Part shown: piece by piece, positions 1-44,329 of the stretch | Layout of the letters: every line of letters starts with the position of its first letter | Position numbering within the stretch: position 1 is the first letter of the stretch | DNA from: Candidatus Eiseniibacteriota bacterium | GTDB lineage: Bacteria > Eisenbacteria > RBG-16-71-46 > CAIMUX01 > WJJG01 | Direction of reading: 5' to 3' | DNA length: 44,329 nucleotides | Assembly: GCA_023129715.1 (NCBI GenBank) | Contig: JAGMBO010000016.1 | Span: forward strand, 1-44,329 | Notes under the pieces: generated by a model | Seen by the model: only the letters and a program-made list of their open reading frames with translations | What the model was told of the DNA's origin: nothing | Database searches by the model: none | Translations under genes and position numbers: made by a program

Positions 1-87
1 CCCCATTGGCGCCCGCGCCGGCACCTCTCCGTACCGGCGCCCGGCGGCAGACCAGCAGCAGCCGCGCCGCGGGGCGGCGCGCGTCAT
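1..87 (-). CDS. Possible 5' end of next operon gene (partial)
   Basis: An ATG overlaps the pyrG stop codon as TGATGA on the minus strand, and its frame stays open for 29 codons to the window edge. In many bacteria kdsA follows pyrG in this kind of cluster, but the visible residues (starting MTRAAPRRG) do not resemble the KdsA N-terminus, and the other two frames are open as well. Only the tight overlap supports a translationally coupled gene here. The product cannot be named. Confidence 0.25.
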   Translation of the reverse strand, partial: MTRAAPRRGCCWSAAGRRYGEVPARAPMG

Positions 88-1781
88 CAGTCCTCGGTCG
101 ACGCGCGCAGCAGCGACTGCTGCGCGCCGACCCGATCGCGGTATTCCCCCGCCGCCCGCACGAATTCCCGGAAGAGCGGCGCCGCGCGTTGCGGGCGGCT
201 CTTGAATTCGGGGTGGAACTGGCACGCGAGATACCAGGGGTGACCGGGCAGTTCGACGACCTCCGCCAGGCCCCGCTCGGAGTCGGTGCCCGTTACCTGC
301 AGCCCTCCCGTCTCGAGCCGCCCGCGGTAGGTCTCGTTGAGTTCCCACCGGTGGCGGTGGCGTTCATGAATGCGTTCCGCACGATAGGCTTCACGCAAAT
401 GACTTCCCTCGACCGCGTCGCACGCCGATGAGCCCAAACGCATCGTGCCACCGAGTTCTTCCGTCGCGTGTTGCTCGGGCAGCAGATCGATGACCGGGTG
501 AGGCGTGGTCGGATCGAACTCGGTCGAGTGGGCCGCGGTGAGCCCGCAGGCGTTGCGCGCGAACTCGATCGTCGCGCAGTGCAGCCCGAGGCAGATGCCG
601 AAGAACGGCACCCGCTCCTCGCGCGCCCAACGAATCGCTCGCAGCATGCCCTCGATCCCGCGCACACCGAAACCACCGGGGACATGGACCCCATGCACGC
701 CCTCCAAGAGCTCCTCGGGGGACTCCGTCTCCAGGCGGCTCGATTCGACCCACCGGATGCGCACGCGGACCCGGTTGACCACCCCCGCATGGACAAAGGC
801 CTCGACGACGCTCTTATAGGCGTCCTTCAGGTGCGTGTACTTGCCGACCAGGGCAATCTCGACCTCTGCGGGGGCATCGAGAACCATGGCGACCATCTCC
901 CGCCAGGAACCGAGATCGACCTTGCGGGGAGCCTCGAGACGCGTCATCGCAAGAACGAGTTCGTCGAGCCCTTCACGATGCAGCACCAAGGGCACCTCAT
1001 AGATCGATTCGCTGTCGGGATCCTCGATCACCGCCTCGGGGGCAACACTGCAGAAGAGCGATATCTTGCGGCGCAACTCCTCGCCGAGCGGCATCTCACT
1101 CCGACACACCAGGATGTCGGGTTGGATGCCGATCTCGGTCAGACGGCGCACACTGTGTTGGGTCGGCTTGGTCTTCAACTCGGCGGCGGCCTTGATGTAG
1201 GGCACCAACGTCAAGTGAATGAAGAGCACCCGGTCGTGGCCCAATTCGAGGCGCAGCTGTCGAATCGCTTCCAGGAAGGGCTGACCCTCGATGTCCCCCA
1301 CGGTCCCGCCGATCTCGATGATGTTGACATCGGCATCCTGCGCGCGGGCGGTCTCGAGCATGCGCCGCTTGATCTCCTCGGTAACGTGCGGAATCACCTG
1401 CACGGTCTTGCCGAGGAATTCCCCGCGGCGTTCCTTGGAGATGATCGCATCGTAGATCTGTCCCGACGTAACGCAATTGCGCCCCGCGAGGTTCTGATCG
1501 GTGAAGCGTTCGTAGTGTCCGAGATCGAGGTCGGTCTCGGCGCCGTCGTCGGTGACGTAGACCTCCCCGTGCTGGAAGGGACTCATCGTGCCCGGGTCGA
1601 CATTCAGATAGGGATCGAACTTCTGGTGGGTCACGCGCAACCCGCGCTGCTTGAGCAGCAGGCCCAAGGATGCCGAGACGATCCCCTTGCCGAGCGCCGA
1701 AACCACGCCCCCCGTCACGAAGATGTGCCGGCGGCGCTCATCCGCCCCCCGGCGACTCTGTGATGAGTGCTCCTGCGTCAC
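87..1781 (-). CDS. pyrG: CTP synthase (glutamine hydrolysing)
   Basis: Makes CTP from UTP, ATP and glutamine in the cytoplasm. The 564-residue length fits the family. The N-terminal synthetase domain has the P-loop-like FVTGGVVSALGKG at 21-33 and the DPGTMSPFQHGEVYVTDDGA block at 62-81. The C-terminal class-I glutamine amidotransferase domain has nucleophile Cys397 in GICLGLH and the His523/Glu525 pair in FHPEF. Residue 401 is His where most CTP synthases have Gln (GICLGMQ). The GTG start overlaps the kdsB stop as GTGA, so the two genes are probably translationally coupled. CTP is the co-substrate of KdsB, so the pairing makes metabolic sense. Confidence 0.97.
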   Translation of the reverse strand: MTQEHSSQSRRGADERRRHIFVTGGVVSALGKGIVSASLGLLLKQRGLRVTHQKFDPYLNVDPGTMSPFQHGEVYVTDDGAETDLDLGHYERFTDQNLAGRNCVTSGQIYDAIISKERRGEFLGKTVQVIPHVTEEIKRRMLETARAQDADVNIIEIGGTVGDIEGQPFLEAIRQLRLELGHDRVLFIHLTLVPYIKAAAELKTKPTQHSVRRLTEIGIQPDILVCRSEMPLGEELRRKISLFCSVAPEAVIEDPDSESIYEVPLVLHREGLDELVLAMTRLEAPRKVDLGSWREMVAMVLDAPAEVEIALVGKYTHLKDAYKSVVEAFVHAGVVNRVRVRIRWVESSRLETESPEELLEGVHGVHVPGGFGVRGIEGMLRAIRWAREERVPFFGICLGLHCATIEFARNACGLTAAHSTEFDPTTPHPVIDLLPEQHATEELGGTMRLGSSACDAVEGSHLREAYRAERIHERHRHRWELNETYRGRLETGGLQVTGTDSERGLAEVVELPGHPWYLACQFHPEFKSRPQRAAPLFREFVRAAGEYRDRVGAQQSLLRASTED

Positions 1782-2608
1782 GCTTCCTGCTCCCCGGGCG
1801 CGGGCCGCGGCGGCCGACGCCCTCGATGGTTAGCGGACTCCTTGACCTCATGCGCCAGTTGCCGGCGCACACGTTCCAGGTCGCCGGGTGTATCGACCGC
1901 GGGGACCGCGGCCTCGATCGGGACGACCTCGATCGACAGGCCCGCCTCGAGCGCCCGGAGTTGCTCAAGGCCTTCGATCTCGGCCAGGGGGGTCGCTTCC
2001 AGCCGGGCGAACCGTGCCAGCAGCGGCGTAGGGAAGCCGTAGATGCCGACATGCTGATAGACCCGCCCCCGCGCCAGAGCGAAGCCCTCCTCACCAGTCC
2101 CGGCCCGCGAACCCGGGATCGGCTGCCGGGAGAAGTAGAGCGCGGTTCCATCCGCGCGGCAAACGACTTTGACGACGCTCGGATCACGCCACTCGGCAAG
2201 CGAGCGCAACGGCGCGCCACAGGTGACGATCGACGGAGCGCCGCCGCGCAGCCGCTCGGCAACCTTCACGATCGTCCCGGGATCGATCAAGGGCTCATCT
2301 CCCTGCAGGTTGATCACCCCGTCGGGAGGCTCGGCGAGTTGTGCGACGGCGGCCGCCACGCGGTGCGTTCCGGAGGGATGCGCCCCGGTCCTGAGCACCT
2401 GGCCGCCGAAGCCGGTCACCGTCGCGGCAATCTCGTCGCTGTCGGTCGCCACCCAGACCGCCTCCGCGCGGCAGGCGGCTACAGCCCGGCGGTAGGTCCA
2501 TTCCAGGATCGTGCGACCTGCGGCTGACAAGAGGAGTTTACGGGGAATACGGGAGGAATCAAGACGTGCCGGAATGACGATCGCCAGCCCGCTCCGGGGG
2601 CAGCCCAT
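1778..2608 (-). CDS. kdsB: 3-deoxy-manno-octulosonate cytidylyltransferase (CMP-Kdo synthetase)
   Basis: Activates Kdo with CTP to give CMP-Kdo for the lipopolysaccharide inner core, so this is a marker for an outer membrane. The protein begins with the nucleotidyltransferase signature IVIPARLDSSRIPRK and continues with WVATDSDEI and NLQGDEPLIDP, the usual CTP and metal-binding blocks. The frame is open to 2659, but I chose the ATG at 2608 (276 residues) because GGGAGG lies nine bases upstream and the family signature begins just after it. The gene follows rpmA by 91 bases and overlaps pyrG by three bases. Confidence 0.95.
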   Translation of the reverse strand: MGCPRSGLAIVIPARLDSSRIPRKLLLSAAGRTILEWTYRRAVAACRAEAVWVATDSDEIAATVTGFGGQVLRTGAHPSGTHRVAAAVAQLAEPPDGVINLQGDEPLIDPGTIVKVAERLRGGAPSIVTCGAPLRSLAEWRDPSVVKVVCRADGTALYFSRQPIPGSRAGTGEEGFALARGRVYQHVGIYGFPTPLLARFARLEATPLAEIEGLEQLRALEAGLSIEVVPIEAAVPAVDTPGDLERVRRQLAHEVKESANHRGRRPPRPAPGEQEA

Positions 2609-2699
2609 CCGCTCGATCCTCCCGCTGGCGGACACGCCCCCAGCCACCCACGCGCCCACCGGAGAGTGGGACCACCCGGCGGCAGGTCGGCGGCACGTC

Positions 2700-2960
2700 C
2701 TAGGAGATCGCCGGCTCGACGCAAACCCGGCGGCGATTGCGCCCCTTGCGTTCGAAGAGCACCCGTCCGTCGATCAGGGCAAAGAGGGTGTCGTCCTTGC
2801 CGCGGCCCACGTTCCGTCCGGGGATGATGCGGGTTCCGCGCTGGCGCACGAGGATGCTGCCGGCTCTGACCGCCTCGCCGCCGAATCGCTTGACCCCCAG
2901 ATACTGGGGATTCGAATCACGGCCGTTGCGCGAACTTCCAACACCCTTTTTGTGGGCCAT
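2700..2960 (-). CDS. rpmA: 50S ribosomal protein L27
   Basis: Small 86-residue ribosomal protein that sits near the peptidyl-transferase centre. It starts [16 protein letters not shown], the L27 signature, and continues with [10 protein letters not shown] and the [20 protein letters not shown] block. There is no N-terminal extension ahead of MAHKK of the kind cleaved in Firmicutes. It lies 24 bases after rplU in the near-universal rplU-rpmA order. Confidence 0.98.
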
Positions 2961-2984
2961 AGCCGCCTCCTGTCCGATCCACAG

Positions 2985-3299
2985 CTACGGGCGGGCGATC
3001 CCGCGGATACGCAGCTCAGTATAGTTCGTCCGATGTCCCCACCGACGCCGGTAATCCTTACGGCGCTTGTACTTCGCCGCATGGAGCTTCGGCCCCCGGC
3101 CATGTCCGAGGACCTCCGCGGTCACCCGGGCATCGGGAATCGTCGGCCGACCGACGAGGACCTCATCCCCATCCGAGATCAGGTGCACATCGGAAACCGT
3201 GATCTCTTCTCCGGCCTGCGCCTCAAGAACGGGCACCCGCAGGGTTTCCCCCTCGGCCACCCGATACTGAAATCCTTGCATCGATACGATTGCGTACAC
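2985..3299 (-). CDS. rplU: 50S ribosomal protein L21
   Basis: Ribosomal protein of 104 residues that binds 23S rRNA. It begins [14 protein letters not shown] (the family has YAVIxxGGKQYRV) and carries the C-terminal basic stretch [15 protein letters not shown] with the closing TELRI. It is the first gene of the rplU-rpmA-kdsB-pyrG operon. A well-spaced promoter lies 47-75 bases upstream, so the leader should be about 40 bases long. Confidence 0.97.
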
Positions 3300-3345
3300 C
3301 GCACCCCTCCCTACGGAGCAGACGCTCTTGCATTACAAGCCGAGG

Positions 3346-3374
3346 AGGATAGCAGCCGCCGCCCCGGTCGTCAA
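3346..3374 (-). promoter_or_regulatory. Predicted sigma70-type promoter for rplU operon
   Basis: On the minus strand, TTGACG (3374-3369), a 17-base spacer and TATCCT (3351-3346) match the -35 and -10 consensus at five and four of six positions. It falls in the 110-base gap between rng and rplU and points at rplU. Transcription would start near 3339. Confidence 0.6.
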
Positions 3375-3409
3375 GCCCATCCTGTTCTTCCCCGGGCGGG
3401 CGGGCCACC

Positions 3410-4939
3410 TCACCCCACGAATTCGGCGGTCACGTCCTTATTCATACGGGCAAAGAAGATGCGCACCTCGTCGCGGCGCAGCCGGGGGTCCTCACGCACA
3501 TCGATGACCAGGCCGTACTGACTCTCGAGACGGCTGATCCGCTCGCCCCGCTCGTCGAAGAGATAGACGGCCAGATCGGGGTGGATGCAGAGCTGGATCT
3601 CCTTCTCCTTGGTGCGCGCGCCCAACCGGCGCAGGCTGCGCTCGACCCGCATGGCGCTCGCCGGCAGGGAAAGCGCCTTACCGGAGCCCCCGCAGCAAGC
3701 ACAATCCTCGGTGAAATAGTGCAGCAGCGGCTCCCGCACCCGCTGGCGCGTCATCTCGATGAGTCCGAGATCACTCAGCGGATAGGCCTTCGTGCGCGCC
3801 CGGTCATGGCGCAGGGCGGTGCGGAAGGCATCCATCAACGCGCGGCGGCTCTCCTCCTCTTCCATATCGATGAAGTCGACGACGACGATGCCGCCTAGAT
3901 CACGCAGGCGCAGTTGCCGGGCGACCTCCTTGGCCGCCTCGAGGTTCGTTTTCAGAATCGTATCTTCCTGGGATTTCCGTCCGGTGAAGCGGCCCGTGTT
4001 GACATCGATCGTCACCATCGCCTCGGTCGACTCGATGACGATGTAGCCTCCCTTGCGCAACCAGACCTTGCGATCGAAACTCTTCACGATCTCCGCCTCG
4101 ATACCATACTCATCGAAGATCGGCCCCTCGCCGGTGAAGAGCTTCACCCGCGACTTCAGCTCGGGCGCAACCACCCGTAGATAGCGCAGGATCTCCTTGT
4201 AGACTTCCTTCGAATCGATCACCAGCCGGTCGACCTGACTGGTGAAGACATCGCGGATCAGACCGGTCGCCATGCCGAGGTCGCGATGGATCACCGCAGG
4301 CGCCTCGCACTTGGCCGCCTCGGCCTCGATGTCTTTCCAGAGCCCGACGAGATAGCGCACGTCCTGGGCCAGCTCGCGCTTCGACTGCCCCTCGCTCGCG
4401 GTGCGGCAGATGAGCCCCGCGTTGCGGGGTTTGAGCTCCTTGAGGATCGTCTTCAGACGACTGCGTTCCTCACGGTCGGCGATCTTGCGCGAGACACCGA
4501 TGCGGCCCAGACCCGGCATGAGGACCAGATAGCGTCCCGGCAGGCTGATCCGCCCGGAAACCTTCGCCCCCTTGGTGCCGATCGGCTCCTTGACGATCTG
4601 AACGAGGATCTCCTGCCCTCGTTCGATCAGATCCTGAATCGCGAGCCCCGTCCGGGTCGAGCGGCGTGGCCCCGCACTGTCGTCGAGATCGAAGGCGTCG
4701 AGATCGAGCATCGAGGCGAGCATGTCGGACACGTGGACGAAGGCCGCTTTGGGCAGGCCGATCTCGATGAAAGCCGCTTCCATGCCCGGGAGGACCTTGC
4801 TGACGCGCCCCTTGTAGATCTCCCCCACCCGGCGACGATCCTCTTCCCGCTCGGCCTTGAACTCGACAAGGGTGGCATCCTCCAAGACCCCCACGCGGGT
4901 CTCGATCGGGTCGGCGTTGATCACGATTTCCCGGAACAT
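3410..4939 (-). CDS. rng: Ribonuclease G/E family endoribonuclease
   Basis: Cytoplasmic endoribonuclease acting in rRNA 5'-end maturation and mRNA decay. The 509 residues fit RNase G, with no long RNase E scaffold tail. Features in order are an S1-like RNA-binding region (GEIYKGRVSKVLPGMEAAFIE), the catalytic-domain metal-binding blocks TIDVNTGRFTGR and VVDFIDMEEEESR, and a zinc-link CACCGGSG that supplies the Cys-x-x-Cys pair of the subunit interface. The neighbouring rplU-rpmA genes often lie beside rng in other genomes. A weak promoter is predicted just past the comF stop. Confidence 0.95.
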   Translation of the reverse strand: MFREIVINADPIETRVGVLEDATLVEFKAEREEDRRRVGEIYKGRVSKVLPGMEAAFIEIGLPKAAFVHVSDMLASMLDLDAFDLDDSAGPRRSTRTGLAIQDLIERGQEILVQIVKEPIGTKGAKVSGRISLPGRYLVLMPGLGRIGVSRKIADREERSRLKTILKELKPRNAGLICRTASEGQSKRELAQDVRYLVGLWKDIEAEAAKCEAPAVIHRDLGMATGLIRDVFTSQVDRLVIDSKEVYKEILRYLRVVAPELKSRVKLFTGEGPIFDEYGIEAEIVKSFDRKVWLRKGGYIVIESTEAMVTIDVNTGRFTGRKSQEDTILKTNLEAAKEVARQLRLRDLGGIVVVDFIDMEEEESRRALMDAFRTALRHDRARTKAYPLSDLGLIEMTRQRVREPLLHYFTEDCACCGGSGKALSLPASAMRVERSLRRLGARTKEKEIQLCIHPDLAVYLFDERGERISRLESQYGLVIDVREDPRLRRDEVRIFFARMNKDVTAEFVG

Positions 4940-5031
4940 GCCCTTTGGTCCTCACTTGATTGCCAGCCGCCCGGCCCCGTGCTGAACTTGGCGCTCCACC
5001 GCCCGCCTCCGGCTACCGGGCAATCGAGCGC

Positions 5032-5060
5032 ACGCTAGCACATGGTCTGGGGAGCGACAA
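5032..5060 (-). promoter_or_regulatory. Possible promoter for rng
   Basis: The minus strand shows TTGTCG (5060-5055), a 17-base spacer and TAGCGT (5037-5032) in the gap between comF and rng. Four and three of six positions match consensus. Spacing is ideal, but the -10 is weak. Confidence 0.35.
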
Positions 5061-5064
5061 TCTC

Positions 5065-5721
5065 TCAGAACAGCCGCCGCGGTGTCGCCGCAGCGACGAG
5101 CAAATCGACCGACACCGCCCCCGCGCAGAGCAAGACCCGGCGGCAGGCGCGAAAGGTCGCCCCCGTCGTGGCGACGTCGTCGATCACCAGCAGGCGCCCC
5201 GCCGCGCCCTGCGCCCGGAATGCCCCGCGCACCAATCGCCGGCGCTCGACGCTTCCGCGTCCGGCGAGCGGAGGCGTCGCCTGCGCCCGCCGCAAGACTC
5301 GCCGCACGGGCAGCCCGGTCACCACCGCCAGGCGCGAGGCGAACTCCGCGACCGGCTCGCCACCGCGCGCGCGGATCCGCTGCCGCGGAGTCGGAACGGG
5401 AACGAGCGCATCCCAGAGAAGCCGCGCGGGCAGGACCAGACGGGCCTGGGCCAGCAGCAGCGCCGCGGCCCCCGGATCCGCGTGATACTTGAAGGCATGC
5501 ACCAGCCGGCGCAAGGCGCCCTGGTAATCGCCCCCCGCGAGAAGCAGAAAGGGCCCCCGCCGGTCCAGCCGCAGCTGCCGCCGCCGCAGGGCCGGATCGG
5601 GCAGCCTGCAACGACGGCAGGCAGGCATTTCATCCAGGCGCTCCCCGCAGAGAGGACAGCGCAGCGGCGCGATCCAATCGAGAATACAGTTCCAACCGCG
5701 GATGATCGATGGGTAAGGCAT
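5065..5721 (-). CDS. comF: ComF family phosphoribosyltransferase-like protein
   Basis: A 218-residue member of the ComF/GntX family, linked in Bacillus and Haemophilus to DNA uptake. Its biochemical reaction is not settled. It has the N-terminal zinc-finger cysteines CPLC...CRRC (residues 22-39) and the C-terminal PRPP-binding motif VIDDVATTGAT typical of type I phosphoribosyltransferases. VHAFKYH and LVPVPTPRQRIRARG are also characteristic of the family. The start has a purine-rich stretch (GCCGGAGAG) pressed directly against the ATG. No other competence gene is visible here, so a role in transformation is inference. Confidence 0.88.
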   Translation of the reverse strand: MPYPSIIRGWNCILDWIAPLRCPLCGERLDEMPACRRCRLPDPALRRRQLRLDRRGPFLLLAGGDYQGALRRLVHAFKYHADPGAAALLLAQARLVLPARLLWDALVPVPTPRQRIRARGGEPVAEFASRLAVVTGLPVRRVLRRAQATPPLAGRGSVERRRLVRGAFRAQGAAGRLLVIDDVATTGATFRACRRVLLCAGAVSVDLLVAAATPRRLF

Positions 5722-5865
5722 CTCTCCGGCAAGCTAGCCAGGCAGGGGCCAGTTCGAGAGGACCCGGTGGGAAGTGCCTCTCCGGGGGCATCAGCCGGTC
5801 GGAACTGCGCTGCGGGGACATGCGCCTGCCGGGCAAGAAAGCATCTGGCTGGGCACGCCGGCCAG

Positions 5866-6693
5866 CTATGCCGAGGGCGAGGACTCCTCACCCGACGACT
5901 CGCTCGCCGGAGCGCGCGCCTCGCCCCGTCGGGGAAGGAACCAGACCAGCAGGGCCACGGCGATCAGCCCCAGGCTGAGCCATTGGCTGTGGGTGAGCCG
6001 CATCCCGAGCACGGAGATGTAGTCCCCCGGAACGTAGTAGCGCGTGTAATCGACCAGGAAGCGGATCAGCGAGGCACCGGCAAGATAGATGGCGAAGACT
6101 CGTCCGGTCCCCAGCAGCATCGATTGCATCCGGCTGAGCCACAGGAAGAGCAGGATGTTCCCGACCGCGAGATAGAGGGGCGAGGGATGAAGCGGCGTGG
6201 CGCCGAAGATGCCGTGCGCCGGGGAATCGACGGGGTATTCGACCGCCCAGGGCAAGTCACACGGCCTCCCATGGCAGCACCCGGCCAGGAAACAACCGCC
6301 CACGCGCGTAATCCCCTCACCGAGCGCGACCGCGGGCGCCATCAGGTCGGCGATCTCGCGGAACGACCAGTGGCGCGAGCGCACGAAGAACCAGGCGACG
6401 ACGATTGCGCCGATGACACCGCCATGCTGGGTCAATCCGCCGCGCCAGAGGCGAAAGATGCCGATCCAGTCACCCTCGTAGTCCTCGGGATGTTGGAAGG
6501 CGTAGTAGAGACGCGCACCGATCAACGCACTGGCGAGCACCCAGAAGTAGAGCTTGCTGAGCTCGTCCTCCCGGTACCCCAGCATGCGACCCCGGCGGGC
6601 GACCCAGATGCTGCCGATCAGAAACGAGAGTGCCAGCGCGAATCCATACGCGTGGATTCGCAGGGGTCCCAACTCCAGCAGGATCGGTCTCAC
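5866..6693 (-). CDS. lgt: Prolipoprotein diacylglyceryl transferase
   Basis: Inner-membrane enzyme that moves diacylglycerol from phosphatidylglycerol to the lipobox cysteine of lipoprotein precursors. The 275 residues include about seven hydrophobic spans. Family blocks are the early LRIHAYGFALALSFLIG, the HGG motif (TQHGGVIGAI), and ITRVGGCFLAGCCHGRPC, which corresponds to the Lgt signature. The start is GTG with GAGGGGA upstream. It is the last gene of the mre/rod cluster, separated from rodA by 106 bases containing a hairpin. Several lipoproteins in this window would be substrates. Confidence 0.95.
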   Translation of the reverse strand: MRPILLELGPLRIHAYGFALALSFLIGSIWVARRGRMLGYREDELSKLYFWVLASALIGARLYYAFQHPEDYEGDWIGIFRLWRGGLTQHGGVIGAIVVAWFFVRSRHWSFREIADLMAPAVALGEGITRVGGCFLAGCCHGRPCDLPWAVEYPVDSPAHGIFGATPLHPSPLYLAVGNILLFLWLSRMQSMLLGTGRVFAIYLAGASLIRFLVDYTRYYVPGDYISVLGMRLTHSQWLSLGLIAVALLVWFLPRRGEARAPASESSGEESSPSA

Positions 6694-6738
6694 GCGATTC
6701 CCCTCTCTACTTCCGCCCCACGGCTAGACCACATCGCG

Positions 6739-6759
6739 CCGTTGGGCCCGGCCCAATGG
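6739..6759 (-). terminator. Hairpin between rodA and lgt
   Basis: CCGTTGGGC pairs with GCCCAATGG (one G-T pair) around a three-base loop, in the gap after the rodA stop. No T-run follows on either strand, so it may be a transcript processing or attenuation hairpin rather than a factor-independent terminator. Confidence 0.35.
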
Positions 6760-6779
6760 GAGCGAGCGGACCGGAGGTT

Positions 6780-6802
6780 CGAGATTCGTGCACAGCCATC
6801 TA
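6780..6802 (-). repeat. 23-base repeat after rodA stop (copy 1)
   Basis: The first three minus-strand bases are the rodA stop TAG, followed by ATGGCTGTGCACGAATC. The matching copy at 11238-11260 begins with the mreB stop codon and agrees at 21 of 23 positions. In both copies TAG is followed at once by ATG, which opens a tiny frame beginning MA-V/L-HESR. Confidence 0.8.
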
Positions 6803-8068
6803 GTACTCATGCCTGCGGACCCCCACGCCGAGCAGAAGACCCGCCGCCACCATCGAGACGACCAGGAAGGAGCCTCCGAAACTCAAGAACGGCAATGGCA
6901 ACCCCGTGACCGGCGCGAGTCCTAGCGTCATCGCGATGTTAATCGTCACGTGATAGAAGATCAATGCAACCACACCGATCGCCACCAGGCTGCCGAAGCG
7001 CGAGCGGACCTGCCGCGCCAGTGCGATGCCGCGGAGCAGAAAGAGGGTGTAGAGCAGCAGGACCACGCCCGCTCCCAAGAAGCCCCACTCCTCACCGACC
7101 ACCGAGTAGATGAAGTCGGTGTGCTGTCGAGGCAGGAAAGAAAGCGCCTTCTGCGATCCCCGCCCGAACCCGCGTCCGAGGGTGCATCCGGATCCGATCG
7201 CAATCTTGGACTGGATGACCTGGTAGCCCGCCCCGGCCGGATCGCGTTCCGGTGTCAGGAAGGCAACGACTCGCTCGCGCTGATAGGACTCGAGACCCTG
7301 CCAGATCCGCGGCGTCTCGAGGGCGACGCCGAGCTGTACGAGAGCGAAGAGCAGCACCAAGAGCCACTGGATGCCGCGGCGCCGCAAGAGAACGACCCCC
7401 AGCGCCACCGCGGGGATCCAGAGCAGGCCCCAGAGGGGTTGGCTCGCCCCGCGCACCAGGAACCGCAAGCTGGCCAGCCCCGCGGTGATCAGGGGAGACG
7501 CCAGCACTCCGAGCACCAGCGGGGAGAGCCCGGCCCAGAAGAGCATCACCCCACCGATCACCGGGAAGGCGAGCGCGGTTCCCAAGTCGGGCTCCCGCAG
7601 GATGAGCAGGAAGGGTGCCAGGATGACCGCCAGTGCTCCCAGCAACCACCCGATTCGCGAGAGGTCGCAGCGCTTGCGGGCCAGAAAGTCGGCAAGAAAC
7701 AGGATGAACGCCAACTTGGCCGGTTCGGAGGGCTGGAAACGGAGCGGTCCGATCTCGATCCAGCGGCGGGCGCCCCCATGGAGTTCCCCGGCGAAGAGCA
7801 CCACGACCAGCAGGAGCAACGCGAGCGCGAAGAGGGGAAAGGAGAACTCGTTGAGCACGCGCATCGGCAAGACGGCGACAAAGACGCTCACCAGGGCCCC
7901 CACTCCCATCGCAAACAGATGCCGGGTCAGCAGGCCGGCACTGCCTCCCTCACAGAGCAAGGTCGCCGAACAGACCATCGCCGCGCCCACCAGCAAGAGG
8001 AAAAACACCGGTAGGGTCAGCAGCGGTTCCTGAACCCAGCGCCGCCCGCTCATGGGTGCCGCGACCAT
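6800..8068 (-). CDS. rodA: Rod-shape peptidoglycan glycosyltransferase (SEDS family)
   Basis: Inner-membrane SEDS-family glycan polymerase that works with PBP2 in the elongasome. The 422 residues contain about ten hydrophobic spans. Signature blocks are GARRWIEIGPLRFQPSEPAKLAFILFLA, the acidic-loop region with RDPAGAGYQVIQSKIAIGSG, and HTDFIYSVVGEEWGFLGA, followed by VTGLPLPFLSFGGS. It begins three bases after the mrdA stop. Alternatives (FtsW, SpoVE) are less likely because it sits beside mrdA and mreBCD rather than in the dcw cluster. Confidence 0.95.
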   Translation of the reverse strand: MVAAPMSGRRWVQEPLLTLPVFFLLLVGAAMVCSATLLCEGGSAGLLTRHLFAMGVGALVSVFVAVLPMRVLNEFSFPLFALALLLLVVVLFAGELHGGARRWIEIGPLRFQPSEPAKLAFILFLADFLARKRCDLSRIGWLLGALAVILAPFLLILREPDLGTALAFPVIGGVMLFWAGLSPLVLGVLASPLITAGLASLRFLVRGASQPLWGLLWIPAVALGVVLLRRRGIQWLLVLLFALVQLGVALETPRIWQGLESYQRERVVAFLTPERDPAGAGYQVIQSKIAIGSGCTLGRGFGRGSQKALSFLPRQHTDFIYSVVGEEWGFLGAGVVLLLYTLFLLRGIALARQVRSRFGSLVAIGVVALIFYHVTINIAMTLGLAPVTGLPLPFLSFGGSFLVVSMVAAGLLLGVGVRRHEY

Positions 8069-8071
8069 CGT

Positions 8072-9931
8072 CTAGCCCCCATCCCCGGAAATGGCCACGG
8101 CAGCGATGGCCTCGCCTTGAAGCAACTCCCGGAGCAGCTCGCGCGCGATCGGAGCGGCGACCGCACTGCCGTGTCCACCCTGCTCAACGACCACGAGCAC
8201 GACCCATTGGGGCGCCTCCATCGGTGCCACGCCGAGGAAGATCGCATGGTCGTCCCCGTGGGGATTCTGCACGGTACCGGTTTTGCCCCCGATCCTGTAT
8301 CCCGGGATGCGCGCCGGCCGCCCGGTTGCATGCTCATCGGCCACTGCCGCCTCGAGCAGCCGGCGGATCAGCGCGCGTTCCTCCTCGCCCACCGGCAGGT
8401 CACGCACAACCTCCGGCTCGCCCGCCTCCCATACGAGACTACCGTCGCGGCGGGTCGCGCGCAGCGCCAGATGCGGTTGCCGCACGCGGCCGTCGGTCAC
8501 CAGCGCGGCGGCGCACGCGGCCAGCGCCAGCGGCGTGATCATCAGCTCACCCTGGCCGATCGCCAGATTGAGGGCCGCGCCCTCCGGCGGACGAGTCCCG
8601 AGTTGGCGCCGGTACCAAGCCATCGTCGGGACGAGACCGCCGCACTCTTCCGGCAAGTCGACGCCCGTGCGCGCATCGAGGCGCAGGCGCCCGACGTAGT
8701 CGAGCAGGGCGGCAAGACCGAGCCGGCGCGCCACTTGGTAGTAGTAGATATCGCAGGAGACGGCGAACGCTTCCTGCAACGCGACCCGCCCATGACCCTC
8801 GCGCTTCCAGCAGCGGAAGGCACGATCACCGAACCAGTAGCTCCCATGGCAGGGATCGAACCGAGAGCTCAGGCGCAGCCATCCCGCCTCCCGGGCCGCC
8901 AGCGTGGTCACGATCTTGAACACCGATCCCGGCGGATAGGCTGCCTGAGTCGCCCGGTTGAGCAACGGATGGGTCGCATCCTGCAGGACCCGCCACTCCT
9001 CGGCACTCAATCCTCGGGCAAAACGATTCGGATCGAAGCCCGGCACGCTGGCGCAGGCGAGGATCTCACCGGTCCAGGCATCGAGGACGACCACCGCACC
9101 TCGCACCGGATCGGCCGCGGCGAGCGCCTCCGGCCGCACCGCACGCAACAGCCGCTCGGCGCTCGCCTGCAGACCGGCGTCGATCGAGAGGGTCAGATCG
9201 GCGCCGGGCACGGCCGCACGGGGAGGCAGCCCGGGGAAGAGATCGGTCTTGCGGCCGACCGCGTCGACCGCCACGTATGTCTCACCGGGCGTCCCGCCCA
9301 ACAGCCATTCATACTCGCGTTCGATTCCCGCGCGCCCGACGCGCGTTCCCGGCCGGTAGCCCCCGCCGACCGGGGCCGCCTGCAACTCCTCGGGGTTGAC
9401 CTCACCGACATAGCCCAAGACGTGCGCCGCACGGCTCTCCGCCGGGTACCAGCGGCGCGGCACGCGCTCAACTCGCAGCCCGGCAATCGGCTCGAGCCGT
9501 TCGAGCAGGGGGGCAATCCGCTCCGGCAGCAGATCCTCCGCGATGCGCACCGGCGCGAAGAGCTTGCGGTGGCGCAGCGCCCGCGCGATCAGGGGCTTGG
9601 CCTCAAGACCCAGCTCGCCCGCCACCTGGGCAACGGTCTCCTCCACCTGCTCGGCGGTGCGGTACTCCGGGTGGGCGACTTCGAGCATCAGGGTGAAGCT
9701 GACATGATTGCCCGCCAACAGCACTCCCCGGCAATCGAAGATGCGCCCCCGCAGGGCCGGGATCGGATCGGGGCGAATCAGGTTCTTGTGCGCCAGGTCG
9801 GCATAGTCGGGCCCGCGCATGATCTGCAAGGCAAACAGCCGCGCCAGGAGGACGAGGAAGACGACACCGATCCACAGCCCGAGTGCCCAGGCGCGGCGGC
9901 GGCGGTCCCCGGCGGTCTCAGGAAAAGCCAC
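8072..9931 (-). CDS. mrdA: Penicillin-binding protein 2 (elongation transpeptidase)
   Basis: Class B PBP that cross-links peptidoglycan during side-wall growth, anchored in the inner membrane with a periplasmic catalytic domain. Of 619 residues, an N-terminal membrane anchor spans about 14-36, followed by the pedestal domain (RGRIFDCRG). The transpeptidase motifs are S336-V-F-K339, S392-C-D394 and K550-T-G-T553. The start is GTG with a G-rich stretch upstream, and the gene overlaps mreD by 14 bases. Confidence 0.96.
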   Translation of the reverse strand: MAFPETAGDRRRRAWALGLWIGVVFLVLLARLFALQIMRGPDYADLAHKNLIRPDPIPALRGRIFDCRGVLLAGNHVSFTLMLEVAHPEYRTAEQVEETVAQVAGELGLEAKPLIARALRHRKLFAPVRIAEDLLPERIAPLLERLEPIAGLRVERVPRRWYPAESRAAHVLGYVGEVNPEELQAAPVGGGYRPGTRVGRAGIEREYEWLLGGTPGETYVAVDAVGRKTDLFPGLPPRAAVPGADLTLSIDAGLQASAERLLRAVRPEALAAADPVRGAVVVLDAWTGEILACASVPGFDPNRFARGLSAEEWRVLQDATHPLLNRATQAAYPPGSVFKIVTTLAAREAGWLRLSSRFDPCHGSYWFGDRAFRCWKREGHGRVALQEAFAVSCDIYYYQVARRLGLAALLDYVGRLRLDARTGVDLPEECGGLVPTMAWYRRQLGTRPPEGAALNLAIGQGELMITPLALAACAAALVTDGRVRQPHLALRATRRDGSLVWEAGEPEVVRDLPVGEEERALIRRLLEAAVADEHATGRPARIPGYRIGGKTGTVQNPHGDDHAIFLGVAPMEAPQWVVLVVVEQGGHGSAVAAPIARELLRELLQGEAIAAVAISGDGG

Positions 9932-10415
9932 GGCCGCGCCCCCCAGCCCACAGATGCGGCAGCAGCGCCGCCGCGAGCGACGCGATGATCGCGGTATAGA
10001 GCGCCGCCGGCGGCGAGGCGCGCAGCCAAAGACCCAAGGCCTCGGCCGGCGCGAACGAGGTGACGGCGAGGGCCCGGGCGAGATCGTGGCCGAGCAACAG
10101 GAAGACGATCAGCAGCGCCTGCACGAGGGGATGGGTGCGATTGACGACCGGGGAGGTCGAGCCGGCGGCGAAGCCGACCAGACTCATCAGAAGGGCCTCG
10201 AGACCAAAGCGCTCGGGGTCGGCGCAATCCCGCAACAACCCGATCAGCAGACCGATCGCCACCCCCCCGCGCCCTCCCCCGGCTAGACCGGCATAGACGA
10301 CCAACGCCAGGAGCAGGTCGGGGCGCACGCCGGCAATCGCCACGCGCCGCACGATCGTCCCCTCCAACAAGAGGACGCCAAAGGTCGCGGCGACATAGCG
10401 CAAGTAGAACCGCAT
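9918..10415 (-). CDS. mreD: Rod shape-determining protein MreD
   Basis: Small inner-membrane elongasome protein, 165 residues with about five hydrophobic spans and a short arginine-rich tail. MreD proteins diverge strongly, so the call rests on size, topology, the GLLRDCADPERFGLEAL loop (family GFLxDxxxGxxxGxxA) and its place between mreC and mrdA. It starts six bases after the mreC stop codon and uses a Shine-Dalgarno sequence inside the mreC end. Confidence 0.88.
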   Translation of the reverse strand: MRFYLRYVAATFGVLLLEGTIVRRVAIAGVRPDLLLALVVYAGLAGGGRGGVAIGLLIGLLRDCADPERFGLEALLMSLVGFAAGSTSPVVNRTHPLVQALLIVFLLLGHDLARALAVTSFAPAEALGLWLRASPPAALYTAIIASLAAALLPHLWAGGRGRGFS

Positions 10416-10420
10416 CGTCC

Positions 10421-11203
10421 CTACTCCACGTAGAGGAAGAGCTCTTCGGCCCGATCCAGGTCGACCGCCGGACGCACGCGGATGACCTTGACCAGCGCCG
10501 TCGAATCATCGCGGACCGAGGTGACATAGCCGACGGGCAACCCCTCCCGATAGAGCCGCCCATCCCCCGAGGTGAACACGGTGTCGTCCACCGCGACCAC
10601 TCCCTGAATGGGGATTCCCTCCATGGCGAGCAGACGCTCGCGCGGGCGCCAGCGCAGCATGCCGACGTGTCGCGAATCGGGCACCCGCGCGCTGATCTGC
10701 ACGGCGCCATTGCGCAGGGTGCGCACGAGCACTTCCCGACCACGGGTCTGGATCACGTAACCGGCGAGCCCCTCCATGCCAAGCACCGCCTGGCGCGGGT
10801 GCGCCTCGGGGGAATCGCCGCTGAGCACGATGACCTCGCCGAAACGGTCGCTCACGCGTTCCACGACCAGCAATGGGGAGAGGGACCAGGAACTGCTCGC
10901 GGTGAACTCGAGCAGGTCGTAGAGCCGGGTCAGCTCGCGTTCCGCCTCGGCCAGCCGGGCGCGATCGAGACTGCGCCGGGCCAATGCGAGGCGCAACCGC
11001 TCGACCTCGGCCCACGCATCGGGAGGGCATCCGCCATAGGCCAACACCCAGCGGAAGGGCCACAAGAATGTCCCCCGCACGGTGCGTGCCGCATCCATCC
11101 GAGAGGAGACATCCGAAAGCAGAAAGACGACCGCCAGACCGACCGCGCCGGCGAGGATCAGCCAATCGGTGAGCCCCGGCCGTTCGGCTCGTCTCCGCAT
11201 CAT
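10421..11203 (-). CDS. mreC: Rod shape-determining protein MreC
   Basis: Bitopic periplasmic scaffold of the elongasome that links MreB/MreD to PBP2. The 260 residues show one N-terminal membrane span (about 13-32), a predicted coiled coil rich in Glu, Arg and Leu (about 65-100), then the beta-barrel domain with FGEVIVLSGDSPEAHPRQAV and GLAGYVIQ. GGAGGATGGC directly precedes the ATG. It follows mreB by 54 bases, and the gap contains the second copy of the 23-base repeat. Confidence 0.93.
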   Translation of the reverse strand: MMRRRAERPGLTDWLILAGAVGLAVVFLLSDVSSRMDAARTVRGTFLWPFRWVLAYGGCPPDAWAEVERLRLALARRSLDRARLAEAERELTRLYDLLEFTASSSWSLSPLLVVERVSDRFGEVIVLSGDSPEAHPRQAVLGMEGLAGYVIQTRGREVLVRTLRNGAVQISARVPDSRHVGMLRWRPRERLLAMEGIPIQGVVAVDDTVFTSGDGRLYREGLPVGYVTSVRDDSTALVKVIRVRPAVDLDRAEELFLYVE

Positions 11204-11237
11204 GCCATCCTCCGCCGGAGCCGCCTAAATCACTTCG

Positions 11238-11257
11238 CGCGATTCGTGCAAAGCCAT

Positions 11258-11260
<3 letters not shown>
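11238..11260 (-). repeat. 23-base repeat after mreB stop (copy 2)
   Basis: Begins with the mreB TAG and continues ATGGCTTTGCACGAATC, matching 6780-6802 at 21 of 23 positions. The ATG that follows the stop opens a ten-codon frame (MALHESREVI, stop) ending just upstream of mreC. It could couple mreB to mreC translation or be the relic of a local duplication. Confidence 0.8.
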
Positions 11261-12373
<1,113 letters not shown>

Positions 12374-12479
12374 CTAGCTTCAGGCCCGCGCCCAAGTTAG
12401 CAAATGCACTCACCCCACGCAACCGGTTCGTTGACCTGCCGGGACCCGCCTGGTTCCGCTCCGCCGCGCGCGGTTCTTC

Positions 12480-12507
12480 GGATCCCCAAGCGGCCCGCTC
12501 GGGATCC
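12480..12507. repeat. Inverted repeat (hairpin) upstream of mreB
   Basis: GGATCCC (12480-12486) and GGGATCC (12501-12507) pair, and inside them AGCG pairs with CGCT around a GCC loop, giving a nested hairpin of about eleven pairs. It lies in the shared upstream region of two divergent transcription units, so a terminator role is unlikely. Confidence 0.6.
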
Positions 12508-12531
12508 GCTCATCGCCGGCCCGTGGCTGCC

Positions 12532-12568
12532 CCGGGGATCGCCGGCGGTGGGAAACGGCGATCCCCGG
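12532..12568. repeat. Perfect 13-bp inverted repeat upstream of mreB
   Basis: CCGGGGATCGCCG (12532-12544) and CGGCGATCCCCGG (12556-12568) are exact reverse complements around an eleven-base loop. There is no T-run on either side. It could be a regulator binding site, an RNA leader hairpin or a REP-like element. Confidence 0.7.
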
Positions 12569-12654
12569 ACCCAAGCCGGTGGACCCGCTCCGGCGGTCGC
12601 GGGGTTAACCCGAGGTAGAAGACATGTGAGCATGCCCGCATGACAAAGAGGGTC

Positions 12655-12683
12655 TTGACCATGATGGGGCGGATTGCTAGGTT
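12655..12683 (+). promoter_or_regulatory. Predicted sigma70-type promoter
   Basis: TTGACC (12655-12660), a 17-base spacer and TAGGTT (12678-12683). The -35 matches five of six positions and the -10 three. It reads towards the exported-protein gene starting at 12759. Confidence 0.45.
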
Positions 12684-12758
12684 CAGCCCCGATTCCAACC
12701 TAGGACCGTGCCCGCAGATGCAGCGCTTTGCACTCTCGAGGGCAGGGAGGTGACTGTC

Positions 12759-13244
12759 GTGAGAACATATCTGGGTCTGATCCTCGCCACCCTGATGGTG
12801 GCCACGATCCCCCCTACAGTCCCGGCGCAGGATGCCGCCCCCGGGGCGCCCCTGGGGCAGCGATCGATGGCAACGCTGTCGGGCATGGTCACCGACGGCA
12901 GCGGTGCGCCCCTCTCCGGCGTTGCGGTCAAGGTCTTCGAGGAAGGCTTCATGCTCGAGGAGGTCGCAACTGGCGCCGACGGGAGCTATCGGCTGCGCTT
13001 TCCCTATCTCCCGGATATCGACTGGACGATTGTCGCCTGGTATGTACCCCCGAGTGACGACCTCGTGCCCGAGATCCTCATCCTCCGCGAGAGCCTGCGG
13101 TCGAAGAGCCTCGACCTGTGGAGCACCTGTCTACCGCGGGGGGAGCTGAAGGCTCAGATGCACTACGACGCCACGTTGGTCGACGGCGATACCAAGCGCC
13201 AGATGATCTCCCAACTGGAGTGTTTCGAGCGGCAGTCGGAGTAG
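12759..13244 (+). CDS. Exported protein with carboxypeptidase-regulatory-like domain
   Basis: Hypothetical secreted protein of 162 residues. I chose the GTG at 12759 because GGGAGGTGA lies a few bases upstream and translation from it gives a clear signal peptide (VRTYLGLILATLMVATIP...) with likely cleavage near PAQ-D. The mature part has one beta-sandwich domain of the carboxypeptidase regulatory type: LSGMVTDGSGAPLSGVAVKV, then GADGSYRLRF. Such domains are usually structural or ligand-binding in surface proteins. The tail holds two cysteines. It probably shares a transcript with the FGE-fold lipoprotein 117 bases downstream. No enzymatic function is visible. Confidence 0.75.
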   Translation: MRTYLGLILATLMVATIPPTVPAQDAAPGAPLGQRSMATLSGMVTDGSGAPLSGVAVKVFEEGFMLEEVATGADGSYRLRFPYLPDIDWTIVAWYVPPSDDLVPEILILRESLRSKSLDLWSTCLPRGELKAQMHYDATLVDGDTKRQMISQLECFERQSE

Positions 13245-13361
13245 GAACGGATGGAGCGCCGCCGGCGGTCCGCGGATCCGATCTCACCGTTCCCCATGAT
13301 TCCGCTTACACTCCCGAGGAGGATCGAACTCGCGGTCGCATCTGGATGCAGGGGGGACGAG

Positions 13362-14924
13362 ATGCGTGTCAGAAGACTTTTCGCGGCGGGCTTCGTCGCG
13401 GCGTTGACCGCGGCGATTCTGCTCTTCGCCGCCTGCGACGAGCAGTCCGACGTGATCGACCCGGAGGCACAGGGGCCGCCGGCGCCCCAGTGGAGTTATG
13501 TCTCCACCACCGCCTCGGAGGGCATCACCCTCGAGTGGACCGATGTCGCCACCGGTGAGGTCGGATTCATCATCTACCGTTCCCTCGCGCTCGGCGGCTT
13601 CACGCCCTATGACACCGTCGCCGCGGATGTCGAGGAATATGAGGATCAGGAGGTCACGTCGGGGACCCCCTATTACTACCAGATTCGAACCCGTGATCCG
13701 ATCGGCCGTCTCAGCGATCCGACACCCGCGCTGTGGGCCATCGCCGCCGACAACGAATCTCCCGACATGCCCAGTTCCCCCTCCCCCGCGAACAAGAGCT
13801 TCGATCTGGTGTTTCCCGGCCTGGTGACCCTGACCTGGGAGGGCGGCGACACCGACAGCGGCAGTCTCACCCGCGTGGTCTATTTCGGTGACTCGCGAGC
13901 GGCGCTCGCCGAAGTCGCCACCGATCTGCCCGACAACAGCTATACCTTGGACGACACGCTGGCCCGCTCCCGGTTCTACTTCTGGCGCGTGCGGATTACC
14001 GATGACCAGGGCGCGACGGCCCTCTCCCCCACGTGGAGCTTCGGCACCAAGATCGAGCGGATCGAGATCCCCGCGGGCCATTTCTTCCGGGGAGACTGTG
14101 GCATCTTCCATCCCGCCGACCCGTCGCGCTTCTGTCCCCCGGAAAACCCGACCTACGCGGCGGCCTTCGACATCGACAAGTTCGAGGTCACCAACCAGCT
14201 CTATGCCCAGTTCTTGAGCGAGTTGATCGAAGACAGCTGGATCGTCGTCGAGAATGGCCGGGTCTACTCGACGGTCGGTGACACGCTCTTCGCCAAGGTC
14301 TATCCCGACGGTGATGAGGACTCCGGCATCCGCTTCGTTCCCGATCACAACGGGGGGGTCTTCGTGCCGCGGAGCGGCAAGGAGAACCATCCCGCCATCG
14401 AGGTGACCTGGCACGGGGCCCGCCGCTTCGCGCACTACTACCAGCGGCGGTTGCCGACCGAGGTGGAGTGGGAGAAGGCGGCGCGAGGCACGACCAGCAC
14501 CTGGGGCAGCTTCACCTATGTTTCCGGCGAGGAGACGCTGAGCATTGGTCTCGGCAATCCCTATCCGTGGGGAGCGACGCCGCAGGCGAACTACTTCAAC
14601 TACGTTAACAGCGGTGATCCCTTCGAGTCTCGCGTCGACCTCTCGACTACCCCGGTCGGGTACTACGACGGGTCTTCCCAGGGAGGGTACAACACCGGCT
14701 GCAACTGCAGTCCCTACGGCGTGTATGATCTCGCCGGAAACGCCGCCGAGTGGTGCGAGGACGAGTTCGTTCCCTACCAGGGCGGCAGCTATGGCGGGAT
14801 GCGCCTGATCAAGGGGGGCGGCTGGCGCTCGATGCCCACCTGGTGCCAGGTATTCTGGCGGCAGGAGTCTCATCCCGACAGCTCGGACAACCTGATCGGG
14901 TTCCGGACCGCCGCCGCGCAGTAG
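13362..14924 (+). CDS. Lipoprotein with FN3-like domains and FGE-sulfatase-type domain
   Basis: A 520-residue surface or periplasmic lipoprotein. The ATG at 13362 follows GGGGGGACGAG and opens a lipoprotein signal peptide ending LFAAC (Cys25). Domains are FN3-like (about 41-127, with EGITLEWTDV and PYYYQIRTRDP), a second FN3/Ig-like domain (about 133-230), then a formylglycine-generating-enzyme fold (about 232-520) with IEIPAGHFF, FEVTNQLYAQFL, RRLPTEVEWEKAARG, YDLAGNAAEWCED and DNLIGFRTA. In true FGEs two active-site cysteines five residues apart bind copper. Here the first position aligns with Ser (WRSMPTWC) and only the second Cys remains, so sulfatase activation is unlikely. The frame is open upstream to 13251, but without a signal peptide. 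Confidence 0.85.
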   Translation: MRVRRLFAAGFVAALTAAILLFAACDEQSDVIDPEAQGPPAPQWSYVSTTASEGITLEWTDVATGEVGFIIYRSLALGGFTPYDTVAADVEEYEDQEVTSGTPYYYQIRTRDPIGRLSDPTPALWAIAADNESPDMPSSPSPANKSFDLVFPGLVTLTWEGGDTDSGSLTRVVYFGDSRAALAEVATDLPDNSYTLDDTLARSRFYFWRVRITDDQGATALSPTWSFGTKIERIEIPAGHFFRGDCGIFHPADPSRFCPPENPTYAAAFDIDKFEVTNQLYAQFLSELIEDSWIVVENGRVYSTVGDTLFAKVYPDGDEDSGIRFVPDHNGGVFVPRSGKENHPAIEVTWHGARRFAHYYQRRLPTEVEWEKAARGTTSTWGSFTYVSGEETLSIGLGNPYPWGATPQANYFNYVNSGDPFESRVDLSTTPVGYYDGSSQGGYNTGCNCSPYGVYDLAGNAAEWCEDEFVPYQGGSYGGMRLIKGGGWRSMPTWCQVFWRQESHPDSSDNLIGFRTAAAQ

Positions 14925-14961
14925 CTGAAAACCCACCGTCCATCCGGCGAAGCCCCGGTAC

Positions 14962-14991
14962 CCGTGGCCTCCGGTCAAGCCCGAGCCACGG
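14962..14991 (+). repeat. Hairpin in leader of thrS
   Basis: CCGTGGC (14962-14968) and GCCACGG (14985-14991) are perfect reverse complements around a sixteen-base loop. It lies 75 bases before the thrS start, after the upstream lipoprotein stop. It might be part of a thrS leader or simply end the upstream transcript. There is no T-run. Confidence 0.4.
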
Positions 14992-15066
14992 AGCTGGGAT
15001 TCATGGGGTCCGCGGCCGAGACGCTCTCCGGCGATCCAAGACGCGCAGAGGAGGCAACGAGGAAGG

Positions 15067-16977
15067 ATGCCACAGGTCACCTTGCCCGACCGCGATCCGG
15101 TCGATGTCCCCGCTCACACATCCCTGGCCGAGTTGGCACGGAACACCGCGGGCACCCGCGCCAAGCGCGCCGTGGCCGCCTGGATCGACGAGCGGCTCGT
15201 CGATCTCAGTCATCCGATCGAGGCCGACTGCCGCGTGCGTTTCGTGACCCCCGCTGATCCCGAGGGTCTCGACGTCTTCCGCCACTCATCCGCCCACCTG
15301 TTGGCCGAGGCGGTTGTCTCCCTCTTCCCCGACGCCCGTCCGACGATCGGACCGGTGGTCGACGAGGGCTTCTACTACGACTTCGACCACGCGCCCTTCA
15401 GCGACGAGGACCTCCTCCGCATCGAGGAGCGCATGCGGGCGATCGTCGCCGAAGGTCGGCCGCTGCACCGGCGCGAGATCTCCGCCGATCAGGCCCGAGA
15501 GCTCTTTCGCGACAATCGCTACAAGCTTGAAATGATCGACGCGCTGCCCGCCGGAGAGACGATCACTGTCTATGAGCAGGGCAATCGGGCCTTTGTCGAT
15601 CTCTGCCGCGGCCCCCACGTGTCGGATCTCTCGCGGATCAAGGCCTTCAAGTTGCTGAAGGTCGCCGGCGCCTACTGGCGCGCCGATGCCCGCAATACGA
15701 TGCTGCAGCGCATCTATGGAATCAGCTTCGAGCAGCCCAAGGAGCTGCGCGCCCATCTCGCCGCTATCGCGGAGGCCAAGAAGCGTGATCACCGCAAGCT
15801 CGGCCGCGAGCTCGACCTCTTCTCCTTCCACGAAGAGGGGCAAGGCTTCCCCTTCTGGCACGGCCGGGGCACCGTGATCTACAACGAGCTCGCCAACTTC
15901 ATCCGCGAGGAGTGCCGTCGGCGCGGCTACACCGAGGTGCGCACGCCGACGATCCTCAACGAGGAGCTCTGGCGCCGCAGTGGCCACTGGGACCACTACG
16001 CCGACGCCATGTACTTCGTCGACATCGACGAGAAACCCCATGCCGTCAAGCCGATGAATTGCCCCGGGGGTCTGTTGGTCTACAGGAGCCGCTTGCATTC
16101 CTACCGCGATCTGCCGATCCGCCAGGCCGAGCTGGGGCTGGTGCATCGCAACGAGCTCTCCGGCGTGCTTCACGGCCTCTTCCGCGTGCGGGCCTTCACC
16201 CAGGATGACGCCCACGTCTTCTGCACGCACGAGCAACTCATCGATGAAGTCGTCGCGCTGATCGACTTCTGCCAGTACGTCTACCAGACTTTCGGTTTTC
16301 CGCCCGCGGAGATCGTCCTCTCGACTCGCCCCGCCGACTGCATCGGCAGCGATCAGATCTGGGAGACCGCCACCCATGCGCTGCGCCAGGGTCTCGAGCG
16401 ACTCGACCTCGCCTATCGCGTCGCCGAGGGCGAGGGCGCCTTCTACGGCCCGAAAATCGACTTCGACATTCGTGATTGTCTCAAGCGCAAGTGGCAGTGC
16501 GGCACGATCCAGGTCGACTTCTCGATGCCGGAACGCTTCGATCTGACCTACGAGGGACCCGATGGGCACTCCCACCGCCCGGTGATGCTCCATCGGGCAA
16601 TCCTCGGCAGCCTGGAACGCTTCATCGGCGTGCTCATCGAACACACGGCCGGGAAGCTGCCGCTATGGATTTCACCGCTACAGGCGCGGGTGATCCCGAT
16701 CACCGAGCGTCATCACGCGTATGCCCAGGAGGTCCACCGGCAGCTCGCCGACGCCGGAGTGCGCGTTGCGGTCGACGCCCGCGACGAGACGCTCGGCAAG
16801 CGCGTGCGGGCCGCGCAGCTCGAGAAGGTCAACTACATCCTGGTGGCGGGCGACAAGGAAATGGAGGCGGGGACGATCAATGTGCGCACACGCGACAATG
16901 TCGTCCACGGCGCGGTTACCGTCGACGAATTGATCGAACGTCTGCGCCAAGAGATCGCATGCCGCGCCCTCGTCTGA
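15067..16977 (+). CDS. thrS: Threonine--tRNA ligase
   Basis: Charges tRNA-Thr in the cytoplasm. The 636-residue protein has an N-terminal TGS domain (1-60), the editing domain beginning RHSSAHLLAEAV, and the class II catalytic core with zinc ligands Cys in PMNCPGG, His in QDDAHVFC and His in PVMLHRAILGSLERF. The anticodon-binding domain follows (ARVIPITERHHAYAQ). The start lies just after GAGGAAGG. The usual infC-rpmI-rplT neighbours are absent. Instead, a glycosyltransferase gene overlaps the 3' end by 19 bases, so thrS appears to lead a glycan operon. Confidence 0.98.
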   Translation: MPQVTLPDRDPVDVPAHTSLAELARNTAGTRAKRAVAAWIDERLVDLSHPIEADCRVRFVTPADPEGLDVFRHSSAHLLAEAVVSLFPDARPTIGPVVDEGFYYDFDHAPFSDEDLLRIEERMRAIVAEGRPLHRREISADQARELFRDNRYKLEMIDALPAGETITVYEQGNRAFVDLCRGPHVSDLSRIKAFKLLKVAGAYWRADARNTMLQRIYGISFEQPKELRAHLAAIAEAKKRDHRKLGRELDLFSFHEEGQGFPFWHGRGTVIYNELANFIREECRRRGYTEVRTPTILNEELWRRSGHWDHYADAMYFVDIDEKPHAVKPMNCPGGLLVYRSRLHSYRDLPIRQAELGLVHRNELSGVLHGLFRVRAFTQDDAHVFCTHEQLIDEVVALIDFCQYVYQTFGFPPAEIVLSTRPADCIGSDQIWETATHALRQGLERLDLAYRVAEGEGAFYGPKIDFDIRDCLKRKWQCGTIQVDFSMPERFDLTYEGPDGHSHRPVMLHRAILGSLERFIGVLIEHTAGKLPLWISPLQARVIPITERHHAYAQEVHRQLADAGVRVAVDARDETLGKRVRAAQLEKVNYILVAGDKEMEAGTINVRTRDNVVHGAVTVDELIERLRQEIACRALV

Positions 16978-18149
16978 GACCGCGTGCGATCGTGCAGATC
17001 GTCCGCGGGCTGAGCCGCTCGGGGGGCATTTCCGGAGTCGCCTTCGAGCTCGCGGCCGAGTTTCGCCGCCGCGGCCATCCGGTTGAGAATGTCTGTCTCT
17101 ACCCACCCGAACAGGCTGAAGGCATCGACCTGGGCGAGGTCAGCCGCTGCCCGCGCCTGGCTGCGCTCTGCCGGGCGATTCCCTGGCGGCATCTGCGGCT
17201 GATGGTCGAGGTGCCCCTCTTCACGCTGATCGCCACCCGCAGCGCCCGGCAGCGCCATGCGGCGCTGGTGATCGTGCATGGCGACGGCTGCGCGGGAGAC
17301 CTCTTCGTCGCCCACAGCTGCCACCGGGCGGCGATCGCCGCCAAGATCGCCGCCCGGCGCTGGGCCTGGGCGCTATGGCCCCTACATGCTTACCTCCTGT
17401 TGCGCGAGCTGCTGATCGTGGGGCGCGGGTTTCGCTTCATCGTCGGCGTCTCCCGCGAGGTTGCCCGCCAGTTCCGCCACTTCCACCGGATCCCCCCCGA
17501 GCGCATCGTCTCAATCGTCAATGGCGTCGACCGCGACCGGTTCCATCCCGCGGCGAGCAAGCCGGAGGCGCGGCTGACCCTGGGCCTGCCGGCGGAGGCG
17601 ACGATCCTGCTCTTCGTCGGCCATCAGTTCGCCACCAAGGGACTAGGGATCATCCTGGAGGGCCTGGCCCGCTGCGGAACCGCCGCGGATCCCCTCTTGC
17701 TCGTCATCGGTGACGATCGCCCGGGCCCCTATCGCGCACGCGCGGCCCGTCTCGGAATCGCCGGGCGGGTCCACTTTCTCGGCCGGCAGTCCGAGATCGA
17801 GCGTTACTATCAGGCCGCCGACCTGCTCGTACTCCTGTCCGAGTACGAGGCTCTCGGCCTCGTCGGTCTCGAGGCGCTCTCCTGCGGCGTGCCGGTCATG
17901 GCCACCCGCACCGGCGGCATCACCGAGTATCTCCAGGATGGCGTCAACGGTGTCTTCGTCGAGCGCTCGGCCGCTGCCGTCGGTGAGCGGCTCGGCCGCT
18001 TGCTCGCCAACGAGGAGGAACGCCGGCGGCTCGCGGAGGCGGCGCGCCCATCGACCCGCCCCTTCGCCTGGAGCGTGATCGCCGATGAGTATCTGCGACT
18101 CGGCGAGCGCATCGCCGGAGCGGATCGGGAGGCGCGCGGGGAAAGATGA
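16959..18149 (+). CDS. Glycosyltransferase, GT4-type
   Basis: Predicted cytoplasmic or membrane-associated sugar transferase of 396 residues with two Rossmann-like halves (GT-B). The N-terminal glycine-rich acceptor loop is RGLSRSGGISGVAFELA. The C-terminal half has SIVNGVDRDRFHP and the donor-site E-x7-E block EALGLVGLEALSCGVPVMATRTGGITEYL, typical of family GT4 (RfaG/PimA-like). The ATG overlaps the thrS end by 19 bases with only a weak AAGAG ribosome site, which suggests coupling. The donor and acceptor sugars cannot be read from sequence. Confidence 0.88.
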   Translation: MPRPRLRPRAIVQIVRGLSRSGGISGVAFELAAEFRRRGHPVENVCLYPPEQAEGIDLGEVSRCPRLAALCRAIPWRHLRLMVEVPLFTLIATRSARQRHAALVIVHGDGCAGDLFVAHSCHRAAIAAKIAARRWAWALWPLHAYLLLRELLIVGRGFRFIVGVSREVARQFRHFHRIPPERIVSIVNGVDRDRFHPAASKPEARLTLGLPAEATILLFVGHQFATKGLGIILEGLARCGTAADPLLLVIGDDRPGPYRARAARLGIAGRVHFLGRQSEIERYYQAADLLVLLSEYEALGLVGLEALSCGVPVMATRTGGITEYLQDGVNGVFVERSAAAVGERLGRLLANEEERRRLAEAARPSTRPFAWSVIADEYLRLGERIAGADREARGER

Positions 18150-19618
18150 GGCGCCACTTCTTCCAGATGAGCGGCGGTGCCGTCGCCAGCAAGATCTTGG
18201 GGGCCCTGCGCGAAATCTCTCTGGCCCACTTCTTCGGCACCGGGATCGTCACCGACGCCTACCGCGCCGGGCTGACGGCGACGCTCTCGCCCGCCCACCT
18301 GTTGACTACCCAGGTCGTCCAGACGTGCTTCGTCCCGCTCTATGCGCGTGATCGGGAGGCCGACCCGCGACGGGCTTGGGCGCTCTTTCAGACCCTCCTG
18401 GTCGCCTGCCTGGCGCTGGGCGTAGTCCTCGGCGCCCTGCTCTTCTTCTTCGCCGGTCCGCTCGTCGCCCGTCTGCTTCCCGGCTTCGACCCCGCCCGCC
18501 AGGCGATGACCGCGGCACTGCTGCGGATCATGGCCTGTGGGGTCCCATTCTACCTCTACACCGCGCTGCTCGGCGCCCTGGGGGCGGCGCAGAAAGACTT
18601 CCTCGTTCCCAGCCTACGTCCCGGCCTGCAGAACCTCGGCATGATCGCGATGATCGTCGCCGGCGGGCTGTTGCAGCGTCCGCTGCTGATCGCCTACGGC
18701 TTCACCGGGACCTACGCCCTGCTTGCTCTCGGCGCCACGGGGCTGCTCTGGCACCGCAACCGGATCCCGCGCCGCTGGGCGCTTGCCCCCGAGATCCTTC
18801 CCCACATCGGACGGGCGCTCTGGCCCCCCCTGCGCCCCCTGCTGCTGGTCGCGGCGCTCGTCGAGGGCAACCTGTTGCTCGAACGCGGTCTCGCCTCACT
18901 GATCGGCGGCGGCACGGTCGCGGCGATCGACTACGCCCGCTTCGTGACCGAATCGGCCCACGCGCTGCTGATCATTCCCCTCGGATTGATCAGCCTGAGC
19001 CACTTCGCAACCCACGATGAGGCGACGGTGCGCCGCGAGGCGACCCGCCTCGTCACCCCCGTGCTGTTCCTCTTCCTCCCCCTCTCAGCCTTCCTGGCGA
19101 TCAATGGGCGCGAGTTGCTCGCCTTGCTCTTCCTGCGCGGCGCCTTCGATCAGCACTCCCTCGAGATGAGCACCCGGGCCCTGATCGGTCTCGGTGCCGG
19201 GCTGTGGGCCTTCGGCGCCAGTCACCTCCTGCGCCGCATCCACAATGCCCGCCTGCGCAACCGGCGCGTGCTGGTCGCCGAGACGACGGCCGTCGTACTC
19301 AATGTCGGCCTCAACCTCGCGCTCTACCGCTCCCTCGGGATCCTCGCGCTCGGGATCGGGTCCTCGGTCGGAGCTCTCGGCGCCTTCCTGATCTACAGCC
19401 GCAGCCTGGGACTCGACTGGAGGGCTGAGATCCGGCGGCTGCGCCTGCTGCTGCTCGGCTTGGTCTCATACGTGCCGCTTGCCTTGCTCGGACGCGGCGC
19501 GTTCGCTGGGCTGGCCGCCGCGGACGAACGCCGGGGCCTGGCGATGCTCGCTCTTCAGGGGCTCTTTGCCGCGCTCTACTGGGGCCTCTGGGCCCGGGTG
19601 CTGCGTCGGCGCCGCTGA
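18146..19618 (+). CDS. MurJ/MviN-type lipid-linked oligosaccharide flippase
   Basis: Inner-membrane transporter of the MOP superfamily, 490 residues with about 13-14 hydrophobic spans. The N-terminal blocks SGGAVASKILGALREISLAHFFG and TTQVVQTCFVPLYAR, together with YLYTALLGALGAAQKDFLVPSL, place it in the MurJ/MviN family rather than Wzx. It overlaps the preceding glycosyltransferase as ATGA and lies inside a glycan gene cluster. It could therefore flip a lipid-linked surface glycan instead of lipid II; I cannot decide between these, so no symbol is given. Confidence 0.85.
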   Translation: MRRHFFQMSGGAVASKILGALREISLAHFFGTGIVTDAYRAGLTATLSPAHLLTTQVVQTCFVPLYARDREADPRRAWALFQTLLVACLALGVVLGALLFFFAGPLVARLLPGFDPARQAMTAALLRIMACGVPFYLYTALLGALGAAQKDFLVPSLRPGLQNLGMIAMIVAGGLLQRPLLIAYGFTGTYALLALGATGLLWHRNRIPRRWALAPEILPHIGRALWPPLRPLLLVAALVEGNLLLERGLASLIGGGTVAAIDYARFVTESAHALLIIPLGLISLSHFATHDEATVRREATRLVTPVLFLFLPLSAFLAINGRELLALLFLRGAFDQHSLEMSTRALIGLGAGLWAFGASHLLRRIHNARLRNRRVLVAETTAVVLNVGLNLALYRSLGILALGIGSSVGALGAFLIYSRSLGLDWRAEIRRLRLLLLGLVSYVPLALLGRGAFAGLAAADERRGLAMLALQGLFAALYWGLWARVLRRRR

Positions 19619-19693
19619 GCGGCGCCGGCACGACGGGCTTGCCCGCCCGCGCCGACTCTGCTTGGCTTGGACACGCCGGAGGAGGAACCGTCG

Positions 19694-20812
19694 GTGCCCG
19701 ATGTTTTGATCTATCGTCATCAGCTGTTCCGCATCTCGGAGAGCTTCATTACCGAACAGGCGGGCGCCCTGAGGCGTTTCCGCGCCCTCTATGCGGGACG
19801 CCACTGCGAGGGTCCGCCCCCGGCCGGCGCCGAGACGGTCACTCTGGCGGGAAGCCCGCGCCGTGAGATCCTGCAGCAGGTCCTTTGGCGCGATCCGCGT
19901 CCTCTCCGCCGCCGCCTGGCGCAGCGGCGGCCGGTTCTGGTTCACGCACATTTCGGCGTCGAAGGTGTCTATGCCCTGCCGCTCGCCCGCACGCTGGGCG
20001 TTCCCCTGGTGACGACCTTCCACGGCTTCGATGCCACGGTGCGCGATGCGTCCTTGTGGCTCTCGCGCAAGCCTTCCTGGATCAACTATCTGCTCTGGCG
20101 CCGGCGACTCGCGCGTGAAGGAGAGCTCTTCATCTGCGTCTCCAACTACATCCGCCAGCGCCTGCTCGCCCGCGGCTTCCCGCCGACACGCACCCGAACC
20201 CACTACATCGGCGTCGACACCCAGGCGTTGCAGCCGGGCGACGGGTCGCGCGATCCCCATCTGATCCTGCATGTCGCCCGCTTGGTGGCAAAGAAGGGCA
20301 CGGAGGTCCTGATCGATGCGCTCGGGCGCATCGCGCGCACGCACCCTCGCGCCCACCTCGTGCTCATCGGCGACGGCCCGCTGCGCTCCCGTCTCACCGC
20401 CCGCGCGGCAGCGGCGGGGCTCGCCGGGCGAGTGCGCTTTCTCGGCGCCCGCCCGCGCGGCGAGGTACTCGCCTGGATGGGACGCGCCGCGCTCCTCTGC
20501 CAACCGAGCCGCGGCGCTCCCTCGGGCGACCGCGAGGGCCTCGGCATGGTTCTGCTCGAGGCGGCCGCGCGCGGATTGCCGGTTGTCGCCAGCCGCTCGG
20601 GCGGTATGCCGGAGGCGGTCCGCGAACCGGAAGCGGGCCGGCTGGCACCTGAGGGCGATGTCGAGCAACTCGCCGATGCGCTCGGCGAGCTGCTCGGCGA
20701 CGAGCGCCGCCTGGGGCGGATGAGCCGGGCCGCCCGGCAATGGGTCGTCGAGCATTTCGATCTCGATACGCAGACGGCGAGACTCGAGGCTCTCTACGAG
20801 GAACTGCTGTGA
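19694..20812 (+). CDS. Glycosyltransferase, GT4-type (exopolysaccharide WcaL-like)
   Basis: A 372-residue GT-B glycosyltransferase. I chose the GTG at 19694 because GGAGGAGG stands nine bases upstream. The N-terminal half has VHAHFGVEGVYALPLA and TTFHGFDAT, seen in colanic-acid and exopolysaccharide transferases such as WcaL. The C-terminal half has HVARLVAKKGTEVLIDAL and the donor block REGLGMVLLEAAARGLPVVA. It follows the flippase by 75 bases and is coupled to the next transferase through a GTGA overlap. The specific sugar is unknown. Confidence 0.88.
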   Translation: MPDVLIYRHQLFRISESFITEQAGALRRFRALYAGRHCEGPPPAGAETVTLAGSPRREILQQVLWRDPRPLRRRLAQRRPVLVHAHFGVEGVYALPLARTLGVPLVTTFHGFDATVRDASLWLSRKPSWINYLLWRRRLAREGELFICVSNYIRQRLLARGFPPTRTRTHYIGVDTQALQPGDGSRDPHLILHVARLVAKKGTEVLIDALGRIARTHPRAHLVLIGDGPLRSRLTARAAAAGLAGRVRFLGARPRGEVLAWMGRAALLCQPSRGAPSGDREGLGMVLLEAAARGLPVVASRSGGMPEAVREPEAGRLAPEGDVEQLADALGELLGDERRLGRMSRAARQWVVEHFDLDTQTARLEALYEELL

Positions 20813-21990
20813 GTGCCCATCCGATCTTGATCGTTTCGCGTTCGTTGCCGATGCACCAGCCCGGCGGCATGGAGATCGTCGCCTGGGACCTCGCGCGCAC
20901 GCTCGCCGCCACCGTGGGACCGGTCACGGTGTTGACGACCAGACTCGCGCAAGCGCCGGCCGAGTTCTCCCACGCGGGGGTCAGCATATCCGCCCTGCCG
21001 GGCACGGAGGCAGGGCGCTACAGCGCGTCATGGTGGCGGGCATCCCGCCGCGCCTTTCGCAGACGCTATGCGGGCCGGGTCGCCGCCGTGATCAGTGTCA
21101 GCGCCGGCGCCTTCGCGTTGCTCCCCCTGCGGAGCGAGTCGGCGCCCGTGCCCTTCCTCATGCAGGCCCATGGCACCGCCCTGCGCGACGCGGTCTCCGC
21201 CTGGCACCGGCCCGACCCCCGTGCCTGGGCCGGCTCGCTGCGCAGCCTCTCGGCAATTCCGCGCGACTTGCGCGCCTACCCGCGTTTCGATCGCGTCGTC
21301 GCCGTGGGGCCGGCGATCGCCGAGGCGCTGCAGCGTCCGCCGGCATCCTGGGTCCTTCCGCCCGAGAAGGTCGTCACGATCCCCAACGGTGTCGACCCGG
21401 CGCGTTTCGCTCCCGATCCCGCCGCCCGGCAACGCGGGCGGGCCCGCCATGGCTTCTCCCCCGACAATGTCGTTGTCGTGAGCAGTTCGCGCCTGCATCG
21501 CCAGAAGGGCGTTCTCGAGGGCCTCGCCGGGTTCGCCCGCTTCGCGGCCGCCGAACCTGCCGCGCGCCTCCTGGTCGTCGGCGGCGGTCCCGCGCGCAAA
21601 CGCATGCAGAGGGCGGTGAGCGACCTGCGGCTCACCGCGCGGGTTCACTTCGCCGGAGCGCTGCCGCACGAAGAAATGCCGACGGCGCTCTGTGCGGCCG
21701 ATCTCTTCCTCTTCACCACACGCCACCCGGAGGGCGCCCCGCTCGCCATTCTCGAAGCACTCGCCTGCGGCCTGCCGGCCGTCGTCTCCGATCACCTCCG
21801 GGAGCCCCTGCGCTGGGGCCCCGCGGTCCGCGGCGCCGACCCGCGCGATCCGCAGGCGATCTGTGCCGCACTGCAACACCAGCGGCCCCTGGCGGGCCAG
21901 ACCCGTTCCTGGCTGCCCCCCGGGCACTCGCTCACCGAGACGGCCCGCGGCTACGCGACGCTGCTCGCCGCCGTGCGCGCGGGAGGATGA
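20809..21990 (+). CDS. Glycosyltransferase, GT4-type
   Basis: A 393-residue GT-B transferase. The GTG at 20809 overlaps the stop of the previous gene (GTGA) and has GAGGAA upstream. It begins HPILIVSRSLPMHQPGGMEIVAWDLA, a typical N-terminal acceptor-binding loop, and continues with TIPNGVDPARFAPDP, SSRLHRQKGVLEGLAGF and the E-x7-E block HPEGAPLAILEALACGLPAVV. It is one of four transferases in this operon, probably acting in sequence on one glycan. The substrate is not predictable. Confidence 0.87.
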   Translation: MSAHPILIVSRSLPMHQPGGMEIVAWDLARTLAATVGPVTVLTTRLAQAPAEFSHAGVSISALPGTEAGRYSASWWRASRRAFRRRYAGRVAAVISVSAGAFALLPLRSESAPVPFLMQAHGTALRDAVSAWHRPDPRAWAGSLRSLSAIPRDLRAYPRFDRVVAVGPAIAEALQRPPASWVLPPEKVVTIPNGVDPARFAPDPAARQRGRARHGFSPDNVVVVSSSRLHRQKGVLEGLAGFARFAAAEPAARLLVVGGGPARKRMQRAVSDLRLTARVHFAGALPHEEMPTALCAADLFLFTTRHPEGAPLAILEALACGLPAVVSDHLREPLRWGPAVRGADPRDPQAICAALQHQRPLAGQTRSWLPPGHSLTETARGYATLLAAVRAGG

Positions 21991-21994
21991 ATCG

Positions 21995-23203
21995 ATGGAA
22001 ATTCTCTGCTTCGGCTCGGCAGACTACGAGGAACCCAACTGGGTCAACGCCCAGCACCTGATGTCGCGGCTGGCCGAACACCACCGGGTCCTCTACGTCA
22101 ACAGCCTCGGACTACGCGTGCCACGCGCCAACCGCCGCGATCTGCGCAAGGTCTGGCGCCGCCTGGCGGCGCCGGTGCGTGGGCTCCGGCGTCCCGATCC
22201 GGCCCGGGAACTGTTCGTCTACTCCCCGCTGACCCTGCCACCCCTGCGCCTGCCGCTCGCCCGCCACGCCGGCAGCGCCCTTCTGGCCGGTGGCCTGCGC
22301 CGCGCTCTTACCCGTCTCGGTTTCACGCGTCCCCTCACCTGGGCCTTCTTGCCCAGCGCTGCCCCGGTGCTGCGCCGTCTCGCCCTCGGGCCGGTCGTCT
22401 ATCATTGCGTCGACGCCTACGAGGCCAACCCGGGCGTCGATCCAGATCTGGTGCGGATGCTCGAGGACGACATCCTCGCGCAAGCCGCCGCCGTCGTCGC
22501 CGTTTCCCCGCCGTTGGTCGAGCGCCTCTCCCGGCGCCATCCGCGCGTCGTCTGGATGCCGAATGTCGCCGCGATCGAAGCCTATCCACCCCCCAGCGAC
22601 AAGCCCTCCGAGCCGCCGCAGCTCGCCGACCTGCCTCGGCCGCGCCTCGGCTACCTCGGAAACCTCGCCGGCTACAAGTGCGATCTGCCCTTGCTCGCGC
22701 GTGCCGCGCGCCGCCGTCCCGACTGGCAGTGGGTCTTCATCGGCGCCGTGGGCCAGGGGGAAGCCGACACGCCGCTGGGGGAGCTCCGCCGTCTGGCGAA
22801 TGTGGTCATGCTCGGCCCCCAGCCCCGGGAGCGCCTCGCCGCGTTCGTCCATCACCTCGACGTCGGCCTGATCCCGGCGCGCCCGGGAGCCTCGACCCGC
22901 CACGCCTTTCCGATGAAGTTCTTCGAGTACTGGGCCTGCGGCCGCCCGGTCGTCAGCGCGCGCCTCCCAGCCCTCCAGGATCACCTCGTCCCGCCGCTCG
23001 CCTTCGGCTACGACGACGGGGAAAGCTTTCTCGCGGCGATCGGGGAAGCCCTGGCCAGCGATGCCCCCGCCCATGCGGCGGAGCGCCGCCGGCGGGCCGA
23101 GACCCACTCCTGGGAGCGTCGCATACCGGAGGTCGAGGCGCTGTTGGAGACCTTGGTGCGGGAGGCTCACCAGCGATCGGCGACGAGCGTGTATTCTCCA
23201 TAG
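21995..23203 (+). CDS. Glycosyltransferase (TuaH-like family)
   Basis: A 402-residue glycosyltransferase whose ATG lies four bases past the previous stop, with GGGAGGATGAATCG before it. The start EILCFGSADYEEPNWVNAQHLMSRLA, then VYHCVDAYEANPG, PNVAAIEAY and MKFFEYWACGRPVVSARLPAL, resemble the TuaH-like group involved in teichuronic acid or exopolysaccharide synthesis. Its last 37 bases overlap the convergent GWxTD gene end to end, so the two transcripts would be antisense at their 3' ends. Confidence 0.85.
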   Translation: MEILCFGSADYEEPNWVNAQHLMSRLAEHHRVLYVNSLGLRVPRANRRDLRKVWRRLAAPVRGLRRPDPARELFVYSPLTLPPLRLPLARHAGSALLAGGLRRALTRLGFTRPLTWAFLPSAAPVLRRLALGPVVYHCVDAYEANPGVDPDLVRMLEDDILAQAAAVVAVSPPLVERLSRRHPRVVWMPNVAAIEAYPPPSDKPSEPPQLADLPRPRLGYLGNLAGYKCDLPLLARAARRRPDWQWVFIGAVGQGEADTPLGELRRLANVVMLGPQPRERLAAFVHHLDVGLIPARPGASTRHAFPMKFFEYWACGRPVVSARLPALQDHLVPPLAFGYDDGESFLAAIGEALASDAPAHAAERRRRAETHSWERRIPEVEALLETLVREAHQRSATSVYSP

Positions 23204-24465
23204 CCGGTGCGATCGACGAAGACGAAGCGCAGCCCCAAGCGATCGTAGTGCCAGACCTCAACCGGCGGTCCCTCGATCCGGAACGTGCGCCGATCGATCA
23301 AGTCGGGCTCGCCATGCGTGACGTAGATGCGCCCGCGGTCGGTCTGCCAGCCGGGACGGGTGCCGCCGAACTGTGCGTTGGCATAGCGCAGGCGATCGAA
23401 AAACTCCGCCTTGAAGTCGTTCTCCGCGGTCTCCGGGGTCGGGTCGCGCCGGTGCCAGAAGGCTTCCCACGCGGCGCGGCGTTCTGCCGGAGCGGCCATG
23501 CGCAGCTGCTGGACCTCCTCGGCCGGGGCGACACAGGCGAGCGCATCGAGCGATTCACGGAAGAAGCGGGCCAGGGCAGCATCGGATTCGACCAGCAGAC
23601 CAAAGGTCGCACTGCCCCGCGCCCGGCGGCCGTCGGCGCTGACGACGGCATCCACGCGATAGGTCTCGAGCCAGAGATCGTCGAGGTCGATCGACCAGCC
23701 AAGTGCGGTGGCTTGCCCCCCAGCGGAGAAGTGTGCCGTGCCCTCACGCAGCAGCTCGCCCCCCCCGATCTCCCGGGTGAGACTCCAATGGAGCTCGATC
23801 TCTTCGGGCCGGCTATCGGGATGGAAGAGCTCGGTGTAGACGCACAGGGGTCCCTGGGGATCGACAAACTCAGTTTGGATCCGGGGATCGAAGAAGAGAT
23901 CGGCGACCCGGCCCTCGAGACCACACTCCCCCAGCAACAGCGGCGCGAGGCGCAGTTGGCCGGGAAAGACGGGTTCCAGACAGACCCCCAGGGCGAGCCG
24001 CCCCTCGTGGCCCGAGCAGGGCTCGGAAAGCGCCACCTCGATCCGATAGCAACCGGGCGCCAGGGGAAGGAGCAGCTCCCGGGTATAGCGGGCCTGCCGC
24101 CCATAGAGCTCCGCCCGCCCGTCGACATGGATCCGTTCGGAGTAGAGGTCACCCGCAACCTGGCGGTCATCGAGCAGCACGAGCACGATGAGATCAAACT
24201 CAGCCACCATGCCCCCGCTCTCTTCCTTGCGGAAGCCGAGCTCCTGATAGGGAACCTCGACGTGCAGCGCCGCCAGGGAACGTTTCTCCTCCAGCAGGGA
24301 CACGACCCGCGCGGAGAAGGTCGGCCGCTGGCCATGAACCGCCCGGCCGGGCAGATCCTCCCCCCAGGCCAAACTCGACAGGCTGGCCGCAACCATTAGG
24401 CCACAGGCAATGCGGCCGGGCGACCGGCTCGTCGCGCCCCGCAGGCACCGAACGCCCCGCTCCAT
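23167..24465 (-). CDS. GWxTD domain-containing exported protein
   Basis: Exported protein of unknown function, 432 residues from the ATG at 24465, chosen for its GAGGAG site and the signal peptide it opens (cleavage near AWG-ED). The middle is mostly beta-rich, and the C-terminus holds the GWxTD signature as PGWQTDRGRIYVTHGEPD, followed by WHYDRLGLRFVFVDRTG. The domain is known mainly from FCB-group and related bacteria, where it is associated with surface or gliding-related proteins without a proven role. No such machinery is visible nearby. It has its own predicted promoter and is transcribed away from the Clp-like gene. Confidence 0.85.
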   Translation of the reverse strand: MERGVRCLRGATSRSPGRIACGLMVAASLSSLAWGEDLPGRAVHGQRPTFSARVVSLLEEKRSLAALHVEVPYQELGFRKEESGGMVAEFDLIVLVLLDDRQVAGDLYSERIHVDGRAELYGRQARYTRELLLPLAPGCYRIEVALSEPCSGHEGRLALGVCLEPVFPGQLRLAPLLLGECGLEGRVADLFFDPRIQTEFVDPQGPLCVYTELFHPDSRPEEIELHWSLTREIGGGELLREGTAHFSAGGQATALGWSIDLDDLWLETYRVDAVVSADGRRARGSATFGLLVESDAALARFFRESLDALACVAPAEEVQQLRMAAPAERRAAWEAFWHRRDPTPETAENDFKAEFFDRLRYANAQFGGTRPGWQTDRGRIYVTHGEPDLIDRRTFRIEGPPVEVWHYDRLGLRFVFVDRTGYGEYTLVADRW

Positions 24466-24487
24466 GGCCGACTCCTCGTCTCTTGCT

Positions 24488-24515
24488 AATTTACTGTCCC
24501 ACATACAGTTGCCAA
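24488..24515 (-). promoter_or_regulatory. Predicted promoter for GWxTD gene
   Basis: On the minus strand, TTGGCA (24515-24510), a 16-base spacer and TAAATT (24493-24488), matching five and four of six consensus bases. The surrounding sequence is markedly more AT-rich than the rest of the window. The leader would be about 15 bases. Confidence 0.5.
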
Positions 24516-24660
24516 ACTACATCCCCGTCCCGACCCGGCCATGGTACCCTATCGCTCCCCTCCAAACCAGGCGTCGATACCAGACTCCGGTGTCAACGAA
24601 GGCGCCCGGCATGCCGAACCTGGAATAGGAGGCCTGCGTCTTGGAAAGCATGGGGGAAAA

Positions 24661-25725
24661 ATGGGCAAAGCGCAGAAGGATCGCCAGCCGGCGCGCAAGA
24701 AAAAGAAGAAGAGCGCCGCGGTCGACAGGAAATCCCAGCCTAAGACGAAGCGTGGCTCCGCCTCCCGCACGCGATCCGCCGACGGGCTGTCCCCGACCGA
24801 GAAAGAGGTCCTTCTCAATCTCGAGGAGATCCTCAAGCAGCGCATCGTCGGCAAGGACGAGGCGATCAAGCGCATTGCCAATATCATCCGCATCCGGCGC
24901 ACCCATCTCGACTTCCGACCCGACCGTCCCGACGGCGCCTTCTTGATCGTCGGCCCTGCGGGCGTCGGTAAGACCGAGTTCGCGCTGGCCGTCGCCGAGG
25001 TTCTGCTCTCCGGCGAAGAGCAGATGATTCTGCTCGACATGGCCGACTACACCGAGGAGGCCGATCTCGACGACCTCCTGGTGACGCTTTTCCCGGGCGA
25101 TACGGACACGTTGATCGAGGGCTCGCTCACCTCCCCGGTGCGTGAGAACCCGCGCGCGGTTCTGCTCCTGCGGGGTCTGGAGCACGCTCATCCCAGTGTG
25201 CAGCGCCTCCTGCTGCACATTCTCGACCGGGGCACGCTCACCGATGCGCAGGGGGCGGTGAGTTTCAACCAGACCGTGATCTTCGCCACGACGCGCCTGC
25301 ACCCCGATGAGAGCGAGACGGTCTCGCAGATTGGGTTCAATCGCCAGAGTCTCTCGCGCGATGAGCGCTGCCGCAAGATGCTCGAAGATCAGTTCACGCC
25401 CGAACTGGTCGCTGCTTTCAACGAGGTGCTCTACTTCCACAAACTCTCGGCTGCCGATGTCCGCCAGATCGCCCGCTACAAGGTCAATAGGGTGCTCGAG
25501 CGCCTGCGCGCCCAGAAACGCGGCGTGGTCGTCAGTGAGAAGGTCTATGATGCCTTCATCACCGACGATGAAGTCCGCAGCGCCGGCGCCCGCTACCTGA
25601 ACCGCGCCCTCGAGGAAAAGCTCTTCACGCCCCTCTCGAAATACCTGCTCACGCATGGCGAGGCGCACAGCATCGCCGTCGATGTGCGCGGCAACCGCGT
25701 GGTTATCCATCAGCCGGGCGAGTAG
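24661..25725 (+). CDS. Degenerate Clp/HSP100-like AAA+ protein
   Basis: A 354-residue protein that aligns along its length with the second AAA+ module of ClpB/ClpC. The start follows GGGGGA. Residues 1-45 are lysine-rich and probably disordered. Walker A is intact (GPAGVGKT, 98-105) and the sensor-2 GAR is present (309-311). Three parts are lost. The Walker B region reads AVLLLRGLEHAHP, with Arg171-Gly172 where Clp proteins have Asp-Glu. The pore loop GYVG is replaced by GDTD (146-149). The arginine-finger region RPEFxNR reads TPELVAA (246-252). ATP binding may persist, but hydrolysis and substrate threading look unlikely. The 3' end overlaps the convergent phosphorylase gene by 16 bases. The role is unknown. 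Confidence 0.8.
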   Translation: MGKAQKDRQPARKKKKKSAAVDRKSQPKTKRGSASRTRSADGLSPTEKEVLLNLEEILKQRIVGKDEAIKRIANIIRIRRTHLDFRPDRPDGAFLIVGPAGVGKTEFALAVAEVLLSGEEQMILLDMADYTEEADLDDLLVTLFPGDTDTLIEGSLTSPVRENPRAVLLLRGLEHAHPSVQRLLLHILDRGTLTDAQGAVSFNQTVIFATTRLHPDESETVSQIGFNRQSLSRDERCRKMLEDQFTPELVAAFNEVLYFHKLSAADVRQIARYKVNRVLERLRAQKRGVVVSEKVYDAFITDDEVRSAGARYLNRALEEKLFTPLSKYLLTHGEAHSIAVDVRGNRVVIHQPGE

Positions 25726-26588
25726 CCCGAGGCGGACGGTGCCCCTGCAACCCAGCCACGGACGAGACGATCGATCGCCCGCGCCAAGCGCGGACCGATC
25801 TCGCCGGCGGCGGCCACAACCTCGCCATGCTCCAGCGGGCGCCCCGCGAGACCCGTCGCCAGATTGGTGACCATCGAGATGGCGATCACCTCGAGACCGA
25901 GGCGGGCGGCCTCCTCCGCCTCGATGACGGTCGACATGCAGGCAACGGTCGCCCCGGCACGCCGGATCATCGCCACCTCGGAAGCCGACTCATAGGTGGG
26001 ACCGAACCCGCCGAAGAGCACGCCATGCTGCACGCGCATGCCCTCTGCGCTGATCTCTCGGAAGGCCTCCACGCTGCGCCGCGCATGGTAGGGACTGCCG
26101 CGCAGGCAGGGTCCCGGCTGCGCGCCACGAGAGGCGCGCAAACCCAGAACCAGCCGGATGTGATCGTCGATGACGAGCACGCTCCCCGCCGGCACGCCGG
26201 GATCGACCGATCCGGAGGCGTTCGAGAGAATCAGCCACTCGGCCCCGAGCGCCGCGGCGAGGCGCACGGCGAAGGTGACCTCCGCACGCCCGAACCCCTC
26301 GTAGAAGTGCACGCGCCCCTGGAAGACGAGTCCCGCCTTGCCCTCCCAGTCGACGATCGCCAGACGCCCCGCGTGGCCGGGAACGCTCGATGCGGGATAG
26401 CCCGGAATCGCATCCGCCGCGAGGATCGTCTCCGGCTCCCAGGAGTCGAGCAGAACCCCGAGTCCCGAACCGAGCACGATCGCTCCCGCGACCGGCCGGT
26501 CGCCGCACGCCGCGCGCACCAGCTCCTGGACTGCGGGGGTGATTCCGGCTCCCGCAGGCCGTTCGCACCCTGCGTCACCCGGGCCCAT
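25710..26588 (-). CDS. Purine nucleoside phosphorylase (trimeric PNP/MTAP family)
   Basis: Splits purine nucleosides with phosphate into base and ribose-1-phosphate. The 292 residues match the class I trimeric family: phosphate-site LGSGLGVLLD, PGHAGRLAIV, QGRVHFYEGF, the loop SNASGSVDPGVPAG (family NAAGG), FGPTYESASE (family GPxFETPAE), CMSTVIEAEEA and the purine-site VTNLATG with its Asn. The departures (Tyr-Glu-Ser, Ser-Gly-Ser) leave substrate choice (guanosine or inosine versus methylthioadenosine) open. AGGTG precedes the ATG. It lies 47 bases after the second permease, as the last gene of that minus-strand unit. Confidence 0.9.
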   Translation of the reverse strand: MGPGDAGCERPAGAGITPAVQELVRAACGDRPVAGAIVLGSGLGVLLDSWEPETILAADAIPGYPASSVPGHAGRLAIVDWEGKAGLVFQGRVHFYEGFGRAEVTFAVRLAAALGAEWLILSNASGSVDPGVPAGSVLVIDDHIRLVLGLRASRGAQPGPCLRGSPYHARRSVEAFREISAEGMRVQHGVLFGGFGPTYESASEVAMIRRAGATVACMSTVIEAEEAARLGLEVIAISMVTNLATGLAGRPLEHGEVVAAAGEIGPRLARAIDRLVRGWVAGAPSASGYSPG

Positions 26589-26635
26589 ACCGACACCTCT
26601 CTCCTTGCGCCACGCAACTCCAGGGGCGAACGCGG

Positions 26636-27556
26636 CTAACCTTCGCCCTCGGGATCATAGGGTCGACCGAGGGCAGCCGGTCCGATCGATCGTCCCACCC
26701 AGAGCACCAACACCACAATCGTGAGGACAAAGGGCAGTGACTGCAAGAGCTGGGTCGGGATCGCGGCGCCCTGGAGGCGAATCTGGGCGGTCTCCGCCGC
26801 CCCAAAGAGCAGACAAGCCCCGGCAGCCCCCAACGGGTGCCATTTCCCGACGATCATCGCCGCCAGCGCGATGTACCCGCGCCCGTTCGACATCTGATCG
26901 GTGAAGGAATGCTGCGCGAAGGCGAGCCAGGCCCCCCCCAACCCACCCAGGAGACCGCTGGCCAGCACGCCGAGCCAGCGCAGCCGGGCGACAGAAAAGC
27001 CCGCCGAGTGGGCCGCCTCCGGGTGCTCGCCCGCCGTGCGCACGGCCAGCCCGAGGCCGGTGCGGAAGAAGAACCAGATCGCGCCGAGGACCAGAAGCAC
27101 CGTCAGCAGGAAGAGCGGATCGTAGAGAATCTCGCCCAAGGGCGTGTCACCACCCGGCCAGCGACGAGCCTGGGCAAAGTTGGGGGCCGGAATCCGGGGC
27201 GAGTTGCTTGCGCTGTGGAACAGCGTCCGCAGTCCGGCGCGGGTTAGGCCGAAGGCGATGATGTTGATCGCCAGCCCCGAGATGATCTGATCTCCCCGCA
27301 GGGTCACCGTGATCAGCGCATGCACCGCGGCCGTCGCCAGTCCTCCGACCATCGCGCAGAGAATCCCGACGAAGGGGGACCCGGTGAAGTAGGTTCCAAC
27401 CACAGCGCAGAAGGCGCCCTGGAGCAGAATCCCCTCGAGGGCGATGTTGACCACCCCGCTGCGCTCGGAGAAGACGCCCCCGACGGCCGCCAGCCCATAG
27501 GGCACACTGATCCGCAGGGTCTGCGCCAACAAGGAGAAGATCGCCGCGAGGCCCAT
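26636..27556 (-). CDS. Nucleoside ABC transporter permease 2 (BMP family, NupQ-like)
   Basis: Inner-membrane permease of 306 residues with about eight hydrophobic spans. The N-terminal block PYGLAAVGGVFSERSGVVNIALEG is diagnostic for the BMP-type nucleoside permease pair. TLRGDQIISGLAINIIAFGLT and YIALAAMIVGKWHPLGA are also family blocks. Its ATG shares one base with the stop of the first permease. It would form a heterodimer with that permease and be driven by the ATPase encoded at 30273-31850. Confidence 0.9.
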   Translation of the reverse strand: MGLAAIFSLLAQTLRISVPYGLAAVGGVFSERSGVVNIALEGILLQGAFCAVVGTYFTGSPFVGILCAMVGGLATAAVHALITVTLRGDQIISGLAINIIAFGLTRAGLRTLFHSASNSPRIPAPNFAQARRWPGGDTPLGEILYDPLFLLTVLLVLGAIWFFFRTGLGLAVRTAGEHPEAAHSAGFSVARLRWLGVLASGLLGGLGGAWLAFAQHSFTDQMSNGRGYIALAAMIVGKWHPLGAAGACLLFGAAETAQIRLQGAAIPTQLLQSLPFVLTIVVLVLWVGRSIGPAALGRPYDPEGEG

Positions 27557-28662
27557 TATGCCGGCTCCTCCCCTCCCCCGCCCGCCGGGGGCAATGCCCC
27601 CCGCCGCCGCTTCCAGCGTACCCGCATCTGTTCACCCACGATGAAGACCAGCAGGATGACCCCGGTAAGGATCTCGACGACCTCGCGCGGCAATAGGGTG
27701 TTGACCACGAGACCTGCCTGCGAGAGCACTCCGAAGAGCAGCGCGGCCGGCACGACCGCCAACGGCTCGTTGCGCGCCAGCAGCGCGACCGCGATGCCGA
27801 GGAAACCGATGCCTCCGCTGAATCCATCCTCGTAGTAGTGCTTGTATCCAAGAACGAAGTTCGTCCCGACGAGGCCCGCCAGGCCGCCCGCGATCCCAAA
27901 GGCGAGCACGATCCGCGGCCCCGGGGAGATCCCCAGCATCCAGGACTGGCGCCGCCCGCGGCCGACCGCGCGCATCGTCAGCCCCAAGGACGTGTGGTGC
28001 AGGAAGAAATGAGCGCCGACGACGCAGGCGACCGCCAGCCAGAGGCTCGCATTGGCCGCCGATCCCCGCATCGCGGGGATCCAAGCATCGAGGCGCGACA
28101 GAAAGGCGCCACTCCCCACCTCGGCCGTGCGGACCGTCTCGGGCAGGCCGAGGTAGCGGGTGATCAGGAAGTTCGAGAGCGCCAGGGCAACGAAGTTGAG
28201 CATGATCGTGTTGATCACCTCGTGGCTTCCCCAGCGCGCTTTCAACCACCCGGGAATCAATCCCCAGAGCGCGCCCCCGAGAAAGGCGGCCCCGACGGCG
28301 GCGGGGAGCTGCAGCCAACCGGGCGCACCGGCAAAGGCGAGGCCCGCGAGGGCACAGGCGAGGGACCCGACGATCGCCTGCCCCTCGGCGCCGATGTTGA
28401 ACAGCCCGGCGCCGAAGGCGAGAGCCACCGCCAGTCCGGTGAAGATGAGAAAGGTCGCCTTGTAGAGAACCTGGCCCCAGGCATAGGGCCCGAAGCGCGA
28501 GACGAGCAGACGCCACAGCTCGACCGGCGCGACGCCCAGCAGCAAGGCGATGCCCGTCGCCAGGAGCAAAGCGACGCATAGGGCTGCCAGGATTGGGAGC
28601 ATGTACGCGGCAGTTCGCCGCAAGGGCGCACCCGCGCACCAGCCGAAGGAGAGTACGTCCAA
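27556..28662 (-). CDS. Nucleoside ABC transporter permease 1 (BMP family, NupP-like)
   Basis: Inner-membrane permease of 368 residues with about nine or ten hydrophobic spans. Blocks typical of NupP/YufP are TFLIFTGLAVALAFGAGLFNIGAEGQ and GSHEVINTIMLNFVALALSNFLI. The start is a TTG with GGAGG six bases upstream. Oddly, it is separated from the matching ATPase and binding protein by an oppositely oriented membrane-protein gene and a palindromic element, whereas these genes are normally contiguous. It must therefore have its own promoter, which I do not see clearly. Confidence 0.9.
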   Translation of the reverse strand: MDVLSFGWCAGAPLRRTAAYMLPILAALCVALLLATGIALLLGVAPVELWRLLVSRFGPYAWGQVLYKATFLIFTGLAVALAFGAGLFNIGAEGQAIVGSLACALAGLAFAGAPGWLQLPAAVGAAFLGGALWGLIPGWLKARWGSHEVINTIMLNFVALALSNFLITRYLGLPETVRTAEVGSGAFLSRLDAWIPAMRGSAANASLWLAVACVVGAHFFLHHTSLGLTMRAVGRGRRQSWMLGISPGPRIVLAFGIAGGLAGLVGTNFVLGYKHYYEDGFSGGIGFLGIAVALLARNEPLAVVPAALLFGVLSQAGLVVNTLLPREVVEILTGVILLVFIVGEQMRVRWKRRRGALPPAGGGGEEPA

Positions 28663-28736
28663 TCCCTACCTCCACCGAGCGTATTCACCTACACTCTAGC
28701 GGCGCGCAGATCCCGTCGCATCCGAAAAACGGCTTG

Positions 28737-28755
28737 CGCCCCCGTGGGGGCGTTT
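28737..28755 (+). terminator. Hairpin followed by TTT
   Basis: CGCCCCC pairs with GGGGGCG across a tight loop (28737-28752), followed by TTT. It sits between the divergent NupP-like and GT-C genes, directly before the latter's start. It could hinder antisense read-through or sequester the start region. It is too small to call firmly. Confidence 0.3.
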
Positions 28756-28767
28756 CCAGAATGCGCC

Positions 28768-30123
28768 ATGCCTCGCCCATCCCACGCCCTACCTCCCAAC
28801 GCCGCCGGCGCACGGCGGCGGTTCCGCTGGCTCCTCTGGGGCGCGGTCCTACTCCTGCTGCTCTGGGTGCCGCTGACGACCGGATTGCGTTTCCCGGCGA
28901 AGATGGACGAGGCGAGCTATCATCTGCCCAACGTCGCGCGCTTTCTCGATCATTTCCCGACCCTTGAGGAGCTGCGGGCGACCGATCTCTCGATGCTCCC
29001 GCTCTTCCACGGCGCCTTGGCCCAGGCCGCCCGTCTGACGGGTGCGGGACTTCCGGCGCTGCGTGGATGGATGATGTCGATCGGGCTCCTCGCCCTATGC
29101 GGATACGCGCTTCTCGCCCGCCACGCCTGCGGGGCCCCCCCGACGCGCAGCGCGCTCGCGCTGGCCGCCTTTCCCTACTTCGGCGTCTGCTACTTCACGC
29201 TGATGACGGACTATCCTGCCTTTCTGGCACTCGTCGCCGCCCTGCTCGGGCAGGTTGACTACCTGATCGGGCGCCGTGCGCGGGGACTCTGGCTGGCAGC
29301 CTTCGGCGGACTACTCGCCTGCCTGATCCGCCAGAATCTGATCGTCTTCTCGGGTGTCTTCGCGCTCCTCGTCGCGATCTCCCACCTCGGACGGGGGGGC
29401 CTCCCGCGGCCCATCCCCCGCATTCCGCCCCCCTGGGTGATCGCCGCCTTGGTGCTCCCCTTTGTGGGCCTCGGATTCCAGCTCCTGCTCTGGGATGGAC
29501 TCCTGCCCCCCGCCTACATGGCGCGCCAGGGCTACTTCCGTTTCGACCTCGCGACCTACCTGCTGGCTCTCTTGAGCACCGCGGCCAACGTCGGCTACTA
29601 CCTGATTCCCGCGGCGCTCGCCGACGCGCTGCACCGCCGCACAGGCTTGCGACTGCGCACCGCAGGGATCCTCCTGCTGCTCACCCTCGGCGGGTGTGGC
29701 GCGGCCTATGCTCTGCGCGGCGCCTTCCTGGTCAATACCTACGGCACCTTCAAGCATGCCCTCGACTTCACCGGCGCTCACGCGGGACTCCCCGCCCGCC
29801 TGCTGCTCTACGCCGCAGCCCTAGCCGCCTTCCTCTGGCTGGTCTACCGGGTGCTCGCCCGCCTGCGCGCCGCCCGCGGGGGCGATCCAGGCAACCTGCT
29901 CCTGCCGCTGCTCTTCGCCGCCTCCTGGGTGGTTCTGGCCTTCGGCCTCGCGCGCATCTACGAGCGTCACATCCTGCCCCTCTATGCCCTCGGGGTGCTC
30001 GTCCTGCAGCAGACCCAGGGCGAGGAGGCGGATGCCCGACTCCCCGCGCTCGGCTGGCTGGGGGTCGCTCTCTTCGGCGCCGCCCACGGCGTGCTCTATG
30101 CGATCACGGTCTACGAGCTGTGA
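28768..30123 (+). CDS. Polytopic membrane glycosyltransferase-like protein (GT-C fold)
   Basis: Predicted inner-membrane protein of 451 residues with about ten hydrophobic spans. The first periplasmic loop carries the acidic pair in KMDEASYHLPNVARFLDHFP, as in GT-C transferases. The MDE-x-YHLP pattern and the later RIYERHILPLYALG recall the ALG10/DIE2 and related polyprenyl-phosphate-sugar families. The ATG at 28768 lacks a good ribosome site; a GTG at 28744 is possible but lies inside a hairpin. It is the only plus-strand gene in this part of the nucleoside island and splits the transporter genes. Substrate unknown. Confidence 0.65.
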   Translation: MPRPSHALPPNAAGARRRFRWLLWGAVLLLLLWVPLTTGLRFPAKMDEASYHLPNVARFLDHFPTLEELRATDLSMLPLFHGALAQAARLTGAGLPALRGWMMSIGLLALCGYALLARHACGAPPTRSALALAAFPYFGVCYFTLMTDYPAFLALVAALLGQVDYLIGRRARGLWLAAFGGLLACLIRQNLIVFSGVFALLVAISHLGRGGLPRPIPRIPPPWVIAALVLPFVGLGFQLLLWDGLLPPAYMARQGYFRFDLATYLLALLSTAANVGYYLIPAALADALHRRTGLRLRTAGILLLLTLGGCGAAYALRGAFLVNTYGTFKHALDFTGAHAGLPARLLLYAAALAAFLWLVYRVLARLRAARGGDPGNLLLPLLFAASWVVLAFGLARIYERHILPLYALGVLVLQQTQGEEADARLPALGWLGVALFGAAHGVLYAITVYEL

Positions 30124-30142
30124 TGATGCTCTCAATACGCGA

Positions 30143-30256
30143 GACGCCCGCGGGAAGACGCAGAGCGGTCTGTTAGGAGGGGCTGATGGAGTGCGGTTTG
30201 ACCGCACGGAGTCCGCCCCGACGTGCCAGACCGTGCAGCGTCTTGCCGCGGGCGCC
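30143..30256. repeat. Long palindromic element between convergent genes
   Basis: Arms of 30 bases (30143-30172 and 30227-30256) pair at 25 positions. Inside is a perfect hairpin, GTGCGGT and ACCGCAC around TTG (30191-30207). The element almost fills the 149-base gap, starting 19 bases after the membrane-protein stop and ending 16 bases before the ATPase stop. It may act as a bidirectional terminator or be a small mobile palindrome. There is no T-run. Confidence 0.75.
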
Positions 30257-30272
30257 CGCCAACAAACCGCAG

Positions 30273-31850
30273 TCATCGAGACTCGCTGATCGTCTCCCTC
30301 TCCGGAGGATCAGCATCGAGCGGCAGCATGCCGACCATCGCGCGTCCGAGGAACTCGACATCGATCGCGGTGCGCGCCCACGCGCGGCTGAGCCGGCCCC
30401 GGTAGAGCACGGCGACGGAATCGGCGAGCGCGAGGATCTCGTCGAGGTCGGCCGAGATCAGCAGCACGCTGCCGCCCGCGCGGCGCACCTCCCGCAGCAG
30501 ATCATGAAGAAACGCGGTGCTGCCGAGGTCGATGCCGCGGGTCGGCTGGGCGGCAACCAGGATCGGAGCGTGGCGGGCGAATTCGCGCGCGCAGAGCAGC
30601 TTCTGCTGATTGCCGCCGCTGAGCGCCTCGGGCGTCAGATCGGCGCGCGGTGGCTGCACTCGGAAGCGATCGAGCAGCGGCTGGGCCCAGCGCCGTGCAG
30701 CCCCATGGGAGTACCAACCCCAGCGCACGACGGAGGCGTCGGCGAGATGCCCCAACAGCAGGTTTTCCCAGAGCGGCAGGCCCGGCACCAACCCCTCGGT
30801 CGTGCGATCTTCGGGAATCAGCGCGGGACGCAGCGCGGGCGGTACGCGCTGGCCGGGACCAATCCGGGTCTCGCCGATCCTTAGGCTGCCGCGGTCGAAC
30901 GTCCGCCGGCCGGACATCACCTCGGCCAGCTCGCGCTGCCCATTGCCCTGCACCCCGGCAATGCCGACGATTTCGCCGCGATGGAGATCGAGAGAGACCC
31001 CGGCCAGCAGGGCGCGCCCCGCCGCGTTGACAACACCGAGCTCTTCCGCCACCAGCACGCGCACGCCGCCGGAGGCCTGAGCGCTCCGCTGCGCGCCCCC
31101 CCCGATCGTCGCCGTCGGCCGGGCGCCCTCGCCGATGATCCACTGCACCAGGCGGTCATGATCGAGCTCGTCGCGAGCCAACTCCCCCACCACGCGCCCC
31201 CGGCGCAGGACGGTCACGCGATCGGCGATCGCGAGCACCTCGGCCAGTTTGTGGGTGATGAAAACCACGGTGCGGCCCTCGTCGCGAAACCGCCGCAAGA
31301 TCCGAAAGAGCCCGTCGACCTCGGGCGGCGCGAGCACCGCGGTCGGCTCGTCGCAGATCAGCAGCCGGGCACCATGGAAGAGCAACCGGGCGATCTCGAC
31401 CCGCTGGCGCTCCCCCACCCCGAGCGATTCGACCGGCGCGTGAGGATCGAGGTCGAAACCATAGTCATCGAAGAGGCGGCGCAGGCGCGCGGCGAGCGCC
31501 CGGCGCGGCAAGCGGCGTAGCCCGCGCTGGCCCGGAAACCCGAGAACGATGTTCTCGAGCACCGTCATCGGGGGCACCAGCATGAAATGCTGGTGGATCA
31601 TGCCGATCCCGTGACGCAGAGCCACCGCGGGCGAGGCGATCTCCACCGCCCGACCGTCGATCTCGATCGTGCCCCGGTCGGGTTGCAGCAGGCCGTAGAG
31701 GATCCGCATCAGGGTCGACTTGCCCGCGCCGTTCTCCCCGACAAGCGCATGGATTGAGGCAGGCCGCAGGTTCAGATCCACGTCGGTATTCGCGATCGTC
31801 TTCCCGAAGCGACGCTCGATGCCGATCAGACGGACGGCGGGCGCCTGCAC
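30273..31850 (-). CDS. Nucleoside ABC transporter ATPase (duplicated ABC domains)
   Basis: Cytoplasmic ATPase of 525 residues with two fused ABC domains, as in NupO/YufO and sugar importers. Domain 1 has Walker A GENGAGKST, signature LGVGERQRVEIA and Walker B LLICDEPTAVL. Domain 2 has the altered Walker A GVQGNGQRE, signature LSGGNQQKL and ILVAAQPTRGIDLG, the usual asymmetric pattern in which only the first site is fully catalytic. The start is GTG with GGGAGG seven bases upstream. It lies 78 bases after the BMP binding-protein gene. Confidence 0.93.
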   Translation of the reverse strand: MQAPAVRLIGIERRFGKTIANTDVDLNLRPASIHALVGENGAGKSTLMRILYGLLQPDRGTIEIDGRAVEIASPAVALRHGIGMIHQHFMLVPPMTVLENIVLGFPGQRGLRRLPRRALAARLRRLFDDYGFDLDPHAPVESLGVGERQRVEIARLLFHGARLLICDEPTAVLAPPEVDGLFRILRRFRDEGRTVVFITHKLAEVLAIADRVTVLRRGRVVGELARDELDHDRLVQWIIGEGARPTATIGGGAQRSAQASGGVRVLVAEELGVVNAAGRALLAGVSLDLHRGEIVGIAGVQGNGQRELAEVMSGRRTFDRGSLRIGETRIGPGQRVPPALRPALIPEDRTTEGLVPGLPLWENLLLGHLADASVVRWGWYSHGAARRWAQPLLDRFRVQPPRADLTPEALSGGNQQKLLCAREFARHAPILVAAQPTRGIDLGSTAFLHDLLREVRRAGGSVLLISADLDEILALADSVAVLYRGRLSRAWARTAIDVEFLGRAMVGMLPLDADPPERETISESR

Positions 31851-31928
31851 GCGGATGCCTCCCTGAATGGTTCGGAGGTGCCCACGGGGGGCGACCGAAC
31901 GCCTGCACCGCCGGGGCCTCCCGCGCCC

Positions 31929-32945
31929 CTACTCCGCCGGCACCTCGATCTCGCCGGCGGCGATCTGCTCGGCGATCGCGCTCAGTCGCGCCTCTCGCTC
32001 CGCGGTCACCCACTGACGATTCGACGCGTCGCGCACGTAGTCGACGCCCTCCTCTTTCAGCCCGAAGACGCGCACTCCGCTCTCGAAGCGTCCCTCGAGG
32101 GCGCGGGCAACCTCGTCGTAGACGGCGCGATCGACGCGCTTGATCATGCTGGTCAACACATACCCCGGCGCCTCGGCCGATTGATCGGCGTCGACACCGA
32201 TCGCCAACCGTTCTTTCGCACGGGCGGCTTCGAAAACCCCCAGGCCGGTCGAGCCGGAGGCATGGAAGATGATGTCGGCCCCCTGCTCGTACTGCGCCAG
32301 GGCCAGTTCCTTGCCCTTCGCCGGGTTCTTGAAGGCCGCGCCGGTCACCCCGGCGTAGTTGATCAGCACGCGCATCTCTGAATTGATGTGCCGGGCTCCC
32401 GCCTGGTAGCCCGCCTGGAACTTGTGAATCAATGGGATGTCCATGCCGCCGATGAAACCGATCGTGCCCGTCTCGCTGACCATCGCCGCCAAGGCGCCAA
32501 CGAGAAAGGATCCCTCCTCCTCGCGGAATTTCAAACCGACGACATTGGGGGGAATCTCCCGGCCCTCATTCCAACTGTAGTCGACGCAAATGAACTGTTT
32601 CTCGGGGAAGTCATCGGCGACGCCGTTGATATCGTCGGTGAAGAGGAAACCGACTCCGATGATCAGATCGGCATCCCCCTGGGCATAGAGCCGCAAGGCC
32701 GCCTCGCGGTCGGAGCTCTGCGTTGGCTCGAAGTACTCGAAGCTGACGCCGCGTTCGTCCCGCGCGCGCAACAGGCCCTGATAGGCGAGGTCGTTGAACG
32801 ACTTGTCCCCCAGTCCCCCGACATCGAAGACGAGCCCCACGTGAAAATCGGCGCGGCTCTGCTGCCGCTCGCCTCCACCACAACCGGCCGCGAGTAGCAA
32901 CGCGAGCGCCATGCCGACTACAACCGCCCAGTTCCTGGGCTTCAT
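31929..32945 (-). CDS. BMP family nucleoside-binding lipoprotein
   Basis: Periplasmic substrate-binding lipoprotein for the nucleoside ABC transporter, 338 residues. The signal peptide [22 protein letters not shown] ends in a lipobox with Cys22, a substrate for Lgt. The mature protein has VGLVFDVGGLGDKSFNDLAYQG, the Bmp/PnrA/TmpC hallmark, plus GFIGGMDIPLIHKFQAGYQAGA, IIFHASGSTGLGVFEAA and IGVDADQSAEAPG. AAGGAGG precedes the start. The ATG overlaps the tdk stop as ATGA, joining transport to salvage in one transcript. Confidence 0.95.
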   Translation of the reverse strand: MKPRNWAVVVGMALALLLAAGCGGGERQQSRADFHVGLVFDVGGLGDKSFNDLAYQGLLRARDERGVSFEYFEPTQSSDREAALRLYAQGDADLIIGVGFLFTDDINGVADDFPEKQFICVDYSWNEGREIPPNVVGLKFREEEGSFLVGALAAMVSETGTIGFIGGMDIPLIHKFQAGYQAGARHINSEMRVLINYAGVTGAAFKNPAKGKELALAQYEQGADIIFHASGSTGLGVFEAARAKERLAIGVDADQSAEAPGYVLTSMIKRVDRAVYDEVARALEGRFESGVRVFGLKEEGVDYVRDASNRQWVTAEREARLSAIAEQIAAGEIEVPAE

Positions 32946-33559
32946 GCTTCCTCCTTGCCTCCCGCGCTGTCGCGCTCGGGGAACAGGTCACCCGATCCCT
33001 CCGCGGGCTGTTGGTAGCATCGGCGGCAGCGCGGCTCATAGGCCTCCGAGCCGCCGACGAGAATCTGCTCCCCGCTGCCGACCACCCGCTGCGTGCGGTT
33101 GGCGGGATTGCCGCAGATCACACAGACAGCATGGGTCTTGGTGATGAACTCCGCAACGGCCAGTAACGCGGGTACCGGTCCGAAAGGACGGCCGCTGTAG
33201 TCGGTGTCGAGCCCCGCCACGATGACCCGCTTGCCGGCGTCGGCCAGCTCCTCACAGACCTCGACGATCGTCGCATCGAAGAACTGGACCTCGTCGACAC
33301 CCAACACCTGCGCCTCTCGCCCCAGGTCGAGGATCTCACGAGGATGGCGCACCGGACGCGAGGGGATACTGATCCGATCGTGGGTCACGAGTTGGTCGGT
33401 GGCATAGCGATCGTCGACGACCGGCTTGAAGATCGAGACCCGCTGACGGGCGATCTGCGCCCGCCGCAGCCGGCGAATCAGTTCCTCGGTCTTGCCGCTG
33501 AACATGCTCCCACAGATCACCTCGATCCAACCGGTTCCCCGGGGCGTGCCGAAGGTCAT
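32942..33559 (-). CDS. tdk: Thymidine kinase (type II)
   Basis: Phosphorylates thymidine (and deoxyuridine) with ATP. The 205 residues carry Walker [12 protein letters not shown], the Walker B-like GVDEVQFFD, the lasso and thymidine-site region [14 protein letters not shown], and zinc ligands [13 protein letters not shown]...CRRC. It overlaps udk upstream and the BMP gene downstream as ATGA on both sides. Confidence 0.97.
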
Positions 33560-34305
33560 GGCCGGCGCTCCCGGCGGGCACGGGGCCGGCGCTGAGAGTA
33601 CAAGATCGAGCGAATCTTGGTCACCAGCAGATCAATCGCCACATGATTGTGCCCTCCCTCCGGAATGATCACGTCCGCGTAGCGCTTGGAGGGCTCGATG
33701 AATTGCATGTGCATCGGCCGGACCGTCTCCTCGTATTGCGCGAGCACCGACTCGAGGGTCCGCCCGCGCTCGGAAACGTCACGCTGAATGCGGCGGAGCA
33801 GGCGGATGTCGGAATCGGTGTCGATATAGACTTTGATATCCATCAGCGCCCGCAGCAATGGATCGTCGAGGATCAGAATCCCCTCGATGATGATGATCTG
33901 GCAGCCCGACACCGAAATCGCTCGCCGCGTGCGCAAGTGGCGCTTGAAGTCGTAGACCGGCATCTCGATCGCCCCGCCCTCGAGCAGAATGCGCAACTGC
34001 TCGGCGAGCAGGTCGCGGTCGAAGGCATCAGGATGGTCATAGTTCTGCCGGCGGCGTTCCTCGATCGGCAATCCGTTGAGGCTCTTGTAGTAGGAATCCT
34101 GCTTGATGATGTAGACCTTGCGCGAGCCGAGGTCCTCGGTCACGCGCTGGGCGACCAGCGTCTTGCCCGAGGCACTCCCACCGGCGATTCCGATCAGCAC
34201 GCGCCGCTGCGGCGCGGGCGGGGTCTCCGCCATTTCGCGCGCGGGCGAGCGCGGCGACCGCTGCCCCACCGTGCGACCCTTCCGCTCTTCGCTCGCGCGG
34301 GCCAT
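33556..34305 (-). CDS. udk: Uridine kinase
   Basis: Converts uridine and cytidine to UMP and CMP. It has Walker [29 protein letters not shown], the [10 protein letters not shown] block and IIEGILIL, all typical of Udk. The frame is open to 34338, but I chose the ATG at 34305 (249 residues) because GAGG sits seven bases upstream and the upstream kinase ends one base before it. About 30 disordered N-terminal residues precede the P-loop, so a start at the later MAETPP is possible. The arginine-rich C-terminal tail is unusual. Confidence 0.94.
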
Positions 34306-34306
34306 G

Positions 34307-34993
34307 CTAGGCCTCACCCGCTCCGGTCGCCGAGGCAACGCCCCGTTTCCCCGCGTGGCCCTCCTGGGCTACGCGGATCTCGGCGACGATTTCATCAATC
34401 AATCCCTGCTCCGGAGGAAAAGCGATCTGCTCGGTCTCGATCGTCAGGATCGGGCAGCGGCCCCGCACGCTCGCGATCCAGCGCGCGTACGCCGCCTCGA
34501 GCTGGGCGAGATACGCCGGGGTGATTCCCGTCTCGCAGGCACGCCCCCGCTGGGCGATGCGCGCCACCAGCGCCTCGGGCCGGGCCTTCAGATAGAGGAG
34601 CAGGCCCGGGAAGGGCAGCAGTTCGACCATCTCGCGGAAGAGCGAGAGGAAACTCTTGAACTCGCGCTTCTCCATCGCCCCGCGCTCGTAGAGCACGCGG
34701 GCGAAGATCTCTCCATCTTCATAGATGGTCCGGTCCTGGATGAAGGGCGCCGAACGCTCCACGAAGCGCTTCTGCGCCTTGAAGCGCTCCGCCAGCAGGT
34801 AGATTTGCAGGTGGAAGGCCCACCGCTGCATGTCGGCATAGAACGCTTCCAGGAAAGGGTTCTCGGCAACCGGCTCGTAGTAGACATCCCAGCCGGTGCG
34901 TTCTGCGAGCAGGCGCGCGAAGGCCGACTTCCCCGCCCCGATGTTGCCGCAGATTCCGACGAAGAACCCTTGCGCTGATTGGCCCAGACTCAT
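34307..34993 (-). CDS. Deoxynucleoside kinase (dAK/dGK/dCK-like)
   Basis: Cytoplasmic kinase for deoxyribonucleosides, 228 residues from the ATG at 34993, which has GAGGA six bases upstream. It has Walker A GICGNIGAGKS, the substrate-site VYYEPVAENPFLEAFY, RTIYEDGEIFARVLYERG and the lid region RIAQRGRACETGI. The family is typical of deoxyadenosine/deoxyguanosine kinases in Gram-positives and FCB bacteria. Exact base preference cannot be read here. It lies between hpt and udk in the salvage operon. Confidence 0.9.
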   Translation of the reverse strand: MSLGQSAQGFFVGICGNIGAGKSAFARLLAERTGWDVYYEPVAENPFLEAFYADMQRWAFHLQIYLLAERFKAQKRFVERSAPFIQDRTIYEDGEIFARVLYERGAMEKREFKSFLSLFREMVELLPFPGLLLYLKARPEALVARIAQRGRACETGITPAYLAQLEAAYARWIASVRGRCPILTIETEQIAFPPEQGLIDEIVAEIRVAQEGHAGKRGVASATGAGEA

Positions 34994-35059
34994 GATCGTC
35001 CTCGGTGTTGTGCTGCCGATGCCGCCGCCCGCCGACATCGCGCGGCCCGGCCCTGAAAG

Positions 35060-35602
35060 TCACTGCCGCGCGGCATCGACCGCTCGTTGATCGGCTTCCT
35101 CCATGACGGCAACGTGCGGCAACTCACGGAAGCGCTCCGCATAGTCGAGCCCATAGCCGATGACGAAGAGATCGTCGATCTCGAAACCCACATAATCGAC
35201 ATAGACCTTCCGCTCGCGCGGGACGCGCTTGTCGAGCAGGGTCACGATCGATAGGCTGCGTGGATTCCGCGAGAGCAGGTTCTTGCGCAGATAGGAGAGC
35301 GAGAGGCCGCTGTCGATGATGTCCTCGACCATCAGGACATCGCGCCCGCTGATATCACAGTCGAGGTCCTTGAGCAGGCGCACCGTCCCTGAGGAGGTAA
35401 TCCCCGACGCATAGCTGGAGATCGAGATGAAGTCGACCTCGTGGTCGAGGTCGAGGTGGCGCATCAGGTCGGCGAGAAAAAAGATCGAACCCTTCAGGAT
35501 CCCAACAAGAATCGGCGTCTTACCGAGAAAGTCGCGAGAGATCGCCCGCGCCAGCTCACGCGTCTTCTCGGCGATCGCCTCTTGTGTCAAGAGGATCTGC
35601 AT
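35060..35602 (-). CDS. hpt: Hypoxanthine phosphoribosyltransferase
   Basis: Makes IMP or GMP from hypoxanthine or guanine and PRPP. The 180 residues from the ATG at 35602 (CGGAG eight bases upstream) match Hpt in length: LVGILKGSIFFLADLMRHL, the flexible-loop SSYASGITSSGTVRLLKDL, the PRPP motif VLMVEDIIDSGLSL and the purine-site DYVGFEIDDLFVIGYGLD. The frame is open much further upstream but without family similarity. It is the first gene of the minus-strand salvage operon and has a strong promoter. Confidence 0.97.
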   Translation of the reverse strand: MQILLTQEAIAEKTRELARAISRDFLGKTPILVGILKGSIFFLADLMRHLDLDHEVDFISISSYASGITSSGTVRLLKDLDCDISGRDVLMVEDIIDSGLSLSYLRKNLLSRNPRSLSIVTLLDKRVPRERKVYVDYVGFEIDDLFVIGYGLDYAERFRELPHVAVMEEADQRAVDAARQ

Positions 35603-35729
35603 CGCAATCTCCGTTCGCTCCGCAGGCGTCCCGGGTGGTAGGCTGGCTCCCCGCGCCAGGGTCCGGGCAGCCTCGGAACACCACCGAGGGCCCTTCAGCG
35701 GCCCGGTCGAGCGGGATGATATGTTGAGG

Positions 35730-35757
35730 AATATCGGCTCTGGCCGGGAGCTGTCAA
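35730..35757 (-). promoter_or_regulatory. Predicted strong promoter for hpt salvage operon
   Basis: On the minus strand, a perfect TTGACA (35757-35752), a 16-base spacer and GATATT (35735-35730). It lies 128 bases upstream of hpt in the 229-base gap before the divergent aminohydrolase and probably drives hpt through the ABC ATPase gene. I see no clear operator repeat beside it. Confidence 0.6.
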
Positions 35758-35831
35758 GGCCAAAGCCCGCATGGATATCGGGATAGAGGCCGCGCCCGCG
35801 GGAGCGGCGCTCACCTGAGGGAGGATCGTCG

Positions 35832-37202
35832 ATGCCCGGCGAGGATTGGCCGCGGAGGTGGCGCATGGAGGGGGTCCGTCTCCTCTGCGCTCCCGGAGAG
35901 CCGCTCCTCGAGGGCGCCATCGAGGTCGCGGATGGATGCATCACCGCGCTCGGCCCCAACCTGCCTCCCGACGCGCAGATCACCAGCCTCGACCGCACCG
36001 GCATGCTCGTGATTCCCGGCTTCGTCCAGGGGCACATCCACCTCTGCCAGTCACTCTTCCAGGGGCTCGCCGAGGGCCGACGGCTCGACCGCTGGCTGCG
36101 CGAACGCATCTGGCCGCTCGAGGCGGCGCTCGACGAGGAGAGCCTGCGGGCAGCGGCGCGCTGGGGCATCGCCCAAACGCTGCTCCATGGCGGGACGACG
36201 ATCCTCGACATGGGCACGGTGCACGACACCGATGTCATCGCCGAGACCGCCCGCGAGATGGGGGTCCGGATCATTCTCGGCAAGGCGTTGATGGATGCCG
36301 GAGACGGGGTGCCTCCCGCCCTGACCCAACCACCCGAGACCGCCTTTCGCGAAGCGCTGGCCCTGCATGACCGTTGGCACGGCAGCGCCGACGGACGTCT
36401 CCAGGTCTCTTTCGCTCCCCGCTTCACCCTTTCGGTCTCCGGCGCGCTCTGGCGTCAGCTCGCCGCCGAGGCGCGGCGGCGCGGAATGCTGGTGCACACG
36501 CATGCCTCGGAAACGCCCTGGGAAAACGAGCGCTGCCGGGAAATGCATGGCTTGACTCCGGTGCGCGCCCTTGCCGAGTGGGGTGTCTTCGATGCCCCGA
36601 GCGTGCTGGTGCACACGGTCTGCATCGACGAAGAGGAGATCGACCTGCTCGCCGGCCATGGCGTCGGCGTCATCCACTGCCCTGGAAGCAACGCCAAGCT
36701 CGGCTCGGGCACCGCACCCGCCTGGCGCCTGCACGCCGCCGGAGTCGCGGTCGGCCTCGGCGCCGACGGCGTCGCCTGCAATGACCAGCTCAGCGTTCCG
36801 GCGGAGATGCGCCTGGCCGCCCAGCTGCAGAGTCTGCGCGAGGGGCCCGGGGTTCTATCCGCTCGGGAGGTTTTCGCCTGGGCGACCGACCGCGGCGCCG
36901 CCGCCGTGAATCTGGGCGATCGGATCGGCCGGCTGGCGGTCGGCCGTCGAGCCGACCTCTTGCTCTTCCGGGAGGCGGAGCTGCCATGGCCGCCCGACCT
37001 CCCCCGGGAGCAGGGCTTCGTCTACGCGTCGGCCGGCCTGCGTCCGGCGGAGGTGATTGTCGACGGGCGCCAGCTCGTCGCGGGCGGCGAGCTGCTCACC
37101 GGCGATCTGAGCACGATCCGGCGCGAGGCAGCGCAACAGCGTCAACGCCTGCTCGCAAGACTGGAACGAAAGGAAGCGCAATGGGAATTCCCCGCGAACT
37201 GA
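35832..37202 (+). CDS. Amidohydrolase, nucleoside/base deaminase-like
   Basis: Metal-dependent hydrolase of the TrzA/AtzA/MTA-SAH deaminase group, 456 residues. Metal ligands appear in order as GHIHLCQ (HxH), HTHASETPWE, LVHTVCID and LGADGVACND. The N- and C-terminal beta-sandwich halves frame the barrel, with RIGRLAVGRRADLLLF typical of the subfamily. GGGAGGATCGTCG precedes the ATG. Its overlap with adenosine deaminase suggests deamination of a purine nucleoside or base (SAH, methylthioadenosine, 5'-deoxyadenosine or guanine); the exact substrate is inference. Confidence 0.88.
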   Translation: MPGEDWPRRWRMEGVRLLCAPGEPLLEGAIEVADGCITALGPNLPPDAQITSLDRTGMLVIPGFVQGHIHLCQSLFQGLAEGRRLDRWLRERIWPLEAALDEESLRAAARWGIAQTLLHGGTTILDMGTVHDTDVIAETAREMGVRIILGKALMDAGDGVPPALTQPPETAFREALALHDRWHGSADGRLQVSFAPRFTLSVSGALWRQLAAEARRRGMLVHTHASETPWENERCREMHGLTPVRALAEWGVFDAPSVLVHTVCIDEEEIDLLAGHGVGVIHCPGSNAKLGSGTAPAWRLHAAGVAVGLGADGVACNDQLSVPAEMRLAAQLQSLREGPGVLSAREVFAWATDRGAAAVNLGDRIGRLAVGRRADLLLFREAELPWPPDLPREQGFVYASAGLRPAEVIVDGRQLVAGGELLTGDLSTIRREAAQQRQRLLARLERKEAQWEFPAN

Positions 37203-38251
37203 TCCAGCGTCTGCCCAAGGCCGATCTTCACGTTCATCTGGATGGCTCCCTGCGCCCCGAAACGCTCCTGGAGCTGGCCGCGGAAGTCGGCGCCCAATTG
37301 CCCTTCTCTTCGCCCGCCGAGGTGGCCGCCCACATGCGCCAGCGCCGAACCCCCGACTTGGCACACTACCTGCAGGTCTTCGATCTGACCCTCGAGGTAC
37401 TACAAACCCCGCAAGGACTGCGCCGGACGGCGTTCGAACTGGCGGAAGACGCTGCCCGCGAGGGCGTCTGGTACATGGAGATACGCTTCTCTCCCCTGCT
37501 GCACACCCGCCGGGGGTTGACGCTGGCCGAAAGCGTCGAAGCCGTTCTCCAGGGACTCCACGAGGCCGAGGAACGCTATGTGATCCGTACCGGCGCGATT
37601 CTCTGTGGGATTCGCACGATCAGCCCGCAGATGAGTCTCGAACTCGCCAAGCTGACCGCTTCGTTCAAGGGGCGCGGCGTCGTCGGCTTCGATCTCGCCG
37701 GGGCCGAGAAGGACTACCCGGCCAAGGATCATCGCGAGGCCTTCTACGAGATCCGCAACCGCAACATCAGCAGCACGGTGCACGCCGGGGAGGAGTTCGG
37801 TCCGCCATCGATCCATCAGGCCCTGCACTACTGTGGCGCCCACCGCATCGGTCACGGCACCCGCCTTTGCGAGGATGGGGACTTGATGGCCTACGTCAAC
37901 GATCACCGCATCCCGCTCGAGATGTGCCTGACAAGCAATCTGCAGACCGGCGCCGCCACCCTGCAACAGCACCCTTTCCGCCTCTACTTCGACGCCGGAT
38001 TGCGGGTCACGCTCAACACCGACAATCGTCTCGTCTCCGCCACGACGATGACCGATGAGCTCGATCTTGCCTGCCGCTCCTTCCAACTCGATCTCTACGA
38101 TCTGCGCCGCCTACTGATTCATGGCTTCAAGAGCGCGTTCCTCCCCTACGAGGACAAGGCCAACCTCTTGCGTTCCGTGGTCGACGCGATGGACCGGCTC
38201 TTCGAAGAGTACTTCCCAGGCAGCTACCACCGCCTGCGCTCGTTCCTCTAG
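37181..38251 (+). CDS. add: Adenosine deaminase
   Basis: Converts adenosine and deoxyadenosine to inosine and deoxyinosine, feeding PNP and Hpt. The 356 residues have zinc ligands in KADLHVHLDGSL, the catalytic HAGEEFGP, RIGHGTRL and the zinc Asp in LNTDNRLVS. The last block reads TDN instead of the mammalian TDD, a form I recall from several bacterial groups. GAAAGGAAGC precedes the ATG, and the start overlaps the preceding aminohydrolase by 22 bases. The stop is followed by the palindromic repeat region. Confidence 0.96.
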   Translation: MGIPRELIQRLPKADLHVHLDGSLRPETLLELAAEVGAQLPFSSPAEVAAHMRQRRTPDLAHYLQVFDLTLEVLQTPQGLRRTAFELAEDAAREGVWYMEIRFSPLLHTRRGLTLAESVEAVLQGLHEAEERYVIRTGAILCGIRTISPQMSLELAKLTASFKGRGVVGFDLAGAEKDYPAKDHREAFYEIRNRNISSTVHAGEEFGPPSIHQALHYCGAHRIGHGTRLCEDGDLMAYVNDHRIPLEMCLTSNLQTGAATLQQHPFRLYFDAGLRVTLNTDNRLVSATTMTDELDLACRSFQLDLYDLRRLLIHGFKSAFLPYEDKANLLRSVVDAMDRLFEEYFPGSYHRLRSFL

Positions 38252-38314
38252 ACCAGCACCCTCGGCACCGCATGCCCCGGGCGAGTGCCGGGATGCCGAA
38301 ACAATCCATGTGCT

Positions 38315-38494
38315 CCCCAGGGTGGCGGGGGCCAGGATGGGGTCGGAGGGATGTGTCCGCCGCGCGGCCATGGCCCGGCGGGCGAGCGCGGCGGCACTTC
38401 GCGCGCAGCGGACCCAAGGCGCGCGCGCCGGCGAATGGTTTGCCCCGGCGCGCGCCGGTCCCGCAGACCCCATCCTGGCCCCGCTGCCCTGGGG
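38315..38494. repeat. Large inverted repeat enclosing dispersed repeat
   Basis: Arms of about 30 bases (38315-38344 and 38466-38494) pair with two mismatches and one bulge. The longest unbroken part is CCAGGATGGGGTC against GACCCCATCCTGG. The 121-base loop carries copy A of the 78-base dispersed repeat and is itself self-complementary. It fills most of the 269-base gap between convergent add and the ABC-F gene, where it could end transcription from both sides. Confidence 0.8.
38349..38426 (+). repeat. 78-base dispersed repeat, copy A
   Basis: Begins GGATGTGTCCGCCGCGCGG and ends AGGCGCGCGC. It matches copy B at 44237-44314 at 68 of 78 positions without a gap. Internally TCCGCCGCGCG can pair with CGCGCGCAGCGGA, and the GGCCATGGCC at the centre is a small palindrome. 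Both copies lie after the 3' ends of plus-strand genes. Confidence 0.85.
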
Positions 38495-38520
38495 ACTAGG
38501 CACGGATCGAGCCCAGGGGA

Positions 38521-40521
38521 CTAGCCAGCGGCATCCTGCAGCGCCGCCCAGTCGTGGTAGAGGCTCTCGAGCCGCGCCTCGATCTCCCCGATCTCCCGCG
38601 CGTAGAAGCGCGCCTTCTCGGGGTCCGCATAGAGATCGGGATTGCCCAGCGCGAGGGCGAAGCGCTCCTTGCGTTGCTCGAGGGCGTGGATCTCGCCTTC
38701 GAGTTCATTCAGGCGGCGCGCACGCCGGCCCTGACGCCGCGAACCGCCCGCTCGCCGCGACTTCCCGCCGGATCCGGCATCGCCGCCCGCCGCCGGCGTT
38801 CCCCCCTGGGCGCCTTCCCGGCGTTGCCTGGTACCGCTGCGCTCCCCCGGGGCCACCGCGGCACCATCGCGGCCTCCCGGCACCGCCGCCGCCGGATCCA
38901 CCCCCCCCCGACCCCCTTGCCGCCGGTGCCAGAGATAGCCGGCATAGGTTCCGGGGTACTCGCGGACCTTCCCGCCGCCGACCTCGACGACATGCATCGC
39001 CAGATGATCGAGGAAATGACGATCGTGAGAGACGAAGACCACGGTTCCCGGATAGGCCTTCAGCGAGTGCAGGAGCGCATCCTTGGCCGGAATGTCGAGG
39101 TGATTGGTCGGCTCGTCGAGCAACAGCAGATTCGAGGGACGCACCATGAGACAAGCGAGGGCGAGTCGATTGAGTTCCCCTCCGCTCAGCGCCCCGGTCG
39201 GCTTCTCGACCGCGTCGCCGGAGAAGAGAAATGCGCCGAGCAGAGAACGGACCTGCGGCACGAAGTCGGTCGGAGCGAGCTCCTCGACGGTCGCATAGAC
39301 GCTCTTGCGCCGCTCGAAGCGGGCGCCCTCGTCCTGGGCGAAGAAGGCGCTCTCGATCCGGTACCCGGGGATCCGCTCACCCGCGTCGGGCGCCTCCCGG
39401 CCGGCCATCAGGCGCATCAGGGTCGACTTGCCGGCGCCATTGGCCCCAACCAGGGCAACCCGCGCGCCCCGCAAGACCTGCAGATCGACTCCGTCGAGAA
39501 CGCGCTTCTCTCCGTAACATTTCACCAGGCGCCGCATCTCGAGGACGACCTTCCCCGAGTGGGGGCATTCGGGATAGCGGATGCGAATCGACCGGTGCCG
39601 AGCCTGGGGAGGGGCTAGGCGCTCCATCTTCTCGAGCACCAGCATCCGGCTATGCGTCCGCGACGCCATCTTCTTGTTCGCCCGATTCCGGGCGATGAAT
39701 TGCTGCAGCCGGCGGATCTCCTGTTGCTGCTGCTCATAGGCCTTCAAACGCAGAGTGAAGCGCTTCTCGCGCTCCCGCTCATAGAAGCTGTAGTTGCCGG
39801 CGTAGTTCTCAAGGCGCCGGTCGACGATCTCGGTGACGCGCCGGACGGTGCGATCGAGGAAGTGGCGATCGTGCGAGACGATCAAGAAGGCGTAGGGATA
39901 GCCATGCAGATAGCCCTCCAGCCATTCCCGGGCCTCGAGATCGAGATGGTTGGTCGGCTCGTCGAGCAACAGCAGCTGCGGGCGTTCGAGCAGGATGCGC
40001 GCCAGGGCCACGCGCATCTGCCAGCCGCCGGAGAGCTCGGCGACCGGAGAATCAAAGTCGGTCTCGTTGAAGCCGAGCCCGCTCAAGACCTGATGGATCT
40101 GGCGCTCGATCTGGTGGGCGCCCAAGATCGCCAGCCGCTCGTGGATCTCCCCGTGCCGCTGCGTCAGGCGCGGCAGGTCGGCATCCCCTTCGCTCGAGCG
40201 CCCCAGGCGCGCCTCGATCGCGCGCGATTCCTCCTGGAGGAGCAATGCCTCGCGGAAGGCCTCGCGGGCTTCCTCGCGCACGGTCCCTTCGCCGAGGAGG
40301 AAACCGCGCTGGGCGAGATAGCCAACGCCGGTGTTGCGGGGCATCTCGAGCGTGCCCTGCTCGACGCCCTCGAGACCGGCGATCATCTTCAGCAGCGTTG
40401 ACTTCCCCGATCCGTTCGGCCCGATCAGCGCGACGCGGTCCCGCCGCTCGACGAACCAGTCGGCATTGTGGAAGAGTTTCTGGCCACCGAAGCTCTTGCA
40501 AACAGATGTCAAGCGCACCAT
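38521..40521 (-). CDS. ABC-F family ATPase (Uup/YheS-like)
   Basis: Soluble ribosome-associated ATPase of 666 residues with two ABC domains and no membrane part. Domain 1 has Walker A GPNGSGKST, signature LSGGW and LLLLDEPTNHLDLEA. Domain 2 has GANGAGKST, LSGGE and LLLDEPTNHLDIPA. Between them is the helical P-site linker with EREREKRFTLRLKAYEQQQ. The C-terminus has a Gly/Arg/Ala-rich linker followed by a coiled coil (LEGEIHALEQRKERFALAL), as in Uup-type proteins. The exact subgroup and any antibiotic role are not predictable. Confidence 0.92.
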   Translation of the reverse strand: MVRLTSVCKSFGGQKLFHNADWFVERRDRVALIGPNGSGKSTLLKMIAGLEGVEQGTLEMPRNTGVGYLAQRGFLLGEGTVREEAREAFREALLLQEESRAIEARLGRSSEGDADLPRLTQRHGEIHERLAILGAHQIERQIHQVLSGLGFNETDFDSPVAELSGGWQMRVALARILLERPQLLLLDEPTNHLDLEAREWLEGYLHGYPYAFLIVSHDRHFLDRTVRRVTEIVDRRLENYAGNYSFYEREREKRFTLRLKAYEQQQQEIRRLQQFIARNRANKKMASRTHSRMLVLEKMERLAPPQARHRSIRIRYPECPHSGKVVLEMRRLVKCYGEKRVLDGVDLQVLRGARVALVGANGAGKSTLMRLMAGREAPDAGERIPGYRIESAFFAQDEGARFERRKSVYATVEELAPTDFVPQVRSLLGAFLFSGDAVEKPTGALSGGELNRLALACLMVRPSNLLLLDEPTNHLDIPAKDALLHSLKAYPGTVVFVSHDRHFLDHLAMHVVEVGGGKVREYPGTYAGYLWHRRQGGRGGVDPAAAVPGGRDGAAVAPGERSGTRQRREGAQGGTPAAGGDAGSGGKSRRAGGSRRQGRRARRLNELEGEIHALEQRKERFALALGNPDLYADPEKARFYAREIGEIEARLESLYHDWAALQDAAG

Positions 40522-40646
40522 GGGAACAAGCCTAGCGCAGGCCGTGTGAAAAAGACAATCGGCAGTCGGGTCCCGAGGCGGCGGACGAGATCATTGCGCG
40601 CAGTTTGGCACAGCCTAATGGGGCAAGGTTGGGGGGAGCCATTTGG

Positions 40647-40676
40647 CCGCGTCTCCCGCCCGGGCGGGAGACGCGG
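40647..40676 (-). terminator. Perfect 30-base palindrome after response regulator
   Basis: CCGCGTCTCCCGCC and GGCGGGAGACGCGG flank CG, so all 30 bases are self-complementary. It lies 14 bases past the stop of the receiver gene and before the ABC-F gene on the same strand, so it probably ends the kinase-receiver transcript. There is no T-run beyond the stem. Confidence 0.6.
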
Positions 40677-40689
40677 GGCGCGGGATGTT

Positions 40690-41139
40690 TTAGGCCGCCC
40701 GGCGGCCCTCTCCCTCCCGCTTCTCGAGACGCGCGGGCATCCAGAGGTCGGCCGGCTTGGTCAGCCACTCAGCAACCGTATCGAGGAGATCCTGGCGGCG
40801 GATCGGCTTCGACATGTAGTCGTCGCAGCCCGCCTCGAACGTCTTTTCGGCATCTCCCTTCATCGCCTTGGCCGTCAGGGCCAGGATCGGCACGCCGTCG
40901 AAGGTCGGATCGACGACCATCCGGCGCGCGGTTTCATATCCGTCCATGACCGGCATCATCATGTCGAGCAGGATCAGATCGGGCTTGCGGCGGATTCCCT
41001 CCGCCAGGGCAACCTCACCATTGTCGACGATCACGACCTCGAAGCCGCCGTTCTCCAGGATCGCCCGGAAGACGTACTGATTGGTCGGCTCATCCTCCGC
41101 CAGCAAGATGTAGCCGCGCACCGCCTGGTCTTGCGCCAT
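40690..41139 (-). CDS. Single-domain response regulator (CheY-like)
   Basis: A 149-residue receiver with no output domain. It has the acidic pair in LLAEDEPTNQYV, the phospho-acceptor Asp in DLILLDMMMPVMDGYE, the Thr switch (LALTAKAM) and the conserved Lys in YMSKPI. I chose the ATG at 41139, with AAGGGA nine bases upstream, over the ATG at 41148. It lies 16 bases after the sensor kinase gene, so it is probably the kinase's phosphorylation partner, which fits the kinase's own receiver being inactive. Confidence 0.92.
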   Translation of the reverse strand: MAQDQAVRGYILLAEDEPTNQYVFRAILENGGFEVVIVDNGEVALAEGIRRKPDLILLDMMMPVMDGYETARRMVVDPTFDGVPILALTAKAMKGDAEKTFEAGCDDYMSKPIRRQDLLDTVAEWLTKPADLWMPARLEKREGEGRRAA

Positions 41140-41155
41140 GATCTGCATTCCCTTC

Positions 41156-42928
41156 CTATGCCGCTTCCTCGGCCCGTCCTGGATCGCCAGACCTGGTCCC
41201 CGAGGGCAGGGATGCGGGCGTCACCGCCAGCACCTCCAACGTGCGTGCCACCAACTCGGTGACGCTGTGATCTCCCTGCAGCAGAGTAATCCTCGGCGAA
41301 TCCTCGAGCCGTGTTCGTTGGGCACCGCTCAACGCCTCGGTGGCGTTCACGATCACGGGAAGCGCCCCCAGCGCAGGATCTCGAGCCAAGCGATCGACAA
41401 GACCGGACAGCTCCTTGTCGCCGCCATGCAACTTGACGAGGATTGCCTCGACCTCCTCCGCCTGCAGGAGTTCCCGTGCCGTCGGGCTGTCCGGTGCCTG
41501 CAAGACATCGATGCCCCCCTGCCGCAGGTAGCGGCTCAGCACGCCGGCGCCGAGAGCATCGGCGTCGACGACCAAAACCCGCGGCCGCGATTCCGAAAGC
41601 GGCGCCTCGGGAATCGGAACGCCCGCAGCGAGAGCCGGCTCCTGCGCCTCGCCGGCGCGGGCACGCTGCCCGAGAGGGATTACGAAAGCGAAACGGGATC
41701 CCTTGCCGACCATGCTGTCAACCCAGATGTCGCCGCCCATCAAGTTGACCATCTGTTTGCTCACCGCCAGCCCCAGGCCCGTGCCCTTCTGCCTGCCGGA
41801 GGCCCCCATCTCGACACGGTGGAACTCGAGGAAGATCTGTTGCTGGTGCTCGGCGGGAATGCCGGGGCCGGTATCTTCGACCTCGACGGAGAGCATGTGT
41901 TCCTCTTCGAGAAGATGCAACCGGGCGGTTATGGTCCCCGCATCGGAGAACTTGATGGCATTGCCCAGAAGGTTGATAAGCACGAGCCGGACCTTCTCGC
42001 CATCGACCAAGGCCTCGTGTCCCTGCCCGTGCGCCTCGACCGTCAGCGTGAGACCCTTCGCCTCTGCCAGCGGCCGGAGTTCCTCAACGGCATCCAAGAG
42101 GCGGTCGACGACGGCGGTGCGTTCGCAGCGCACCTCCATCCGACCAGCCTCGATGCGCGAGAGGTCGAGCACCTCGTTGATCAGGTTGAGCAAGCTCTCG
42201 CCGCTGCTGTAGATCATCGAGAGGTGCTTGCGCTGATCCGGGTTGACCGGACCGGCAATCTCGTCGCGCAGCATCTCGGTGAGCGCCAGGATGGCATTGA
42301 GCGGCGTGCGCAGTTCGTGGGAAACACTGGCGAAGAATGCGCTCTTGAGCCGGTCGGCTTCGATGACCTTCTCGTTCTGGAAGGCGAGGGCGAGGTTCTT
42401 CTGCCTCAGCTCTTCGGTGCGTTGCTGGACCTTGGCCGCCAGGCTCCGGTTGAGCGATTCGACTTCGCGGTAGGCCGCCTGCACCCGGGTCGCCATTTGA
42501 GTGAAGGCGGTCCCGAGTTCCACCATCTCGTCCCCTGCCGAAGACGCCGGCCTCCGCGCACCGCCCGGCGCCAGGGAGGCCGCCGCCTCGGAAGGCGCGG
42601 GCGCCAGGCTCCGGGCCGCCTCGGTCAGGCGAGCGACGGCGGAAAAGATCCGGCGGCCAAGTCGGGCGACGCTCCAGAAGACCAGTCCCGCGCAGATGCC
42701 TCCCCAGATCACGAGCGGCAGGGCAATCACGTCGATCATCGCGCGGGCCGACAGTGCTTGGCCGGGGGAAGCGGCCGTGCCGCCCCACGGCGTTGGAATC
42801 CCCACTCCGTGTCCGAGAACGCGGTAGAGACCGATGCCGACAGCGAAGAGCAGCAACGGCCCCAGCAGAGCGAGCATCAGCTTGCACCGCAGGGAGATGG
42901 ATAGCGTCCTCAAACTGCAGCCCGGCAA
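41156..42928 (-). CDS. Membrane hybrid sensor histidine kinase with pseudo-receiver
   Basis: Sensor kinase of about 590 residues. Two hydrophobic spans flank a short outside loop; then come a HAMP-like region, a coiled coil, HisKA with SVSHELRTPLNAI (His204) and HATPase with NAIKFSDAG, DTGPGIP and GTGLGLAV. The C-terminal receiver domain (about 448-566) begins RPRVLVVDADALG, but the acceptor position reads EAILVKLHG, with Lys499 where Asp is required. I prefer the TTG at 42928 because GGAGGAG lies just upstream. An ATG at 42955 lacks a ribosome site, and the frame is open to 43030. Confidence 0.88.
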   Translation of the reverse strand: MPGCSLRTLSISLRCKLMLALLGPLLLFAVGIGLYRVLGHGVGIPTPWGGTAASPGQALSARAMIDVIALPLVIWGGICAGLVFWSVARLGRRIFSAVARLTEAARSLAPAPSEAAASLAPGGARRPASSAGDEMVELGTAFTQMATRVQAAYREVESLNRSLAAKVQQRTEELRQKNLALAFQNEKVIEADRLKSAFFASVSHELRTPLNAILALTEMLRDEIAGPVNPDQRKHLSMIYSSGESLLNLINEVLDLSRIEAGRMEVRCERTAVVDRLLDAVEELRPLAEAKGLTLTVEAHGQGHEALVDGEKVRLVLINLLGNAIKFSDAGTITARLHLLEEEHMLSVEVEDTGPGIPAEHQQQIFLEFHRVEMGASGRQKGTGLGLAVSKQMVNLMGGDIWVDSMVGKGSRFAFVIPLGQRARAGEAQEPALAAGVPIPEAPLSESRPRVLVVDADALGAGVLSRYLRQGGIDVLQAPDSPTARELLQAEEVEAILVKLHGGDKELSGLVDRLARDPALGALPVIVNATEALSGAQRTRLEDSPRITLLQGDHSVTELVARTLEVLAVTPASLPSGTRSGDPGRAEEAA

Positions 42929-43200
42929 TGTACTCCTCCGCAGACCTCCGACCATCGACCGGTGGCGTGTACCGGGCCGCCCGCGGGCGGCCACGTGGGT
43001 CGCCCCTAACGATCGTCCACCCAAGCACATTCATTAAGCGAAACCATGCCCGGCACGGGGGCCACGGGACACCGTCCGGACCGGCCCGCAGCAGGGCCGG
43101 CTGCCACCCCCCAGCCGGTGGGGGGGATGGATCCCAGCGGCGGCAGGCGGTATCCTTCTCAGCCGGCCCGATGGGAATGGGCTGCAGAGGAGGGGATGCC

Positions 43201-44189
43201 GTGAGCCAGCCGGTCGACTTCTACCGTCTCGATTCGGAGCTGTCCGAAGAGGAGCGCATGCTCCGGGACACAGTCCGTAACTTCGTTGATCGTGAGTACT
43301 TACCGGATATCCCCGGGCACTTCGAGGCGGGCACCTTCCCCCGCGAGATCGTCCCTCAGCTACGCGCTCGGCCTGTTGGGCCTGAAGTACCAGGGCTTCG
43401 GCTGCGCCGGGGGCTCACATGTCGACTACGGCCTCACCTGCCAAGAACTGGAGCGCGGGGACAGCGGACTGCGCAGCTTAGTCAGTGTGCAGACCTCGCT
43501 GGTCATTCACCCGATCTACACCTGGGGTAGCGAGGAGCAGAAGGCGGCCTGGATTCCGAAGCTGGCGGCCGGTGAACTGATCGGTTGCTATGGGCTGACC
43601 GAACCCGATCATGGATCCGATCCCGGCGGGATGGCGACGCGTGCCGTGCGCGACGGCGACGAATACGTGCTCACCGGCGCCAAAATGTGGATCACCAACG
43701 GCTCGATCGCCGATCTCGCCATCGTCTGGGCACGTCTCGAAGACAACATCGCCGGCTTCATCGTCGAGAAGGACCGCCCCGGATTCTCGGCACCCGAGAC
43801 GAAACGCAAGCTGTCACTGCGAGCCTCGGTGACGAGCGAGCTCGTCTTCGATGAAGTCCGCATCCCGGCGGGCAACCGGCTCCCCGGCGCCCGCGGACTG
43901 GGAGCGCCGCTGGGATGTCTCGCTGCTCAACCTGCGTCTCGGACGCATGAAAGATGCCGGCCAGGCCCACTTTCCCCACGTCTCGCTTGCCAAGTACAGC
44001 AACGTGCACATCGCCCTCGAGATCGCCCGCGCGGCCCGCAGCCTGCTGGGCGCCAGCGGGATCACGCTCGAATACTGCCCCATGCGCCACGCCGCCAATC
44101 TCGAGAGCGTGCTGACCTACGAGGGCACCCACGAAATCCACACGCTGATCGTCGGACGCGAAATCACCGGCCTCGACGCCTTCCACTAG
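43201..44189 (+). pseudogene. Acyl-CoA dehydrogenase (glutaryl-CoA dehydrogenase-like), disrupted
   Basis: The GTG at 43201, preceded by AGGAGGGGA, starts a frame resembling glutaryl-CoA dehydrogenases (LDSELSEEERMLRDTVRNFV). Near 43355-43365 the similarity moves to the next frame (LGLLGLKYQGFGCAGG, then GLTEPDHGSDPGGMATRA and NGSIADLAIVWAR). Near 43915 it moves again (LGRMKDAGQAHF to the stop). At that junction about 55 residues expected in the family are missing, including the R-x-x-FG flavin-contact region. The catalytic Glu in TYEGTHEIH remains. Either the gene is dead or the assembly has errors here; no intact protein can be made from it as read. Confidence 0.85.
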
Positions 44190-44236
44190 GCGGCGCTGCG
44201 GCTTGAGGGGAGCGGGGTCCGGCAGCGTGCGCGGCC

Positions 44237-44314
44237 GGATGTGTCCGCCGCGCGGGCCTGGCCCAGAGGGCGTGCGCGGCGGTGTTTCGCGCGAAGCGGA
44301 CCCCAGGCGCGCGC
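44237..44314 (+). repeat. 78-base dispersed repeat, copy B
   Basis: Matches copy A (38349-38426) at 68 of 78 positions with no gap. It lies 47 bases after the end of the acyl-CoA dehydrogenase pseudogene and runs close to the window end, so an outer inverted repeat like that around copy A could be cut off. TCCGCCGCGCG and CGCGCGAAGCGGA within it can pair. Confidence 0.85.
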
Positions 44315-44329
44315 TCCTGCGAGGGGCCA

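Follow-up and report, generated by a model that had tools for sequence, protein, structure and literature searches.

A conserved Clp D2-like protein with lost catalytic motifs and an H1-like basic tail in one bacterial order

A gene on the analysed stretch of DNA (44,329 nucleotides, hereafter the window) encodes a protein related to the second AAA+ module of ClpB and ClpC, and the locus raises the question for what purpose a Clp domain is kept once the parts of its motor are missing. Pseudo-enzymes are well studied among kinases and less among bacterial AAA+ machines, and a Clp protein with missing motor parts and a tail of the DNA-binding type is unusual among bacterial Clp proteins. The product, named pseudo-Clp in the following, is probably a pseudo-AAA+ protein with a structural or regulatory role and not an enzyme.

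Gene, domains and predicted fold

The start ATG of the gene is preceded by GGGGGAAAA. Both domains of the Clp D2 type, AAA_2 and ClpB_D2-small, are present in the window protein (Table 1). The NCBIfam profile of ClpB matched with 5.6e-57 over profile positions 550-852 of 853, which is the D2 part, at a score of 193.7 bits that is far below the cut-off of 1232.1 for full-length ClpB. The best PDB match was ClpC with 5.2e-47, other ClpC and ClpB entries were weaker, and the identity to the D2 of ClpB and ClpC amounted to about 31-36 %. These matches are far beyond chance and confirm the relationship to Clp D2 proposed in an earlier note on this DNA.

Table 1. Positions of the pseudo-Clp gene, its domains and motifs, and the divergent neighbour gene
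Feature	Position in window	Strand	Remarks
ORF encoding pseudo-Clp	24661-25725	+	354 aa; ORF bounds match exactly
N-terminal H1-like basic tail, residues 1-45	24661..24795	+	16 K/R, 3 D/E, pI 11.8; disordered in model
AAA_2 large domain, Clp D2 type, about residues 46-257	24796..25431	+	Pfam PF07724 2.4e-30; fold match ClpB NBD2
Walker A GPAGVGKTE, residues 98-106	24952..24978	+	K104 invariant in 9/9; residue 105 Thr/Ser in 5, Asn in 4
Pore loop 1 place, residues 143-150, LFPGDTDT	25087..25110	+	GYVG absent in 9/9; low model confidence
Walker B position, residues 165-177, RAVLLLRGLEHAH	25153..25191	+	Asp to R171 (Arg in 8, Gln in 1); Glu to G172 (9/9)
Sensor-1 position, residues 206-213, VIFATTRL	25276..25299	+	Asn to R212 (Arg in 8, Thr in 1)
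Arginine-finger position, residues 244-254, QFTPELVAAFN	25390..25422	+	R252 to Ala in 8/9
ClpB_D2-small domain, residues 262-332	25444..25656	+	Pfam PF10431 3.1e-09
Sensor-2 GAR, residues 309-311, within ClpB_D2-small			Kept in window protein and rest of taxonomic family f1; lost in other four
GWxTD-domain gene, divergent neighbour	23167..24504	-	Pfam PF20094 8.1e-14

The AlphaFold2 model reached a pLDDT of 76.4 and a pTM of 0.72, with a fold that was partly expected since the input alignment consisted of the window protein and six Clp relatives, normal Clp included. Residues 1-38 were disordered (pLDDT < 50), and the regions 142-152 and 215-231 were weak; the place of the lost pore loop falls among the latter. 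Foldseek matched the model to ClpC and ClpB, including NBD2 of ClpB (4fcv) with an E-value of 4e-27, a TM score of 0.89 by target and 35 % identity; the earlier note had suggested a structure prediction with ClpB D2 as reference. The window protein is a single Clp/HSP100 D2 fold. With NBD2 of ClpB and ClpC it shares the fold, the order of AAA_2 and D2-small and the Walker A motif; in contrast to these, it stands alone without N-domain, D1 and M-domain, carries an H1-like tail and lacks Walker B, pore loop, sensor 1 and, in most members, the arginine finger. A 397-aa open frame runs antisense to the gene (window 24517-25710, - strand), probably an effect of the high GC content, and shadow frames of this kind are found all over the window.

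Motif losses in nine species

Eight orthologues with 46-64 % identity to the window protein were found in relatives, four of them in species of the same taxonomic family (f1) and four elsewhere in the order. The nine members represent nine species of four taxonomic families, have mutual identities of 43-69 % and are all open frames. A profile built from the core domains of all nine yielded 462-527 bits on the members and at most 217.5 bits on any other Clp of the phylum. The gene is present in nine of the eleven species of the order, and the core-domain profile search detected no orthologue among 36 other species of the phylum. For the two order species without a match absence is not established, because the genome of G010 is only 68 % complete and the contig of G005 starts within the phosphofructokinase gene, the expected neighbour at this locus. 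In two further large phyla, with 393 and 386 genomes, no member was found at E 1e-70, a negative that is weakened since no more than the five or six best first-look candidates of each genome were scored. As far as seen, pseudo-Clp is restricted to one order. In the tree the nine members formed one clade (SH-aLRT 100) on a stem of 2.24 changes per column; the tree was calculated by a quick method with long branches flagged, thus it does not settle the parent paralogue.

The motifs of the nine members were compared with those of 43 normal Clp D2 domains. The window protein has LLLRGLE against the canonical LLLDEIE at Walker B, FPGDTD against PPGYVG at the pore loop, TTR against TSN at sensor 1 and TPELVAAFN against RPEFLNRID at the arginine finger. 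The earlier note had read Arg-Gly, GDTD and TPELVAA at three of these places, all correct on the alignment; it recognized the loss of Walker B and pore loop and missed the loss of sensor 1 and the retention of sensor 2. A misalignment of the motifs is ruled out, as the alignment to the 43 normal Clp is gap-free over Walker B and sensor 1. Both Walker B acids are gone in all nine members (RG in eight, QG in one), as are the aromatic pore loop GYVG and the sensor-1 Asn, and pocket arginines were gained at the Walker B Asp and the sensor-1 Asn positions in eight members each. The loss of the arginine finger, also claimed before, holds for eight of nine, the window included, but not for L009, which alone retains the Arg (PELVSRFN). 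L009 (1510-2778, - strand) has this residue though it is without Walker B, sensor 1 and sensor 2, and is a candidate for an action like that of LAP1 discussed below.

Two further residues were lost in all nine members: the Thr at the third position of Walker A (T100 position, equivalent to ClpB T597) and the conserved Arg after beta-2 (R124 position, by position equivalent to ClpB R621). The Walker A Lys is invariant. For the Mg-binding residue behind it, the five f1 members have Thr or Ser and the four others Asn, these being the same four without the sensor-2 Arg; both changes coincide with one split of the tree and may be one event. In NBD2 of ClpB, hydrolysis requires the sensor-1 Asn and the sensor-2 Arg, nucleotide binding does not (PMC3940203). 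Judged from the sequence, catalysis and threading can be excluded with high confidence, in line with the failure of both predicted in the earlier note.

Pairs within f1 showed a pN/pS of 0.26-0.63 and a dN/dS of about 0.13-0.5, which shows purifying selection on the coding sequence. Several positions are invariant in the nine members and not in normal Clp, namely K65, D84-F85, I224-G225-F226, F253, A271-R272 and K274-V275. Purifying selection and these new invariant positions argue that the protein is kept for a purpose other than threading. A search of related genomes for orthologues with the same losses had been proposed before, and close relatives with intact motifs had been named as counterevidence: the losses of Walker B, pore loop and sensor 1 are shared in nine of the eleven order species, and no such intact relative was found. 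The losses thus belong to a conserved family with vertical conservation in one order and not to a local mutation. By the AAA+ fold, the conserved loss of catalytic residues and the purifying selection, pseudo-Clp would be classified as a pseudo-AAA+ protein. The single remaining domain and the lost catalytic residues could also be seen as traces of a decaying Clp pseudogene, but nine open frames in four taxonomic families, their single clade, a pN/pS well below 1 and the new invariant positions rule this out, leaving a practically negligible probability.

Other origins were rejected as well. The viral Clp relatives that were found keep an intact Walker B, which speaks against a phage origin, and PADLOC gave for a defence protein generic AAA matches only. 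Three candidates for other stand-alone D2 proteins were discarded: L068 proved to be a normal Clp in which bases are masked, L072 sits at the start of its stretch, and L023 has normal motifs. The other three matches in the same genome are full-length Clp proteins with 32-33 % identity, counted as having intact D2 motifs. The third of these, L004 (G000:C134:5791-6492), is divergent, with altered motifs (a PGLVGY pore loop, PEQMNR, GIRPLRS at sensor 2) and a long branch of 1.51.

The basic tail and the neighbouring genes

All nine members have a K/R-rich N-terminal tail of about 45-150 aa with 25-40 % K/R and a pI of about 12, in agreement with the stand-alone protein with a basic tail described in the earlier note. 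The cores behind the tails are mostly acidic (pI 5.4-7.1). The tail of L012 comprises 105 residues from its real start, and the window tail is the shortest of the nine and contains some acidic residues. GC3 in the window is 84 % in the tail as in the core and 50 % in the 120 bases upstream; across the members tail GC3 is 66-93 %, core-like and mostly above the upstream sequence. Shine-Dalgarno-like (GGAGG-like) sequences precede several or most of the member starts. Coding-type GC3 and these sequences indicate that the tails are translated, and a wrong start with an untranslated tail was rejected. The tails are Lys/Arg-rich and of H1-like composition, with disorder predicted for that of the window protein, and resemble each other in composition, not in sequence. 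The Pfam families of H1 and Hc1 had no match in the nine members at E-values up to 0.01, and a sequence search of four genomes revealed no other proteins with such a tail. Bacterial H1-like proteins of the Hc1/Hc2 and AlgP type consist mostly of tail, rich in K/R with A, S, T and P and with a pI of about 12; the tail of pseudo-Clp is alike in composition, but is joined to a folded body of the pseudo-AAA+ type. RNA, polyphosphate, membranes and acidic proteins are further possible ligands of basic tails.

Flanking DNA was available for seven loci, and in each of them the genes of pseudo-Clp and the GWxTD-domain protein are arranged head to head. In two of the seven, both from other taxonomic families, a phosphofructokinase gene lies in between on the GWxTD side. 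In three order genomes (L039 10322-12811, L042 10491-12939, L097 1-2285), a phosphofructokinase gene is located just before the GWxTD gene and in the same orientation, and the taxonomic family of the window has none at the GWxTD site. The GWxTD product starts with a hydrophobic, signal-like stretch, which makes a direct contact with pseudo-Clp unlikely. The term GWxTD was absent from open papers in a word search. On the other flank in f1, a purine nucleoside phosphorylase gene and a nucleoside-type ABC transporter converge with pseudo-Clp. They belong to a cluster for nucleoside uptake and salvage conserved in f1 (window 25710-34338, - strand), in the order purine nucleoside phosphorylase, two permeases, ABC ATPase, Bmp/PnrA-type binding protein and then apparent thymidine kinase and uridine kinase genes. 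No clp gene adjoins pseudo-Clp in the loci examined.

A tethered scaffold and its alternatives

Inactive AAA+ subunits such as D2 of NSF, the clamp-loader delta subunit and the ORC type have domains kept for assembly and not for hydrolysis; they belong to other AAA+ clades and normally work within a defined hetero-oligomer. For pseudo-Clp, the best explanation is a non-catalytic Clp-fold scaffold that would be anchored to nucleic acid through its tail, to which we give an even chance. The tail would bind DNA or another polyanion non-specifically, the D2 body would be a folded module for assembly and protein docking, and the Arg that replaces the Walker B Asp would sit at the Mg2+ site, freezing the pocket in one state. 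In ClpB NBD2, R621 is able to sit between T602 and D667, the expected position of Mg2+ (PMC3940203), thus Arg171 may occupy this place. Several points count against the scaffold: the invariant Walker A Lys is hard to explain for a pocket without any ligand, basic tails have the other possible ligands named above, and the tails share composition only, without a Pfam H1/Hc1 match, the one in the window being the shortest and having some acidic residues. As a bolder version, pseudo-Clp could tentatively be regarded as a lineage-specific nucleoid protein, whose dead D2 would self-assemble or dock active Clp on DNA and whose arginines at the Mg2+ site would fix the assembly independently of ATP hydrolysis.

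Pseudo-AAA+ proteins are already known, and LAP1 and LULL1 may be taken as the nearest functional analogy. LAP1 has an AAA+ fold without nucleotide-binding motifs and activates the Clp-type ATPase Torsin through an arginine finger (PMC4358337). The luminal domains of LAP1 and LULL1 share with pseudo-Clp the non-catalytic AAA+ fold and the tie to the Clp-type ATPase family, taken here as an analogy; LAP1 is eukaryotic and membrane-anchored and keeps the finger without nucleotide motifs, whereas pseudo-Clp keeps Walker A and has usually lost the finger. Following this precedent (PMC4358337), a dead D2 might insert into or cap ClpB or ClpC rings as a regulatory subunit that inhibits, recruits or activates them, as LAP1 and LULL1 do for Torsin. 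The fold is nearest to the D2 of ClpB and ClpC, and the three full-length Clp proteins of the same genome are potential partners. The finger needed by a LAP1-type activator is, however, Ala in eight of nine members, active Clp is present in all related genomes without the pseudo-Clp gene, and the lack of an adjacent clp gene also speaks against this role, which we consider possible but not probable. It could be true at once with the scaffold.

The earlier note had derived a nucleotide-dependent scaffold from the kept Walker A, in which ATP or ADP would be bound without hydrolysis and the bound state would drive assembly. Such a switch is unlikely. The GxxGVGK motif is invariant in nine of nine members, f1 with the window retains Thr/Ser and the sensor-2 Arg, and nucleotide binding persists in ClpB NBD2 with mutated sensor 1 or sensor 2 (PMC3940203); against it, all nine members lack T100 and R124, which contact the ligand, and the loss of the Walker A Thr/Ser (to Asn) together with the sensor-2 Arg in four members makes an ATP switch improbable as shared function. 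The invariant Lys stands, but no general rule follows from it, and nucleotide binding, if any, would not be a requirement common to all members in canonical form. Even less can be said for an active ATPase with another catalytic arrangement, e.g., E174 in place of the Walker B Glu. E174 and K104 are invariant, yet E174 aligns with the Glu that canonical Clp has besides the catalytic one (LLDEIE) and is no replacement, and with sensor 1 missing, and the arginine finger in most members, this reading is highly improbable.

A word search of open papers found no description of a bacterial pseudo-ATPase that combines a Clp D2 domain with an H1-like tail; the earlier note likewise knew of no family with this pattern of losses. 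The members represent a series of losses dated by phylogeny, catalysis in all and then the metal-binding and sensor-2 residues in some, and form a natural set for asking which role the AAA+ fold has without ATP hydrolysis. The H1-like tail fused to the Clp fold hints at a connection with the nucleoid.
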